A DNA stretch of 64,000 nt, from the NCBI RefSeq assembly GCF_003073135.1, contig NZ_PGDQ01000005.1:1-64000 (forward strand), in the 5' to 3' direction. Source of the DNA: Euzebya rosea. GTDB taxonomy: Bacteria > Actinomycetota > Nitriliruptoria > Euzebyales > Euzebyaceae. Both the position numbers and the translations under genes were made by a program. The notes beneath the pieces are model-generated. The model did not search any database. It saw only the letters and a program-made list of their open reading frames with translations, and was not told the DNA's origin. Shown piece after piece: positions 1 through 64,000 of the stretch. Numbering within the stretch: position 1 is the first letter of the stretch; every line of letters starts with the position of its first letter.

Positions 1-40
1 ACCCCTGACCCCATACCCCGAACCCCACCTCTCACCTGTC

Positions 41-61
41 TCGATCGTGTGTTCGAGTATA
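41..61 (-). promoter_or_regulatory. SOS (LexA)-like box overlapping a leftward -10 element
   Basis: Positions 41-56 read TCGATCGTGTGTTCGA. This matches the actinobacterial LexA box (TCGAAC-N4-GTTCGA) except for one base in the left arm. On the minus strand a TATACT hexamer (61 to 56) abuts the box. The arrangement would drive a leftward gene that begins at or beyond the window edge. In mycobacteria SOS boxes precede, among others, 13E12/DUF222 HNH genes, but the target gene is not visible here. Confidence 0.5.
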
Positions 62-878
62 CCGCCTCGACGGTCTCGGATCGGGTGTTTCCCCAGCTCA
101 ACCAGCATTTCTGACGGTTCGTCAGTGGTGATCGTCTCCGCTTCGTGGCTGCTGTTGGACACTGTCATCCAAGGCGGTCTGAAGTGGGCAACAACCCGGC
201 ACACGCGACGATGTGACCCGATCCGGACACCTGTGGACGGCGGACGAGCATCGACGATTCTGAGGGCCCCGGGCGGCTGGCAGCCGCCACCCGCGCCTCG
301 GCACCTTCGAGGAGGCATCCCGGACGTGAGAGGCGTCCCCAACCTCCGCGTCGAAGGAGCCGGCCGTCGCGTCACGGTGGGGCGGGCAAGACGTCGTTCG
401 CCGACCCTGGTATCCGACGACGATTGTGGCCAGCGGTGCACGGGTGCTCCCTTCACCACGATCGTCGGGCACCACCAATCGTGGAGTGGCCGACGGTGGC
501 TGGCGACGCGGTCCTGGGTGCCACCGCCGTTGGTGGACGCCCACGCCGTCCGCCGGGGCCGACGCCGGCCGTCTGGAGACGTCGATCGGGGGCGCTGACG
601 TCGATCGCCGACGCCGGTCGAGGGTTCCGACGCCGAGGCCCCGGGGCCGACGCCGGCCGTCTGGAGCCGTCGATCGGGGGCGCTGACGTCGATCGCCGAC
701 ATCGGTCGAGGGTTCCGACGCCGAGGCCGTCTGGAGGTGCCGATCGTGGGCGCTGACCTCGATCGCTGCCGGGCCACCACGCACTTGTCGCTGCAAGGTG
801 CGACCGACGCAGGTGTTCACGCACAGGACCGCCCGGAGCCCCAACCGCCGGTCCGCCGGGTCGAGGTGCCCGGGCAGG
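62..878. other. Non-coding stretch before the first gene
   Basis: No believable gene was found on either strand. The open frames here are rich in Arg, Pro and Ser and look like high-GC shadow frames. Apart from the regulatory site at the left end and the tandem repeat at 555-780, I see no RNA gene or promoter that I can defend. Confidence 0.5.
555..780. repeat. Imperfect tandem repeat, units of 88 and 70 bp
   Basis: The string GTCTGGAG recurs at 571, 659 and 729. Around it the copies share GTCGATCGGGGGCGCTGACG-like sequence followed by GATCGCCGAC and GGTCGAGGGTTCCGACGCCG. Copies one and two are offset by exactly 88 bp. Copy three begins 70 bp after copy two because it lacks an 18-bp GGGGCCGACGCCGGCC-containing segment, and it has diverged at its 3' end. 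No coding capacity is apparent. Confidence 0.8.
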
Positions 879-1841
879 TCAGTAGCCGAGCGCCGGGTCC
901 ACGGGGCCGATCAAGGGACGGTCATCCCCGAGGCGTCGCACGTTGGCGGTCACGCGGGCGCTGACCAGCGGCACGGCCATCGCCTCGGTGTTGGCCGTGT
1001 GCGGGGTGATGATCGCGTTGTCCATCCCCCACAGCGGGTGGCCGTCGGGCAGGGGCTCGGGGTCGGTGACGTCCAGGGCGGCTCCGGCGATCACGCCGTC
1101 GCGCAGGGCGACAACCAGGTCATCGGTGACGACGTGCTGCCCGCGAGCAACGTTGACCAGCCAGGCGTGGTCCGGCATGGCCGCCAACGCCCCGGCGTCG
1201 ATGACCCCCGCCGTCTCCTCCGTCAACGCAAGCGCCAGGACCACCAGGTCGGCCCCGTCCAGCGCATCGAGCGTCCCGTCAGGGGTCACCACCCGGCTGG
1301 CCCCCTCCAGCGGCTCGCCCGACCGACGGACCACGGTGATGTCCGGCTCGAACGGCCCGAGCAACCGCAGGAACGACTCGGTGATGCCCCCGCCTCCCAG
1401 CACCGTCACCCGACGGCCGATCAACGAGGTGCCCCACTGCGGCCCCCATCCACGGGCCGTGACCCGACCGGGCAGGCCACGCAGCCCCGCCAGGGACAGC
1501 ATCAGCGCGTGCTCGGCGACGGGATCGGCGTACACCCCCTTGCCGCACAACCACTTCCGTCCGTCGTCGAACAGCCCGAGCGCGGCGAAGGCCTCCACGC
1601 CTGCCCACAGCAGCTGCACGACCTCGATGTCGGGGTTGGCCGTCAGGACGTCGCTGACGCCCGCCGCGTCGTTGGGGTCGGTCCACACCAACATGCGGGC
1701 CCGATCGGGCGACACCACCTCCCCGCCACCGGCGACGACCGCGTCGACGAGGTGGGGGCGCAACCCCTCGGGCAGCACCGCGACTGGCACGGGACTGGAC
1801 GGCATGTCGGGCACGAGGTGCAGATCGGGCATGGCGACCAT
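879..1841 (-). CDS. D-isomer-specific 2-hydroxyacid dehydrogenase family protein
   Basis: This is a 320-residue cytosolic NAD(P)-dependent oxidoreductase of the D-2-hydroxyacid dehydrogenase superfamily, which interconverts 2-keto and 2-hydroxy acids. The Rossmann motif is an altered GGGGIT in the middle of the protein. The C-terminal half carries the family signature: NVARG with the substrate-binding Arg, DVTDPEPLP with the catalytic Glu, and TPHTAN with the catalytic His. An ATG three codons in (1832) is an equally good start. It lies 28 bp downstream of the large hydrolase on the same strand, so the two may be co-transcribed. The substrate cannot be read from sequence; glyoxylate/hydroxypyruvate reductase-like members are the closest in overall layout. 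Confidence 0.85.
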   Translation of the reverse strand: MVAMPDLHLVPDMPSSPVPVAVLPEGLRPHLVDAVVAGGGEVVSPDRARMLVWTDPNDAAGVSDVLTANPDIEVVQLLWAGVEAFAALGLFDDGRKWLCGKGVYADPVAEHALMLSLAGLRGLPGRVTARGWGPQWGTSLIGRRVTVLGGGGITESFLRLLGPFEPDITVVRRSGEPLEGASRVVTPDGTLDALDGADLVVLALALTEETAGVIDAGALAAMPDHAWLVNVARGQHVVTDDLVVALRDGVIAGAALDVTDPEPLPDGHPLWGMDNAIITPHTANTEAMAVPLVSARVTANVRRLGDDRPLIGPVDPALGY

Positions 1842-1869
1842 CCTGCCCCGCCAGCCCCCCGACCGGGTG

Positions 1870-4800
1870 TCAGGCCAGGGGGTCGGTCCGGCAGTGGTTG
1901 CGCTGCGAGACCCCGCACGCCGGCTGGCCGGCCTGCCCGGCCACCGCAGCCGGCACCGGCGCGGCGACGGCGACGGGCAGGACCAGCGCCGACGGGGTGT
2001 CCTCGCCGTGGTGGACGGTCACCCGCGCCGGGGTCGGGTCCAGCTGGAACCCCTCCAGCTGCGGCACGGCGGTCGGCGCCTCGACCCACATGCGCAGGCG
2101 CGACCCCTCGCGGATCACGTGCCCGAACGGCAGCACCTCGACGCGGACCAGCGATGGCTCGCTGACCGACAACGGGGCGACGTCGGCCTCTCGGTGGGTG
2201 TGGACCGGCAGCAGCGCCGTCGTCCGGGCGCGGTCCAGCTGCCGCTGCGACGCCCGCAGCCACCCCTGGTTGACGAACACCTCGGTGCCGTCGGCGCGCA
2301 CCTCCGTCAGGGTGACCTGCAGGTCGACGTTGGGGGCGGTGGCCGTGATCCACAGGTCCGCCGACGCCGACCCCAGCAGCGCAACGTCATCGGTGTACGG
2401 CTGAGAGGTGAAGGCCGCGAACGTGCCCGGGGGAGGGGACCAGCGATCCCACGTGGTCACCGTCTGGTAGCTGGCTCCGAGCGTGGTGCCGTCGGCGACG
2501 CCCTGTGACCCTGCGGCGTTGTGCAGCCAGCTCGACGTGCCCTCGACCATCGTCCCGCCGAGGGTGCCGTCGGCGGACAGGCCGGTCACGACGGCGTCGG
2601 CCTGGTCGCCCCAGCCGTCGAGCTCGGTGACCCAGCGCGGGTCGGTCGTCTCGCCCTGCTCCCAGAAGACGCTCACGGCCGGTTCGGCCAGGTAGTCCGC
2701 CAGCGGCGTCCCGTCGGCCAGGACCTCGGGAGCGACCAGGTGGGCCTCGAGGAACCGGTCGAGCTGCGCCATCTGCGGCCCCTCGCGGTAGGTCCCGTGG
2801 TCACCGTTGGACAGGACCGCACGGTAGGGGACACCCAGCTCGTCCAGCGTGGCCAGGAAGTGGGTGTTGCGGCTCATCAGCTGCTCGTCCTGCCACGACA
2901 GCGCCTGGTAGACGGGCACGTCGATCCGGTCGGCGTGGGTCAGCGGCGACCGCTCGGCGTGCAGCAGCACGTCGTAGGGGTGGGTCTCGGCCTGCAGCAG
3001 CGGGTTCGTCGGAGCGTTCGTCGCGTGGTGGCGCAGGTTCGCCGCACACGTGGCGTCGCCCGCGAACACCTCACCCGGTGCGGCCAGCACACCCGGGCCG
3101 GGCTGGGAGATGAAGGACCACAGCGCCGCGAAGGCGTAGTTGGGGATTCCGCCGGGGTTGGCGATGTCGCGGTAGACGTCGGCGTAGTAGTGGCCGGGCG
3201 AGATCGCCGAGAGGTGCGGCGGCCGTGTCTCGGCCACGAACAGCTGGGTGATCCCCGGGTAGGACTTGCCGATCATGCCGACCCGGCCGCTGGACCACGG
3301 CTGTGCGGCCGCCCACTCCACGACCTCGTAGCCGTCGTGGGCCTCGGCCGGCTGGAAGAAGTCGAACGTGCCGCCCGAGCAGGACGTGCCCCGCAGGTTG
3401 ACGCCCAGCAGGGCGTAGCCGTCGGGCAGGTACCGCTCGGCGTACCCGCTGTCGGGGTCGGCGCCGGCGGCGTACCCGTCGTAGGTGAACAACGTCGGGT
3501 GGGGCCGGTCGTCGTCGGGCCGCACCAGCTCGAACGCCAGCTCCACACCGTCGCGCATCGTCAGGTAGCCCCACTCGCGGACGGCGTCGACCCCACCGAT
3601 GGTCGTGGTGGTCGACCCGATGATCCGCGCCGTCGTCTCGTGCCCGAACGACCGGGGCACGTCGGTCCAGGGCGTCGACGTGGGAACGCCGTCGGGGCAG
3701 GGCGCGGTCGCCCCTGCCTGCTCCCGGGTGGCCACGGCCAGGCCGCAGCGGTCGTCGGCGACTGGCACGCGCAGGACCGACCGGGACAGGTCGATCGTGG
3801 CGGTGTAGCCCGTCCCGGCCGGCAGCGTCGCGCTGTCGGACCCCGACACGGTCAGGCGCAGCGTCGAACCCTCGTCGAGCGTCGCGTCGAATGGATACGT
3901 GCGGATCCGGTAGGGGGTGGGGTGGCCGGGGGTGACGGGGACCTGGGCAAGCAGGGACTCGCGGTGGACCGCCGAGAGGTAGCCGCGGACGAGCTGGCGG
4001 GTCTGCCCGTTGCTGCGGACCTCGTCGAGCCGGACGGCGAAGTGGCCGTCGGGCCGGTCCAGGCCGATCACCGCGTCGAGGTGGGCCTGACCGGAGAGGT
4101 GACGCGCCGGGGCCGGCAGGTCGATGCTCCAGTCCCCGTCCTCGACGAAGGTCGCGCTCCCCTCGCCCAGCGGGAGGACCGCCTCGGAGCCCATGCCGCG
4201 GACGGAGTCCACCGCTCGCCACGCGTTGTCCTGGTCCTGGACCTGGACCTCGGGCCACTCGGTGATGCCGGTGTCCAGCCCCATCAGCTCGTGGTCGAAC
4301 CAGGCGTGGATCGTGTCGTACCAGTCGTCGCGGGCGATCGTGTCGGGGGCGTCGTAGGGGTACTTGTGCGCCCACTGGCCGATGATCGCCCGGCGGAACG
4401 TCGGGATCTCGTCGAACCAGCCGTCGAGGTTGATCGGCGAGACGGTGAAGTCCTGCAGGCCGGTGACCATCAGCATCGAGGCGGTGATGTCCTGCACGCC
4501 GGCGCGGAACTCCCGCTCGGCCCAGTACTCCGTCATGTCGCCGCCGGGGTCCGCACCGTTGAGGAAGTTCTCCGGCTGGCAGGTGTGCCGCTCGAACCGC
4601 CGCGGCATCGCCCCCACGTCACCGGGCACGTCCAGGTCGTACAGCTCGTAGGCGGTCGCCGACAGCAGCCCGTTGAGGGCCAGCGGCACCCCGTCGAAGT
4701 AGGCGACGTCGTACAGCCCGGCGATGCCGGCCACGCTGACCATGGTCTCCAGGCCGCGCGGATCCAGCACGGCGCCGGCGTGCTGGGTCTCTGCGTCGTA

Positions 4801-5283
4801 GGACTTGCCGTAGGACCCGACCTTCCCCGACGACCACGGCTGGTCGGCGAAGTGCTCCACGAGGGTCGCGAAGTCCTTGGCCTGGTTGGGGCCGTCCTGC
4901 TCGCCGCAGCCGCCGGAGTTGCCGGTCCCGCGCAAGTCCGACAGCACGACCGTGTACCCCTTGGGCGTGAAGAACTCGACCAGGTCCAGCGAGCGGGAGT
5001 CGTCGCCCAGCAGCAGGCCGTTGTAGTACGGCGAGTGCACCAGGATGACCGGAGTCGGCACGCCGCCCGTGTCGGGTCGGTACACGCGGGTGTGCAGGAC
5101 GATCCCGTCATGCGCCTCGACCTCGACGACCTCGGGAGTGGTGACCTCGTCGTACCGGTCGGCCGACAGGCCCCGTGGGGCGAACACCAGGGGCGCCGAC
5201 CCACCTGACCCGGACTGCGCGGCGGCGGGCAGCACCGAGAGGAGGAGGACGAGGCAGGTCAGCAGGACGGTCGATCGACGCAT
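1870..5283 (-). CDS. Secreted tandem CocE/NonD (X-Pro dipeptidyl-peptidase S15) hydrolase
   Basis: This 1137-residue exported protein contains two alpha/beta-hydrolase units of the S15/CocE type. The ATG at 5283 is chosen because it directly precedes a signal peptide (MRRSTVLLTCLVLLLSVLP, then AAAQS). Unit one has nucleophile Ser161 in GSYGKSYDAE, an acid-loop motif GLQDFTV and a His in GQWAHKYPYD. Unit two has Ser674 in GMIGKSYPG, SWQDEQL and SNGDHGTY. A beta-sandwich like the non-catalytic C-terminal domain of X-Pro peptidases follows unit two, and a shorter one follows unit one. Family members cleave X-Pro peptides or esters such as cocaine. Single-unit members are around 550-650 residues, so this is about double. 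It is divergent from obg across about 110 bp. Confidence 0.85.
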   Translation of the reverse strand: MRRSTVLLTCLVLLLSVLPAAAQSGSGGSAPLVFAPRGLSADRYDEVTTPEVVEVEAHDGIVLHTRVYRPDTGGVPTPVILVHSPYYNGLLLGDDSRSLDLVEFFTPKGYTVVLSDLRGTGNSGGCGEQDGPNQAKDFATLVEHFADQPWSSGKVGSYGKSYDAETQHAGAVLDPRGLETMVSVAGIAGLYDVAYFDGVPLALNGLLSATAYELYDLDVPGDVGAMPRRFERHTCQPENFLNGADPGGDMTEYWAEREFRAGVQDITASMLMVTGLQDFTVSPINLDGWFDEIPTFRRAIIGQWAHKYPYDAPDTIARDDWYDTIHAWFDHELMGLDTGITEWPEVQVQDQDNAWRAVDSVRGMGSEAVLPLGEGSATFVEDGDWSIDLPAPARHLSGQAHLDAVIGLDRPDGHFAVRLDEVRSNGQTRQLVRGYLSAVHRESLLAQVPVTPGHPTPYRIRTYPFDATLDEGSTLRLTVSGSDSATLPAGTGYTATIDLSRSVLRVPVADDRCGLAVATREQAGATAPCPDGVPTSTPWTDVPRSFGHETTARIIGSTTTTIGGVDAVREWGYLTMRDGVELAFELVRPDDDRPHPTLFTYDGYAAGADPDSGYAERYLPDGYALLGVNLRGTSCSGGTFDFFQPAEAHDGYEVVEWAAAQPWSSGRVGMIGKSYPGITQLFVAETRPPHLSAISPGHYYADVYRDIANPGGIPNYAFAALWSFISQPGPGVLAAPGEVFAGDATCAANLRHHATNAPTNPLLQAETHPYDVLLHAERSPLTHADRIDVPVYQALSWQDEQLMSRNTHFLATLDELGVPYRAVLSNGDHGTYREGPQMAQLDRFLEAHLVAPEVLADGTPLADYLAEPAVSVFWEQGETTDPRWVTELDGWGDQADAVVTGLSADGTLGGTMVEGTSSWLHNAAGSQGVADGTTLGASYQTVTTWDRWSPPPGTFAAFTSQPYTDDVALLGSASADLWITATAPNVDLQVTLTEVRADGTEVFVNQGWLRASQRQLDRARTTALLPVHTHREADVAPLSVSEPSLVRVEVLPFGHVIREGSRLRMWVEAPTAVPQLEGFQLDPTPARVTVHHGEDTPSALVLPVAVAAPVPAAVAGQAGQPACGVSQRNHCRTDPLA

Positions 5284-5379
5284 GCCATGGGTGTTCGACA
5301 CGCGGGACCGGAAGTCCTTGCGGGTCCGGCGGGGGCGATCGATACCGTGCCGGCCGAGGGTGCACACCGTCACCCCGGC

Positions 5380-5385
5380 TACGCT
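5380..5385 (+). promoter_or_regulatory. -10 element (TACGCT) for obg, probably leaderless
   Basis: TACGCT ends 10 nt before the obg ATG and no Shine-Dalgarno sequence lies between them. The same spacing is seen at lepA and similar spacing at several other genes in the window. The -35 region is not recognisable. Confidence 0.45.
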
Positions 5386-5395
5386 CGGCCCTGCC

Positions 5396-6913
5396 ATGTT
5401 CACCGACCTCGTCAAGATCAACGTTCGCGGCGGCAAGGGTGGTGACGGTGTCACCTCCTTCCGACGCCAGCCCTACGAGCCCAAGGGTCCGCCGGAAGGC
5501 GGCGACGGGGGCGACGGGGGCGACGTCGTGCTGGTCGCCGACGAAGGCCTGTCGACCCTCATCGACTTCCACTTCCGGCCGCACCGCAAGGCGGGCAACG
5601 GCGTCAACGGCTCCGGCGACCTGCGCCACGGTGCCCGGGGCGACGACGAGGAGCTGGCGGTCCCCGTCGGCACCGTCGTCACCGACGCCGAGACCGGCGA
5701 GCTCATCGGCGACATGGTCCACGACGGCCAGCGGCTGCTGCTCGCCCGGGGCGGACGCGGCGGTCGGGGCAACGCGGCCTTCCGCACCCGCCAGCGGCGC
5801 GCCCCCCGGTTCCACGAGTTCGGCGCCGAGGGCGACGAGCTGTGGGTCCAGCTCGAGCTGAAGCTGATCGCCGACGTCGCGCTCGTCGGCTTCCCCAACG
5901 GCGGCAAGTCCTCCCTCATCTCCCGTCTGTCGGCCGCCAAGCCCAAGATCGCCGACTACCCCTTCACGACGCTCCAGCCCAACCTGGGCGTGGTCACCGT
6001 CAACGACGAGTCCTTCGTCATCGCCGACGTCCCCGGCCTCATCGAGGGTGCCGCCGACGGCAAGGGCCTCGGCCACGAGTTCCTCCGCCACGTCGAGCGT
6101 GCCGGTGCGCTGGTCCACGTGCTGGACTGCGCCTCCGGGTACTCCGCCGAGGTCGTCCGTCCCGGCACCGACGACATCCCGGCACGTCGCTACGAGCAGC
6201 GCAACCCCATCGACGACCTGCACCAGGTCCTCGAGGAGCTTCGCTCCTACATGCCCGAGCTGCTGGACCGCCCGGCGATCGTGTGGCTCAACAAGGTCGA
6301 CGTCGACCCCGACATGGCCGAGCTGGTCAAGCCCGAGCTGGAGAAGGAGGGGTGGGAGGTCCTGGCCGGCAGCCCGGTGACCGGGCAGGGCCTGGACCCG
6401 CTGCGCTACCGCCTTGCCGACCTGGTCCGCCAGGCGCGAGCCGAACGTGCCGATCCCGAGCATCCCGATCCCGTCGAGCGGCCCGTCCTGCGTCCCCGCC
6501 AGGTCCGCAACGAGAAGGACTTCACCATCGAACGGGTCGCCCTCGGCGGCGACGAGTACGGCTGGCGCGTCCACTCCGACCGGCTCGAACGCTGGGTTGC
6601 CCAGCTCGACCTCGGCAACGAGGACGCGGTGGACTACCTCCAGGGTCGGCTCAAGCGTGCCGGCCTGGAGACCGCGCTGGCCGAGGCCGGCGCCCACCCG
6701 GGTGACGACGTCGAGCTCGGCGGTGCGGTCTTCGTGTTCCAGCCCGAGGACTGGGCCGGCGACGACGAGGACTGGGACGACTGGGAGGGCAACGACCGCG
6801 GCCAGGAGTGGGATGTCGACGAGACCCCGGTCGAGATCGACCTCGACGAGATCGACCTCGACGACGAACCCGACGACGAACCCGACGACAAGGACGACGA
6901 GGGCGATGGCTGA
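5396..6913 (+). CDS. obg: GTPase Obg/CgtA
   Basis: This is a 505-residue ribosome-associated GTPase needed for late 50S assembly and stress control. Residues 1 to about 160 form the glycine-rich Obg fold (starting MFTDLVKINVRGGKGGDG). The G domain follows, with G1 GFPNGGKSS at 165-173, G3 DVPGLIEGA and G4 NKVD. The OCT domain (about 370-455) is the variant found in Gram-positives. The last 55 residues are almost entirely Asp/Glu. The ATG at 5396 is fixed by the conserved N-terminus. The stop overlaps proB by 8 bp, so translation is probably coupled. The usual upstream partners rplU and rpmA are absent. Confidence 0.97.
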   Translation: MFTDLVKINVRGGKGGDGVTSFRRQPYEPKGPPEGGDGGDGGDVVLVADEGLSTLIDFHFRPHRKAGNGVNGSGDLRHGARGDDEELAVPVGTVVTDAETGELIGDMVHDGQRLLLARGGRGGRGNAAFRTRQRRAPRFHEFGAEGDELWVQLELKLIADVALVGFPNGGKSSLISRLSAAKPKIADYPFTTLQPNLGVVTVNDESFVIADVPGLIEGAADGKGLGHEFLRHVERAGALVHVLDCASGYSAEVVRPGTDDIPARRYEQRNPIDDLHQVLEELRSYMPELLDRPAIVWLNKVDVDPDMAELVKPELEKEGWEVLAGSPVTGQGLDPLRYRLADLVRQARAERADPEHPDPVERPVLRPRQVRNEKDFTIERVALGGDEYGWRVHSDRLERWVAQLDLGNEDAVDYLQGRLKRAGLETALAEAGAHPGDDVELGGAVFVFQPEDWAGDDEDWDDWEGNDRGQEWDVDETPVEIDLDEIDLDDEPDDEPDDKDDEGDG

Positions 6914-8024
6914 CCGGCGCTACGACCCCGCCCGCCGGGTCGTGGTGAAGGTGGGGTCCTCCACCCTCACCGCCGAGGACGGCGGCCTGGACCGGCGCTG
7001 GGTGGACGACCTGTGCACCCAGCTGGCCGCCCTGCGCGCCGACGGTGTCGAGGTCGTGCTGGTCTCCTCCGGAGCCGTGGCCGCCGGCCTGCGTCCGCTG
7101 GGCCTGACCGACCGGCCCACCGACCTCGGTCGGCTCCAGGCCGCCGCGAGCGTCGGGCAGGGCGAGCTGGTGCACGCCTACGCGGCCGCGCTTCGCCGCC
7201 ACGGGCTGGTCGCCGGCCAGGTCCTCCTCGTCCCCGACGACCTCGTCACCCGTGACCGCTACCTCAACGCCCGCACCACCTTCAGCGAGCTGCTGGCCAT
7301 GGGGGCGCTCCCGATCGTCAACGAGAACGACACCGTCGCCACCGAGGAGCTGCGGTTCGGCGACAACGACCGCCTCGCCGCGCTCGTTGCCTCCATGCTC
7401 GGCGTGGACCTGCTGATGCTGCTGTCCGACGTCGACGGGCTGCACGACGGCAAGCCCAGCGCGGGCGCACCCGTGATCGACGAGGTCCACGACCTGTCCA
7501 CGCTCGATGACCGCCACCGCGGCGGGACGGGGTCGGCGGTCGGCTCCGGCGGCATGGCCAGCAAGCTCGACGCGGCCAGGGTCGCCACGTTCAGCGGCGC
7601 CTCCTGCGTGATCGCCCGAGGTCGCCGTCCCGACGTGGTCCTCGAGGTGGCCCGCGGCGAGCAGGTCGGCACGTGGTTCCCGCCGGCTCGCAAGCGCCCG
7701 GACTCCCGTCGCCTGTGGCTGGCGTTCGCGCACCAACCCGCCGGCCGGCTGCACGTCGACGCCGGCGCGGTGCGGGCCCTCGCCCAGCGCGGCTCGTCGC
7801 TGCTGGCGATCGGCGTCACCGCCGTCGACGGCACGTTCGTACGGGGTGACGCCATCGACGTGGTCGGGCCCGACGGGCATCCCGTGGCCCGCGGCATCGT
7901 CGGCTACGACGCGGCGGAGGTCACCGCGATGCGCGGCCGCTCGACCGAACAGCTCACCGAGGAACAGGGCGAGGCGTTCACCGCGCCGATCGTGCACCGC
8001 GACGCGATGGTCGTCACCGCGTGA
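6906..8024 (+). CDS. proB: Glutamate 5-kinase
   Basis: This 372-residue enzyme phosphorylates L-glutamate at the gamma position, the first step of proline synthesis. The amino-acid-kinase domain starts with VVKVGSSTLT and carries the substrate loop NENDTVATEELRFGDNDRL. A GSGGM motif lies before the ATP site. A C-terminal PUA domain (about 275-360) is present, as in most bacterial ProB. The ATG lies inside the end of obg (8-bp overlap). obg-proB adjacency is common in actinobacteria and normally continues with proA, but here a subtilase follows instead. Confidence 0.96.
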   Translation: MADRRYDPARRVVVKVGSSTLTAEDGGLDRRWVDDLCTQLAALRADGVEVVLVSSGAVAAGLRPLGLTDRPTDLGRLQAAASVGQGELVHAYAAALRRHGLVAGQVLLVPDDLVTRDRYLNARTTFSELLAMGALPIVNENDTVATEELRFGDNDRLAALVASMLGVDLLMLLSDVDGLHDGKPSAGAPVIDEVHDLSTLDDRHRGGTGSAVGSGGMASKLDAARVATFSGASCVIARGRRPDVVLEVARGEQVGTWFPPARKRPDSRRLWLAFAHQPAGRLHVDAGAVRALAQRGSSLLAIGVTAVDGTFVRGDAIDVVGPDGHPVARGIVGYDAAEVTAMRGRSTEQLTEEQGEAFTAPIVHRDAMVVTA

Positions 8025-8083
8025 CCCGAGCGGGGGAGGGAACGCGGCGAACGGGTCGCGAACCTGCGACGCTGGACTCCACG

Positions 8084-9487
8084 ATGGATCGTGGTCACCG
8101 CAGCCCCCGAGCCCTCACCGCGGTCGCGGTGCTGGCGGCGCTGCTGCTGGTCGCGGCGGCCCCGCCGAACGACCCGCTCGTCTCCCAGCAGCCCCACCTG
8201 ACCGTCGTCGGGGCGTTCGACGCGTGGGACGTGCGCCGCGGGGAGGGCGCCGTCGTCGCGGTCCTCGACACCGGGGTCGACCTGGACCACCCCGACCTCG
8301 CCGGACGGCTGGTCGAGGGCATCGACCTGGTCGAACCCGACACCCCACCCGACGACCCCCAGGGGCACGGGACCATCGTCGCCGGCGTGATCGCTGCCGT
8401 CGCCGGCAACGGCCGCGGCGTGGCCGGCGTCGCACCCCAGGCCATGGTGATGCCGATCCGCGTGCTCGATGCCGAGGGACGCGGCACCTCCGACGTCGTC
8501 GCTGCCGGTATCCGCCATGCCGTCGAGCAGGAGGTGCAGGTCATCAACCTGTCCCTCGCGGAGGTCCAGTCCGACGACGGCGAGGGCGAGGACGAGGGCA
8601 TCAGCCGTCCTCCGGGCCTGCCGGGTGTCTCGCTGGTGCAGGACCGCGAGGTGCTCCTTGCGATCGAGGAGGCCAACGAGGCGGGGATCCTCGTGGTTGC
8701 CGCCGCGGGCAACGACGGCCGCTCCTCCACCCCCTACGACGAGGACGTCCCCGTGGTCGTCGTCGGGGCCACCGACAACGACGACGTCGTCTGGGAGGAG
8801 TCCAACCACGACGACCGCACGTTGTTCGCCCCCGGCGTGGCGATCCTGTCGACCTGGAGCGACGGCCGCTACGCACGGTCCGACGGCACGTCGTTCGCCA
8901 CACCGATCGTCGCCGCCGGCGCCGCGATGCTGATGGGCGCCGGGGTGTCGGCGGAGGACGCCACCACCCGCCTCGTCGAGACGGCCGTGCCGCTGGAGGA
9001 CGACCAGCAGCAGCCGGTGGGGCTCGGTCGGGTCGACCTCGCCGCCGCCGTGCAGGGTGTCGAGCCGGCCCCGCCGACCACACCGCCGGCCGTCGCCACG
9101 CCGACCCCGGCGCCGCCGCCCGCCACGACAACGACGCCCACACCGGCGCCGAGCGGCGGGCAGGAGGCCGTCGGGCCCGTGCAGGAGGTCACCGAACCCC
9201 CGCCGGCCCCCGCCCAGGTCACCGAGCCGCCGCCCGACATCACCCAGGCCGCCCCCATCGCGACCACCCCGCCGCCCACGGCCGTTGCGCTCGAGCCCGT
9301 CGAGGTCGTGACCGTCCCGACGGCGGTGCCCACGACCCCCTCGGCAACGCCCGCCACCCCCCGCGACCCCCAGCCCGGCCTGGCCGTCGACGAGCAGGAC
9401 CGTGGCCCCCTCATCACCGTCGCCACCATGCTGCTCGGCGTGGACGTGCTGCTGGCCGGCTGGGTCCTGGCCGGCCGCCGGCCCTGA
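8084..9487 (+). CDS. Membrane-anchored subtilisin-like serine protease (S8, mycosin-like layout)
   Basis: This is a 467-residue exported protease. ATG 8084 precedes a signal peptide (residues 8-27); an in-frame GTG at 8021 overlapping the proB stop is less likely. The catalytic triad is Asp62 (AVLDTGVDLDHPD), His95 (QGHGTIVAG) and Ser270 (DGTSFATP), with oxyanion Asn210 in AAAGNDG. An acidic insertion lies at about 163-172. After about residue 330 comes a roughly 115-residue Pro/Thr/Ala-rich stalk, then a C-terminal membrane helix and a short RRP tail. This order matches mycosins of type VII secretion, yet no ESX genes are present, so its substrate is unknown. Confidence 0.9.
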   Translation: MDRGHRSPRALTAVAVLAALLLVAAAPPNDPLVSQQPHLTVVGAFDAWDVRRGEGAVVAVLDTGVDLDHPDLAGRLVEGIDLVEPDTPPDDPQGHGTIVAGVIAAVAGNGRGVAGVAPQAMVMPIRVLDAEGRGTSDVVAAGIRHAVEQEVQVINLSLAEVQSDDGEGEDEGISRPPGLPGVSLVQDREVLLAIEEANEAGILVVAAAGNDGRSSTPYDEDVPVVVVGATDNDDVVWEESNHDDRTLFAPGVAILSTWSDGRYARSDGTSFATPIVAAGAAMLMGAGVSAEDATTRLVETAVPLEDDQQQPVGLGRVDLAAAVQGVEPAPPTTPPAVATPTPAPPPATTTTPTPAPSGGQEAVGPVQEVTEPPPAPAQVTEPPPDITQAAPIATTPPPTAVALEPVEVVTVPTAVPTTPSATPATPRDPQPGLAVDEQDRGPLITVATMLLGVDVLLAGWVLAGRRP

Positions 9488-9543
9488 CCCGCGCCCGACC
9501 CGCGGGCCCGACCCCCGCGCCCGACCCGCGTCCCTGACCACGC

Positions 9544-10734
9544 TCACTCCACGGGCGACGCCTCGGCGATCAGCAGCGCCAGCCGGCAGCGCATGAGCCC
9601 GTCGCTGGTCCGCGGGTCCAGTCCGGCCCGTTCGACGAAGCGGTCCAGCCGGTAGGCGACGGTGTTGGCGTGCACGTCGATCGCCTCGCCCGCGGCGACG
9701 AGCTTGGCGTCGGCCCGGATGTAGGCGTCGACGGTGCGGGCCATCTGCGGGTCGGCTCGCAACGCGGCCACGGCGTCGCGGACCAGCGGCTCGACGCGTG
9801 CCAGCTCACCGCTGGCGACGCAGGCGAACCAGTCCTCGGCGTAGGCCAGCCGAGGCCGTCCCAGCGCCGAGGCAGCGGCGTGGGCGAGCTCGGCGTCCCG
9901 GACCGTTTCCCTGGCGCCCGCCAACCCCGGACGGGCCATCCCGACCCCGACCGGTCCGTCGGGCAGGGCCAGCGGGAACGCCCCGTCGTCGGTGGCCACG
10001 GTGAGCAGCACCACGGTGTCGGGCCGCTCCACCATCACCACGCCGTCGCGGCACGAGCGCAGCGGGTCGTCGCCCTCCTGCGGGGGCCGCACGGCCGCCA
10101 CGAAGGTGGCGTCCGGATCGAGTCCGAGGGCGGCAGCCTCCCGGCGTGCCGCCGACTCCGTCGCGGGCAGGCCGGCCAGGATGTCGACGAACCCGGCGGA
10201 CCGTCGGCGGGTCCTCGCGACCTGCTCGCGGGCCATGGCGTAGTGGGCGTCGGTGACCACCGAGGACACGGTGTGCATCATCGTCCAGAAGTGACGCGAC
10301 AGGCTGAGCAGGTCGGTGACGGTCTCGTGGCCCTGTCCCGTCGCGCGGTCGCTGAGGGCGGACCAGACCTCCCCGAAGGCGACCTGCATCGCCTCGACGA
10401 GCTGGTCGACGGGGAGCGCCTGCATCGCCCGTCGTTCCCCGAGGGCCCGCCGCGTCTGGATCTCCTGCTGCGTCAGGTCGCGGTCCTCCGCCAGCACCCG
10501 GACGAGCATGCCGGTCGTCGCCCTGACCGACCACCACAGGTCGTCACGGGGGACCGACTGGCCGGTGTAGGACCCCAAGCGCGTCTGGATGGTCCGCACG
10601 ACGGACTCCGTCAGGTCGTCGACGTCGTGCAGAAGCTCCGCGGCGACCCGTGAGGCGGGGCGGGTGGCCACGGCGACCGGTTCCGCGGACAGCGCTGTGT
10701 CGTCGAAGCGCAGCGGGTCGAAGGTTCGGCTCAC
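9544..10734 (-). CDS. PucR-family helix-turn-helix transcriptional regulator
   Basis: This 396-residue cytosolic regulator has the C-terminal PucR-type DNA-binding domain. Its signature is AGEAIDVHANTVAYRLDRF followed by GLDPRTSDGLMRCRLAL. The N-terminal half is helical, and the middle (about 180-280) resembles the GGDEF-like CdaR fold of this family. Family members act as activators in purine, sugar-acid or other catabolic pathways, often next to their targets. Here the neighbours give no such hint: upstream is the subtilase (convergent) and downstream a TetR gene. I see no operator. Confidence 0.85.
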   Translation of the reverse strand: MSRTFDPLRFDDTALSAEPVAVATRPASRVAAELLHDVDDLTESVVRTIQTRLGSYTGQSVPRDDLWWSVRATTGMLVRVLAEDRDLTQQEIQTRRALGERRAMQALPVDQLVEAMQVAFGEVWSALSDRATGQGHETVTDLLSLSRHFWTMMHTVSSVVTDAHYAMAREQVARTRRRSAGFVDILAGLPATESAARREAAALGLDPDATFVAAVRPPQEGDDPLRSCRDGVVMVERPDTVVLLTVATDDGAFPLALPDGPVGVGMARPGLAGARETVRDAELAHAAASALGRPRLAYAEDWFACVASGELARVEPLVRDAVAALRADPQMARTVDAYIRADAKLVAAGEAIDVHANTVAYRLDRFVERAGLDPRTSDGLMRCRLALLIAEASPVE

Positions 10735-10780
10735 GCGCCTTCATGCTGCCACAGCACGGGGGGCGATGGCGGCGGTCCGG

Positions 10781-11440
10781 TCACTCCTCGGCGGCGAGGG
10801 CGGCGATCCCGTCCAGCACACGGTCGATCGCGAACGCGAAGGCCCGGTCGCCGTCCACGTCCGGCCACACCCCAGCGACCGCCAGGATGTTGGGGAAGCG
10901 ATCGTCGGCTGCCGACGTCAGCTGGTCCATGAAGGCGTACTGGGCCTCGGGCGTCGAGCCGAGGATCTCGTCGGCGGACCGCTGCATGAGGGTGTCGCCG
11001 AGGATGGTGGAGAACACCACCCGATGGGCCTGGACGGCCTGCTCGGGTGTCAGCCCCGCCGTCAGGAAGGCCCCCATGATGGTGTCGAGGACACGCAGCA
11101 TCGTCTCGGTCCGGATGCCCGAGGCCATGGCGACCTCGATGATGCCGGGATAGCGGACGAAGACCCGGCGGACCTGGACCGCCGCCTCGCGCAGCGTCCG
11201 ACGCCAGTCGGGGCCGTGGTCGACCGGGTCGACCCCGGCGATCAGGCGCTCCATCACCAGCTCGGTCAGCTCGTCGATGTCGCCCACGTGCCGGTACAGC
11301 GACATGGGAGCGCGGCCCAGCTCCCGTGCGACGCGGCGCATGGACAGGGCCTCCATCGTCTCCTGCTCCACCACGGCGAGAGCGGCATCGACGATCAGGT
11401 CCTTGGTGAGGGGGAGGGCGGGCTGCGTCGACGTGGACAT
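10781..11440 (-). CDS. TetR-family repressor, probably of the adjacent MMPL exporter
   Basis: This 219-residue protein has an N-terminal helix-turn-helix (about 12-58; SMRRVARELGRAPMSLYRHV) and a TetR C-terminal ligand domain of the TetR_C_1 type (residues about 80-215). ATG 11440 is chosen because it places the helix-turn-helix at the usual distance; the frame is open further upstream but that sequence does not look like protein. The gene is divergent from the MMPL exporter, and the 148-bp intergenic region holds a perfect double-arm repeat right at its start codon. This is the classical local-repressor layout. Confidence 0.88.
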   Translation of the reverse strand: MSTSTQPALPLTKDLIVDAALAVVEQETMEALSMRRVARELGRAPMSLYRHVGDIDELTELVMERLIAGVDPVDHGPDWRRTLREAAVQVRRVFVRYPGIIEVAMASGIRTETMLRVLDTIMGAFLTAGLTPEQAVQAHRVVFSTILGDTLMQRSADEILGSTPEAQYAFMDQLTSAADDRFPNILAVAGVWPDVDGDRAFAFAIDRVLDGIAALAAEE

Positions 11441-11478
11441 GCGTACACCGTACACATTCCTGCGCGTACGGTGTACGC
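11441..11478. promoter_or_regulatory. Probable TetR operator (13-bp perfect inverted repeat)
   Basis: GCGTACACCGTAC (11441-11453) and its exact reverse complement GTACGGTGTACGC (11466-11478) flank a 12-bp spacer. Each arm is itself a near-palindrome (GTAC-N3-GTAC), so the site could bind two dimers. It begins immediately upstream of the repressor start codon and so could block both divergent promoters. Confidence 0.8.
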
Positions 11479-11588
11479 TCTCTCCGTCGCACCCGTCACG
11501 ATCGGGTGTGTGCCCCCGGTTCCGGCGCCATCTCCTCCTGCGACCCCTGTGCTCGCGTCCGGACCGACCTCCAGAAAGGTCTCCGCCT

Positions 11589-14252
11589 GTGAACGCTCTC
11601 GTCATCGCCCTGTCCAACGCCGTCAGGCGTGCCCCCGCCGCAGTGCTCGTCGTTGCCCTCGTGCTGACCGCCGCCATCGGCGCCGTCGGCTTCCCCAGGA
11701 TCGAGCAGGGGGGCGGCAACGAGGGCTTCAGCCCCGACAACCCCGAGCTGCTGGCCCAGCAGCGCGTGCAGGAGGTCTTCGGCTCCTCCGGTGACGTCGT
11801 CCTGCAGGTCCTGCTGCGCGCCGACGAGGGTGGAGACGTGCTGTCGGCCGCGGGAGTGCAGGCGACCCTGACCATCCAGCAGGCGGTGCAGGGCAGCGAG
11901 TCCGGGCAGTACCTGGTCCAGCGTCCGGACCAGCCGCCGTTGATCTCCCCGCTGCTGGGTGTCCTCCAGGCCGCTGGCGCGCAGGGCATCGACCCGACCA
12001 CGCTGGACGACGCCACCGTCGACCAGCTGTTCGCCGCGTCGCTGGCGCAGATGCCGACGGAGCAGGCCGGCTTCGTCACCGGTCTGCTGCCGGCCTCCGC
12101 AGGCATCGACGCGGCAACCCCGGTCGAGCAGGCCGAGTCGCCGCTCGCCCTCGCCATCCTCTTCCTCGACAGCGAGGCGCTGCCGGCCGACGACATCGAG
12201 GCTGCCGAGGTCGTCCAGGACATCGCCGCCACCATCGAGGGGGTCGACGTCGACGGCGTCACGCTCGAGCCGTTCGCCTTCGAGCTGCTGTTCGCCAACC
12301 AGGACAGCTTCGCCGAGGAGATCGGCCGGCTGTTCAGCATGGCCATCGGCATAATCCTGCTGATCCTCGGGTTCGTGTACTTCTCCAAGCCGCAGGCGGA
12401 CGGCAGCTGGTTCAGCTCGGCTCGCCGTACCGTCGCCGACGTCGCCGCGACCATCGCCGTGATCATGATGGCGATCGTCTGGGTGCAGGGTTTCGCCGGC
12501 ATCCTCGGCCCCCAGGGCCTCGGCTGGATCGACGCGCTGGCCGAACCCGCCCAGCTGCTGCCGGTCCTGCTGGTCGGCCTCGGCGTCGACTACGGCATCC
12601 ACATGACGTCGCGCTACCGCTCCGAGGTTGCCGAGGGGACGGTGCCCGATGCGATCGGCACGGCCACGAAGACTGTCGGTGTGGCCCTGGTCCTGGCGAC
12701 CGTCACCACCGCCGTCGGGTTCCTGACCAACCTGACCGCCCCCGTGCCGGCGCTTGCGGACTTCGGCGTGCTCGCCGCGGTCGGCATCGTCGCCGCGTTC
12801 GTCCTGATGCTGACGGTCTTCCCGTCGCTGCGCCTGCTGCTGGACCGTCGCGCCGAGGCGAAGGGCACCCTGCCCCGCCAGACCATGTCGTCCAACAGCG
12901 AGGGCCTGCTGCCTCGCATGATGGCCGGCGTGTCGGTCTTCGCCGAGCGGCTGGCGATCCCCACCCTCGTCGTGACCGCCGGCATCGGTGGCGTGCTGGG
13001 CGTCATCGGCCTGATGAACGTCTCCACGGAGTTCTCCTTCACCGACTTCCTGCCCGAGGACGACCCGCTGATCGTCACCTTCGACACCCTGACCGAGGAG
13101 TTCGGCGGGGGCGCGGGCGAGACCACCACGGTCGTCATCGACGGCACCATGACCGCCGAAGCCCACAACGCCCTCGTGGCGGCCCAGCAGGAGCTGGCGA
13201 GCGTCGAGGACGTGCAGGTCTTCGGCGAGAACGCCCAGGCCACCTCGCCGGTGACCGTCCTCGGCCAGGTGCTGGCCACCCTCCAGCCGGCGGATCAGGT
13301 GCCGCCCGGCGCGGGGCTGGCCACGCCGGTCGACCCGGCGCTCGCGCAGCAGGTCGCCGGCATGCTCGAGCCGGGTGGCCTGACCGTCCCGGCCGGCACC
13401 GACGTCGAGGCGCTCTACGACCTGCTGCTGCAGGCCGCCCCCGACGTGGCCGGCCAGGTCATCGCCGCGGAGGACGACGTGGTCCGCGTCACCGTCTCCA
13501 CCGCCGCCGGTGAGGACCGTGCCGTCGCACTGGGCGAGAACCTCGACGCCGTGTTCGCGCCGGTCGAGGCCGAGCTCGGCGAGGACAGCGTCGTCGTCAC
13601 CTCCGACGGGATCATCTCCAGCCGGATCGTGACCAGCCTGCGCGACAGCCAGCTCCGCTCGCTGTTCATCGCCGTCTTCGCCGCCATGGTGCTGCTGGTC
13701 CTGAACTTCTGGGTCACCGAGCGTCGTCCGATGCTCGGTGTCGTGACCATCGCCCCGGTGGCGCTGGTGGTCCTGTGGACCTTCGGCATGATGGCCGCCA
13801 CGGGTGTCCCGGTCGGTCCGGTCACCGCCACGATCGCCGCCCTGGCCGTCGGCATCGGCGTGCCCTACACCATCCACGTGTCGCACCGGTTCAGCGAGGA
13901 CCGGGAACGCTTCGCCACCGCCGAGGAGGCGATCCGGTCCACCGTCAGCCACACCGGCGGCGCGCTGGCCGGCTCGGCCCTGACCACCATCGCCGGCTTC
14001 GGCATCCTGGTGACGTCGTCGCTGGTCCCGTTCCAGCAGTTCGGCCTGGTGACCGTCTACTCGATCGGCTTCGCGCTGATCGCCTCGACCGTCGTGCTGC
14101 CGGCGATGCTGGTGCTGTACGACCGCTCGCGCCGACGCCGCGAGGGCGACCCCGTGCCGCCCGCTGGTGGTGCTGGTGCCGCCGCCAGCGGCAGCAACGA
14201 GGAGTGGTGGACCCAGCCGCCCGCACCCGAGACGGCCGTCTCGGGCAGCTGA
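11589..14252 (+). CDS. MMPL-family RND transporter
   Basis: This 887-residue polytopic inner-membrane exporter belongs to the RND superfamily, MMPL group, which moves lipids or hydrophobic compounds using proton motive force. It has two repeats, each made of one helix, a large extracytoplasmic loop, then a five-helix bundle. The first bundle has VGLGVDYGIHMTSRYR and the second AVGIGVPYTIHVSHRF, the conserved cytoplasmic-face motifs. The second lacks the Asp of the usual D-Y pair, having VPY instead. GTG 11589 is preceded by AGAAAGG. The C-terminal tail is Gly/Ala-rich. It is probably repressed by the divergent TetR protein. Confidence 0.92.
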   Translation: MNALVIALSNAVRRAPAAVLVVALVLTAAIGAVGFPRIEQGGGNEGFSPDNPELLAQQRVQEVFGSSGDVVLQVLLRADEGGDVLSAAGVQATLTIQQAVQGSESGQYLVQRPDQPPLISPLLGVLQAAGAQGIDPTTLDDATVDQLFAASLAQMPTEQAGFVTGLLPASAGIDAATPVEQAESPLALAILFLDSEALPADDIEAAEVVQDIAATIEGVDVDGVTLEPFAFELLFANQDSFAEEIGRLFSMAIGIILLILGFVYFSKPQADGSWFSSARRTVADVAATIAVIMMAIVWVQGFAGILGPQGLGWIDALAEPAQLLPVLLVGLGVDYGIHMTSRYRSEVAEGTVPDAIGTATKTVGVALVLATVTTAVGFLTNLTAPVPALADFGVLAAVGIVAAFVLMLTVFPSLRLLLDRRAEAKGTLPRQTMSSNSEGLLPRMMAGVSVFAERLAIPTLVVTAGIGGVLGVIGLMNVSTEFSFTDFLPEDDPLIVTFDTLTEEFGGGAGETTTVVIDGTMTAEAHNALVAAQQELASVEDVQVFGENAQATSPVTVLGQVLATLQPADQVPPGAGLATPVDPALAQQVAGMLEPGGLTVPAGTDVEALYDLLLQAAPDVAGQVIAAEDDVVRVTVSTAAGEDRAVALGENLDAVFAPVEAELGEDSVVVTSDGIISSRIVTSLRDSQLRSLFIAVFAAMVLLVLNFWVTERRPMLGVVTIAPVALVVLWTFGMMAATGVPVGPVTATIAALAVGIGVPYTIHVSHRFSEDRERFATAEEAIRSTVSHTGGALAGSALTTIAGFGILVTSSLVPFQQFGLVTVYSIGFALIASTVVLPAMLVLYDRSRRRREGDPVPPAGGAGAAASGSNEEWWTQPPAPETAVSGS

Positions 14253-14275
14253 CCAGTCGGCACGGCACAACCGCA

Positions 14276-14306
14276 ACGGGCCGGTCCCCCCAGGGGATCG
14301 GCCCGT
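14276..14306 (+). terminator. Hairpin terminator after the MMPL gene
   Basis: Two 14-base arms, ACGGGCCGGTCCCC and GGGGATCGGCCCGT, pair throughout with a single G·U wobble. A GTCGTTGTCG stretch follows rather than a pure T-run. It lies between convergent genes, so it may serve both strands. Confidence 0.6.
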
Positions 14307-14338
14307 GTCGTTGTCGTGGTCCCGAGGTGGTCGGGCGG

Positions 14339-14824
14339 TCAGCCCTGCGGGAACGCCGGCGGGCGCTCGCCACGCCAGGCAGCGTCGTCGGCGACCTGCA
14401 GGACCATCTCGGTCAGCATCGCCGGGGTGACCTCGAGCAGGCGCCAGATCTCCACGGCCATGCCGAGGTCGGAGGTCCAGCGCGCCACGACCTCGTCGTC
14501 GTCGCGGTCGACCTCGACGAACAGCACCCGCTTGGGCGACATCTGTCGGGTGGACAGCTTGACGATGAACTCCTCCCCGGACTCCGTCCAGCCCGTGCGC
14601 ACGATGAAGGAGTCCGGCTTGCTGGCCTTCAGCTGGTCGGCCACGGACTTGAGGTGGGCGGCGAGCTCGGCATGACGGGCGTTGCGGGCCTCGTCCTGGT
14701 CGCGCTCGGCCTGCTCGGCCTCCTGTCGCAGCCGTTCCATCTCGGCCTCGGCCTGCTGGCGCTGCGCGGCCAGCTCCTCGTTGTTGGACAGCCTTGCCTG
14801 CAGGGCATCGGAGAAGTCGCTCAT
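14339..14824 (-). CDS. Hypothetical coiled-coil protein
   Basis: This 161-residue cytosolic protein is not one I recognise. Residues about 12-60 are a charged coiled coil rich in Glu, Gln and Arg (for example AEAEMERLRQEAEQAERDQ). The remainder is a mixed alpha/beta domain with conserved-looking FIVRTGWTESGEEFIVKL and RVLFVEVDRDDDEVVARW. ATG 14824 is preferred because the frame upstream is Ala/Pro/Arg-rich. It is divergent from the MoxR gene. No membrane segment or signal peptide is present. Confidence 0.6.
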   Translation of the reverse strand: MSDFSDALQARLSNNEELAAQRQQAEAEMERLRQEAEQAERDQDEARNARHAELAAHLKSVADQLKASKPDSFIVRTGWTESGEEFIVKLSTRQMSPKRVLFVEVDRDDDEVVARWTSDLGMAVEIWRLLEVTPAMLTEMVLQVADDAAWRGERPPAFPQG

Positions 14825-14982
14825 GGCCGCCCACTGTAGGACGGCCGCCCGCGCGGCCCCGGCCGGGGACCGACGCCGAATGGGCGATGCCGACGGGGGC
14901 ACCTAAACTGACCGGAGTCATCGACTGCACACCGACACCGCCGCGGGTGGACGACACCCCGCGGCCGAAGGGACGCTCCAGC

Positions 14983-15864
<882 letters not shown>

Positions 15865-15876
15865 GCGGCGCCCCCG

Positions 15877-17280
15877 ATGACGTCCATCACCCCGCCCGAC
15901 CCCCAGCTGAAGGGCCTGCAGGCCCGGCTGCTGGACTTCCAGCACGCCATGCGCGACGCCGGGGTGCCGGTGGCGATCAGCGACGGCATGGACGCGATGC
16001 GTGCGGCCGGGGTCGTGGACCTGATGGACCGCGACGTGTTCCGCGAGTCGCTGGCGGCCACGCTGACGTCCTCGGCCAGCCACCGGATGGCCTTCGACAC
16101 GCTGTTCGACATCTACTTCCCGCGGACCCACGCCATGCCCGACGAGGACGAGGCGCCGGCGGGCAGCGCGCCGGGGGAGGGGGACCCGCGTGACATCCAG
16201 GACTTCCTCGCCGACCTGATCGACCAGCTGACGCAGGGTGATGATGCGGCGCTGCGGGCGATGGCGCGCGAGGCGGTCGCGTCCTACGGCCGGGTCGAGA
16301 ACGCCGACGGGTCGCAGTCGTACTTCGCCTATCGCGTCTACCGCAACTTCAACCTCAAGGGGCTGCTGCGCCGGCTGATGGGCGAGGCGGGGATCGAGGA
16401 CGAGGACGACCTCGTCTCGCGGTTGATGGCCGACGAGTTCGAGGCCAGGCTGCGTCGGTTCCGCGAGGAGATCGACGCCGAGATCCGTCGCCGCCAGGTC
16501 GAGCAGCGCGGGCCGGAGGCGATCGCCAAGCGCGCCGCCCGGCCGCTGCCCGAGGACGTCGACTTCTTCTCCATCACCGCTGACGAGCAGGCGCACATGC
16601 GCAAGGCCGTCCGTCCGCTGGCCCGCAAGCTCGCGACTCGCCTGGCGGTCAAGCGCAAGCGTGCCCGCGACGGGCAGCTCGACATCCGCAAGACGTTGCG
16701 TCGGGCGCTGGGCAGCGGGGGCGTCCCGATCGACCCGGCGTATCGGGCCAAGAAGATCCATCGGCCCGAGCTGGTGCTGATCTGCGACGTGTCGGGATCG
16801 GTGGCCGCGTTCGCCAAGTTCACGCTGATGTTCACCCATGCGCTGCAGGGGCAGTTCTCGCGGGTGCGGTCCTTCGCCTTCATCGACACCTGCGACGAGG
16901 TCACCCACCTGTTCGCCGACGGCGACTTCTCCGGGGGGATGGCGCGGATGCAGACCGAGGCGGACCTGGTGTGGCTCGACGGCCACTCCGACTACGGGCA
17001 CGCCTTCGAGGTGTTCGCGCGCAGGTTCCGCTCGGCGCTGACGCCGCGCTCGACGGTCATCGTGCTGGGTGACGCCCGCAACAACTACCGCGCCGCCAAC
17101 ACCTGGGCGCTGAAGGAGATGAAGGAGCACTCCAAGCGGCTGTTCTGGCTGAACCCCGAACCCGCCGTGCAGTGGGACTCCGGTGACTCCGTCGCGTCGG
17201 ACTACGCGCTGGTGTGCGACCGGATGGTGGAGTGCCGCAACCTCAACCAGCTGGCGTCGTTCATCGAGTCGATCGCCTGA
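15877..17280 (+). CDS. VWA domain-containing CoxE-like protein
   Basis: This is a 467-residue cytosolic protein. The N-terminal half is helical and charged. The C-terminal VWA domain (about 295-465) starts with LVLICDVSGSVAAF, giving a complete MIDAS D304-x-S306-x-S308. Downstream metal-site residues are in WLDGHSDYGHAF and VLGDARNNY. It follows the MoxR ATPase by 12 bp and is surely co-transcribed with it. Such pairs act as assembly or metal-insertion machines. The client cannot be told from this window, as no metalloenzyme cluster adjoins. Confidence 0.88.
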   Translation: MTSITPPDPQLKGLQARLLDFQHAMRDAGVPVAISDGMDAMRAAGVVDLMDRDVFRESLAATLTSSASHRMAFDTLFDIYFPRTHAMPDEDEAPAGSAPGEGDPRDIQDFLADLIDQLTQGDDAALRAMAREAVASYGRVENADGSQSYFAYRVYRNFNLKGLLRRLMGEAGIEDEDDLVSRLMADEFEARLRRFREEIDAEIRRRQVEQRGPEAIAKRAARPLPEDVDFFSITADEQAHMRKAVRPLARKLATRLAVKRKRARDGQLDIRKTLRRALGSGGVPIDPAYRAKKIHRPELVLICDVSGSVAAFAKFTLMFTHALQGQFSRVRSFAFIDTCDEVTHLFADGDFSGGMARMQTEADLVWLDGHSDYGHAFEVFARRFRSALTPRSTVIVLGDARNNYRAANTWALKEMKEHSKRLFWLNPEPAVQWDSGDSVASDYALVCDRMVECRNLNQLASFIESIA

Positions 17281-17302
17281 TCACCCGGCGGGGGAGGGGC
17301 GG

Positions 17303-17866
17303 TCAGACGCCGAAGCCCGGCCCGGCCGGGAACTGGTGGCCGAGCGCGTGCATGACCTGCTGCGCGATGGCCTGGTCGCGCGGCGCGAGGGCGACCTGGT
17401 CCCACAGGATCGCGATGCGGCGTGGGTTGGCGGGGTCGACGGCCACGGGCACCTCCGTCCCCTGCACGGCGGACAGGACCTGCGGGCCCCGCAGGCTGCG
17501 GAACACACGCACCGTCACCGGCCCCCGGGCGGGGTGCACGAGCTCCAGGTCCAAGCGGAAGACCTGGCTGGCGATCGGGCCGTACTCGCTCGTCCGGCTG
17601 ACCGACCCGGTGGCCTGGACCGCGGCCAGTCGAGCCGTCGTGCGCTGGCCGGACTGCGCCAGCCCACGCGGTTCCCGCAGGCTGCCCCGCCGCCCGGCCA
17701 GCACCGTCCAGATCACGCCGATCAGCCCGAAACCCCCACCCATGGGCAACGTGACGAACGACGAGAGCGGCACGGCCTGTGACATGACGACCAAGCCGGC
17801 TCCGACGACCAGGAAGACCAGGCCGCCGATGGTGTACACGTTGATCGCGAAGCGTGGCTTGAGCAC
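17303..17866 (-). CDS. Two-helix membrane protein, DUF3592-like
   Basis: This 187-residue protein has two N-terminal membrane helices (about 10-30 and 37-57) and then a soluble beta-rich domain. Its order (helices, then TARLAAVQATGSV, then VPVAVDPANPRRIAIL) resembles DUF3592 membrane proteins, whose function is unknown. The start is GTG 17866. It is convergent with the VWA gene, 22 bp apart. Assignment to DUF3592 is by layout only. Confidence 0.6.
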   Translation of the reverse strand: MLKPRFAINVYTIGGLVFLVVGAGLVVMSQAVPLSSFVTLPMGGGFGLIGVIWTVLAGRRGSLREPRGLAQSGQRTTARLAAVQATGSVSRTSEYGPIASQVFRLDLELVHPARGPVTVRVFRSLRGPQVLSAVQGTEVPVAVDPANPRRIAILWDQVALAPRDQAIAQQVMHALGHQFPAGPGFGV

Positions 17867-18007
17867 TGCGGACCCCTCACCTCGATGTGCCCGTCACGCT
17901 ACGCCGGTCGTTCCTGCTCGTGAAGTGCTGGAGGGTCCGACGTCACCGATCGGTCATCGGCTCGGTTCGATGCGTGATCCACGGGGCAACTGGGAACCAC
18001 CCGGACC

Positions 18008-18433
18008 ATGAGCACCGACCACGACCTGGACCGCCGCCCCGACGGCGTCGACGACGCAACCGTGCGGGCCCTCGGCACCCTCGGCGAGGCCGTCGAGACC
18101 GTCGAACGTGCCCGAGGTCACCTCTACAGCTTCCACCAGCTCTGCGGGACCGCCGACCTGAAGATCGGCGAGGCCGTCGAGCAGCTGCGGGAGGCCGGCC
18201 ACGACGAGGTCGCCGACGAGCTCGAGCGCGAGATCGTGGGTCGCAACGTCCTCGACGGTCGCTGGTCCTTCCAGGTCGTGGAGGAGTACGACGACGGCTA
18301 CTGGTCGGCTGTCCGCGCCGCCCACCGAGGTGCCATGGACCACCTGGCCGGCGGGGTCCGTCACATCCACGAGGCCGAGATGAAGGCGCGCCGCATCACC
18401 TCCGGCCACCCGCAGCACCGCTCCACCCCCTGA
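18008..18433 (+). CDS. Conserved hypothetical protein
   Basis: This 141-residue soluble, mostly helical protein has no signal peptide or membrane segment. I recognise no family with confidence. A His/Glu-rich central part (RARGHLYSFHQLCGTADLKI) and a C-terminal HIHEAEMKARRI hint at a helical bundle, but no metal-site pattern is complete. ATG 18008 has no clear Shine-Dalgarno sequence. It is followed by 149 bp of spacer carrying the nadD promoter. Confidence 0.65.
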   Translation: MSTDHDLDRRPDGVDDATVRALGTLGEAVETVERARGHLYSFHQLCGTADLKIGEAVEQLREAGHDEVADELEREIVGRNVLDGRWSFQVVEEYDDGYWSAVRAAHRGAMDHLAGGVRHIHEAEMKARRITSGHPQHRSTP

Positions 18434-18568
18434 CCTCGTCGGATACCGGGCCGCCCGTCGTGACTACCCGACACGCGTGGGGTGGTGGACGCAGCCGACT
18501 CGCGTGGCCCGTGACGGGTGTGGCCAGTGTGGCTGGTGGGGGTGATGTTGAAGTCACCGCCGTGTAGT

Positions 18569-18574
18569 TAGACT
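18569..18574 (+). promoter_or_regulatory. -10 element (TAGACT) for nadD
   Basis: TAGACT ends 8 nt before ATG 18583, so transcription would start at or next to the A of that codon (leaderless). A TTGAAG hexamer at 18548-18553 could be the -35, with a short 15-bp spacer. Confidence 0.5.
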
Positions 18575-18582
18575 CGGTGGTC

Positions 18583-19218
18583 ATGGCAGCGCACCGGCCA
18601 CGACGCCTCGGGATCATGGGCGGGACGTTCGACCCCATCCACCTGGGGCACCTCGTCACCGCCGATCAGGCGCGCGTGGACGTCGGCCTCGACGAGGTGG
18701 TCTTCATCCCGGCGGGTGCCCCGTGGCAGAAGGACCACGACGTCACCTCCGCCGAGCACCGCTACCTGATGACCGTGCTGGCGACCGCAGCCAACCCCCA
18801 CTTCTCCGTCAGCCGGCTGGAGGTCGACCGGCAGGGCAGCACCTACACCGTCGACACCCTCCGCGACCTGCGCGACCGGCTGGAGGACACCGAGCTGTTC
18901 TTCATCACCGGCGCCGACGCCATCCTCAACATCCTCACCTGGAAGGACGCCGAGGAGGCCATGCGGCTGGCCACCTTCGTCGCCGCCACCCGGCCCGGCT
19001 ACGACCTTTCCGCCCTCCGCGACCACGACCTGACCGAGCGCGTCATGCTGCTGGACGTCCCGGCGCTGGCCATCTCCTCCTCCGACGTCCGTGCCCGCTT
19101 CGCCGCCGGACGGCCGGTTCGTTACCTCATCCCGAGGGAGGTCGAGGAGTTCGCGCGCAAGCACGGCCTCTACGGCACCACGGGACGCGGCCTTGCGGCC
19201 GCCGAGGTGAGGGGTTGA
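18583..19218 (+). CDS. nadD: Nicotinate-nucleotide adenylyltransferase
   Basis: This 211-residue enzyme adenylates nicotinate mononucleotide to deamido-NAD. The nucleotidyltransferase signature GGTFDPIHLGHL is near the N-terminus and the second, SSSDVRARFAAGRPVRYL, near the C-terminus. ATG 18583 is preferred over GTG 18577 because the promoter spacing suggests a leaderless transcript starting there. It stops one base before the LCP gene, and nadD, the LCP gene and rsfS form the conserved actinobacterial cluster. Confidence 0.95.
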   Translation: MAAHRPRRLGIMGGTFDPIHLGHLVTADQARVDVGLDEVVFIPAGAPWQKDHDVTSAEHRYLMTVLATAANPHFSVSRLEVDRQGSTYTVDTLRDLRDRLEDTELFFITGADAILNILTWKDAEEAMRLATFVAATRPGYDLSALRDHDLTERVMLLDVPALAISSSDVRARFAAGRPVRYLIPREVEEFARKHGLYGTTGRGLAAAEVRG

Positions 19219-19219
19219 G

Positions 19220-20590
19220 ATGGAGACCCTGGAACCACCCGTGACCGACACCGACACCGAGCAGCCGACCGACGAACCCGCCCCGCGACAGCGCCGGGCG
19301 GGCGGACGCCGTTCGCGCCGCCAGGCCGGCCGGCGTCGGGCCCAGCGCGCCGCCCGTCGCGCCAAGCGGCTGCAGCGCCTCGCGTCGGTCATCGCCGCGA
19401 TCGGCGTCGGCGTTGCGCTGGTCGTCATCGGCTCCGTCGTCCTCGACCGCGACCCCACCGACGACCCTCCCGCCGCTGAGGACGGGCCGAGCCCGGTCGC
19501 CGCGGTCGTCGACGGCAGCGCCGCGCTGCTGGTGCGCACCAGTCCGTGGACGCCGGGCGGCGACAGCACCGGCACTCGTGCCGTCGGCCTCTCGTTGCTG
19601 GCCAACGACGCCGACGCCGGGGCATCGGTGATCTTCCTCCCCTCCGACCTGCTGGTGGAGATCCCCGGCGTCGGGCTGGACCGCCTCGGCCTCGCCCAGC
19701 AGTACGGCGGCACCGACCTGACCGTCGCCACCGTCGAGAACGCCCTCGGCATCGAGCTGGCCGGCGGCCTGGCCATCGACGACCGGCAGCTCGGCCGCAT
19801 GCTTGACCGGATGGGCGGCGCCACCGTCGACGTCGAGGCCCAGCTCGTCGAACGATCCGACGACGGCACCGGGGTCCTTGCGTTCGAGACCGGCGAGCAG
19901 CACCTTCCCGGCCCCCGCCTCGCCCAGCTGTGGTCCTTCCAGCAGCGCGGCGAGACCGAGCTGGACACCTACAGCCGCCAGCAGGCGGTCCTGGAGGCGG
20001 TCCTGCCCCTGCTCGCCGACGACGGCGTCCGCGAGGAGGTGCTGGCCGACGACCTCGGGGGCTTCGACACCGACCTGGAGCCCGCGGCGGTCTCGACCCT
20101 GCTCGGCGGGCTCGGCAACGCGATGGCCGACGGCCGGCTGACCTTCCACCTGCTGCCCGTCACCCCGCTCGGCACCGCCGACGATCAGCTGGCCACCAGC
20201 TACCAGATGCGCAGCGGCGACGTGGACGACCTGATCCTCCAGCAGCTCCCGGGCGCCATCCCCGAGGGAGGCGGTGCCGAGGCCGTCCCCATCCAGGTGC
20301 TCAACGGCGTCGGCGTGCCGGGGGTCGGCCAGCAGGTCGACGCGGCGCTGGAGGGGCTGGGCTTCCGCATCGTGCTCAGCGACAACGCCCCGGACTTCGA
20401 CCACGACGTCACCCAGATCGTGATCTACGACGAGACCGCCGCGATGGTCGCGGCGGCCGAGCAGGTGCGGGCAGCCATGGGCGTCGGTACGATTCTGGTG
20501 AGTCGCCAGCCCCAGAGCGTCGTCGACCTGACCATCGTCGTCGGAGCAGACTTCACGGGTGGCGACGACCGGGTACCAAGCGGCCTCTGA
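19220..20590 (+). CDS. LCP (LytR-CpsA-Psr)-like protein with LytR C-terminal domain
   Basis: This is a 456-residue membrane protein. A basic cytoplasmic N-terminus (residues 20-55, nearly all Arg/Ala) is followed by one membrane helix (about 56-73). An LCP-like domain (about 80-280) and a LytR_C domain (about 350-450) face outside. Canonical LCP enzymes attach glycopolymers to peptidoglycan and need Arg residues in a PRD motif and a late R-x-R. Here the corresponding motifs read PSDLLVEIPG and WSFQQRGETELD-TYSRQQ, so key arginines look lost. It lies one base after nadD and is probably co-translated. Its role may be regulatory or structural rather than enzymatic. Confidence 0.82.
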   Translation: METLEPPVTDTDTEQPTDEPAPRQRRAGGRRSRRQAGRRRAQRAARRAKRLQRLASVIAAIGVGVALVVIGSVVLDRDPTDDPPAAEDGPSPVAAVVDGSAALLVRTSPWTPGGDSTGTRAVGLSLLANDADAGASVIFLPSDLLVEIPGVGLDRLGLAQQYGGTDLTVATVENALGIELAGGLAIDDRQLGRMLDRMGGATVDVEAQLVERSDDGTGVLAFETGEQHLPGPRLAQLWSFQQRGETELDTYSRQQAVLEAVLPLLADDGVREEVLADDLGGFDTDLEPAAVSTLLGGLGNAMADGRLTFHLLPVTPLGTADDQLATSYQMRSGDVDDLILQQLPGAIPEGGGAEAVPIQVLNGVGVPGVGQQVDAALEGLGFRIVLSDNAPDFDHDVTQIVIYDETAAMVAAAEQVRAAMGVGTILVSRQPQSVVDLTIVVGADFTGGDDRVPSGL

Positions 20591-20642
20591 GTCGTGTCGT
20601 TGCCCGTTGACACGGACACTCGACCCGACACGAAAAGCCGAC

Positions 20643-21062
20643 TTGCCGACCTCCACCGAATCCATCCCCACCACCGGTGACGCCGACCTGGACCGCATCC
20701 GCGACCAGGTCCTGACCGCTGCCGAGGCCGCCTGCGAGAAGCTGGCCAAGGACGTGGCGATCATGCACGTCGGTCCCCTCGTCGGGATCACCGACTACTT
20801 CCTGGTCTTCTCCACCACCAACGACCGCCAGCTCGGCAGCGCCGTGGACGAGGTGGAGCACCAGCTCCGCGAGCACCACGGCCGCAAGCCGATCGGTCGT
20901 GAGGGGCAGAAGGAGTCCGGCTGGGTCGTGCTCGACTTCGGCGACTTCGTGGTGCACGCCTTCACGGCGGCGCAGCGTGACGTGTACGACCTCGAGCGGC
21001 TGTGGAGCGACGCGCCACGCGTGCCGTTCACCGATCCGGCCGTGGCAGCCGCCGACGGCTGA
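20643..21062 (+). CDS. rsfS: Ribosome silencing factor RsfS
   Basis: This protein of about 139 residues binds L14 (uL14) and blocks 30S-50S joining under starvation. The family core is present: GITDYFLVFSTTNDRQ and GWVVLDFGDFVVHAF, with DVYDLERLW at the end. TTG 20643 is the best start, giving MPTSTES, because the open frame further upstream would run back into the LCP gene and reads like non-protein sequence. A weak GAAAAG lies upstream. It is followed directly by tRNA-Ala. Confidence 0.92.
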   Translation: MPTSTESIPTTGDADLDRIRDQVLTAAEAACEKLAKDVAIMHVGPLVGITDYFLVFSTTNDRQLGSAVDEVEHQLREHHGRKPIGREGQKESGWVVLDFGDFVVHAFTAAQRDVYDLERLWSDAPRVPFTDPAVAAADG

Positions 21063-21123
21063 GGATCGGGAACCCGGTTTGGGTGAATCGGCAGATGTGC
21101 TGCTACACTGCCGAACCCGCAAC

Positions 21124-21196
21124 GGGGCTGTAGCTCAATTGGTAGAGCGCTACTCTGGCAGAGTAGAGGTCAGGGGTTCGATTCCCCTCAGCTCCA
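21124..21196 (+). tRNA. tRNA-Ala (anticodon GGC)
   Basis: This is a 73-nt cloverleaf: acceptor GGGGCTG/CAGCTCC, D-stem GCTC/GAGC, anticodon stem CTACT/AGTAG with loop CTGGCAG, and T-stem AGGGG/CCCCT with loop TTCGATT. The acceptor has the G3·U70 wobble pair, the identity element for alanine, and the anticodon GGC agrees. The discriminator base is A. CCA is not encoded. Confidence 0.97.
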
Positions 21197-21202
21197 CGAA
21201 CG

Positions 21203-21223
21203 ACCCGCCGTGAACCGGCGGGT
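21203..21223 (+). terminator. Terminator of the tRNA-Ala transcript
   Basis: ACCCGCCG and CGGCGGGT pair around a short GTGAA-type loop and are followed by TTCGTCGTTC. The hairpin begins 6 nt after the tRNA 3' end. Confidence 0.7.
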
Positions 21224-21289
21224 TTCGTCGTTCTCGGACCAGGTATCCGGCTGCCGTGGTCGGCTGTCGGGTACGTCGGGGAAGTGCCG

Positions 21290-22435
21290 TCAGCGCAGCA
21301 GGGCATCCACCGCCGGGCCGGTCACGATCGTGCCGTCGGTGGCGTAGGCGTCGTGGTTGGCGGCCACCCGGTCCAGGTCGTAGCGGTAGCTGCACATGGT
21401 GCCGAACGCCCGGTCCATCCCGCGGGGGGAGGGGTCGGCGTCGGGCAGGATGCGGTCGAGGACGGCGCCGTTGCCCAGGTGGAAGCGAGCGACCGGGTCC
21501 AGGGGCTGCCCGTCGTCGCGTCGGGCCTCGACCAGATACCTCGCGGCCTGGGCAGCGGGGTCGGGGGCCGGTCCGTCGGCCCATCGGGCGAGGCCGGTGA
21601 TGGGGGACAGCGTGCAGAACGTCCGGACCTGCGGCAGGTCCGCGGCGATCGTCGCGGCCACCTGCTTGATGAGGAAGTTGCCGAGCGACACACCCCGCAG
21701 GCCCGGCTGGCAGTTGGAGATGGAGTAGAAGACCGCCATCGTCGCGTCCGGTTCCGCCAGGGCCTCGCGGTGCGTCTCGAGGACCGACGCGATGGTGGTC
21801 GGCAGCGTGTCGGTCAGGGCGACCATCACGAAGATCAGCGGTTCGTCGGGCATCGCCGGGTGGAAGAAGCCGTAGCAGCGTCGGTCCGATGGCCTCACCC
21901 GGGCACGCAGGTCCAGCCAGTCGGAGACCTCGTGCACCGCCTCGTTGGTGGCGATCCGCTCCAGCACGAAGGCCGGGGTGGTCCAGTCGATGCGTCGCAG
22001 CTCGAGGAACTCCCGGGTGAACCAGGAGCGCAGCAGGAAGCGGAGGTCCAGGTCGACGCGCTGCAGGTCGGGTTCGTCGTCGACAGCGGCGAGCAGGTCC
22101 CGGCGGAGGTCCACCAGCGCCCGCGTGGCGCCCTGTGCGAGGTGCAGCCGGCGCAGCAGCTCGCGTCGAGGTGGCTTGGTGGCCCGCAGCAACGCCTGCA
22201 GCCGTTCGGTGGTCTGCTGCTCGTCCCAGGCCGCAGCCGCCGCGGTGACCGCGGCCGGCACCGGATCCATGGGCCGTCCGAGGCCCACCAGCACCGCACG
22301 TCGGCCGGCGTCGTCCAGCCCCCGGTACCCGCGGAGGATGCGCTCGGCGACGCTGGCCTGTCCCCCTTCGCTGTCGGCGTCGAGGAGGGCCTCGCACTGG
22401 CGGAGCACGGCATCGGGTGTCGTCGGTGGCGTCAC
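21290..22435 (-). CDS. Malonyl-CoA decarboxylase family protein
   Basis: This is a 381-residue cytosolic enzyme predicted to convert malonyl-CoA to acetyl-CoA and CO2. The N-terminal half is helical, as in the MCD four-helix domain. The C-terminal half has the acyltransferase-like motifs RRCYGFFHPAMPDEPLIFV, SISNCQPGLRGVSLGNFLIK and FHLGNGA. GTG 22435 is used because the sequence before it is not protein-like. It stands alone: no matA/matB-type malonate genes adjoin. It is convergent with the tRNA. Confidence 0.88.
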   Translation of the reverse strand: MTPPTTPDAVLRQCEALLDADSEGGQASVAERILRGYRGLDDAGRRAVLVGLGRPMDPVPAAVTAAAAAWDEQQTTERLQALLRATKPPRRELLRRLHLAQGATRALVDLRRDLLAAVDDEPDLQRVDLDLRFLLRSWFTREFLELRRIDWTTPAFVLERIATNEAVHEVSDWLDLRARVRPSDRRCYGFFHPAMPDEPLIFVMVALTDTLPTTIASVLETHREALAEPDATMAVFYSISNCQPGLRGVSLGNFLIKQVAATIAADLPQVRTFCTLSPITGLARWADGPAPDPAAQAARYLVEARRDDGQPLDPVARFHLGNGAVLDRILPDADPSPRGMDRAFGTMCSYRYDLDRVAANHDAYATDGTIVTGPAVDALLR

Positions 22436-22507
22436 GGCCGCAACGTACCGCCCGGACCCCGCGGTCACCTTGTCGGCCAGGTGGCGGTCTGCAAGGGTGT
22501 GCCGATC

Positions 22508-23137
22508 ATGTCGGGCCGGGTGTCGCAGGGAGGGGACGGTCGCGTGGAGGCCACGGGACGTGCCGCGGTGGTGGCGCTCCTCCTGTTGTTCGCCTGGGGC
22601 TGCACGGGTGGGGACGGCGACGTCGATCCCGTCGACACCGTCGCTGTCGATCCCGGGGTCACGGCGATCGACCCGTCCGGCGACGCCTCGGAGTCGGGGG
22701 AGGGTCCGGACGCCGTCCGCGTGCTCGACGCCACCCTGTGCGAGCGGCTGCTCGACGACGAGGACTTCCTCGACGCGCTGGGAGCGGTCCCGCAGGCCCC
22801 ACCGACGGCCACCGTCGAGCAGGACGACGCCCTGGCCTTCGTGACGTGCGGCTGGACCGTCACCGACCCCATCCACACCATCGTCCTGCAGGTGGAGGTG
22901 GCACGGGACGACGTCACCCGGTCCCTCTTCGCCAGCAGTCGGGACGACCCGCTGGGGACTCCCGTGGAGGGGCTGGGACTGGCCGCCGCGGTCTCGGAGA
23001 CGGGGTCGTGGAACGTCGATGTCGCCGAGGACGTGCGCTTCGGCTACTTCCCCGTCGCCGCCACCGAGGCCCCCGACGCCGACCGGGCCCTGGTCACCAT
23101 TGTCGCGACGCGCCTGGCGGAGGAGCTCGAGCGGTGA
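22508..23137 (+). CDS. Predicted lipoprotein
   Basis: This 209-residue protein has a hydrophobic segment AAVVALLLLFAWGC ending in a plausible lipobox Cys, followed by an acidic, Asp/Pro-rich linker. The folded part contains paired Cys residues (LCERLL and VTCGWTV), an arrangement reminiscent of DUF3558 mycobacterial lipoproteins. Function is unknown. ATG 22508 gives an unusually long n-region; GTG about 12 codons downstream (22544) would give a more typical signal. It is divergent from malonyl-CoA decarboxylase. Confidence 0.65.
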   Translation: MSGRVSQGGDGRVEATGRAAVVALLLLFAWGCTGGDGDVDPVDTVAVDPGVTAIDPSGDASESGEGPDAVRVLDATLCERLLDDEDFLDALGAVPQAPPTATVEQDDALAFVTCGWTVTDPIHTIVLQVEVARDDVTRSLFASSRDDPLGTPVEGLGLAAAVSETGSWNVDVAEDVRFGYFPVAATEAPDADRALVTIVATRLAEELER

Positions 23138-23191
23138 TCCCACCGGACGGGGACACCCGCCGATGACACACCCTCGACCTACGGTGGCGCG

Positions 23192-23812
23192 ATGACCGAC
23201 GTGATCGTGGACGAGCATCTCACCGACCTGGAGGGCCTGCACGGCGCCGAGCTGGTCGGCTGCACCATCGAGGGGGTGACGGCGGAGGGGCTGTCGCTGG
23301 CGGGTGCACGGCTGGAGTCGTGCCGGTTCGTCGACTGCCATCTGCGTCGCGCATCGTTCGTCGGCACGCGGATGGACGACACGACCTTCCTGCGCACCAA
23401 CCTCGCCGGGGTCGACTGGACCGGTCTGGAATGGTCGGCGTTCCGCATCGGACCGGGCCTCCGCTTCGCCGACTGCACCCTCGACTACGCCACCTTCCAC
23501 GGCGTGGCGCTCACCGACCTCGTCGTCCACGCCTGCCGGGCACGGGAGGTCGACTTCGGCAGCTGCGACCTGACCGGCGCCGACCTGCGTTTCACCGACC
23601 TCACCGATGCGCGCTTCGACGGCGCGACCCTGGTGGACGCGGACCTGACCGGCGCCGTCGGCTACGACTTCGACCTCACCGACGTCAGGCATCGCGGCTG
23701 TCGGGTGTCGCTGCCCGAGGCCGGCGCGCTGCTGCAGCGGCTGGGTGTGGAGGTCCATCCGGCTCCCCTCCCCGAACCCCTCGAGGACGTCCTCCGCGGC
23801 GCCACCGGCTGA
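23192..23812 (+). CDS. Pentapeptide-repeat protein
   Basis: This 206-residue cytosolic protein consists of pentapeptide repeats of the A(D/N)Lxx type. Runs such as SLAGARLESCRFVDCHLRRA and DLTGADLRFTDLTDARFDG should form a right-handed quadrilateral beta-helix. The last 35 residues are non-repeat. Some relatives mimic DNA and protect gyrase, but no feature here says so. The promoter looks leaderless: TACGGT (23180-23185) lies 6 nt before the ATG. Confidence 0.88.
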   Translation: MTDVIVDEHLTDLEGLHGAELVGCTIEGVTAEGLSLAGARLESCRFVDCHLRRASFVGTRMDDTTFLRTNLAGVDWTGLEWSAFRIGPGLRFADCTLDYATFHGVALTDLVVHACRAREVDFGSCDLTGADLRFTDLTDARFDGATLVDADLTGAVGYDFDLTDVRHRGCRVSLPEAGALLQRLGVEVHPAPLPEPLEDVLRGATG

Positions 23813-23953
23813 CGCGACCGCAGGCACGGCCGCGCAGCACCGGGTACGGCCCTGTCCGACCGTCCACCTGTGCTCCGGAGCGCGCCCGAAATCGCTGAAC
23901 GGATGGTGAAAGTTGCTCGGCGAACAGTGGATGCGTTCGTTACTGTGGTGATC
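23813..23953. other. Spacer with a candidate promoter for a short RNA
   Basis: No gene is visible. Base composition falls from about 23885. A TACTGT hexamer at 23941-23946 is placed 7-8 nt before the hairpin that follows, as expected of a -10 element whose transcript would begin at the hairpin. Confidence 0.35.
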
Positions 23954-24005
23954 AGACGGCCACGTCGCTACCCCCTCAGGCGATGTGGCCGTCTTTCTTT
24001 TTCTC
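23954..24005 (+). terminator. Strong Rho-independent terminator hairpin with C-rich loop (possible small RNA)
   Basis: The arms AGACGGCCACGTCGC (23954-23968) and GCGATGTGGCCGTCT (23980-23994) pair over 15 bp with one G·U. The loop is TACCCCCTCAG, and TTCTTTTTCTC follows. It is the only hairpin in the window with a real T-tract. It lies 141 bp after the pentapeptide gene and 74 bp before the oxidase. It may end the pentapeptide mRNA or be the body of a roughly 50-nt RNA. Confidence 0.8.
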
Positions 24006-24067
24006 GCCGCGCGTCCGCTGCCCGCGGTCCTGCCGACACGGGGGCTGCACGAGGCAGGATCGGGCCC

Positions 24068-25375
24068 ATGGCACGTCCTCCCTCCCCCCGATGGTCCAGC
24101 TGGTCCGGCGCCGTGAAGGCCAACCCCGCCCACCTCGTCCGTCCCGAGTCCGTCGCCGAGCTGGCCGCGCTCGTCACCGCCGTGGGCAAGCGGGGCGGCA
24201 CCCTCCGACCCGTCGGGACCGGCCATGCCTTCACACCGGTGGCCAGCGCCGAGGACACCATGGTCCTGCTCGATGCGCTGGATCACGACCGGGTGGACAT
24301 CGCCCCCGACGGCCGGTCGGTCACCGTCAGCGGCGGCACGACCCTGCGGGTGCTCGCCGACCGGCTGGCCACGGCAGGGCTCGCCGTCCGGCGGTTCGGG
24401 GACATCGACGGACCGACGATCGCCGGCGCGCTGTCCACGGGAACCCACGATTCCGGCTCGGGGCTGGGGCCGCTGCACACGGCGCTGGAGGGCATCGAGC
24501 TGGTGGACGGCACGGGCACGCTGCGCTGGGTCGACGAGGCCGACCTGCCTGCCGCACGCCTCGGGCTCGGCGCGCTGGGGGTGATCGTCCGGGTTCGCCT
24601 GGCCGTCACGCCGTCGGTGGTGCTGGCCACCCGGACGGCGAAGGTCCGGCTCGACGACGTCCTGGCCGACTTCCCCCACCACGCGGCCGACCATGACCTG
24701 GCCGAGTTCTCCTGGCTGCCGCACACCGGATGGGCGAGGCTGCGCCTGGGGGACATCACCGACGAAACCCCGACCCCCTCCATGACCGTCCGGCGGGCCG
24801 CCGACCGCGTCGCCGACCGCGGCAGCACCTGGCTGGCGGGGCAGGCCGCCCGCACCTTCCCCGAACGGTCGGGGCTGGCCGCCCAGCTGCTGGCGGCCAC
24901 CACCGCCGACGTGGCCAGCCGCCGGCCCGGCCACGAGGCGGCACGGGCCCTCCCGCCGCTGCGGTTCCAGGCGATGGCCTTCGCGGTGCCGGCCGACGTG
25001 CTCGTGCCGCTGATCCGCCAGCTCGAGGCGCTCGTGGCGAGGGACGACCTGCCGCTGGTCCTGCCGGTGCGGGTCCGTCCCGTCGCCGCCGACACGAGCG
25101 CATGGTTGTCACCGATGTGGGACCGCGAGTCGGTCGTGGTGTCGGTCCGCACCGTGCGCGGCATGCCCTACACGGCGTTGTTCCGGATGGTGCAGCAGCT
25201 GTGCAGGGGCTTCGGCGGGCGGCCGCACTGGGGGTTGATGCACACCCTCGGCGCCGAGGAGCTGTCCGGCCTGTACCCGCGCTGGGACGACTTCGCGTCG
25301 GTGCGACGGCGGCTCGACCCGCAGGGGGTCCTGGAGTCGCCCTACCTGCGGCGGGTGCTCGGCCCGGTCAGCTGA
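24068..25375 (+). CDS. FAD-linked oxidoreductase, D-arabinono-1,4-lactone oxidase family
   Basis: This 435-residue protein has an N-terminal PCMH-type FAD domain (about 15-185: LRPVGTGHAFTP, SGGTTLRVLADRL, GALSTGTHDSGSG) and a C-terminal ALO domain ending in RPHWGLMHTL and YPRWDDFASVRRRLDPQGVLESPYL. Family members oxidise sugar-1,4-lactones (L-gulono, D-arabinono) or alditols. The His of GTHDSG is where some relatives carry covalent FAD, but covalent attachment cannot be decided from sequence. ATG 24068 starts MARPPSPRWSSWSG, the usual family opening. It appears monocistronic. Confidence 0.9.
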   Translation: MARPPSPRWSSWSGAVKANPAHLVRPESVAELAALVTAVGKRGGTLRPVGTGHAFTPVASAEDTMVLLDALDHDRVDIAPDGRSVTVSGGTTLRVLADRLATAGLAVRRFGDIDGPTIAGALSTGTHDSGSGLGPLHTALEGIELVDGTGTLRWVDEADLPAARLGLGALGVIVRVRLAVTPSVVLATRTAKVRLDDVLADFPHHAADHDLAEFSWLPHTGWARLRLGDITDETPTPSMTVRRAADRVADRGSTWLAGQAARTFPERSGLAAQLLAATTADVASRRPGHEAARALPPLRFQAMAFAVPADVLVPLIRQLEALVARDDLPLVLPVRVRPVAADTSAWLSPMWDRESVVVSVRTVRGMPYTALFRMVQQLCRGFGGRPHWGLMHTLGAEELSGLYPRWDDFASVRRRLDPQGVLESPYLRRVLGPVS

Positions 25376-25417
25376 CCCTCTCCCCCTCGCGGTGGGATGG
25401 CTCGTCAGCGCAGGCGG

Positions 25418-26029
25418 TCAGCCCGGCAGGGTCATCGACCAGAACGCGGCTTCGTGGTCGAGCACCTCGTCGAACGCCGCGCGGGCCGCGGCGGTCGGAC
25501 CGTCGGGCAGCTCCCGGTCGACGACCATCGACAGGTCGGTGACGAACCCGGCGAACTCGTCGTTGGCCCAGTGGGTGACGTACTCCTCGAACGCCGGTGC
25601 TCCGGGCAGCGCGCCCTGCCAAGCGGTCAGGTACGCCGCCTCGACGGCCCACATCGCCGTGACGGCCTCGGGGTAGGGGCGGGCGGCCAGGCGCAGCAAC
25701 GCGGCGTTGTAGGCAGCCGTCTCCGGCAGCTCCGGCCCGGTCAGGTCCAGGCCACGACGCGCGGCGATCTCCTCGAACCACTCGAGCTCGGCGACGAAGG
25801 CGCTGATCCCGCCGTTGACCAGCGCGAAGTCGGTCCGGGGTGCGGTCCGCAGCAGCAGGCCCCACGCCCGCACCAACGTCTCGACGAACCGGTGATCCTG
25901 CTCGAGCCACCGGTCGAACGCCGCATCGTCCAGCGTGCCGTCGCGGGTCCCGTCGAGGAACGGCGAGGTCGTGGCCCTCGCCCAGCGCTCCCGGTCGGCG
26001 GTCAGCAGGGCGGTCGAGGCGGTCGTCAC
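25418..26029 (-). CDS. TenA/PqqC-like protein, TenA_E type (active-site Cys replaced by Glu)
   Basis: This 203-residue protein has the all-helical TenA fold, used in salvage of the thiamine pyrimidine. The position of the usual catalytic Cys is occupied by Glu130 in AMWAVEAAYLTAW, the hallmark of the TenA_E class. The C-terminal Glu193 before AAFW is kept. Characterised plant TenA_E enzymes hydrolyse formylamino- and amino-HMP, which is the likely role here. Its ATG overlaps the stop of the upstream TenA gene by 4 bp (ATGA), so the two are translationally coupled. Confidence 0.85.
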   Translation of the reverse strand: MTTASTALLTADRERWARATTSPFLDGTRDGTLDDAAFDRWLEQDHRFVETLVRAWGLLLRTAPRTDFALVNGGISAFVAELEWFEEIAARRGLDLTGPELPETAAYNAALLRLAARPYPEAVTAMWAVEAAYLTAWQGALPGAPAFEEYVTHWANDEFAGFVTDLSMVVDRELPDGPTAAARAAFDEVLDHEAAFWSMTLPG

Positions 26030-26652
26030 GGTGCCGCACCGATCGCGTGGGCGCTGGCGAAGAAGTCCAGCTCCAGGCGCATTGCGGTGGCGTAGTGCTC
26101 TGCCATGCGCCCGGGGTCACCACCCAGCCGGTCGATGAGGGCCTCCAGGGTGGCGGCGAGCGCCTCGAACTCGGGATCGGCGTAGGTGCGGACCCACCCG
26201 GCGTAGGGCGACCCGGGGTCGAGGTCGGGCAGCAGCTGCTGGCCGAGCCAGGCGTACAGCCGCATGCACGGCGCCATCGCGGCCAGGGCGTGCGACATCG
26301 GTTCGAGCGCGGCGACCTGCAGCAGGAAGTCGGTGTAGGCACGTGTCGCCGGGGTGGGGGAGGGGTGCAGGTCGACGTCCCACTCCGCGGCGTAGGCCGC
26401 GTGCAGGTCCAGCTCGTCCATCGCGCCGTTGAGGAGGGTCCGGCAGGCCCGGAGCGCCTCCGGGTCGGGCGACTTGGCCAGGCACAGCGCGTAGGCGCGC
26501 GCGAACGCGTCGAGGAAGAACGCGTCCTGCCCGACGTAGTGGCGGAAGGCGTCCAGCGAGGTGGACCCGTCGGCCAGCCCGGTCACGAACGGGTGCCTCA
26601 GGCAGGCGTCGGCGATGGGGGCGTTGCCCGCCCACAGGGATGAGGAGTTCAT
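26026..26652 (-). CDS. tenA: TenA family protein (Cys-containing), aminopyrimidine aminohydrolase-like
   Basis: This 208-residue thiaminase-II-type enzyme hydrolyses amino-HMP to HMP in thiamine salvage. It carries the conserved HYVGQDAFFLDAFARAYALC segment and the catalytic-site Cys129 in MAPCMRLYAWLG, with Glu194 in MRLELDFF near the end. It is the first gene of a two-gene operon with the Cys-less paralogue. No TPP riboswitch is visible in the 69 bp upstream shared with the divergent gene. Confidence 0.9.
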   Translation of the reverse strand: MNSSSLWAGNAPIADACLRHPFVTGLADGSTSLDAFRHYVGQDAFFLDAFARAYALCLAKSPDPEALRACRTLLNGAMDELDLHAAYAAEWDVDLHPSPTPATRAYTDFLLQVAALEPMSHALAAMAPCMRLYAWLGQQLLPDLDPGSPYAGWVRTYADPEFEALAATLEALIDRLGGDPGRMAEHYATAMRLELDFFASAHAIGAAP

Positions 26653-26707
26653 GGCGCCGAGGATGGTAGACGGCCCGGCCGGTGTGCCTGCGGGGCGTCG
26701 TTCGCGG

Positions 26708-26713
26708 TAGCGT
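26708..26713 (+). promoter_or_regulatory. -10 element (TAGCGT), leaderless spacing
   Basis: TAGCGT ends 8 nt before ATG 26722 and no Shine-Dalgarno sequence lies between, as at holA and nadD. Confidence 0.4.
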
Positions 26714-26721
26714 CTGCTGTC

Positions 26722-27240
26722 ATGCGGATTCGTCCTGGAAAGCTGTTGCTGTTCGTCGTGCTCGCCGGAGGCGCTGCCGTGGTGCTCAAGCAGCGCCAGG
26801 ACGGCGTGGGTGAGCTGGCCCCGTCGTCGCCGAGCGAGCCGTTCATGACGCCGTCCCCGGCTCGCGAGAGCGCGTCGGTGCGTCCGCCGGACACGGTCAT
26901 GCCCGAACCCGACGCAGACGACGCGGCCGACCTCTCCGAGGCCGACACCGCCGAGATCGTGCTGCCGTCCGGCGCCGAGCCGGGCCCGCTGCCCACACCG
27001 CCCCACGGGCCGTTCACCACTGCCCCCGACGGACCGGCTGATGACCTCAAGCGCATCAGCGGCGTCGGGCCCAAGCTCGAGGCCATGCTGAACGAGCAGG
27101 GCATCACCACCTTCGCCCAGCTCGCCGCCCTCGACGACGACGATGTCGACGAGCTGCAGGCCCGCCTGCCCCAGTTCCCCGGCCGCATCCGCCGCGACGA
27201 CTGGGTGGCCCAGGCCACGCGCTTCGTCGAGGAGGGCTAG
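26722..27240 (+). CDS. Membrane-anchored helix-hairpin-helix (flap-endonuclease-like) small protein
   Basis: This 172-residue protein has one N-terminal membrane helix (KLLLFVVLAGGAAVVLK), an acidic Pro-rich linker, and a C-terminal helix-hairpin-helix domain (about 108-170) with DDLKRISGVGPKLEAMLNEQ and GITTFAQLAAL. Domains of this type resemble the 5' nuclease/H3TH-like motif found in many actinobacterial small proteins and in ribosomal-protein fusions. It may tether DNA or a protein partner at the membrane. It precedes comEA, another membrane helix-hairpin-helix protein, so a link with DNA uptake is possible but unproven. Confidence 0.72.
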   Translation: MRIRPGKLLLFVVLAGGAAVVLKQRQDGVGELAPSSPSEPFMTPSPARESASVRPPDTVMPEPDADDAADLSEADTAEIVLPSGAEPGPLPTPPHGPFTTAPDGPADDLKRISGVGPKLEAMLNEQGITTFAQLAALDDDDVDELQARLPQFPGRIRRDDWVAQATRFVEEG

Positions 27241-27357
27241 CCGCCCTCCCCGCCAGGGGTGACCCACCCGCCTGTCGTGTGGCGGGGCGGGGGAAGTTGT
27301 CCACACCCGTGGTGACGCGGCGGTCCACGACGACCCCGTCGTGTCCAGCATGGGGCC

Positions 27358-28104
27358 GTGGGCAGCGACCGGTGGACCGAGGTGGCCAGGCGTGCCGGGA
27401 TGACCCCGGCCGAGGTTGCGGCGCTCGCGATCCTGCTGGCCGGGGCGGTGGCGTTGACCGCGGTCGTGTGGTGGACCGGCACCGACCGTGCCGCTGACGC
27501 GGACCGGGCACCCATCGCCATCGGCTTCGCCGACGAGCAAGCCGACGACGAGCAGGCCGCTGGCGGGCCGTCCGCCGGCCGGTCGCCGCCGGGCAGTGCA
27601 GCGGGGGAGGGGACTGCCGCGGGTGACCACCCGTCCGCAGCCGAACCAGCGGCGACCGTCGTGGTCGACGTCGCCGGACTCGTCGTGGCACCCGGGCTGG
27701 TGGAGCTGCCGGCGGGTGCACGGGTGGCCGACGCCATCGCGTCGGCCGGTGGGGTGGCGCCCGGCGCCGACACCACGGTGCTGAACCTCGCACGCGTCCT
27801 GGTCGACGGCGAGCAGGTGGTCGTGACCGACGGCACGACCCCCGCGCCGGTGGCGGCTGGTCCCGGCGGGGTCCCCGGCACCGGGACCAGCGGCCCCGTC
27901 CTGCTGCCCGACGGACGGCTGGACCTCAACGCCGCCACCGTGGCGGACCTCCAGGACCTCCCCGGGGTGGGCCCGGTCACCGCCGAGCGCATCGTCGCCC
28001 ACCGCGAGCAGCTCGGGGGTTTCAGCGACGTCGTGCAGCTGCTGGAGGTCTCCGGCATCGGCCCGGCACGCTTCGCCGACCTCGAGGCGCGGGTGGGCGT
28101 GTGA
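27358..28104 (+). CDS. comEA: ComEA-like DNA-binding receptor
   Basis: This 248-residue membrane-anchored protein binds incoming double-stranded DNA during transformation. It has one N-terminal helix (about 19-40), a low-complexity linker, an SLBB domain (VVDVAGLVVAPGLVELPAGARV, split by the Gly-rich region) and a C-terminal double helix-hairpin-helix (LDLNAATVADLQDLPGVGP and VSGIGPARFADL). GTG 27358 is the first usable start. It overlaps comEC by 4 bp (GTGA). Confidence 0.92.
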   Translation: MGSDRWTEVARRAGMTPAEVAALAILLAGAVALTAVVWWTGTDRAADADRAPIAIGFADEQADDEQAAGGPSAGRSPPGSAAGEGTAAGDHPSAAEPAATVVVDVAGLVVAPGLVELPAGARVADAIASAGGVAPGADTTVLNLARVLVDGEQVVVTDGTTPAPVAAGPGGVPGTGTSGPVLLPDGRLDLNAATVADLQDLPGVGPVTAERIVAHREQLGGFSDVVQLLEVSGIGPARFADLEARVGV

Positions 28105-30416
28105 CCGGGCCGACCGCATCGGTGGTCGCCGCGGCGGGATGGGCTGGTGCCCTCGTCGGCAGCTGGGTCGGGTTCGGGTCGGTGTCGTCGTCCTGGGCGA
28201 TCGGCCTCGCTGGTGTCCTGCTGTTCGGCGCGATGCTGGGCGTCGTGGCCCGTCGCGGTCCCGAGGTGGGCCAGCGGTCGGGGCGGCAGGTGCGATGGAC
28301 GGTGGTCGCGGCGGTCCTGACGGCCGTCGTGGCCGGCATCGGCGGTGCCGGCCGTGCTGCTGCCGTCGTCGGCGGACCGCTGGCCCAACGTGTCCGGGGT
28401 GACGCCGCTGCGGCAGCCAGCGACGTGGCGGTGCAGCTGGACGTCGTGATGGTCGGGGACCCACAGCCGGGTGCGCTCGGGGGCTGGTGGGCGTTCGCCC
28501 GGGTGACAACCCTGACGGTGCCGGGCGAGGCCCCGGTCACCACCCGGGAGCGTGTGGTGCTGCGCAGCACCGCGCCGTCGCCACCGATGGGCGCGCCCGC
28601 GAGCGCTGCGGGGCTCGCCGCGGCGATCGACGGCGACGCGGCCGCGTGGTTCGCCCGACAGGGGGCGGCCGTCGAGGTGCGCGCGATCGAGCTGCACGCC
28701 CTCGGAGGGCCGCCGGCGTGGCTTGCCACCACCACGTGGCTGCGGGAGCGGCTGCGGACCGTCGCCGGACGGTCCCTCGACGAGGCTCGGGCCAGCCTGC
28801 TGACGGGGCTGGTCACCGGTGACGTCCGGGGCCAGCCGGCATCCCTGGCCGACGCCGTCGACGCGGCCGGTCTGTCGCACCTCGTCGCGGTCTCCGGCTC
28901 GAACGTCGCGCTGGTCGTCGGCGGGATGCTGGGTGCGTGCCTGCTGTTCGGGGTGGGTCGTCGTGCGGGGTGGGCGGTCTCGTTGGCGACGGTCTGGTGG
29001 TTCGTCGTGCTGGTCCGGGCGGAGCCGAGCGTGCTGCGTGCCGCCCTGATGGCCAGCCTGGTCCTGGTCGCCGCGCTGCTCGGCCGGCTGCGTGACACCG
29101 CCCACCTGCTGGCCGTGGCCGTGCTGCTCGCGGTGCTGCTCGACCCGTTGCTGGCCGGTCGGATCGGCTTCGTCCTGTCGGTCGCCGCGACGATCGGGGT
29201 CCTGGTCGTGACCCCCCGGGTGCGTGAGCTGATCCCCGGGCCCAACGGACTGCGGACCGTCCTCGCCGCCACCATCGGCGCCCAGGCGACGGTCGCGCCG
29301 GTCCTGCTGGCGGTCGGCGGGCACGTGGGGGCCTCGGCGCTGCTCGCCAACGTCGTGGCGGTCCCGGCGGCTGCGGTCGGCAGCGTGCTGGGTGTCGCCA
29401 CCGCGCTGCTGGCCACGGTCGGTCCGACCACGGCGGTGGCGGTCGGGCGGCTGGCGGGTGGACCGCTGTCGGTGGTGGTCTGGGCCGCCGAGACGTTCGG
29501 CGGCTCCGTCGGCCAGCAGGTCGATCGGGTCGCCCCGTGGGTCCTGGGGGCGGGGCTGCTCGGCTGGATGGTTGTCCGAGCGGTCCGGGCTGGGGTGGTC
29601 GCCCCACGGCTGGCGGGCGGTGCGTCGGGAGCCGTGGCCTCGGTGGCGATCGTGGTCGTCGTCCTGGTCGGCGCGCCGGCCGGCACCCTCGGCGAGGGCG
29701 TGGTGCTGGTGGCGCTCGACGTCGGACAGGGGGACGCGGTGCTGGTCGGGGACGGCACCGCCGGCTGGATGCTGGTCGACGGCGGCCCGGACCCCGTCGC
29801 GTTGCGTCAGGCCCTGCGCCGCCACGACGTGGACACCCTCCGCCTGGTCGTCCTGAGCCATCCACACGACGACCACCAGGCGGGGCTGGACGGGCTGTTC
29901 GACGACATGGACGTCGGTGCGTTGGTGATCGGGCCGTTGGCACCGACGGCGGTGGAGGATCCCGACGGCGTCGTGGCGCAGGCCGAGGCCGCCGGAGTCG
30001 ACGTCCAGCCGGTCCACGAGGGCAGCGCGTGGCGGTTCGGCCGCCTCGACGTCCGGGTCCTGTCCCCGCCGCCCGGCGGGATCGCGCTGGACGCCAACGA
30101 GAGCTCGGTGGTCCTCGGGCTGCGGGTCGACGGCGGTGCGAGCGCGCTGCTCACCGGCGATGCCGAGGTGATCGCCCAGACGCGGCTGCTGTCCGCTCCG
30201 GAGCTGATCGACGTCGACGTGCTCAAGGTGCCGCACCACGGTGGCGCGACCAACGCCGAGGGGTTCCTGGCGGCGACGACGCCGGCCGTGGCGATCATCA
30301 GCACGGGCGCGGGCAACCCGTTCGGCCATCCCCATCCCGACGTGCTGACCGACCTGGTCGGCGTCGATGTGCGTCGAACCGACCTGGACGGCGACGTGGT
30401 GGTCGCCCTCGACTAG
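28101..30416 (+). CDS. comEC: ComEC/Rec2 DNA-uptake channel
   Basis: This is a 771-residue polytopic membrane protein that carries single-stranded DNA into the cytoplasm. An N-terminal membrane/OB region is followed by the Competence domain (HLVAVSGSNVALVVGGML onward, about 255-510) and a C-terminal metallo-beta-lactamase domain (about 530-770). The HPHDDH metal motif (587-592) is complete, which suggests a working nuclease. A downstream metal ligand is in KVPHHGG. It is coupled to comEA by a GTGA overlap. In many actinobacteria holA follows directly; here three other genes lie between. Confidence 0.95.
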   Translation: MTGPTASVVAAAGWAGALVGSWVGFGSVSSSWAIGLAGVLLFGAMLGVVARRGPEVGQRSGRQVRWTVVAAVLTAVVAGIGGAGRAAAVVGGPLAQRVRGDAAAAASDVAVQLDVVMVGDPQPGALGGWWAFARVTTLTVPGEAPVTTRERVVLRSTAPSPPMGAPASAAGLAAAIDGDAAAWFARQGAAVEVRAIELHALGGPPAWLATTTWLRERLRTVAGRSLDEARASLLTGLVTGDVRGQPASLADAVDAAGLSHLVAVSGSNVALVVGGMLGACLLFGVGRRAGWAVSLATVWWFVVLVRAEPSVLRAALMASLVLVAALLGRLRDTAHLLAVAVLLAVLLDPLLAGRIGFVLSVAATIGVLVVTPRVRELIPGPNGLRTVLAATIGAQATVAPVLLAVGGHVGASALLANVVAVPAAAVGSVLGVATALLATVGPTTAVAVGRLAGGPLSVVVWAAETFGGSVGQQVDRVAPWVLGAGLLGWMVVRAVRAGVVAPRLAGGASGAVASVAIVVVVLVGAPAGTLGEGVVLVALDVGQGDAVLVGDGTAGWMLVDGGPDPVALRQALRRHDVDTLRLVVLSHPHDDHQAGLDGLFDDMDVGALVIGPLAPTAVEDPDGVVAQAEAAGVDVQPVHEGSAWRFGRLDVRVLSPPPGGIALDANESSVVLGLRVDGGASALLTGDAEVIAQTRLLSAPELIDVDVLKVPHHGGATNAEGFLAATTPAVAIISTGAGNPFGHPHPDVLTDLVGVDVRRTDLDGDVVVALD

Positions 30417-30535
30417 GTGTTGTTGCCCAACGAGGTCTCCTGTCGGCGTGGGCTGGATCGAGACCCACGACCGTGGTCGCGGAGTGCGAGGCCGTCCGAG
30501 CCACCTCTGAGGACTGTCCGAGACCCGGGCGTGGC

Positions 30536-31018
30536 CTACCCGAAGGTCAGGGCGTGCTGCTCGACGATGGGGACGGTGGCGTCCATGTCGATGTCGCAGC
30601 CGTAGGGCAGGATCCGCGGGTCGGACGCGAAGTCGAACTCGCCCTCGATGTGGTCGATCGTCCTGAACAGCTCCTCCAGGCCACCCGGGGTGATCAGCTC
30701 CATCAGTTGCGCCGGTTCGTCGGCGGCGTTCCAGAACGTGTGCCATTCGTCACGTGGCTTGACCACGACGTCGCCGACCTCGGCGACGACCTCGAGGTCG
30801 CCCAGCCGGGCCCACACGCGACCCTCGAGGATGATGGAGAACTCGTCCTCGCGAGAATGGCGATGCATCGGAGCGGCGATGGACCGTGGGGCCAGGAGGT
30901 GCTCGACCAGGGCGACCCGTCCACCCCACTCCCGCGAGTCGATGACGAACCGGTCCCGTACCCCGTGCGGCGGGCCCAGGATCTCCCCCTCGCCCGCGCG
31001 GATGAGACGTGTGCCCAT
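30536..31018 (-). CDS. Cupin-domain protein
   Basis: This 160-residue single-domain cupin has MHRHSREDEFSIILEGRVW as the first metal motif (two His and a Glu) and VVVKPRDEWHTFWN as the second (His). It is probably a metal-binding beta-barrel; enzyme or sensor role is unknown. ATG 31018 is chosen as the first start after which the sequence is protein-like. It is divergent from the LuxR gene over 60 bp, which suggests that regulator may control it. Confidence 0.8.
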   Translation of the reverse strand: MGTRLIRAGEGEILGPPHGVRDRFVIDSREWGGRVALVEHLLAPRSIAAPMHRHSREDEFSIILEGRVWARLGDLEVVAEVGDVVVKPRDEWHTFWNAADEPAQLMELITPGGLEELFRTIDHIEGEFDFASDPRILPYGCDIDMDATVPIVEQHALTFG

Positions 31019-31057
31019 GCGACGGATGCTGGTGAAGATGTGCTTCCGTGCCCATCC

Positions 31058-31072
31058 CACAAATGTGATAGT
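31058..31072. promoter_or_regulatory. Divergent cupin/luxR control region
   Basis: The short palindrome CACA-AA-TGTG (31058-31067) overlaps GATAGT (31067-31072), which ends 6 nt before the LuxR ATG and may be its -10. A regulator bound here could affect both genes. Confidence 0.35.
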
Positions 31073-31078
31073 GGCCCA

Positions 31079-32203
31079 ATGGCCGCGCCAGCCGTGATGT
31101 CCACGCAACGGGTGCTGGACCGTCTGCAGGACGCAGCACGGGCCGGCTCGGACCTCGTGACCCTGTGGCGGACCGTCACACCGCTGCTGCAGCAGGCCCT
31201 GCCCCACGCGGGATCGCCGTGCTTCTTCACCGTCGACCCCGAGTCCCTCATCGTGACCAGTCACTTCCAGGAGGGGCTTCACGCCATACCCGCCGAGTGG
31301 CTCGCGCGGGAGTACGCCCGTCCCGACCACAACGCCATGGTGGAGGTGATCCGCTCTCGCACGGGGGTGGGGACGCTGCACGACGCCACGGGCGGCCGTC
31401 CCGAGCTCGCCCGGAAGTTCCACGAGGAGATGCAGCCCTTCGGCTGCGAGCAGGAGCTGGTCTTCGCCCTCCGGGCCCGGGACGGCACCACATGGGGGGC
31501 GGTGGGGCTGTACCGCGAGGCCGGTCAGCCGTTGTTCGACGACAGGGACACCGCCGTGGCCGCTGCGGCAGGCCGAGCCCTGGCCGAGGGCACCCGCTTC
31601 GCCGCACGCCTCGGGCAGGCCAGCGAGCCCGACCTCGACGACCCGCCCGGGCTGGTCCTGCTGGACCGCTGGTACGACGTGGTCTCGGCGACCCCGGCTG
31701 CATCGCGCTGGCTGGACGAGCTCGACGGCGACCTCGATCGGCTGCCACCGGTCGTCGTGGCCGCCGCCGGGGCCGCGCTGGCCGGTGGTGAACCCTCCGC
31801 ACGAGCCCGAGGTGCGTCCGGGCGATGGCTCGACGTGCACGCCGCCCCGACGCGGCCGGCCGGTCGTGTGGCCGTCGTGCTGCAGGCCGCCAACCCGATG
31901 CACCTGTCGGAGCTGCTGATGGCCGCCCACGGGCTGACCCGCCGCGAACGCGACGTCGTCCGCGAGCTCATCGCTGGACGATCGACCGTGCAGATCGCCC
32001 GTCGGCTGGGCATCACGCCGGGCACCGTGCAGCAGCACACCAGCCGCATCCTCGCCCGGACCGGCACCCGCAGCCGCGGCGAGCTGGTCAGCCTCGTCTT
32101 CCGGTCCCGCTACCTACCGCGTGTCCGCGACAACGAACGACGGACCCAGCAGGGCCTACCGGTCCGCGACGGCCCCTCACCCCTGCGCCCGTCGTCTGGA
32201 TGA
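31079..32203 (+). CDS. LuxR-family transcriptional regulator with GAF-like N-terminus
   Basis: This 374-residue regulator has a GAF-like sensor (about 1-190) and a C-terminal LuxR helix-turn-helix, with HGLTRRERDVVRELIAGRS then QIARRLGITPGTVQQHTSRI. There is no receiver domain, so it responds to a small ligand rather than phosphorylation. The extra 30 residues at the end are disordered. Its likeliest target is the divergent cupin gene and perhaps itself. Confidence 0.88.
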   Translation: MAAPAVMSTQRVLDRLQDAARAGSDLVTLWRTVTPLLQQALPHAGSPCFFTVDPESLIVTSHFQEGLHAIPAEWLAREYARPDHNAMVEVIRSRTGVGTLHDATGGRPELARKFHEEMQPFGCEQELVFALRARDGTTWGAVGLYREAGQPLFDDRDTAVAAAAGRALAEGTRFAARLGQASEPDLDDPPGLVLLDRWYDVVSATPAASRWLDELDGDLDRLPPVVVAAAGAALAGGEPSARARGASGRWLDVHAAPTRPAGRVAVVLQAANPMHLSELLMAAHGLTRRERDVVRELIAGRSTVQIARRLGITPGTVQQHTSRILARTGTRSRGELVSLVFRSRYLPRVRDNERRTQQGLPVRDGPSPLRPSSG

Positions 32204-32288
32204 CGACGCGACCACGACCTCGGCGTCGGTACGTCGTGGGCGTGGCGGCTGGTCGCCCCCGGGCCGCGCCGCTGCCATCCTCTCCGCC

Positions 32289-33131
32289 ATGCCCACCGCT
32301 GGTCTCGTCGACACCCACGTCCACCTCCTGCCCGACCGCTTGGCGCAGGCGATCCGGCGGGTGTTCCGGGACATGGGCATGGATCGGTTCGCCTACCCGC
32401 TGGACCCCGCCGACGTCCTGCGGCAGCACGTCGCCGACGGGTTCTCCACCGTGTGGACCCTGCCCTATGCCCACCAGCCGGGGATGGCAGCACGGCTGAA
32501 CGCCGACGTCGCAGCCCTGGCCCGCATGGTGACCACCGACCGGACCCTCGTGGTGCCCGGCATGACCGTGCATCCCGCCGACGACGACCCCGCCGCCGAC
32601 GTCGAGGCGGGGCACGACGGTGGCGCTCGCGTCCTGAAGCTCCACTGCTCGGTCGGCCGCTACACCCCCGATGACCCACGGCTGGCCGGGGCGCTGTCGG
32701 TCGCAGGGGAGCGGAACGTGCCGGTCGTCGTCCACGCCGGACACGCCGTCTCGGGACGGACGGACGCGGACGAGCTCGAGGCGTTGTCGACCGCGTGCGC
32801 CCGGCACCCCGACACGACGTTCGTGATCGCCCACTGCGCCCAGCCGGCCACCGCGCGGTCGCTGGAACTCCTCGCGCGCCACGCCAACGCCATGGCCGAC
32901 CTGACGCCCGTGGTGGTCGACCTCGTCGACCTCGACCCCGCCCAGCTCGAGGCGCACCACGACCGGCTGCTGCTGGGCACCGACGCCCCCAACACCGCCG
33001 TCCCGGCCCGGCGGGTCCTGGACTGGCTGGACGACGCCGGCCTCTCGGCGGACGCGCGTGCCGCGATCACCGGCGGCAACGCCCGACGGCTCGTGCCCGA
33101 TGTCACAGGGCCTCCGTACACTTCGCGGTGA
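32289..33131 (+). CDS. Amidohydrolase-2-type metal-dependent hydrolase
   Basis: This 280-residue TIM-barrel hydrolase has the H-x-H metal pair in LVDTHVHLLPD near the start, a Lys in ARVLKLHCSVG, His residues in VVVHAGHAV and VIAHCAQP, and the closing Asp in LLLGTDAPN. The pattern fits the Amidohydro_2 family (hydrolases or decarboxylases). The substrate is unknown. ATG 32289 fits a normal family start. Its stop overlaps the holA start by one base (TGATG). Confidence 0.85.
   Translation: MPTAGLVDTHVHLLPDRLAQAIRRVFRDMGMDRFAYPLDPADVLRQHVADGFSTVWTLPYAHQPGMAARLNADVAALARMVTTDRTLVVPGMTVHPADDDPAADVEAGHDGGARVLKLHCSVGRYTPDDPRLAGALSVAGERNVPVVVHAGHAVSGRTDADELEALSTACARHPDTTFVIAHCAQPATARSLELLARHANAMADLTPVVVDLVDLDPAQLEAHHDRLLLGTDAPNTAVPARRVLDWLDDAGLSADARAAITGGNARRLVPDVTGPPYTSR
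33117..33122 (+). promoter_or_regulatory. -10 element (TACACT) for holA
   Basis: TACACT lies inside the end of the amidohydrolase gene, 8 nt before the holA ATG, so holA may have its own leaderless promoter despite the one-base overlap. Confidence 0.4.
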
Positions 33132-34117
33132 TGTCACGACCTCCCGCGTACCTGTTCACCGGACCCGAGCAGCTGCTCGTCCGACGGGCTGCCGACCGCC
33201 TGCTCGCGGAGCTGCGGCAGGAGGCCGGCGGTGAGCTCGACATCACTGAGGTCAGGGGCAGCGACCTCGGTGAGGACTCCCTGCCCGACCTGCGCACGGC
33301 GTCGTTGTTCGCGGTGCCCCGGGCCTACGTGGTCCGTGACGCGCAGCTGCTGCCCAAGGTCGCCGCCAACGCCCTCAAGTACGAGGTCGAGCACGAGACG
33401 GCGTCCGCCACGATCGTGCTGATGGCCAGCGGCACCAAGGCCATCATGGGCCTCGCCAAGGTCGTCAAGGCCGCCGGTGGGCGCGTCGACGTCGCCCCGC
33501 CTCGCGAGTTCGAGGAGAAGGCCTGGCGGTCGCTGGTCAACGACGAGTTCCGGCTGCACGACCGCTCGGCGTCCCAGGACGCGGTCGAGGCGGTCCTCGA
33601 CGCCTCCGGGCTGTCGGTCAACGCCATCGCCGAGAAGGTCGCCCAGGCCTGCGCCGCCGCCCCGAAGGGCAAGACGGTCAGCCGTGAGGTCGTCGACCAG
33701 GTCGTCGTCGGCCACGGCTCCCGCGGCGCGTTCGCCGTCGCCGACGCCATGTGCGACCGTGACCCCGCCACGGCCCTCCGGCTCCTGCGGGGTTGCCTCG
33801 AGGCCGGTGACCACCCCGTGATGATCCTCGGGGCCCTCACCTACAAGATGCGCCAGCTCGTCGCCGTCGCCGCCAACGTCGACGGGCGCTCAGTGGGGCT
33901 GTCGATCTCCCGCCCCATGGCCAGCCGGCTGCAGGGTGCCCGCCGCAACTTCGGTCCGGGCGAGCTGACCGCGGCGCTGCAGCACCTCGCCGCCTGCGAC
34001 CTCGAGATCAAGTCCGGCGACCTCGACCAGAACTTCGCGATCGAGCGGGCCGTGCTGGGCGTCGCCAGCCGGGAACGGCTGCCCGTCCCCGACCCCGACC
34101 GCGAGATCCTGCGCTGA
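33131..34117 (+). CDS. holA: DNA polymerase III delta subunit
   Basis: This 328-residue clamp-loader subunit opens the beta clamp. The N-terminus (PPAYLFTGPEQLLVRRAADRLL) is the degenerate P-loop region of HolA. The middle helical lid (AFAVADAMCDRDPATALRLL) and C-terminal collar (FGPGELTAALQHLAACDLEIKSG) match the family. Length is normal. It follows the comE genes at a distance and leads to rpsT after a 9-kb accessory insertion on the opposite side. Confidence 0.92.
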   Translation: MSRPPAYLFTGPEQLLVRRAADRLLAELRQEAGGELDITEVRGSDLGEDSLPDLRTASLFAVPRAYVVRDAQLLPKVAANALKYEVEHETASATIVLMASGTKAIMGLAKVVKAAGGRVDVAPPREFEEKAWRSLVNDEFRLHDRSASQDAVEAVLDASGLSVNAIAEKVAQACAAAPKGKTVSREVVDQVVVGHGSRGAFAVADAMCDRDPATALRLLRGCLEAGDHPVMILGALTYKMRQLVAVAANVDGRSVGLSISRPMASRLQGARRNFGPGELTAALQHLAACDLEIKSGDLDQNFAIERAVLGVASRERLPVPDPDREILR

Positions 34118-34150
34118 CCCGCCGCGCGTCACGCACGGTCCGGCACGATG

Positions 34151-34177
34151 ACGGCCGGCCCCTCGGGGACCGGCCGT
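34151..34177. terminator. Bidirectional terminator between holA and the DUF4399 gene
   Basis: ACGGCCGG and CCGGCCGT pair, with CCC/GGG extending the stem around a TCG loop. It sits between convergent genes. There is no T-tract on either side. Confidence 0.6.
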
Positions 34178-34204
34178 GCGTGCATCTGGCGTCGCGAGGT
34201 GCGC

Positions 34205-34603
34205 CTACTCGACGGTGATCGTGATCTCGTCGGTCAGGTCCAGCGCGGTGTGCTCGCCGTCGCCGGCCTGCAGGCACAGGGTGTGCTCGCCCGGCTCGAG
34301 CTCCAGCTCGGCGCTGGTCGACCCGTCACCGAAGTGGATGTGGTTGTCGTCGCCGGGGATGGTCTCGCCGACGGCGACACAATCGACGTCGACCATGACG
34401 TGCATGTGCCCGGCGTTGTCGTTGACCTCGCCGGCCTCCTCGACGGTGAAGTCGCCCGTGGTCTCGAAGTCGACGGTCACCGGGCTGGAGACGGTGTCAC
34501 CGTCGGCCACGCCGCCGAAGGCGATGGAGGAGGCCTCGTCGTCGCCGCTGCTGCAGGCGGCGAGGGCCATCACGAGGACAAGGGCAAGTGCGGAGTACTT
34601 CAC
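34205..34603 (-). CDS. DUF4399 lipoprotein
   Basis: This 132-residue lipoprotein has a signal ending in LAAC (Cys17) and then an Asp/Ser linker. The domain has the DUF4399 pattern: VADGDTVSSPVTVDF, NDNAGHMHVMVDVD, DDNHIHFGDGSTSAELEL and PGEHTLCLQAGDGEH. Several His residues cluster on these beta strands, so metal binding is conceivable. GTG 34603 is preceded by AGAAGGGAA. Function of the family is unknown. Confidence 0.85.
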   Translation of the reverse strand: MKYSALALVLVMALAACSSGDDEASSIAFGGVADGDTVSSPVTVDFETTGDFTVEEAGEVNDNAGHMHVMVDVDCVAVGETIPGDDNHIHFGDGSTSAELELEPGEHTLCLQAGDGEHTALDLTDEITITVE

Positions 34604-34761
34604 GATCTGGGTGTTCCCTTCTGTGTCTGGACAGGCCACGTGGATCGCGACCCTGACTGCAGCCGGTCGTCGGACCAGCCCTCCCGTTCGAGGGACCTGC
34701 GCCACCCCCCGTTCATCGAGTGGCACAGGGGGATTGCACCAGAGCGTCGGCCACGGGGCAA

Positions 34762-36093
34762 CTACTGCGGTCGTTGGATGGTCTCGCGGAGGAGGGCGAG
34801 GGCGGCGACGCCGGCGGTGCCGACGGCCGTGAACATGGCCACGGTCACCCCCGCCCTGTCGGCGATCAGCCCCTCCAGGCCCGCGGCGATCGGCCTGACG
34901 CCCAGGAACGCCATCCCCCACAGGGCCATGACCCGGCCGCGGACGTGGTCGTCGACGTGCAGCTGCAGGGTCGTGTTGAGCGTGGTCGTGGCATGGAGGA
35001 ACCCGGCGCCCGCCACGGCCATGCCGGGCAGCAGCACCAGGGCGTCGGTCGCCAGCGCACCGATCGACAGGCCGATCGCCAGGACCGCCAGCCCCGTGCT
35101 GGCCTGCAGGCGGGGGCCGAGGCGATCGCGGACGGGTTGCACGACCAGCGAGGACGCGGTGGCGCCGGCGCCGAACGCCGACCCGATGCCGCCCACGAGC
35201 GCCGCGCCGGCGCCGAGCCGCTCGGCGAGCGCTGGTGCGAGCGTCAGGACCGGGTCGGTGGCGAACCCCAGCGCGACGGTGGCCAGCATGGGGACCGCAA
35301 CGGCCCGGTCCCGGCGCGCCAGCTCCAGCCCTGCCCACACCGACGGCGACGCCTCCGTGGTGTCGGTCGTGGCGTTGGTCAGTCGCGGGGGTACCTGCTG
35401 GTTCCCCAGCCAGAGCAGCACCCCGAGGAAGATCGCGAAGGTCGTGGCGTTCACGCCGAAGGCGAGCGCGGCCCCCGCCGCGGCCACGAGCCCGCCGGCC
35501 AGCGCCGGGCCGATGGCCCGTGCCAGGTTGAAGGTCACCGAGTTGAGCGCGATGGCCTGGGCCAGGTCACGGCGGGGGACCAGCGAGGGCACGTAGGCCT
35601 GGAGGGTCGGCAGGCCGATGGCGTAGCCGGCCCCGATGAAGCAGGTGAACAGCGCGATCGGCCACACCAGCCCGGGGGAGGGGTCGACGAACACCAGCAG
35701 GACCGCCAGCCCGACGGCACCGCCGAGCCCCGACAGCTGGGCACCGACGAGCAGCCGTCGACGGTCGAGCCGATCCGACAGCTGCCCGGCCCAGGGGGCG
35801 AGGACCAGCGTGAACGCGTACTGCAACCCACCGACCAAGCCGACCAGCGTGCTGGAGCCGGTGGCCTGGAAGACCACGATGCCGATGGCGACGTTGTGGA
35901 ACCAGTTGCCGGTGTTGGACAGCCACTGCCCGACGACGTAGGGGCCGAACCGACGGTCGGCGAGCAGCTGCCCGGCACCGCGCGGGGCGTCCTCGGACTC
36001 GGCCTGGGGCTCGGGGTCGTCGGCGTCGGTGCTGGAGGAGGTCACGGGTGGACAGCCTGCCCGAGCGCCGAGCCGCTGCCACATTCGGGCCAT
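34762..36093 (-). CDS. MFS transporter (EntS-like, MFS_3 type)
   Basis: This major-facilitator exporter of about 443 residues has twelve predicted helices. The helix 2-3 loop motif GQLSDRLDRRRLL is clear. The early FGPYVVGQWLSNTGNWFHNVAIG segment is typical of the enterobactin-exporter-like group, and the substrate is unknown. The start is uncertain: ATG 36093 is used, since ATG 36138 would overlap the divergent DUF3556 gene and GTG around 36045 is also possible. The N-terminal 30 residues are Asp/Glu/Ser-rich and variable. Confidence 0.87.
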   Translation of the reverse strand: MARMWQRLGARAGCPPVTSSSTDADDPEPQAESEDAPRGAGQLLADRRFGPYVVGQWLSNTGNWFHNVAIGIVVFQATGSSTLVGLVGGLQYAFTLVLAPWAGQLSDRLDRRRLLVGAQLSGLGGAVGLAVLLVFVDPSPGLVWPIALFTCFIGAGYAIGLPTLQAYVPSLVPRRDLAQAIALNSVTFNLARAIGPALAGGLVAAAGAALAFGVNATTFAIFLGVLLWLGNQQVPPRLTNATTDTTEASPSVWAGLELARRDRAVAVPMLATVALGFATDPVLTLAPALAERLGAGAALVGGIGSAFGAGATASSLVVQPVRDRLGPRLQASTGLAVLAIGLSIGALATDALVLLPGMAVAGAGFLHATTTLNTTLQLHVDDHVRGRVMALWGMAFLGVRPIAAGLEGLIADRAGVTVAMFTAVGTAGVAALALLRETIQRPQ

Positions 36094-36121
36094 GCAGCCC
36101 TCGGTGCTGCGGGGTGCGGGG

Positions 36122-36127
36122 TAGGTT
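36122..36127 (+). promoter_or_regulatory. -10 element (TAGGTT) for the DUF3556 operon
   Basis: TAGGTT ends 9 nt before ATG 36137, with no Shine-Dalgarno sequence between, matching the leaderless pattern of this window. Confidence 0.35.
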
Positions 36128-36136
36128 CCCCCAAGC

Positions 36137-37858
36137 ATGGGCCTGATGTCACCCGAGCAGCCGCACTACGACCTGGCCGAGTACCGGACGTTGCCCTACC
36201 ACGACCGCGTCCGCCTCGCCTGCGTCGACTGGGTGCACTGCGGGTTCGGTGCGCCGGTGTCCGCATACCTGTTCTACCTCCTCAAGATCGGCCTCTGGAT
36301 CGGGGGGTGGGTCCTGTTCGTCGGTGCCTCGGGCGTGGATGGCGGCGTCGCCGACTGGTGGCTGTCACCGATCGCGTTCGTGAAGGCCATCGCCTGGACC
36401 ATGCTGTGGGAGGGCATGGGGTTCGGCTGCGGCTCCGGACCGCTGACCGGCCGGTACTGGCCGCCGGTCGCGGGGCTCGGCCACTGGCTGCGGCGCGGCA
36501 CGATCACCCTGCCGCCCTTCCCCGACCGCCTGCCGCTGATCGCAGGAACCCGCCGGACCGTCCTCGACGTCGCCCTGTACGCGGCCTACCTGGCGGCGGG
36601 GTTCGCCCTGCTGCTCGCCGACGTGGTTCGACCCGCCATCGTGGCACTCGTCCTGGTGCTCCTCGCGCTCGTCTCCCTGCGCGACAGGACCGTGTTCCTC
36701 GCATCCAGGGGGGAGCACTACGCCACGACCCTGCTGGTGCTGTGCGTCGGGATGGCCGTCGCCGGGTCTGCTGGCATCTCCGCCGGCACGACCTGGGCCC
36801 AGGTGCCGGTCGGGGTCGTGGCCGGCGCCAAGGCCGTCCAGGTGTCGATCTGGTGGTGGGCCGCGACCTCCAAGCTCAACCACCACTTCCCGTACGTGGT
36901 CGGCGTGATGCTGACCAACCATCCGCTCAACCGGTTCCCGTCGATGCGTCGCAGGCTGGTCCGGGCCTACCCCCACGACCTGCGGCCGGGGACCGTCCCC
37001 ACGGTGCTGGCGCACGGTGGTACCGCCATCGAGTACCTCGTCCCCCTGCTCCTGGTGCTCTCCGACGGCGGTCCCGGCACCACCATCGGCCTGCTGGTCA
37101 TGGTGGCCTTCCACGGCTGGATCTTCTCCAGCTTCGCGCTGGGCGTCCCGCAGGAGTGGAACGTCCTGTTCGTCCATTCCGCCCTCGTCCTGTTCGGCAC
37201 CAACGCGGCCGTCAAGCCGTGGCAGCTCGGATCGCCGCTGCTGTGGGCCATCCTCGTGGTGGCGTTGGTGGCGGTGCCGCTCGTCGGCAACCTGCGTCCG
37301 GACAAGGTGTCGTTCCTCCCGTCGATGCGGTACTACGCCGGGAACTGGGCGACGTCGACGTGGCTGTTCACGCCCGAGGCGCTGGCCCGGTTCGACCGGC
37401 AGGTGCCGAAGGTCGCCGACGAGCTGCTGACCCAGCTGCGGCGCTTCTACGACGACGACGCCAACGAGGTCTCGTTGTCCCGCGTTCCTGCGTTCAGGGC
37501 CATGCACCTGCACGGGCGGCTGGTCCAGCGGCTGATCTGCCGGGCGGTGGAGGACCCCGACGACTGGGTCATCCGGGAGGGCGAGCTCGTCGCGGGCATG
37601 GCGCTGGGCTGGAACTTCGGCGACGGGCACCTGCACGACGAGCAGCTGCTGGCGGCCGTGCAGGAACGGTGCGGGTTCGCCCCCGGCCAGCTTCGTGTCG
37701 TCGCTGTGGAGTCCCAGCCGATGCACGACGCGACGTGGTCCTGGCGGATCATCGACGCCGCCGACGGGGTCCTGCTGCGTGGTGCCGCCCCCGTCGCAGA
37801 GGCGCTCGCCCAGCAGCCGTGGCCCGATCCCGTGCAGGGAACGGTCGTGGGGCGGTGA
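36137..37858 (+). CDS. DUF3556 transmembrane protein
   Basis: This 573-residue protein has about ten membrane helices over residues 30-400, then a soluble C-terminal region of about 170 residues. The sequence closely follows DUF3556, a family known mainly from mycobacteria and relatives, with unknown function. A central KLNHHFPYVVGVMLTNHP motif, with adjacent His residues by the membrane, recalls HTTM/gamma-carboxylase-like proteins, but that is weak inference. It overlaps the FAD oxidoreductase by 4 bp (GTGA), so the two form an operon. Confidence 0.85.
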   Translation: MGLMSPEQPHYDLAEYRTLPYHDRVRLACVDWVHCGFGAPVSAYLFYLLKIGLWIGGWVLFVGASGVDGGVADWWLSPIAFVKAIAWTMLWEGMGFGCGSGPLTGRYWPPVAGLGHWLRRGTITLPPFPDRLPLIAGTRRTVLDVALYAAYLAAGFALLLADVVRPAIVALVLVLLALVSLRDRTVFLASRGEHYATTLLVLCVGMAVAGSAGISAGTTWAQVPVGVVAGAKAVQVSIWWWAATSKLNHHFPYVVGVMLTNHPLNRFPSMRRRLVRAYPHDLRPGTVPTVLAHGGTAIEYLVPLLLVLSDGGPGTTIGLLVMVAFHGWIFSSFALGVPQEWNVLFVHSALVLFGTNAAVKPWQLGSPLLWAILVVALVAVPLVGNLRPDKVSFLPSMRYYAGNWATSTWLFTPEALARFDRQVPKVADELLTQLRRFYDDDANEVSLSRVPAFRAMHLHGRLVQRLICRAVEDPDDWVIREGELVAGMALGWNFGDGHLHDEQLLAAVQERCGFAPGQLRVVAVESQPMHDATWSWRIIDAADGVLLRGAAPVAEALAQQPWPDPVQGTVVGR

Positions 37859-39309
37859 GGCAGCGGAGGACGCGTGGCGCCGGGCACGACGCCGTCGTCG
37901 TCGGGGGCGGGCCGAACGGGTTGGCCGCCGCGATCACGTTCGCCCGAGCCGGACGTTCGGTCCTGCTGCTGGAGGCCGCCGACCGGATCGGCGGGGCCTG
38001 CCGGTCGGCGCCCCTGCTCGGTCCCGGCTGGGTCAACGACCTCGGATCGGCGATCCACCCCATCGCCAGGGCTTCACCGTTCTTCGCCGAGCTCGACCTC
38101 GAGTCCCACGGCCTGGAGTGGGTGACCCCGCCGGCGTCGGTCGGCCATCCGCTGGACGGCGGCCGCTCGGCGATCGCGTGGCACGACCTCGACCGCACCG
38201 TCGAGGGGCTCGGGCGGGACGGGGCGACGTATCGCCGTGTCGTGCAGCCCCTCGCCGACCGGTTCGAGGACCTGATGGACCTCTCCCTCCGACCGGTGCT
38301 GCGGGTCCCACGCCATCCGCTGTTCGCCGCCCGCTTCGGCGTGCAGGCCGCCGTGCCCGCCCGCTGGTACGCCAAGGGCCTGTTCCGCACGGACGCGGCA
38401 CGTGCCCTCTTCGCCGGCCATGCCGCGCATGCCGTCCTGCCGCTCGACCGGCCCCTGACGAGCTCGTTCGCGCTGATGTTCGGCGCCACGGTCCACACGG
38501 TGGGGTGGCCGTTCCCCCGCGGAGGAGCGGGCGCCCTGGCCGACGCGCTCCACCACTGCCTCCTCTCCCTGGGGGGCGAGGTGCGCACCGGGCACGCCGT
38601 ACGCTCCATGGCCGACATCCCGCCGGCCGACCACGTCGTCCTTGCCCTGACGCCGCTGCAGGTGCTGCGGATCACCGGCGACCACTTCCCGGTCGGGTAC
38701 CGCTCGTCGCTGGCCCGCTTCCGCTACGGCCCCGGGCTGTTCAAGCTCGACCTCGGCCTGTCGGGGCCCATCCCGTGGACCGACCCCGACCTGCACCGGA
38801 CCGCCACCGTGCACGTCGGCGGCACCGTGGACGACGTGGCGCGGGCCGAACGCGTCGTGGCCGCTGGCCACCACGCCCGCGAGCCGTTCCTCGTCCTCGC
38901 CCAGCACAGCCGCTTCGATCCCAGCCGAGCGCCCGACGGCAAGCACACCGTGTGGGTCTACTGCCACGTGCCGAACGGGTCGACGCGAGACATGACCGAG
39001 GCGATCGAGCGCCGCATCGAACGCTTCGCACCCGGGTTCCGGGACCTGGTCGAACGCCGCCACGCCTCCACCACCGCCGACCTCGAGGCCTTCGACGCCA
39101 ACCTCGTCGGCGGGGACGTCGGTGGCGGCAGCCACGGGGGGTTGCAGCTGCTCCTCCGGCCCCGCCCGCAGCTGGTGCCGTGGGCCACCCCGGACCCGTC
39201 GATCTGGATCGGATCGGCCTCGACGACGCCGGGAGGCGGGGTGCACGGGATGGCCGGTCACCAGGCTGCGGAGGCTGCCCTGGCCGCGTCGAATCGACCA
39301 ACCGTTTGA
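37855..39309 (+). CDS. FAD-dependent oxidoreductase, phytoene-desaturase-like (CrtI group)
   Basis: This 484-residue flavoprotein has the dinucleotide motif VVVGGGPNGLAAAITFARAG followed by LLEAADRIGGACR, and a C-terminal FAD motif in TPGGGVHGMAGHQAAEAAL. This is the order of CrtI-like desaturases and retinol saturases. Its substrate is likely a hydrophobic, polyunsaturated or lipid molecule, given the coupled membrane partner. GTG 37855 overlaps the DUF3556 stop. No crtB or crtE lies nearby, so carotenoid synthesis is not implied. Confidence 0.87.
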   Translation: MRQRRTRGAGHDAVVVGGGPNGLAAAITFARAGRSVLLLEAADRIGGACRSAPLLGPGWVNDLGSAIHPIARASPFFAELDLESHGLEWVTPPASVGHPLDGGRSAIAWHDLDRTVEGLGRDGATYRRVVQPLADRFEDLMDLSLRPVLRVPRHPLFAARFGVQAAVPARWYAKGLFRTDAARALFAGHAAHAVLPLDRPLTSSFALMFGATVHTVGWPFPRGGAGALADALHHCLLSLGGEVRTGHAVRSMADIPPADHVVLALTPLQVLRITGDHFPVGYRSSLARFRYGPGLFKLDLGLSGPIPWTDPDLHRTATVHVGGTVDDVARAERVVAAGHHAREPFLVLAQHSRFDPSRAPDGKHTVWVYCHVPNGSTRDMTEAIERRIERFAPGFRDLVERRHASTTADLEAFDANLVGGDVGGGSHGGLQLLLRPRPQLVPWATPDPSIWIGSASTTPGGGVHGMAGHQAAEAALAASNRPTV

Positions 39310-39359
39310 CTGAATGCAGTTCAGCTGTCTGATTGTCGGACATGTCACGGAACGGAAAT

Positions 39360-39374
39360 CGGAACGACGTTCCG
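39360..39374. promoter_or_regulatory. Inverted repeat upstream of the carboxypeptidase gene
   Basis: CGGAACG-A-CGTTCCG has perfect 7-bp arms. It is framed by GTCAC (39344) and GTGAC (39374), making a nested palindrome in the 143-bp gap. It may be an operator. Confidence 0.35.
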
Positions 39375-39452
39375 GTGACCCACGGCGTGTCGAGCATGAC
39401 CCGCCTCGGTGCACCCGCCGTTGCACCGTCCGATATCGACCGTGGAGAACTG

Positions 39453-42400
39453 ATGTTGCGCGCCCTTGCACGCCTCGTGTTGCTCGCCCTCGTCCTGGCC
39501 CTGCTGCCCGCCACCGCGTCCGTCGCTGCGACGCCGGAGCTGGACTTCGACAGCGACCGCCTGAACGACGAGATCCTGGCGGGAGTCCGTGCTGACGACG
39601 TCAGCGACGATCCGATCCGCAGCGATGACGCCCCGCCGTCATCGGACTTCGCCACACCCATCGCTGCTGAATCGAGCTTCGCCCAGACCAGCTGCCCGCT
39701 GAGCTTCTACCCGCCCGACCCCGACGACTCGTCGTTCTTCATCGGGGTCACGCCGTATCAGGACGTTGCCCCGCGCCTGTGTGCCGCGGCGACCTCGCCC
39801 CGCATCGACGTGCGCGTGGCCGGAGCGTCCGTCGAGGGTCGCGAGATCCCGGTGGTGGACCTCACGGCGCCGTGGTCGGCCGAGGACGCGGCCGCCAACG
39901 AGGCGCTGGAGACGCTGCTCGTCGAGGACCCGGAAGCCGCCCGGGAGCTGTTCGAGAACGGCGGGTACGACGACTACCGGCCCCACATCACGATCAACAG
40001 CAACATCCACGGCAACGAGTACGAGGGCCTGGACAGCACGCTCGACTTCATCGAGTACGTCGCCGCCGCGGACGGGAGCGACCCGATCACGGAGAACCTC
40101 GACAACCTCACCGCCGAGGAGATCGCGGCGCTGCCGACCGTCGACGAGGTGCTCAGCAGCTACGTCATCACCATCGTGCCGACGTCCAACCCCGACGGTC
40201 GCGTGATGGGACAGCGAGCCAACAGCAACGGCTTCGACCTCAACCGTGACTCCGTCACCGGCAGCCAGCCCGAGACCCACATCGTCCGGGATGTCATCAC
40301 CGGCACCACCCCGCTGCTGTTCATCGACATCCACGGCTACGTCGGCTCCGCCGGGCTGATCGAGCCGTGCACCCCGCCGCACAACTTCGCCTACGAGTAC
40401 GACCTGTACCTGCCCAACGCCTACGACGCGGCCCTCTCGATGGAGTCCGAGGCGTTCCGTCGCACCACGATCCTCGACGGCACCGGTCGGACCGAGACGT
40501 ACCTGCCCTACCGCGATGACGACCAGGGCTGGGACGACTGGCCGCCCATCTTCATCGGCATGTACGCGATCTACCACGGCGGCAGCGGCCACACCGTCGA
40601 GGTTCCCCTGAACCCCCGCAGCGGGTCCCTGACCCCCGAGGAGCGGGCCCGTCGCGTGTCGGTCAACACCGAGTTCGCGCGTGCCTCGATCGACGGCACG
40701 ATCCTCGAGGGGATGTCCAGCCGTGACGACCTGCTGGCCGACCAGATCGAGTGGAACGTCCGCGGCGTGACCGCCGCCGGCCAGCAGAACGAGAACCTGC
40801 TGGACGGGGCGTTCCCGCACTTCGACGCCCTGGACCTGTGGGAGACCGACTATCCCGACGCCTACGTGCTGCCGGTCGGTGCCGGGCAGGAGAGCGACGC
40901 AGCCGCTGCTCGCCTGGTCGACTTCCTGATCAGCCAGGACGTCGTCGTCACCCAGCTGAGCCGTCCGACCAGCATCGGTGGGACCACCTATCCGACCGGC
41001 AGCTGGGTCGTCCCGATGGCCCAGACGAAGCGGTCGATCGCCCAGACCCTGCTCGACATCGGACAGGACATCACCCCGCGCGGCATCAACGCGATGTACG
41101 ACATCTCCGGGTGGAGCCTGTCGGACCTGTGGGGTGCAACCGTGGAGCGCGTCGCCAACGACCCGCTGCTCGACATCGGCGAGCCCGTCAGCGACACCCC
41201 CACCCGCGGCAGGGTCGTCGCCGGTGACGCCGTCGCCTACGCGTTCCAGATCCGTGATGCGTCCGACGTGGGTGTCCTGAACCGGCTGCACGACGAGGGG
41301 GTGACGGTGCAGCGTGCCGCCGATGGTCGCGTCCTCGTCGCGCCGTCAGCCCGTCCGTTGCTGCTTGAGATCGCCCGGACCACCGACATCACGTTCACGC
41401 CGCTGGCGTCCCTGCCCGAGGACCGCACGGTGCTCGAGCCGTTCGTCGTCGGCACCAACGTGTCCGGGCCGGAGCTGTACGTGATGACCGACGTGCTGGG
41501 GCTCGACGTCGTGCCGGTCGGCACGGCCACCGTCAACGGCACCGACCCGGACGTGTCGCTGGACGATGTCGACGTCCTGTACCTCGACGGGGCCCCCCGC
41601 AGCGTCACCGCCGATGGGTACGTGGCCCTCGCCGAGTGGATGGAGGCCGGTGGTGGCGTCGTCGCCTACGGCACCGCCGTCGACACCCTGGCCGCAGCTG
41701 GCCTGGCAACCCCCACCCGCAACACCGTGTCGCGCTCCACCAACGGCACGATCAGCGTGGCGCAGGCAGCGGACTCCGAGGTCATGCCGGGCCGGCCGGC
41801 CCAGGACGTCACCTTCGTCTACGGCCCGTCGTTCTTCAGCGACCTGCCGGCTGACTACAAGGCCGTGCAGACCGTCCTGGAGGGCGCCGCCGGTGGCGTC
41901 ATGCGCGCCGGTCACTGGGCTGCGGTCGACTCCTACCCGCAGGCGGAGACCATCGGCCGGGCCGTCACCGTTGCCGGTGAGCTCGCCGACGGCGAACGCG
42001 TCGTCGTGACCGGTGCCGACACCTTGTTCCGCGACATGCTGAAGGGCCTGGACAAGGACCTCGTCGACTGGCTGATCTGGGCCGACGGTGGCGCGGCGAC
42101 CACCGATGACCTGGGCGACCCGTTCGTGCAGCCGACTGCTCCGACGGACCCCGAACCGACGGACCCGGAGCCCACCGACCCCGAGCCCACCGACCCCGAG
42201 CCCACCGATCCCGGTGCGGGGACCGTCGACCGGATCGCCGGCGAGAGCCGGGTGGGCACCGCCATCGCCCTCTCCGAGGCCAGCTTCCCCGAGGGTGCCG
42301 ACACCGTCGTGGTGGCCACCGCGAACGACTATCCCGACGCGCTGACCGCCGGGCCGCTGGCCGGGTTGTCGGACGGTCCCGTGCTGCTGAGCCCCGGCGA

Positions 42401-43103
42401 CACGGTGCCGACGGAGGTGCTTGCCGAGATCCAGCGGCTGGCCCCGTCGGAGATCATCATCGCCGGTGGCACCGCCGTGATGAGCGAGGCCGCCGAGGCA
42501 CAGCTCGCCGAGCTGGCCACGGTCCTGCGCCTGGCTGGTGACACGAGGTTCGGTACCGCCGCCGCGGTCTCGGCCCACTTCGCCCAGCCGGGTGGGACGG
42601 TGGTCATCGCGACCGGCGAATCGTTCGCCGATGCGCTGGCCGGTGGTGTCCTCGCTGGCCGGCGTGACGCCCCGGTGCTGCTGGTCCAGGGCAACGGTGT
42701 CCCCGACGTCACCGCCGCGGAGATCCAGCGGCTCGCCCCCTCCGACGTGATCGTCATGGGTGGCACCGCTGCCGTGACCGACGCCGTGGTCGCCGAGGTC
42801 GGGGACCTGGCCGGTGTGACGCCGCGCCGGATCGCCGGTGCGGACCGCTACGAGACAGCCGCGTTGACCGCGACCGAGCTGGGCAGCGCCGAGGTGGCGT
42901 TCATCGCCACCGCCGGGACCTTCGCCGACGCGCTGGCCGCCGTGCCGGTCGCGGTGATCCAGGACGGCGTCCTGCTGCTGGTCGACGTCGACCGTGTGCC
43001 CGAGACGGTCAGCACGGTGCTGGCCGACCTGACGCCGCCGCGCATCACCGTCCTCGGTGGCACCAGCGCGGTGTCGGAGGCGGTGGTCGACGCCCTCGGC
43101 TGA
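39453..43103 (+). CDS. Secreted M14 zinc carboxypeptidase with CW_binding_2 wall anchor
   Basis: This is a 1216-residue exported protein. ATG 39453 is preceded by GGAGA and begins a signal peptide (LARLVLLALVLALLPATASVA). The M14 domain (about 90-420) has zinc ligands His186 and Glu189 (NIHGNEYEG) and His294 (FIDIHGYVG), the substrate Arg in FDLNRDSV and the catalytic Glu383 (HTVEVPL). A long beta-rich region follows. A (TDPEP)n linker (42145-42210) then leads to three CW_binding_2 repeats (VDRIAGESRVGTAIAL, LRLAGDTRFGTAAAV, RRIAGADRYETAALT). It probably trims peptides at the cell surface. Confidence 0.92.
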   Translation: MLRALARLVLLALVLALLPATASVAATPELDFDSDRLNDEILAGVRADDVSDDPIRSDDAPPSSDFATPIAAESSFAQTSCPLSFYPPDPDDSSFFIGVTPYQDVAPRLCAAATSPRIDVRVAGASVEGREIPVVDLTAPWSAEDAAANEALETLLVEDPEAARELFENGGYDDYRPHITINSNIHGNEYEGLDSTLDFIEYVAAADGSDPITENLDNLTAEEIAALPTVDEVLSSYVITIVPTSNPDGRVMGQRANSNGFDLNRDSVTGSQPETHIVRDVITGTTPLLFIDIHGYVGSAGLIEPCTPPHNFAYEYDLYLPNAYDAALSMESEAFRRTTILDGTGRTETYLPYRDDDQGWDDWPPIFIGMYAIYHGGSGHTVEVPLNPRSGSLTPEERARRVSVNTEFARASIDGTILEGMSSRDDLLADQIEWNVRGVTAAGQQNENLLDGAFPHFDALDLWETDYPDAYVLPVGAGQESDAAAARLVDFLISQDVVVTQLSRPTSIGGTTYPTGSWVVPMAQTKRSIAQTLLDIGQDITPRGINAMYDISGWSLSDLWGATVERVANDPLLDIGEPVSDTPTRGRVVAGDAVAYAFQIRDASDVGVLNRLHDEGVTVQRAADGRVLVAPSARPLLLEIARTTDITFTPLASLPEDRTVLEPFVVGTNVSGPELYVMTDVLGLDVVPVGTATVNGTDPDVSLDDVDVLYLDGAPRSVTADGYVALAEWMEAGGGVVAYGTAVDTLAAAGLATPTRNTVSRSTNGTISVAQAADSEVMPGRPAQDVTFVYGPSFFSDLPADYKAVQTVLEGAAGGVMRAGHWAAVDSYPQAETIGRAVTVAGELADGERVVVTGADTLFRDMLKGLDKDLVDWLIWADGGAATTDDLGDPFVQPTAPTDPEPTDPEPTDPEPTDPEPTDPGAGTVDRIAGESRVGTAIALSEASFPEGADTVVVATANDYPDALTAGPLAGLSDGPVLLSPGDTVPTEVLAEIQRLAPSEIIIAGGTAVMSEAAEAQLAELATVLRLAGDTRFGTAAAVSAHFAQPGGTVVIATGESFADALAGGVLAGRRDAPVLLVQGNGVPDVTAAEIQRLAPSDVIVMGGTAAVTDAVVAEVGDLAGVTPRRIAGADRYETAALTATELGSAEVAFIATAGTFADALAAVPVAVIQDGVLLLVDVDRVPETVSTVLADLTPPRITVLGGTSAVSEAVVDALG
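42145..42210 (+). repeat. Short tandem repeat coding for a Pro-Thr-Asp-Pro-Glu linker
   Basis: Units of 15 bp encode TDPEP and repeat about four times inside the carboxypeptidase gene. They make a flexible spacer between enzyme and wall-binding domains. Confidence 0.75.
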
Positions 43104-43120
43104 TCCAGGTCCCGCCGACG

Positions 43121-43150
43121 GCGGCCGCCTTCCCCCGGGGAGGCGGCCGC
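43121..43150 (+). terminator. Terminator of the carboxypeptidase gene
   Basis: GCGGCCGCCT and AGGCGGCCGC form a perfect 10-bp stem, extended by CCCC/GGGG. TGGCGTTCTC follows. It lies 17 bp after the stop codon. Confidence 0.65.
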
Positions 43151-43206
43151 TGGCGTTCTCCGGCTCCTGCGCGTGACCGGTGACCGGGGTGGGTCCGGAC
43201 ACAACA

Positions 43207-43231
43207 ACGGCGACCCCGTGGGGGTCGCCGT
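43207..43231 (-). terminator. Terminator of rpsT
   Basis: ACGGCGACCCC and GGGGTCGCCGT form a perfect 11-bp stem with loop GTG. Read on the minus strand it is followed by TGTTGTG. It lies 34 bp after the rpsT stop. Confidence 0.65.
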
Positions 43232-43265
43232 GGTGCGTTCCGGCCCCGGTGGCCGGGAGCGGGTG

Positions 43266-43526
43266 CTACAGGGCGTTGGCCCGAGCAGCCATGCGGGACT
43301 TCTTGTTGGCCGCGTTGTTCTTCTTGATCAGGCCGGAGGAGACGGCCTTGTCCAGCTTCTGGGCGGCGTCGCGGAGGGCGGTGGTCGCCGCGTCCTTGTC
43401 GCCGGACTCGACGGCCTGGTCGAACTTCTTGATGAAGGTCTTCAGGTCGGAGCGCTGGGCCTTGTTGCGGATGCGGGCCCGCTCGGTCTGACGGTTGCGC
43501 TTGATCTGGCTCTGGATGTTCGCCAT
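43266..43526 (-). CDS. rpsT: 30S ribosomal protein S20
   Basis: This 86-residue, strongly basic protein binds 16S rRNA early in 30S assembly. It starts [21 protein letters not shown] and ends with [14 protein letters not shown], the standard S20 pattern, at normal length. It is divergent from lepA, as in most actinobacteria. Confidence 0.97.
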
Positions 43527-43770
43527 GGAATGTTCCTCGTTCTGGGAGGCAGGGTGGAGACGTCTCGTTGCGGGGCCACTGGCCGGTGGTCGAATCGGCC
43601 GGGCACGCCAACATGCCGCAGGCGCGGCAGGAACGCTGGAGAATACCAGCGGCGCCGAAGGGTGTCCACCACGGCCGTTCGGCCACGCCGCCGGCCCCAC
43701 CACGGCCCGGCCCGAGGCCCCTCCCTCCCCGTCGCCGCCCCTCCCTCCCCGTCGCCGTCCCACCCTCACC

Positions 43771-43903
43771 CGGATGGAATTGACCCCACTCCGCGCGGAT
43801 CGAACGGTCGTCTGGGGTCGATTCCATCCGTTCGGCCGCGGAAAGCCGACGCGTCGGCCACGAGCCGGGGACGAATCCGTCCGAGGGTGGGGTCGATTCC
43901 ATC
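43771..43903. repeat. Three copies of TGGGGTCGATTCCATC, two forming an 18-bp inverted repeat
   Basis: Copies lie at 43773-43788 (inverted, one mismatch), 43813-43828 and 43888-43903. The first two extend to 18-bp arms (CGGATGGAATTGACCCCA and TGGGGTCGATTCCATCCG) around a 24-bp spacer. The element is richer in A+T than its surroundings. Its role is unknown; it could be a protein site or a genome-wide repeat. Confidence 0.75.
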
Positions 43904-44008
43904 AGCGCGGGTGTCCCGGGCGCTGCGGGTGAGCGGCCCACGCGGGCGCCCGGGGCGCGGGGCTTCTTCGAGGCACTCGGTCCTCGCGGGCTTCGCTCCT
44001 CGCGCGGC

Positions 44009-44014
44009 TACTCT
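44009..44014 (+). promoter_or_regulatory. -10 element (TACTCT) for lepA
   Basis: TACTCT ends 10 nt before ATG 44025, the same spacing as at obg. No Shine-Dalgarno sequence lies between. Confidence 0.45.
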
Positions 44015-44024
44015 GATCCTCGCC

Positions 44025-45836
44025 ATGACCTACCCCATCGAGCGCATCCGCAACTTCGCGATCATCGCCCACGTCGACCACGGGAAGTCGACGTTGGCCG
44101 ACCGCATGCTGCAGGTGACCGAGCTGGTCTCCGAGCGCGACATGCGCGCCCAGTACCTCGACAAGATGGACATCGAGCGCGAGCGCGGGATCACCATCAA
44201 GGCGCAGGCCGTCCGGATGCCCTACAAGTCCAAGGACGGCGGGGAGTACCTGCTGAACCTGATCGACACGCCGGGCCACGTCGACTTCTCCTACGAGGTG
44301 TCGCGGGCCATGAACGCGTGCGAGGGGGCGATCCTGCTCGTCGACGCGGCCCAGGGCATGGAGGCGCAGACGATCGCCAACCTCTACCTGGCCATCGATG
44401 CGGGCCTCGAGGTCATCCCGGTCCTCAACAAGATCGACCTGCCGGCCGCTCGTCCCGAGGAGGTGGCCAAGGAGATCTGTGCGCTGCTCGGCGGCGAGCC
44501 CGAGGACATCCTCAAGGTCTCTGCCAAGACCGGCATCGGGGTGCCCGAGGTGCTCGAGCAGGTGGTCGACCGCGTCCCGCCGCCGAGCGGCGACCCCGAC
44601 GCCCCGACCCAGGCGCTGATCTTCGACTCCATCTTCGACGCCTACCGCGGCGTGATCGTCTACGCCCGTGTCGTCCAGGGACGCATGCACCCGGGCGAGA
44701 AGATCCGGATGATGGCCACCGAGTTCGAGGGCGTCATCGACGAGCTCGGCGTGACCTCCCCGGAGGCCATGCCCATCGCGGAGCTCGGTCCCGGTGAGGT
44801 GGGCTACCTCACCGCCGCCATCAAGGGGGTCGGCGAGGCCAAGGTCGGTGACACCATCACCCTGGCCGGCAAGAACGCCGCGCCTGCCCCGCTGCCGGGC
44901 TACCGCGAGCCGACGCCGATGGTGTTCAGCGGCCTGTACCCGGTCGACTCAGGCGACTTCCCCGACCTGCGCGACGCGCTGGACAAGCTGCAGCTCAACG
45001 ACGCCAGCTTCAACTTCGAGCCCGAGACCTCCGTGGCGCTCGGCTTCGGGTTCCGCGCGGGCTTCCTCGGCCTGCTCCACATGGAGATCATCTCCGAGCG
45101 GCTCGACCGCGAGTTCAACATCCCGCTGGTCACCACCGCCCCCAACGTGGCCTACACCGTCACGCTGGTCGACGGCTCGGTCCTGAAGGTCTCCAACCCC
45201 GCCGACCTGCCCGAGCCCAACAAGATCGAGCGGATCGAGGAGCCCACCGTCGATGCGATGATCTACCTGCCCAGCGAGTACGTGGGTGCGGTCATGCAGC
45301 TGTGCGAGAAGCGTCGCGGGACGATGCTCAAGATGGACTACCTGACCGAGGAGCGGGTCGAGCTTCGCTACAACATGCCGCTCGCGGAGATCGTGTTCGA
45401 CTTCTTCGACCGGCTGAAGTCGTCCACTCGCGGCTACGCCTCCCTGGACTACGAACCCGCCGCGATGCAGGTGGCGAACCTGGTCAAGGTCGACGTGCTC
45501 CTCAACGGCGAGCCCGTGGACGCCTTCTCCTCCATCGTGCACCGCGACAAGGCCTACGAGTACGGCAAGGCCATGGTCGGCAAGCTCAAGGAGCTGATCC
45601 CGCGCCAGATGTTCGACGTCCCGATCCAGGCTGCCATCGGCGCGAAGATCATCAGCCGCGAGACCGTGAAGGCACGCCGCAAGGACGTGCTGGCCAAGTG
45701 CTACGGCGGTGACATCTCCCGGAAGCGCAAGCTGCTGGAGAAGCAGAAGGAGGGCAAGAAGAAGATGAAGGCCGTCGGGATGGTCGAGATCCCCCAGGAG
45801 GCCTTCGTCGCCGCCCTCTCCATCGGTGGGGACTAG
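44025..45836 (+). CDS. lepA: Elongation factor 4
   Basis: This 603-residue translational GTPase acts on stalled or misassembled ribosomes. It has G1 AHVDHGKST near the N-terminus, G3 DTPGHVDF and G4 NKIDLPAA, then domains II-V and the LepA-specific C-terminus with [34 protein letters not shown] split over the last 60 residues. The length is standard. It normally leads to hemW; here a wall-binding protein gene has been inserted between them. Confidence 0.98.
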
Positions 45837-45895
45837 TCAGAAGTAATTACCGAAACGACAAACCACCTAAAGATTCCGTACTAGCCCGTCGATGT
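45837..45895. other. A+T-rich promoter-like stretch
   Basis: This is the most A+T-rich stretch of the area (for example AAGTAATTACCGAAACGACA). It probably holds the promoter of the following gene, though no exact -10/-35 pair is convincing. Confidence 0.4.
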
Positions 45896-45961
45896 GCGTT
45901 GCGTACACACAGCGAAGGCGCACGGGCTCGTTCCCGTCGTGCCGAAAGACGGGAGCAACGC
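45896..45961 (+). ncRNA. Candidate structured 5' leader (switch-like) before a wall-binding protein
   Basis: GCGTTGC (45896-45902) pairs perfectly with GCAACGC (45955-45961), closing a domain that ends one base before ATG 45963. Inside, CCCGTC (45933-45938) pairs with GACGGG (45948-45953), which overlaps the Shine-Dalgarno sequence GGGAG. CCCGT can instead pair with ACGGG at 45922-45926. The two pairings exclude each other, as in a translational switch. I do not recognise a known riboswitch class. Confidence 0.45.
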
Positions 45962-45962
45962 G

Positions 45963-48135
45963 ATGTCAGCAGCGAGCACGGGGGCGCACGGACGGAATCC
46001 TGCAGCCCGACGAACGACAGCGATGGCAGTGGCGGTGGCCGTGGTGGCTGCGCTGCTGGCCACGGTTGTGCCGGCCAGCGCCCAGGAGGCGCTCAGCGTC
46101 GTCCCGGCGCGCCGCCGCTGCGGCCGATGCCTTCGGGTTCGAGGCGGACGTGGACCTGCTCGGCAACGACGTCGTCCACATCCAGCCCGAGCCCTTCCTC
46201 AGCGTCACCGCCAGCGACGCGATGATGCCCAACGCCCGTGACTCGGTGCTCGACGCCGGCCCGGTCGGCGACGGCCCTTCCGCCGGCGGGGCGAACGTCG
46301 CGGAGATCACGGTCGAGGCCGACATCTTCGCACCCATGGCCCGCGGCACCGCCGTCACCACCGATGTCGACCTGCTGCAGCCCGCCGTCGGCGACGCCCA
46401 CGTCGTGACCGCCGACGCGGTCGCCGCCGTGTCCACCACGACCTGCACCGAGCAGACGCTGGAGGAGGCTGCTGCTGGCACCGCACTCACCGGTCTGACC
46501 ATCGGTGGCGAGGCCATCCCCGTCGACGTGCCGTTCAACACCGAGATCGAGATCCCCAACCTGGCCCGCGTCACCATCAAGGAGGTCGTGCCGGACAGCG
46601 ACGGCATCGGCTGGACCGTTCGTGGCCTGCACATCCGCACCCTCGACCCCCTGACCGGCGCCGTCGACAGCGAGATCATCGTGTCGGAGGCCCACAGCAG
46701 CGTCGACTGCGGCGACACCCCGCCGCCGTGGCCCCCGATCGACCCCGAGGGCCTCTCGGTGCAGAAGTCGATCGTCGACGCCACCCCCGGCGACGACGGC
46801 ACCGTCGCCGTCGAGCCCGGTGACACCGTCACCTACGCCATCGACGTCACCAACGTCGACGAGGCGGCCTGCACCGTGAACCGGATCGTGGACTTCCTGC
46901 CGCTGCCCCTCACCGCGGACGGCACCGGCGAGGTCCTCACCGACGTCGAGCCCACCCCCCGCGGCGAGAACGGCCTGGTCTACGAGATCGAGCCCGTCGT
47001 CCTCGAACCGGGCGACAGCCTGACCGGCACGATCACGTCCGTGCTACCCGACCCGCTGGCCAGCGGTTCGTACTTCAACGACGCCGTCGCCTACGGCACC
47101 TGCGGCATCGGCCGCTCTGGCCTGTCCGCCGGCTTCACCTGGGACGGCGGCGAGACCGACCCGTGCGACTCGCCGATCACCACCGGCACGTTCTCCAGTA
47201 CCTCCCGGCTGGGCGGCGACGATCGCGTCGACACCGCCCTGCGGGTCTCCGGCATGCTGTCGGTCAACGAGGCCAACGCGGTCGTCATGGCACGCTCGGA
47301 CATGTTCCCCGACGCCCTCGCCGCGTCCGGCCTGGCGGCCGAGCTGTGCGCGCCGCTGCTGCTCAACGCCCCGGGTGAGCTCCACCCCGACAACCTGGCG
47401 GAGATCCAGCGGCTCGACGTCGACGAGGTCTACCTGGCCGGCGGCGAGGCCGCGCTGAGCGCCTCCATCGCCGATGACCTCGAGGCCGAGGGCATCAACG
47501 TCATCCGTGTCGCCGGCGACAGCCGCTACACCACCGCTCGGGCCATCGCCTTCGAGATCGTCCGCATCGGCGGACCCGTGGCCCGCGCCACGCTGGTCCG
47601 CGCCGACATCTTCCCCGACGCCATGTCGGCGGCCAACCTGGCCACCCACGCCCGGTCACCGATCCTCCTGACCGACTCCGACGACCTCAACGACGCCTCC
47701 GCGGCGGCGCTGCCGGCCATCCTCGACGGCGAAGCCGGCAACATGGTCTACATCGGCGGTGGTGAGGTCGCGATCGAGCCGTCGGTCGAGGCCGAGCTGA
47801 ACCGCGCCTACCAGACGCGCCGCCTTGCCGGCCTCAACCGGTTCGAGACCTCGGTGGCCTTCATCGAGGAGGCCGTCGCACTCGGCGCCATCCGCGACAT
47901 CACCTGGGTCGCCAGCGGTCACGACTTCCCCGACGCCCTGACCGGGTCCGTCGGCGCCTACCGGCAGGACGCCGGGCTGATGCTGACCAACCCCGATGAC
48001 CTGGCCAACTCACCGGCCACGAAGACCTACCTGTCCGGCTTCGCCGAGGAGATCACCACCGCGGTGATCGTCGGCGGACCCGCGGCGGTCTCCGAGCAGG
48101 TCGAGGGACAGATCCTGGACGCCATCCGGGAGTGA
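45963..48135 (+). CDS. Secreted CW_binding_2 protein, reading frame broken by one base
   Basis: ATG 45963 starts a signal peptide (about residues 1-40, TAMAVAVAVVAALLATVVP then ASAQ) in one frame. The rest of the protein (from about 46111) is in the +1 frame. One surplus base in the GC run 46106-46117 explains it. The mature part has an N-terminal beta domain like choice-of-anchor modules, a DUF11-like repeat (KSIVDATPGDDGTVAVEPGD), and three CW_binding_2 repeats from about 47200. No catalytic domain is seen, so it is probably a structural surface protein. Either the gene is inactive or the base is a sequence error. Confidence 0.78.
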
Positions 48136-48152
48136 CGGCTGCCGCACCACGA

Positions 48153-48182
48153 CGAACGGGCGCCCGGGTGGGCGCCCGTTCG
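48153..48182 (+). terminator. Terminator of the wall-binding protein gene
   Basis: CGAACGGGCGCCC and GGGCGCCCGTTCG pair perfectly over 13 bp with a GGGT loop, followed by GCGTTTCCC. It lies 17 bp after the stop codon. Confidence 0.75.
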
Positions 48183-48211
48183 GCGTTTCCCGTCCCGGCT
48201 ACCCTTCCGTC

Positions 48212-49354
48212 GTGACGCCCCCGACCGCCCCCGCCCCCGTCGTGGCCGAGCGGCTGCCCGGCATCTACGTGCACGTCCCGTTCTGCCTGCGTCGCTGCGA
48301 CTACTGCGACTTCACGACGTTCGCCGACCGCGACGAGGCGATCCCCGCCTATGTCGACGCGCTGTCGAGCCACATCACGCGGACGCCCCGACCGTCCACG
48401 ACGTTCGGGTCGGTCTTCGTGGGCGGCGGGACCCCGACCTACCTGCCGCCGGCCGACCTCCGACGGGTGCTGCAGGCCCTCCACGACACCTTCGCCTTCG
48501 CCGAGGACGCCGAGTGGACGGTGGAGGCCAACCCCGAGACCGTCGACGCCGAGATGGCCGCCGCCCTCGCCGAGGGCGGGGTCAACCGGATCTCCCTCGG
48601 GGCCCAGTCCTTCGACACCCGCGTCCTGTCGACCCTCGGCCGCTGGCACGACCCCGACAGCGTGCCCCGCGCGATCGGCCACCTGCGCGATGCCGGCATC
48701 GACCGGCTGAGCATCGACCTGATCTACGGCACCCCCGGCGAGACCGACGCGTCGTGGGCGGCCACGCTCGACCGGGCGGTCGAGCTGGGCACCAGCCACG
48801 TGTCGGCCTACGCCCTGACCGTGGAGCCCAACACGCCCTACGCCGCGCGTGTGCGAACCGACGACGCCCTGGCCCCGGACGAGGACGTGCAGGCCGCGCG
48901 CATGGCCGTCACCGACGAACGGTTGGGGGCGGCGGGCATGCAGCGCTACGAGGTCTCCAACTGGGCGCGACCCGGCATGGAGTCCCGCCACAACCTGACG
49001 TACTGGCGGGGCAACGACTGGCTGGCGTTCGGGTCGGGCGCCCACGGGGCGTGGGAGGGACGGCGCTACTGGCTGGTGCGGGACCCCGACAAGTACGCCC
49101 GGATGGTTGCCGCCGGCCGGGAGCCGCTGGGCGGCGAGGAGCACCCCGACGGCGACGCCCGTCGGCTCGAACGGCTCATGATGGGCCTGCGGGTCACCGA
49201 GGGCGTGCCGCGCGAGGACGTCCAACCGCTGGACGCAGCGACCGTCGCCCGGCTGATCGGTCGGGGCCTGCTGACCATGCGGGCTGGGGACCGGCTGGCG
49301 CTGACCCCGGCGGGCATGCCCCTGGCTGGTGCCGTCATCCGCGAGCTGGCCTGA
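48212..49354 (+). CDS. hemW: Radical SAM family heme chaperone HemW
   Basis: This 380-residue protein has the radical SAM motif C25-x3-C29-x2-C32 in PFCLRRCDYCDF. It is the HemW form, since it has HemW-type VGGGTPTYLPP, NPETVD and NRISLGAQSFD motifs and the HemW C-terminal domain. HemW delivers heme to proteins and is not a true coproporphyrinogen oxidase. GTG 48212 has TACCCT (48200-48205) 6 nt upstream. It belongs to the lepA-hemW-hrcA-dnaJ line. Confidence 0.93.
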   Translation: MTPPTAPAPVVAERLPGIYVHVPFCLRRCDYCDFTTFADRDEAIPAYVDALSSHITRTPRPSTTFGSVFVGGGTPTYLPPADLRRVLQALHDTFAFAEDAEWTVEANPETVDAEMAAALAEGGVNRISLGAQSFDTRVLSTLGRWHDPDSVPRAIGHLRDAGIDRLSIDLIYGTPGETDASWAATLDRAVELGTSHVSAYALTVEPNTPYAARVRTDDALAPDEDVQAARMAVTDERLGAAGMQRYEVSNWARPGMESRHNLTYWRGNDWLAFGSGAHGAWEGRRYWLVRDPDKYARMVAAGREPLGGEEHPDGDARRLERLMMGLRVTEGVPREDVQPLDAATVARLIGRGLLTMRAGDRLALTPAGMPLAGAVIRELA

Positions 49355-49369
49355 GCCAGCCAGCCGAGC

Positions 49370-50832
49370 TCAGCCCCGGGGTTGCTCGGCGGTGGCTGCC
49401 GGCGTGGCCCGTTGCCGTCGGAACCTGGCCCAGGCGAGGAACGTCGCTGGGTCGACGGCGCGCATGACGTGATGTCCCTGGGCGATGTCGGTGCCGAGCT
49501 CAGCCAGGACCGCCCACGTGTCGGCCGTCTCGACCCCCTCCGCGACCACGTCCATGCCGAGGCCGTGGCCCATCTCGATGATCGACCGCACGATCACGGC
49601 GTCGAGCGGCTCGAGGACCATCCGGTCGACGAACGACATGTCGATCTTGATCTCGTGGATCGGGAAGCGGCGGAGGTGTGACAGCGAGGAGTAGCCGGTC
49701 CCGAAGTCATCGACCGACACGCGCGTGCCGAGCTCGGCCAGCTGCGGGATGACCCCCAGCGCCTCGACCTCGCGGGTCAGCAACGCGGTCTCGGTGACCT
49801 CCAGCACGAGGCTGTCACGAGGCAGGTCGTGCTCGCCGAGCACGGTGTCGAGCCGCTGGGGGAGCCGCGGGTCGGCCACGTCGTCCCCGGTCAGGTTGAT
49901 GGAGATCGGCACCGTGAACCCCGCGTCGCGCATGCGGGCACAGTGACCTGCCGCCTGGCGCATCACGACGTCGGTCAGCTCGATCAGGCGTCCGGCGCTC
50001 CGGGCCATCTCCACGATCGTCTGGGCGGGCACCCGCGTGCCGCCCGACGGCGGCCACCGGACGAGCGCCTCGGCCCCGACCAGCCTGCCGTCGCTGAAGG
50101 CGACCTTGGGCTGGTAGGCCACCTCGAGGGTGTCCATCGGGTCGGGCAGCCGGATGATCTCGGGCCGGCGGCGCACACCGGGTTCCACATGCGGGCGCCG
50201 GACCGGTGCGTCATGACCTCCGGTTGCGCCGTACATGGCTGCCGCTGCGACGCGAACCAGCTCCCCGGGGCTGTCACCGTCCACGGGGGCCGACGCCATC
50301 CCTGTGCGCAGCAGGACGCCGGGAACCAGTCCGACATCCCGTGACAGGATCCGTTCCTCGAGGCGGTGGACCATCTGCAGGGCGCGTGCAGTCGCAGCGT
50401 CGGGAGTGGCATCCGTCACGAGGCACACGACATGTTCGCCCATGGACACGACCTGATCCGAGGCTGGGTCCTCCTTGGCCAGCTGGGAGAGGAGGGGCAA
50501 GCTGGTTCGGGGCCCCCCGTGCCGAGGGCGGTCGAGTCCGGATGGTCAACGCCAGCAAGGACCACCACGAGGGAGATGCCCGATGCCCGGCGACGCGCCA
50601 GCGCTGCGGCGATGACGTCCTCGGCGTCGGGCCTGTGGTCCTGGTCCGTCGTCGAGGGGTCGGATCGGCGGTACCTCCGCAGGACCAGCAGCGCCAGACC
50701 GGCACAGACGACAAGCGTCGTGGCAGCGACCGCGGCCAGGACCGTCATCGGATGTGCCAGCAGTCCTGCTCGCTGCGGCCGACGGCCCACGTCCGCCTCG
50801 CGTCCCCTACCCCGTGCATGTGCTGCCCCCAT
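49370..50832 (-). CDS. Membrane GGDEF-like/EAL protein, frame broken once
   Basis: The C-terminal EAL phosphodiesterase domain is intact in one frame from 50500 down. It has GAEALVRW, ISINLTGDD, LVLEVTETALL, VDDFGTGYSSL, IKIDMSFV and VAEGVET, so cyclic-di-GMP hydrolysis is likely. Upstream, in another frame, lie a membrane helix (TVLAAVAATTLVVCAGLALL) and the start of a degenerate GGDEF domain (ISLVVVLAGVD). The two join if one G is restored in the G6-C4 run (50509-50518). The GGDEF signature itself is replaced by VSMGEHVV. The start could be ATG 50832 or 50748. It is convergent with hemW. Confidence 0.8.
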
Positions 50833-50877
50833 CTGGATCGTGGTCGAGTGCCGTTCGCAGGTGGATACGGTCGCCAC

Positions 50878-51114
50878 CGCCTGGAACTCACGGTGTGTGA
50901 AAGATCGCCGCCGATCTGTGGAGGCTATTGGCTGACAGAAGCAGGAGTGGTCATCAATGACTAGCTCTCAGTGAACGGTGTTCACGCTGAGTAGGACACC
51001 CTAAAGCAATCCATATTGCAGTATTGTGGCTACCCGGGTTCTCGACTCGAGGATTCATCGGCAGGGAGTCCTGGACCGTCCGGCCGGTGGGTGCGGTGAG
51101 CCGGTGGAGGGGAG
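50878..51114. promoter_or_regulatory. hrcA upstream region with three inverted repeats, no CIRCE
   Basis: Perfect inverted repeats are AGATCG-N4-CGATCT (50902-50917), GTGAAC-GGT-GTTCAC (50971-50985) and GCAAT-CCAT-ATTGC (51006-51019). TATTGT at 51022-51027 may be a -10. The heat-shock CIRCE element (TTAGCACTC-N9-GAGTGCTAA) was not found. Confidence 0.5.
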
Positions 51115-52278
51115 GTGGCACCATTGGGGGCCGTGGCAATCGACCCGACCGCAGCGGTACCCGAGCTGGACGAGCGCAAGTCCGCCGTCCTGCTCGCGGT
51201 CGTGCGCGCCTACGTCCGGGTGGGGGAGCCCGTGGGATCGCGCAGCGTCGTCGACGAGGCGGGCCTGTCGGTGTCCTCGGCGACCGTCCGCAACGAGATG
51301 GCCGCGCTGGAGGAGGCCGGCTACATCAGCCACCCCCACACCTCCGCCGGACGCATCCCCACCGACAAGGGGTACCGCTTCTTCGTCGACGCCCTCCGGG
51401 GCCAGACCAGCGCCGACCCCGACGTGTCCGCCGAACAGGTCGCGCTGCTCGACGACCTGCTCGCCGGTGCCACCGACCTCGAGGACCTGCTGCACAAGGC
51501 CACGACGGCCCTGTCCCGGCTGACCCGCTTCGCCGGGCTCGTCGCGGCGCCACGACTCGACCGGTCACGGCTCAAGCACATCGAGCTCGTGCAGCTGGCG
51601 CCCGCCACGATCCTGGCCGTGGCCATCGCCGACACCGGACGGGTCACCAAGCGCATGGTCGAGCTCGCCGAACCGCTGGCCGAGGTCGACGTGCAACGAG
51701 CGCGCCACGCGATCAACGCCGCCGCGACCGGCCTTCGTGGCCACGACGCACCCGACGCGATCTCCGGTTTGTCCGCCGGCGCCCCCAGCGAGCTGACCGA
51801 GCTGATCGAGCGAGTGGCCGAGGCCGTCCGCTCCGGCATCGAGGACCCCGACACCCGATCGCGGGGCCTCTACGTGGGCGGCACCTCCGCCCTTGCGGCC
51901 GAAGGACAGTTCGCCCGGCTCGAGCAGGTCAAGCGGGTCTACGAGACGCTCGAGGAACAGGTCGTCGTCCTGCAGGTCCTGCAGGATGCGCTGGCGGACG
52001 CCGATCCCGGTGTCCGCATCGGTGCCGAGCTGCCCCTGCGCGAGCTCGAGGCCTGCGCCATCGTGGCGTCCTCCTACGACGCCCCCAGCGAGTCCGCCGG
52101 CCAGATCGGCGTGCTGGGCCCAAGCCGCATGGACTACCGCGCCACCCTCGGCGCCGTCCGGGCGGTCGCCGACACCCTGGAGCGGGCCATCGCCGGCATG
52201 ACCGGCACCGGTCCCTCGCGGACGGCGGACCGCCTCAGGACCTCCAACCCTCCGCACCCGACGAACAGCGATGAATGA
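51115..52278 (+). CDS. hrcA: Heat-inducible transcriptional repressor HrcA
   Basis: This 387-residue repressor of chaperone genes has the N-terminal winged helix (ERKSAVLLAVVRAYVRVGEP, then SSATVRNEMAALEEAGYISHPHTSAGRIPTDKGYR split over 60 residues), which is diagnostic. The GAF-like dimer domain follows (about 115-345). The start is uncertain: GTG 51115 has GGAGG 4 nt upstream, while TTG 51124 has GGAGG at a better 8 nt. It overlaps dnaJ by 4 bp. Confidence 0.94.
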   Translation: MAPLGAVAIDPTAAVPELDERKSAVLLAVVRAYVRVGEPVGSRSVVDEAGLSVSSATVRNEMAALEEAGYISHPHTSAGRIPTDKGYRFFVDALRGQTSADPDVSAEQVALLDDLLAGATDLEDLLHKATTALSRLTRFAGLVAAPRLDRSRLKHIELVQLAPATILAVAIADTGRVTKRMVELAEPLAEVDVQRARHAINAAATGLRGHDAPDAISGLSAGAPSELTELIERVAEAVRSGIEDPDTRSRGLYVGGTSALAAEGQFARLEQVKRVYETLEEQVVVLQVLQDALADADPGVRIGAELPLRELEACAIVASSYDAPSESAGQIGVLGPSRMDYRATLGAVRAVADTLERAIAGMTGTGPSRTADRLRTSNPPHPTNSDE

Positions 52279-53408
52279 TGCCGACCGTGCGTGATCTCTA
52301 CGACGTGCTCGGGGTGTCCAAGGACGCCACCGACGCAGACATCAAGAAGGCCTACCGCCGCAAGGCGCGAGAGCTGCACCCCGACCAGGGTGGTGAGGAA
52401 GAGGCGTTCAAGGAGCTCTCCGCCGCCTACGAGGTGCTGAAGAACCCCCAGGCCCGCGCCAACTACGACCGGTTCGGTGACCCACGGGGCCCCGGCGGAG
52501 GCATGGGCGGCGGCGACCCGTTCGCCGGCTTCGGTGACCTCTCGGACCTGCTCAACGCCTTCTTCGGTCCCCGGGCAGGGGGGCCGAGCGCTCGCCAGGA
52601 CGCCTCCGGCAGCGGCCGCAACGCCATCGTCGACGTGAGCGTGACCCTCCAGGAAGCCGCCACCGGCGTGGACAAGGAGGTCGAGGTCACCCTCAACCGC
52701 ACCTGCACGACGTGCAGCGGGACCGGCGCCGCAGACGGGTCCCGCCCGGTGACGTGCAGCACCTGTCGTGGACAGGGTGCCGTCCAGCGGGTCCGCAACG
52801 GGATCTTCGGGCAGATGTTGACCCAGACGACGTGCCCCGACTGCCAGGGCACCGGCAAGACCGTCGCCGACCCCTGCCGGGACTGCCGCGGGGACGGGCG
52901 CCAGCAGACCACGGAGACGTTGACCATCCCCGTGCCCGTCGGCATCGACGACGGTCGCCGTGTCCGCCTGACCGGCAGGGGAGAGGCTGGTCGCAACGGC
53001 GGCCCGGCCGGTGACCTCTACGTGCGCGTGAACGTCGAACCCCACGACGTCTTCACGCGTGACGGCGACGACCTGCACTGCGAGCTGCGGATCTCCATGA
53101 TCCAGGCGGCGCTCGGGACCAAGCTGGACCTCGAGACCCTCGATGGGCACGAGGAGGTGGCGGTCCCGGGCGGCACCCAGTTCGGCGACGTCATCACCCT
53201 GAAGCGCAAGGGCATGCCCCGTCTCGGCATGGACGGCCACCAGCGCGGAGACCTGTTCGTGCACTGCCGCGTCGAGACGCCCCGCAACCTCGACCACGAC
53301 GACCGCGAGCTGCTGAAGGCCATGGCCCAGCGGCGCGGCGAACACGTCGACGAGCAGTCCGGTGGCCGTGGCTTCTTCGGACGCCTTCGCGACGCGTTCG
53401 GCGGGTGA
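52275..53408 (+). CDS. dnaJ: Chaperone protein DnaJ
   Basis: This 377-residue Hsp40 has a J domain (residues about 6-70) with HPD at 35-37, a Gly-rich linker (GGGMGGGDPFAGFGDL), four zinc motifs (CTTCSGTG, CSTCRGQG, CPDCQGTG, CRDCRGDG) and the C-terminal substrate domains. It stimulates DnaK. ATG 52275 overlaps the hrcA stop, and an ATG one codon later is equally possible. It overlaps rsmE by 4 bp (GTGA), so hrcA-dnaJ-rsmE are translated as a coupled unit. Confidence 0.97.
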   Translation: MMPTVRDLYDVLGVSKDATDADIKKAYRRKARELHPDQGGEEEAFKELSAAYEVLKNPQARANYDRFGDPRGPGGGMGGGDPFAGFGDLSDLLNAFFGPRAGGPSARQDASGSGRNAIVDVSVTLQEAATGVDKEVEVTLNRTCTTCSGTGAADGSRPVTCSTCRGQGAVQRVRNGIFGQMLTQTTCPDCQGTGKTVADPCRDCRGDGRQQTTETLTIPVPVGIDDGRRVRLTGRGEAGRNGGPAGDLYVRVNVEPHDVFTRDGDDLHCELRISMIQAALGTKLDLETLDGHEEVAVPGGTQFGDVITLKRKGMPRLGMDGHQRGDLFVHCRVETPRNLDHDDRELLKAMAQRRGEHVDEQSGGRGFFGRLRDAFGG

Positions 53409-54133
53409 CCAGGCCCGGCCTGCCCACCCGCGGCCACCACGTCTTCGTCCCCCCGTTCGGTGATGCCGACCGTGTGGTCGTCGACGGGGACGAGGGCCAT
53501 CACCTGGCCGGCGTCCTGCGGGTGCGCGCCGGCCAACCGGTGAGCCTCGCCGACGGCAGCGGAGCGGTGTTCGCCGCCGAGGTCGAGGACGTCGACCGCC
53601 GGTCGGTGACGGTCAGGATCGGCCAGCGCTACCACCTGCCGCGACCCTCGCCGAGCCTGTGCGTCGTCCAGAGCCTCCCAAAGGGCAAGAAGATGGAGGA
53701 GGTGGTCCAGCGCCTCACCGAGGTCGGCGTCGACCGGATCCGTCCGGTCGTGTCCGAGCGCACCGTCAAGCGCCCCGACGGCAAGGCCGACCGCCTGCAG
53801 GACCGGTGGGAGGCCATCGCCCGGGCGGCTGCCCAGCAGTCCCGTCGTGCACGGCTGCCCGTCATCGATCCGATCGGGGAGTGGCCGGTGCCGGGGGCCG
53901 TGGGTGTGGTGCTGTGGGAGGAGGCTGTGCTGCCGCTGTCGGAGGCGGTTCGTGGGCTGCCCGAGGCGCCGGAGATCGTGGTGGCCGTCGGGCCGGAGGG
54001 AGGGTTCACGCCGAGGGAGGTCGAGGCGAGCGGCCTGACGCCGTGCGCGCTCGGTCCCTCGATCCTGCGCACCGAGACCGCCGGCGTGGTCGGCGCCAGC
54101 CTGGTCGCCCACCTGCTGGGCCGGATGGGCTGA
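53405..54133 (+). CDS. rsmE: 16S rRNA (uracil-1498-N3)-methyltransferase
   Basis: This 242-residue SPOUT methyltransferase modifies U1498 of 16S rRNA. It has an N-terminal PUA-like domain (GHHLAGVLRVRAGQPVSLADG), the conserved LPKGKKMEEVVQRLTEVGV and the SAM-binding knot AVGPEGGFTPREVEA with LGPSILRTETA. The GTG start lies in the end of dnaJ. It is the last gene of the operon. Confidence 0.95.
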   Translation: MTRPGLPTRGHHVFVPPFGDADRVVVDGDEGHHLAGVLRVRAGQPVSLADGSGAVFAAEVEDVDRRSVTVRIGQRYHLPRPSPSLCVVQSLPKGKKMEEVVQRLTEVGVDRIRPVVSERTVKRPDGKADRLQDRWEAIARAAAQQSRRARLPVIDPIGEWPVPGAVGVVLWEEAVLPLSEAVRGLPEAPEIVVAVGPEGGFTPREVEASGLTPCALGPSILRTETAGVVGASLVAHLLGRMG

Positions 54134-54140
54134 TCCCGCT

Positions 54141-54182
54141 GACGACATCGGCCCCCTCCCGTGGTGGGAGGGGGCCGTCGTC
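54141..54182. terminator. Bidirectional terminator between rsmE and the nuclease gene
   Basis: GGCCCCCTCCC (54150-54160) and GGGAGGGGGCC (54166-54176) form a perfect 11-bp stem. GACGAC and GTCGTC lengthen it outward. It separates convergent genes. Confidence 0.75.
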
Positions 54183-54196
54183 GTCCGATGGCCGCG

Positions 54197-57100
54197 CTAG
54201 CCGATCGCCTCGACCGCCGCCTCGCAGGCGGCGGAGGAGGCCAGGCACATGACCTCGGCGTCGGCCTCGACCATGTCGGCCAGGGCCGCGAGGGTCTCCG
54301 GCGGCAGGTCGTCGCCGTTCGCCAGCAGGATCGGTGCGTCGAACACCGCAGCGGGTGCCGCAGCGGTGAAGCCGCCCTCCCACGCGTCGTCGGCCTGGCC
54401 CTCGCTGATGATGACGACGTCGGCCCGGCGGTCGTCGCCGAAGCCACGTTCCGTCGCGATCCGTGCCGCGGTGTCGAAGCGGTTGGCACCGGCGACCCGG
54501 TCGCTGGTGAAGCCCAGGTCGCGGACCGCGTCGAGGACGGCATCGGCCAGCGCTGCCGGCCCGCCGACGAGGGTGGCCTCGCTGGCGATCGACGCCTCCA
54601 GGTGTGCGGCGGTCGAGTCGCTGAGCACCTCGGTCTGCGACAGCAGGACCGACCGGTCGCCGCCGGCGGCCCAGCCGCCTGCCGCGAGCGAGTCGGCGAA
54701 CGCCTGGGTGGCGTCACCGTCGCCCGGGAAGGCACGGGCCAGCAGGGGCTGGGCGGTCCCGACCAGCTCGGCGACTGCCTGCGCGGTCTCCAGTCGAGTC
54801 GGTCCGGCGATGCGCCGGACGTCCAGGCCCTCGGCGACAAGGGCGTCCTCGACGTCCTGTCCGACGGCGTCGACGCCGCCGAGGATCCAGACCGCGCCCA
54901 CGCCCAGCCGCTGGATCTCGGCCAGCACCTCGTCCTCGAGGGCGTCGGGGTCGTTGAGCAGCAGCGGACGGGTGTCCTGCAGCGCGCCGGAAGCCAGCGC
55001 GTCGGCGAAGACGGTGTCGCTGGCCAGCAGCGCCTCGGTGGCGACAGCCGCCGGGACGACCTGCTGGAACAACGAACGCGCGCCGTCGACGAAGGTCTGC
55101 TGCGACACCGTCACCGACGTGCAGGTCGCGTCGTCGTCGCACTGCTCGCGGATCGACCGGTCGCCGGTCGGCGGTTCGGTGGGCTCCTCGGTCGGCGTGC
55201 CCGGGTTGCCGCCGCCACCCGTGCTGGGTTCGTCGAGGTCCAGGCCGACGACCACGGGGTCGTGGTCGGACGCGCGGAAGGGAATGTCGCCGTTGAAGTA
55301 CCCGGGGTTGCGCCCGAAGTCGGTGTTGTAGTCGATCAGGTCGGCCTCGTCGGCGTTGATGTGCCATTCGGCGGCACCGGTGACCTGCGACGCGAGCGAG
55401 GCGTTGGCGAGGGCGTAGTCGAGGGTGCCCTCGGCCCCGTCGAAGACGTAGCCGTAGGTGGCAGTGCCGGCGAGGTTGGTGTAGCCCGCATCCTCGATCG
55501 TGCGGATCGGGTCCTCCATCCCGTAGGCGTTGAGGTCACCGAGGACGAGGACGTCGGGGTCGCCGGAGCCGGTCGGGTCGGTGGCGAGCCAGTCGACGAG
55601 CTCCTGTGCCGCTGCGGTCCGGGTGCCGTTGCAGTTGCCCTGGAACGTCACGAGGTCGTCGTCCCCTGCGCCGCAGCCGGACCCCTTGGACTTGAGGTGG
55701 TTGATGACCGCCGTGAAGCGGCCGCCGCCGGGTGTGGTGAAGGTCTGGGCGAGGGCAGGACGGTTCTTGGGGTCGCCGGGGGTGAGTGGTGCGACGAAGT
55801 CGGCTGTGTCGAGGACGGCGAAGGCGCCGACCGGGGTGACGGCTGCGGGGCGATAGACGAACGCCTGCCGGATGGCGTCGGTGCCGATGGCACCGGTCTC
55901 GACCTGAGCCCAGGTGCCGGCGCCGAGGACGGCGTTGAGCTCGTCCACGAGCAGCTGCACCGCCGTGTTGTCGGTGTCGTTCTCGATCTCGATCAGGCCG
56001 ACCACGTCCGCGTCGAGGTCGATGAGGGCCTGGACGGTCTTGTCGAGCTGTCGGTCGAGCTCGTCGGCGGAGTCGGCGCCGCGGCACTCCTGGTCACCGG
56101 CGGGACCGCAGATGTCGTTGACGCCGTCGTCGATGGTCTCGAAGAAGTTGAGCACGTTGAAGGACGCCACGGTGATGTCGCCGCCCACTGCCGGAGGGGT
56201 GACCGGCCTGACTCGATCGCTGTCCTCGAACGTCAGCTGGTCGGGATGCACCATCAGGCGGTGCCGCTCCTCTCCCGAGCTGCCCGAACCCGTGGCGTAA
56301 CGCACGAAGGCCGTGAGACCGGTCACGGACTGCCCACGTCGGATGTTGTCGGTGTAAGGGGTGACCGAGGGATCCTCGACGAACGGCACGGGCTCGGGGT
56401 TCTGGATGCCGGATCCGTCGTCGAGCATGACCTCGTTCAGCAGGTTCTGCGCCGCGGTGTCGTTGGACCCCGTGGACCCGGGCAGGTTGTCCTGGTTGGG
56501 GTGGCGGTGCGGTGCGCCGCTGGCCAGCAGGACCTCGCCGAAGCGGTCGAGGTTGAAGTACTCGGTGACGAACAGCTCCTGGGCCATCTGGACCCGCATG
56601 CCCTCCACGGCCTCGAGGGCATCGGCCGTGTCGAGCGGGAGCGTGACCGTCGCGGCCGAGGGGAGGGGGTTGCCGCTGCTCTGGACGGTGACAGTGGCGT
56701 TGTCCAGCTGGGTGTCGCCGAACCGTTCGTTGACGTCGGCTTCGACGGTCACGAGGTCGCCGACTGCCACATCCACGGCGGGATCGCCGAAGCTGCCCTG
56801 CCAGACGAAGATGCCTTCGGAGGTGTCGGGGTCCCCGTCGGCCTGGAGGTCCTCCTCCTGCACGAAGAAGCCGCCGAGGTTGCCGTCGCCGCCCGCGGCC
56901 GAACCGCCCTGGAAGTCACCGACGACGATCGCCTCGATCTGGACGCGGGTGTCGTTGGGCAGCGGGGGCGTGTCGGAGGCGCCCTGGATCTCGTGGATCA
57001 GCACGATGGCAGGGGTGCCACCGCCGCCACCGGTTGGGGCGGCGGCACCGGGGGTCGACGTCGCGATCGCCCAGGTCTGGTCGAGGTCCTCCGACGTCTC

Positions 57101-58477
57101 GTCGTGGCCGAGCGCGCCGTTGCCGCCGGACATGGTCTCGGTGCCCTCGTCGAGGTCGACCCGCTGGAAGCTCGATCCGTCGGAGTGCCCGGTGTCCACG
57201 ATCACCTGGTTGGCGATGGCGGTGTCGTCGAGGTACGTGGTGGCGTCGGTGTCTGCGTCGGGGCCGTCGATGGCCACACCGGTCTTGTCCACGGCCTCGG
57301 CGGTGTCGCCCCACAGGACGTAGTCGAGGTCGGTCACGAGGTCGCTGTCACCGTCCCAGTGGTACAGGACCGCGACCTCCCCACCGTTGGTCAGCCCACC
57401 CTGGTTGTTGATCGAACCCGCGAACGCCTCGCGCATGTCCGGGACGGAATCGGCGCTGGCGCCGTCCTCGAACAGCTCGTAGGTCGGGTTGGATGCGAAC
57501 GCGGCGAAGAAGTCATCCGAGCCGGCCAGGGCCACGGTCTGGTACTCGCCGGCACCGATCGAGGCCCCGTCGGGGAAACGGGCGTGGAAGTCGCTGAACG
57601 AGCCACCGCCAGCGTTGGTTCCCGTGACGACGTTGTAGTAGTAGGTCCCGCCACCAGCGAACGTTGCGTCGGTGAGGTAGACGTCGGACAGGTCGACGCT
57701 CGCGCCACCGGGGTTGTGGATCTCGATGAACTCCGCGGCGGTCGGGGTGACCACGACCTCGGTGAGGAGCAGCTCGGGCACGACGGGGCTCGCGCCGTCG
57801 GTGACGACGACGTTGTCGAACGCGATGTCCTCGTCACCCGCGTCGAGGTTGCTGATCATGATCCGCAGGTCGAGCGTCGACCCGGTGCCGGGGATGCCAG
57901 CAGCGAACTGGGTCAACGTCGCGGTGAGCGCTGTTCCGTCTCCGACCCCGTCGAAGTCGGTGTCGAGGGCCGGTTCGGTGTTCGTGTCACCGGTGGACTC
58001 GAACGCCAGCACGGTGTCGTAGCCACCGCCGTCGAGCTGCGCCTGGACCAGCACCGAGCTGTCCGGGTCCCAGTCCTGGTTCGTCCCGTCGTCGTCCTCG
58101 GCGAAGAGTCCACAGAACTCCAGCCCGGTCATGCCCGTGACGTCCAGTCCTGTCCAGTCCAGGGTGAGGACCGCAGGTTGCCCGTCGCCGTCGGTGTCCA
58201 TGGCGGCGAAGTAGCTGGTGCCCTGGACACCGGCGATCTCGTAGAAGCCGCCGACGTTGCTGCCGTCCGTGCGGGTGAAGAAGTCACCGGCCAGGTCGCT
58301 GAACTCAGCGACCGACGGGGTGTAGGTGACGGTGGCGTCCTCGAAGTCCTCGTGTACCACCGGCGCACCGGAACAGGAGGCGGCAGCAGCCGGGATGGAC
58401 AGGGCTGGGCTGGTCGCGAGGAGGCTGGCGACCAGCGCCAACAACGCGACGAGGATCGAGGGACGGCGGAGTGACAT
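54197..58477 (-). CDS. Secreted ExeM/NucH-type extracellular nuclease with CW_binding_2 wall anchor
   Basis: This is a 1426-residue exported protein. ATG 58477 begins a signal peptide (PSILVALLALVASLLATSP). In order it has an N-terminal beta domain (EDATVTYTPSV..., about 30-220), a lamin-tail domain near 232 (ELLLTEVVVTPTAAEFIEIHN), an OB-fold near 490 (VLIHEIQGASD to GGFFVQEED), an endonuclease/exonuclease/phosphatase domain about 765-1075 (ITVASFNVLNFF, LIEIEND, LGDLNAYGMEDP, ASDHDPVVVGL), and three CW_binding_2 repeats. This is the ExeM/NucH layout plus a wall anchor. It probably degrades extracellular DNA for nutrients or biofilm release. Confidence 0.92.
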   Translation of the reverse strand: MSLRRPSILVALLALVASLLATSPALSIPAAAASCSGAPVVHEDFEDATVTYTPSVAEFSDLAGDFFTRTDGSNVGGFYEIAGVQGTSYFAAMDTDGDGQPAVLTLDWTGLDVTGMTGLEFCGLFAEDDDGTNQDWDPDSSVLVQAQLDGGGYDTVLAFESTGDTNTEPALDTDFDGVGDGTALTATLTQFAAGIPGTGSTLDLRIMISNLDAGDEDIAFDNVVVTDGASPVVPELLLTEVVVTPTAAEFIEIHNPGGASVDLSDVYLTDATFAGGGTYYYNVVTGTNAGGGSFSDFHARFPDGASIGAGEYQTVALAGSDDFFAAFASNPTYELFEDGASADSVPDMREAFAGSINNQGGLTNGGEVAVLYHWDGDSDLVTDLDYVLWGDTAEAVDKTGVAIDGPDADTDATTYLDDTAIANQVIVDTGHSDGSSFQRVDLDEGTETMSGGNGALGHDETSEDLDQTWAIATSTPGAAAPTGGGGGTPAIVLIHEIQGASDTPPLPNDTRVQIEAIVVGDFQGGSAAGGDGNLGGFFVQEEDLQADGDPDTSEGIFVWQGSFGDPAVDVAVGDLVTVEADVNERFGDTQLDNATVTVQSSGNPLPSAATVTLPLDTADALEAVEGMRVQMAQELFVTEYFNLDRFGEVLLASGAPHRHPNQDNLPGSTGSNDTAAQNLLNEVMLDDGSGIQNPEPVPFVEDPSVTPYTDNIRRGQSVTGLTAFVRYATGSGSSGEERHRLMVHPDQLTFEDSDRVRPVTPPAVGGDITVASFNVLNFFETIDDGVNDICGPAGDQECRGADSADELDRQLDKTVQALIDLDADVVGLIEIENDTDNTAVQLLVDELNAVLGAGTWAQVETGAIGTDAIRQAFVYRPAAVTPVGAFAVLDTADFVAPLTPGDPKNRPALAQTFTTPGGGRFTAVINHLKSKGSGCGAGDDDLVTFQGNCNGTRTAAAQELVDWLATDPTGSGDPDVLVLGDLNAYGMEDPIRTIEDAGYTNLAGTATYGYVFDGAEGTLDYALANASLASQVTGAAEWHINADEADLIDYNTDFGRNPGYFNGDIPFRASDHDPVVVGLDLDEPSTGGGGNPGTPTEEPTEPPTGDRSIREQCDDDATCTSVTVSQQTFVDGARSLFQQVVPAAVATEALLASDTVFADALASGALQDTRPLLLNDPDALEDEVLAEIQRLGVGAVWILGGVDAVGQDVEDALVAEGLDVRRIAGPTRLETAQAVAELVGTAQPLLARAFPGDGDATQAFADSLAAGGWAAGGDRSVLLSQTEVLSDSTAAHLEASIASEATLVGGPAALADAVLDAVRDLGFTSDRVAGANRFDTAARIATERGFGDDRRADVVIISEGQADDAWEGGFTAAAPAAVFDAPILLANGDDLPPETLAALADMVEADAEVMCLASSAACEAAVEAIG

Positions 58478-58652
58478 GGAGGCTCCCGGTGTGGATGGTG
58501 GCGATGGCGGTTGACGTGCGAGGGGGGACGCTAGCAACGTCGCCGTCGACGTGCGTGAACACCGGGTCTGCCGGTGCCGTGAACATCCGGTGGCTGACGA
58601 GTGACGGTGGTCGGCGTCGGTGCCCGACCGACCCATCGGGCAGGATGGCCGC

Positions 58653-60758
58653 ATGCGTGCACCCACGACCCGCCGGGACGAGACCGTCGTCGACGTGATC
58701 CACGGGGTGACCGTCGCCGATCCCTACCGGTGGCTGGAGGACCAGGAGTCCCCGGAGGTCGCCGACTGGGTGTCCGCACAGAAGGCCGTCACCGACGCCC
58801 ACCTCGGCGCCATCCCGCAACGGGACGAGCTGCGCGACCGGCTTGCCGCGGTGTGGGACCACCCCAAGGTCGGAGTCCCGTGGCACCGGGCCGACACGTG
58901 GCTGCAGATGCGCAACACCGGGGTGCAGGAGCAGCCGGTCCTGTGGACCGCCGACGCACCCGACGCCGAGGGGCGGGTCCTGCTCGACCCCACCGAGCTC
59001 AGCGAGGACGGCACCGTCTCGCTCGCCGACGTGGCGCTCAGCCCCGACGGCCGCCTGCTGGCCTACGGCACCTCCGACGGCGGGTCGGACTGGATCACCT
59101 GGCACGTCCGCGACGTCGCCACCGGCATGGACCTGCCCGACGAGGTCCGCTGGGCCAAGTTCGCCAGCGCCGCATGGCTGCCGGACTCCAGCGGCTTCTT
59201 CTACGGCGCCTACGACCCGCCCGAGGCCGGCACGGAGATGGCGGCCACCAACACCCACCACCAGCTGCGCCTCCACCGACTCGGTGACGACGGCCCGGAC
59301 CCCGTCGTGCACCGACGCGACGACGAACCCGAATGGGGCTTCTCGCCCGCCGTGACCGAGGACGGCCGCTGGCTGGTCGTCACCGTCTGGCAGGGCACCG
59401 AACCCCGTACCCGACTGCACCTCGCCGCCCTCGACGGCGATCCGGCCACCCCCGACATCCGCCCCTGGCTGGACGACTTCGACGGTGAGTACACCGTCGT
59501 CGGCAGCGACGGCGACACCCTGTTCGTCCGCACCGACGCCGGTGCGCCCTCGGGTCGCCTGCTGGCCGTCGACGCCCACGACCCCACCCAGCCCACCGAG
59601 GTCCTCGCCGAACGCGCCGAGGCCCTCGTCGCCGTCAGGTGGGTCGCGGGTCGCTTCGTCGTGGTCCGCGTGGTGGACGCCGTCCACGAGCTGGCCGTCC
59701 ACGACCGCGACGGTGCCCGGATCACCGTCGTCGACCTACCCGACCTCGGCAGCGTCGGCAGCATCACCGGTCGCAGCGACGACACGGCGGTGCACCTCTC
59801 CCTCTCCTCCTTCACCAGCGTTGCGAGCGTGCACCGGCTGGACCTGTCCGCCGGACCGCCCGCCCTGCGCGAGGTCACCCCGTCGCCGGCCGGCGTGCCC
59901 GACGCCGTCACCGAGCGGGTCATGGTGGAGTCCACCGACGGCGCCGTCGTGCCGATGTTCGTCATCCATCGCACCAACACGATCGGCCCCGGGCCGACGA
60001 TCCTGTACGGCTACGGCGGGTTCGGCATCCCGCTGACCCCCGAGTTCCGGCTGTGGTGGACCGCCTGGCTGGAACGCGGTGGCACGATCGCCGTCGGCTG
60101 CTTCCGCGGCGGGGCCGAGTACGGACGGGCGTGGCACGACGCCGGACGGCTCGACCAGAAGCACCACACCTTCGACGACGCCCTCGCGTGCGCCTCGTGG
60201 CTGGTCGAGGAGGGATGGACGACACCGCCGCAGCTGGCGATCACCGGCGGGTCCAACGGCGGGCTCACCGCCGCCGCGAGCATGATCCGGGCCCCCGAGG
60301 CCTTCGGTGCCTGCGTGCCCGAGGTGGGTGTGCTGGACCTACTGCGATTCCACCGCTTCACCATCGGCTGGGGCTGGACCAGCGACTACGGGGACCCCGA
60401 TGACCCCGACGACTTCCCGCGCATCCTCGGGATGTCCCCGCTGCACACCCTGACCGAGGGCACCTGCTACCCACCCACCCTGATCACCACCGCCGACCGC
60501 GACGACCGGGTCGTGCCCGCCCACTCCTTCAAGTTCACCGCCGCGATGCAACGCGCCCAGGGCTGCGACAACCCGGTGCTGGCACGGATCGACACCCGGG
60601 CCGGCCACGGCGCCGGGACGCCCACCTCCAAGGTGATCGACGCCCGAGCCGACGTCCTCGCCTTCCTCGTCCACCACCTCGGCGACCCGGCCGACCACCC
60701 CGGAGCCGTGTCGGGTTCCGACGACGGGCGGCCCACCATCCGACACGCGAAGGGGTGA
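58653..60758 (+). CDS. Prolyl oligopeptidase family serine peptidase (S9A)
   Basis: This cytosolic peptidase of about 701 residues cuts short peptides after proline. The N-terminus (DETVVDVIHGVTVADPYRWLE) and the beta-propeller (about 70-420) are typical. The catalytic domain has Ser534 in ITGGSNGGLTAA, the acid region TADRDDRVVPAHSF and His in DTRAGHGAG. ATG 58653 follows CAGGAT by 6 nt; GTG 58620 is an alternative. It is divergent from the nuclease and followed 4 bp later by a TetR gene. Confidence 0.93.
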   Translation: MRAPTTRRDETVVDVIHGVTVADPYRWLEDQESPEVADWVSAQKAVTDAHLGAIPQRDELRDRLAAVWDHPKVGVPWHRADTWLQMRNTGVQEQPVLWTADAPDAEGRVLLDPTELSEDGTVSLADVALSPDGRLLAYGTSDGGSDWITWHVRDVATGMDLPDEVRWAKFASAAWLPDSSGFFYGAYDPPEAGTEMAATNTHHQLRLHRLGDDGPDPVVHRRDDEPEWGFSPAVTEDGRWLVVTVWQGTEPRTRLHLAALDGDPATPDIRPWLDDFDGEYTVVGSDGDTLFVRTDAGAPSGRLLAVDAHDPTQPTEVLAERAEALVAVRWVAGRFVVVRVVDAVHELAVHDRDGARITVVDLPDLGSVGSITGRSDDTAVHLSLSSFTSVASVHRLDLSAGPPALREVTPSPAGVPDAVTERVMVESTDGAVVPMFVIHRTNTIGPGPTILYGYGGFGIPLTPEFRLWWTAWLERGGTIAVGCFRGGAEYGRAWHDAGRLDQKHHTFDDALACASWLVEEGWTTPPQLAITGGSNGGLTAAASMIRAPEAFGACVPEVGVLDLLRFHRFTIGWGWTSDYGDPDDPDDFPRILGMSPLHTLTEGTCYPPTLITTADRDDRVVPAHSFKFTAAMQRAQGCDNPVLARIDTRAGHGAGTPTSKVIDARADVLAFLVHHLGDPADHPGAVSGSDDGRPTIRHAKG

Positions 60759-60762
60759 GGCC

Positions 60763-61401
60763 ATGGCACGCATGACCGCTCGGGAACGCCGCGACCAGCT
60801 CGTCGGGGTCGCCAAGGCCGTCTTCGCCGAGGTGGGCTACGACGGCGCGACGGTCGAGGAGATCGCCGCGCGGGCGGGCGTCTCCAAGCCCGTGGTGTAC
60901 GAACACTTCGGGGGCAAGGAGGGGATCTACGCCGTCGTCGTCGACCGCGAGTCCACCCGCCTGCTCGACAAGATCACCTCCTACATCCACGGCGAGGCGG
61001 GCGGACGGCAGATGGTCCACGCCTCGGCCATGGCCTTCCTCCACTACATCGAGGAGGATCCCGACGGCTTCCGGGTGCTGACCCGCGACTCGCCGTCGAG
61101 CCTCGGGACCGGCGGCATCGGCGGGCTGCTGGCCGACATCGCCGCCAAGGCCGAGGGCGTGCTGCAGGACTTCTTCGTCCGCAGCGGCCTGGATCCGGAC
61201 ACGGCGATCATCTACGCCGGTGGGCTGGTCGGCATGGTCGCCCACGTCGGCGCGTGGTGGGCGCCCGTCCAGCAGCCCGACGCCGCGACGGTCGCCGCAC
61301 ACATCACGGCGCTCGCCTACCACGGCCTCCAGGGGTTGCCGGCCAACCCAGTGGCGTCCCTCGACCCGCCGAAACCAACGAACACCGAAACGTCACCCTG
61401 A
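60763..61401 (+). CDS. TetR-family transcriptional regulator
   Basis: This 212-residue regulator has an N-terminal helix-turn-helix (ATVEEIAARAGVSKPVVYEHF) and a ligand-binding C-terminal half. The pattern with FGGKEGIYAVVVDRE is common in actinobacterial fatty-acid or cell-envelope regulators. It lies 4 bp after the peptidase and 12 bp before the FIST gene, so it may sit inside an operon with both. Its target is unknown. Confidence 0.9.
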   Translation: MARMTARERRDQLVGVAKAVFAEVGYDGATVEEIAARAGVSKPVVYEHFGGKEGIYAVVVDRESTRLLDKITSYIHGEAGGRQMVHASAMAFLHYIEEDPDGFRVLTRDSPSSLGTGGIGGLLADIAAKAEGVLQDFFVRSGLDPDTAIIYAGGLVGMVAHVGAWWAPVQQPDAATVAAHITALAYHGLQGLPANPVASLDPPKPTNTETSP

Positions 61402-61413
61402 TGACAGGGGGCA

Positions 61414-62646
61414 GTGCTCACGAGCCCGTTTCACCTGCCGATGTGGACAGGCATGCGACCCCTGCCCCAGCGCGAGGATCCACTCACCCTGCCATCCCAT
61501 CGGTGGGTGGGCGTGGGGCGCGGCGACGACCCCGTCCCCCGTGTTGCCGCGCGTGACGCGGCCCTGGCGGCGGTCGAGAACACCGACGCCGCGCTGCTGA
61601 TCGTGTTCTGGGACGCGGCCATCGACGGCACGGAGGTGCTGGCGGGCGTCCGGGACGTGGTGCCATCGGCCCCCCTCATCGGCGGCGCCAGCAACGGCCT
61701 GGTCGCTCCGGACGACGGCAGCGCGCACGGGGTCACCATCACCGCGCTCGGCGGCGACGGGTTCTCGGTGGCCACGGCCTCCACGGGGATCGGCAGCGAC
61801 GTGGCCGACGCCGGCGAGGCCGTGGCGTCGTGCCTGGACGAGGTCGAGGAGAAGGGCAGCACGGTGCTGCTGATGATCGCCGACGGCGCGATCCAGGCGG
61901 CCGACGAGCTGGTGTTCGGCGCGTACCGCGTGGCCGGCGCAGACGTGCCGATCGTGGGCGGTGGGCTCGGCATGGCCGGGGTGCTCGACGGCACCGCACA
62001 GCTGCACGACGACCACATCATGACCGGTGCGGTCGTGGCCGCCGCCATCTCCTCCGACGGACCGCTCGGTGTGGGCCGCGGACACGGATGCCACCGCGCC
62101 AACGGGCCGCTGGAGGTCACCCGCAGCCACGGTGCGGTCGTGGAGATGCTCGACGGACGCCCTGCCCTCGACGTCTACCTCGAGGTCACCGACGCCCCCG
62201 AGGCGGCCCGGCACGACGGCGAGGCGTTCAGCCGCTGGGCCCTCACCCGCCCGTTGGGACTGCCCCAGCTGGCAGGTGAGGAGGTCCGCCACGTCGCGGC
62301 CGCGGACTTCGAGGCTCGCACCATCCACATCGCGGCAGCCGTGCCCCCCGGCGGCCAGGCCTGGGTCATGGACAGCGATCGGCACGCGGTGCTCGGTGCC
62401 ACCTCCAGCGCCCTTGCAGGGGCCCTCGAGCCCTTCCCCGACGGCCCGCCGGCGGCGGTGGTGGCGTTCGACTGCGTGGCCCGCCACGCGGTCCTCGGCC
62501 CGGAGGGTGTTCGACAGGAAGGCGCACTGCTCGACGCGGCCGTCGGCGGACCCGTCTGCGGCGTGTACAGCTACGGGGAGTTCGGACGGTTGTCCGGCAT
62601 CCACGGGTACCTGAACCATTCGCTGGTGGTGCTGGCCCTTGGGTGA
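61414..62646 (+). CDS. FIST domain sensor protein
   Basis: This protein of about 410 residues has FIST_N (about 30-230: VGVGRGDDPVPRVAARDA, PLIGGASNGLV, VGGGLGMAG) and FIST_C (about 240-400: ARHDGEAFSRWALTRPLGL, VVAFDCVARHAVL, VCGVYSYGEFG, NHSLVVLALG). FIST domains are thought to bind small ligands, possibly amino acids, and commonly partner with signalling proteins. GTG 61414 is the outermost start; ATG 61441 or 61453 may be the true one. A GGDEF protein follows within 2 bp. Confidence 0.88.
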   Translation: MLTSPFHLPMWTGMRPLPQREDPLTLPSHRWVGVGRGDDPVPRVAARDAALAAVENTDAALLIVFWDAAIDGTEVLAGVRDVVPSAPLIGGASNGLVAPDDGSAHGVTITALGGDGFSVATASTGIGSDVADAGEAVASCLDEVEEKGSTVLLMIADGAIQAADELVFGAYRVAGADVPIVGGGLGMAGVLDGTAQLHDDHIMTGAVVAAAISSDGPLGVGRGHGCHRANGPLEVTRSHGAVVEMLDGRPALDVYLEVTDAPEAARHDGEAFSRWALTRPLGLPQLAGEEVRHVAAADFEARTIHIAAAVPPGGQAWVMDSDRHAVLGATSSALAGALEPFPDGPPAAVVAFDCVARHAVLGPEGVRQEGALLDAAVGGPVCGVYSYGEFGRLSGIHGYLNHSLVVLALG

Positions 62647-62647
62647 G

Positions 62648-64000
62648 GTGTCCCCGCGTCCGGACTGGACGGCCCAGCAGCTGGCCGGGTTCCTCGCCGC
62701 CGTCGGGTCCTACCTCGACGAGGAGTCCGCGCTCACCGGTGCGGTCCAGCGGTCGGCCATCGCCGTGGAAGCGGAGTTCGCCGTCATCACGCGAGGTGGA
62801 CGGGTGCTGGCCTCCGTCGGCTTCCGTCGTGGTCGCGAGCCCATGGAGGTGCTGGCGGCCATCGCGGCCGATGACCGGTCGATCGCGGAGGTGCCCGGGA
62901 CGGGCATCTGCCACGTCGCACGGGTGGACGTGCCGGTCGACGACGAGCGCCTGCGGCTGCTGGTCATGCGGACCGCGGCACCGTTCGGTCAGCAGGACCA
63001 CGCCCTGCTCGACATGCTGGCCGGCGTCCTCGCGCTGGCGCTGCGCCCCCTGCGGGCGCTGGAGGTCGAACGGACCCTCAGACACCGGACCGAAGCCACC
63101 GCAGCGGAGAACCGCGGACTGCTCCTGCAGCTCCAGCGGCGCCAGCAGCTGCTGGAACGCCTCGGGGTGATCGAACGAAGCATCCTGCAGCGCAAGCCGC
63201 TGCAGACCGTCTTCGACCTCATCGCCGAAGGTGCGGCCGACGTGCTGGACCACGAGATCGCCGTCCTGCGCCTGCTCGAGCCCGACGACCGGTCCGTCCT
63301 GCGCCTCGCGGCGTCGGTCGGACGGTCCGGCCACGAGCACGTCATCGCCACGCACCGACCGGCTGACGTCGGGCTGGTCGGACACGCGATCCGCAGCGAG
63401 CAGATCATCGCCGTCGAGGACTACAACAGCTCGAGCTTCCGGGCACCCGACATCGAGTCGTTGGGGGTGAGGTCGGCGATGGCCGCCCCGGTGCAGCAGG
63501 ACGGCCGGGTGATCGGCTGCCTCGTCGTGGCCAGCCGCCACCCGCGCACCTACGGCACCGCCACGCGCAACGTCCTCGACTCCTTCGCCGGCCACGTGTC
63601 GATGGCCCTGAACGACGCCAGCGCCATGGAGGCGATGCGGACCGCCTACGGCGAAGCCGTCCACCGGGCCAACCACGACGGCCTGACCGGGCTGGCCAAC
63701 CGCTCCCTGGTCAGCGAACACCTCGAGATGGTCCTCTACGAGGGACGGGGCCACGACGTCACCGTCCTGTTCGTCGACCTCGACCGCTTCAAGAACGTCA
63801 ACGACAGCTTCGGCCACACCGTCGGCGACCGGGTGCTGGTCGGCGTCGCGCAGAGCCTGCGGGCCTGCGTCCGCCCCGGCGACCTGGTCGGCCGGCTGGC
63901 CGGCGACGAGTTCGTCGTCGTTGCCGAGAACCTCCAGCGCGACGAGGCCCGCCGCATGGCCGAGCGCATCACCCGGGCCGTCTCGCGGCCGCTCCACGTG
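62648..64000 (+). CDS. GAF-GGDEF diguanylate cyclase (partial, cut by window end)
   Basis: The 451 residues visible include an N-terminal sensor-like region (about 1-150), a short coiled coil (TEATAAENRGLLLQLQRRQ), a GAF domain (about 180-320) and the beginning of a GGDEF domain (NHDGLTGLANRSLV, VDLDRFKNVNDSFGH, RLAGDEF). The signature reads AGDEF, a variant often still active, so cyclic-di-GMP synthesis is likely. An EAL domain may follow beyond the edge. GTG 62648 lies one base after the FIST stop; TTG 62639 would overlap it. The FIST protein is the probable input partner. Confidence 0.85.
   Translation, partial: MSPRPDWTAQQLAGFLAAVGSYLDEESALTGAVQRSAIAVEAEFAVITRGGRVLASVGFRRGREPMEVLAAIAADDRSIAEVPGTGICHVARVDVPVDDERLRLLVMRTAAPFGQQDHALLDMLAGVLALALRPLRALEVERTLRHRTEATAAENRGLLLQLQRRQQLLERLGVIERSILQRKPLQTVFDLIAEGAADVLDHEIAVLRLLEPDDRSVLRLAASVGRSGHEHVIATHRPADVGLVGHAIRSEQIIAVEDYNSSSFRAPDIESLGVRSAMAAPVQQDGRVIGCLVVASRHPRTYGTATRNVLDSFAGHVSMALNDASAMEAMRTAYGEAVHRANHDGLTGLANRSLVSEHLEMVLYEGRGHDVTVLFVDLDRFKNVNDSFGHTVGDRVLVGVAQSLRACVRPGDLVGRLAGDEFVVVAENLQRDEARRMAERITRAVSRPLHV

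Follow-up and report, generated by a model that had tools for sequence, protein, structure and literature searches.

The leader that precedes a CW_binding_2 gene in the window (the whole stretch of 64,000 nucleotides analysed, from a genome of 5.5 Mb) is ordinary in kind and is probably real as a hairpin. The reading tentatively preferred, with somewhat less than even confidence, is of a lineage-specific leader in which a hairpin close to the Shine–Dalgarno sequence (SD) competes with masking of the SD. On the basis of predicted folds, its action as an on/off switch is unproven.

Pairings in the window leader

Three congeners were compared with the genome carrying the window, and one of these, referred to here as G003, contains the orthologous leader. 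The features of the locus are as follows.

45836: stop codon of lepA, the upstream neighbour of the leader
45847–45873, + strand: promoter-like block TTACCG-N15-TAAAGA, just past the lepA stop; conserved in G003
45883–45889, + strand: segment 0, AGCCCGU; partner of segment 1 (45922–45928) in the window's MFE fold
45896–45902, + strand: closing stem 5′ arm, GCGUUGC; present, not conserved in G003
45917–45943, + strand: hairpin of segments 1 and 2, GGCGCACGGG-CUCGUU-CCCGU(C)GUGCC; 10 bp with one bulged C, kept in G003
45930–45938, + strand: segment 2 as anti-SD strand, GUUCCCGUC; 9 bp with 45948–45956, 8 bp in G003
45948–45956, + strand: segment 3, SD-containing, GACGGGAGC; GACGGGAG identical in G003
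45955–45961, + strand: closing stem 3′ arm, GCAACGC; present, not conserved in G003
45963–48135, + strand: downstream gene, with a signal peptide from ATG 45963 followed by a CW_binding_2 protein read in frame with ORF 45892–48135
48212: hemW, next after the CW_binding_2 gene

The words, coordinates and pairings reported in the first-pass annotation were all found in the sequence. CCCGUC at 45933–45938 (CCCGTC in the DNA) can pair with either ACGGG (45922–45926) or GACGGG (45948–45953); the latter contains SD bases, and its pairing extends to 9 bp (GUUCCCGUC/GACGGGAGC). The SD, GGGAG at 45951–45955, is situated 7 nt before ATG 45963. A 7-bp closing stem (45896–45902/45955–45961) had also been proposed, and this is present in the window but absent from the best predicted fold and lost in G003, where a 7-bp stem, AUCUCCC/GGGAGAU, is found in another register. 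The closing stem was dropped from the reading because it is not conserved in G003. Segment 0 (45883–45889) falls outside the span first annotated and had been missed. With the closing stem removed and segment 0 added, the original observation is partly confirmed.

The best predicted fold of 45880–45968 has an energy of −36.7 kcal/mol and differs from the one first proposed. In it, 45883–45889 pairs with 45922–45928, and the SD strand (45948–45956) is masked by 45930–45938; the closing stem combined with the ACGGG:CCCGU hairpin gives −31.5, i.e. 5.2 kcal/mol less stable. Fold z-scores for the leader were weak (−1.66 over 89 nt and −0.23 over 144 nt), and the double-pairing layout was reached by 3.7% of SD-preserving shuffles. 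Elsewhere in the window, 16 of 38 upstream regions showed a layout at least as strong, in a comparison for which start codons were approximate. In a single sequence of a GC-rich genome, such a pairing layout is common and not remarkable; conservation, and not layout, must therefore carry the claim. These values also fit coincidence, whereby C-rich and G-rich words pair freely in a GC-rich leader and the likeness to G003 reflects common descent plus chance, an account that we consider somewhat unlikely in light of the comparison below.

Conservation between two species

The description of the downstream gene as encoding a surface protein holds: its product contains three CW_binding_2 (Pfam PF04122) domain stretches, and the signal peptide starting at ATG 45963 is conserved in the G003 ortholog. 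This ortholog, found in one of the three congeners, occupies the same place, with the protein domain 93% identical; the window and G003 also agree closely in lepA and in the mature protein. In the other two congeners hemW directly follows lepA and the CW_binding_2 gene is absent from that place, which points to gain or loss of the gene within the genus and leaves only two comparable leaders. Counting all four genomes, the gene lies between lepA and hemW (window 45837–48211) in 2 of 4 and is absent there in 2 of 4.

The two leaders share about 63% identity. The hairpin at 45917–45943 corresponds to a 12-bp hairpin in G003. Of nine aligned pairs, 7 are the same, one carries a one-sided change (A-U to G-U) and one a two-sided change (G-C to A-U). 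The pairs were counted on an alignment trimmed to match the 5′ arms, the default alignment there being off by one base. A tenth pair, C-G in one leader and G-C in the other, reads as a further compensation but lies on a gap, beside a one-base deletion. GACGGGAG is identical in both species, leaving the SD unchanged, and the 3′ arm of the G003 hairpin complements the SD strand over 8 bp with a C-G to U-G change. Pairing of segment 0 with segment 1 has a shorter, 5-bp equivalent in G003 (CUGCC/GGCAG) in homologous register. A covariation check in homologous leaders had been suggested and could be made against G003; CCCGTC retains both of its pairings at an unchanged position, the closing stem excepted from this conservation. 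Since the words differ between species and the complementarity stays, RNA pairing is favoured over a protein-binding DNA word, and DNA operator words were rejected for this reason.

Upstream of the pairings, the TTACCG-N15-TAAAGA region is identical to G003 in 27 of 37 columns, with equal 15-nt spacing. This pattern occurs once in the window genome and once in G003 and is absent from the other two congeners; no sigma-70 consensus was called at the block. Judged by sequence, it is plausibly a promoter, which would place the RNA 5′ end near 45880. The block that follows (about 45874–45901) is identical in 10 of 28 columns.

For an estimate of how rare such retention is, the joint hairpin energy of the window and G003 was compared with several nulls. 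It was reached in 0 of 400 column shuffles and, counting the hairpin itself, by about 1.5% of genomic segments of low identity, which places the hairpin among the strongest of these. Given the hairpin, the SD complementarity of its 3′ arm was matched jointly by 0.2% of pair-permuted hairpins. The chain of three pairings at homologous positions was seen in 0 of 3000 column shuffles, 0 of 494 segments and 1 of 123 candidate starts; among about 2,367 other segments of low identity in 217 kb of genome alignment, a single one had it. The leader was the only one with the chain among 41 low-identity sites with an SD plus start. Where the window copy of a segment at ≤70% identity had a chain, it was kept equally strongly in 1 of 138 cases and kept at all in 2 of 138. 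Depending on the null, the frequency of retention at such divergence thus ranges from about 1 in 140 down to 1 in 2,400. A fair figure from these sequences would be about 1%, which is suggestive but no proof, the three-segment test having been devised after inspecting the sequences and resting on two of them.

The rarity of chain retention at about 63% identity and the strength of the hairpin argue against coincidence. Points on its side are the loss of the closing stem, the presence of some three-pairing chain at 75 of the 518 sites that have an SD plus start and higher identity, and the predicted folds, which are opposite in the two species.

Predicted switching and the proposed mechanism

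When the window leader was folded as a growing transcript, the predicted order was pairing of segments 0 and 1, then the hairpin of segments 1 and 2, then 0:1 pairing together with SD masking; addition of coding sequence is predicted to displace the 0:1 pairing. For G003, the 1:2 hairpin is predicted to form as soon as both arms have been made and to hold at all greater lengths. Masking of the SD by segment 2 has near-zero predicted probability there, and AUCUCCC masks the SD in its place, such that the SD is predicted to be paired in both species. Hairpin and masked SD would then be common to both, with a two-state balance predicted in the window only. Of the switch-like leader originally described, what survives is the persistence of both CCCGTC pairings in G003, exceeding that of similarly diverged genomic segments; against it stand the loss of the closing stem, an energy balance that is opposite between the species and the failure to find a second copy before any other CW_binding_2 gene.

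In the mechanism that we propose, an mRNA leader of about 45880–45962, its RNA start lying presumably upstream of the hairpin, would carry a stable hairpin directly 5′ of the SD. With the hairpin 3′ arm complementary to the SD, the SD would be either masked or left outside the hairpin, and competition between the hairpin (45917–45926/45933–45943) and the SD-masking pairing (45930–45938/45948–45956) would set translation initiation. In the window, the 45883–45889:45922–45928 pairing may help the SD-masking state. Masking would be expected to lower translation, and the leader may be switched by some factor, with nothing pointing to a trigger; basal tuning of translation is favoured over control by a ligand. 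If real, the leader would be one more case of translation tuned by SD-adjacent pairing, in a little-studied actinobacterial class, and a matter of local regulation for one surface protein as opposed to a new class. A more elaborate version, in which a protein or sRNA triggers a four-segment translational switch private to the two-species lineage and gained with the surface-protein gene between lepA and hemW, 0:1 pairing plus SD masking alternating with the hairpin, is considered improbable.

Known systems and searches for further copies

The predicted pairing of the SD to an upstream anti-SD strand is shared with SD-sequestering leaders such as RNA thermometers, ribosomal-protein autoregulatory leaders and translational riboswitches; in contrast to these, the leader has no conserved sensor element and is known here from a single locus in two species. 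The first-pass annotation was correct in recognising no known riboswitch, as the leader matches no Rfam family: leaders of both species gave no match at the gathering score, and at E values up to 10 matches fell only outside the leader or there were none. A metabolite riboswitch of unknown class would account for mutually exclusive pairings adjoining the SD; the diverged block at about 45874–45901, where a conserved unpaired core would be looked for, the lack of an Rfam match and the failure to find a second copy among 66 class-level and 396 phylum-level genomes make it highly improbable. A new riboswitch class would call for a conserved aptamer core at several loci or in several species, and here the core has diverged and no further copies were found.

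For these searches, a covariance model that combines the hairpin and the SD was run. In the 66 class genomes it recovered only the two orthologs, the weak class-level matches not being leader-like, and in the 396 phylum genomes nothing credible was found, two matches lying inside long open frames. Taken together, DNA and covariance-model searches for leader copies in the window's own genome, the genus, the class and the phylum returned only the two orthologs. A protein-based scan of a contig collection gave no match, and a DNA-pattern scan of the same collection gave 45 matches, none with the layout, where about 40 were expected by chance (estimated by hand). Leaders of distant homologs of the CW_binding_2 protein were not comparable. 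The same element was not found ahead of other CW_binding_2 genes, the next best match of the model having an E value of 0.77. CW_binding_2 domain matches number about 160 per genome (155–163 in G000–G003), a large set of surface proteins, so that, with two leaders only, the element does not serve this family in general.

In the erm scheme, four consecutive segments pair either as 1:2 and 3:4, with the SD masked, or as 2:3, with the SD free. One paper states that leader-peptide stalling is thought to destabilise an inhibitory stem-loop (PMC5118997). The leader resembles erm-type attenuators in its four-segment chain of exclusive pairings, ending at the SD and at homologous positions in both species. 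It differs in that the chain is not thermodynamically balanced in G003, where the masked state is not predicted, and in that the G003 ortholog has no short leader peptide and there is no antibiotic link. Attenuation of this type would require a ribosome on an upstream ORF over 45883–45902 to break 0:1, free 1:2 and open the SD. The segment order fits, and an ATG at 45892 in the window is followed by an open frame; that frame, however, reaches the gene without a stop codon, and in G003 the leader contains no ATG, GTG or TTG, hence no upstream ORF, from the lepA stop to the gene start. We assign this explanation very little probability.

A conserved hairpin without SD switching, serving as a weak lepA terminator, an attenuator or an mRNA-stability element, is also unlikely, if less plainly so. 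In its favour, the G003 hairpin is predicted to prevail at all transcript lengths that include both of its arms, and other strong conserved hairpins in the window come after stop codons. As a short G+C-rich hairpin after a stop codon it resembles intrinsic terminators; however, it lies 81–107 nt past the lepA stop, is immediately followed by the SD and lacks a T-rich tail (CGAAAGACGGG). No intrinsic terminator was called at 45700–46100, the hairpin tail (CGAAAGAC) having no U tract.

Strong hairpins with little or no T tail were also observed right after stop codons at 48155–48187, 43120–43151 and 54149–54178; these are probably the terminators of this genome, which a simple terminator scan does not call. 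A second CW_binding_2 gene in the window (39333–43103) is joined to a zinc carboxypeptidase domain. The CW_binding_2 gene downstream of the leader is out of frame in the window assembly, where the frames of the signal peptide and the mature chain differ; the break amounts to one base near 46110 (window 45963–46130) and may be either an assembly error or a real break, the G003 ortholog being intact at 725 aa.
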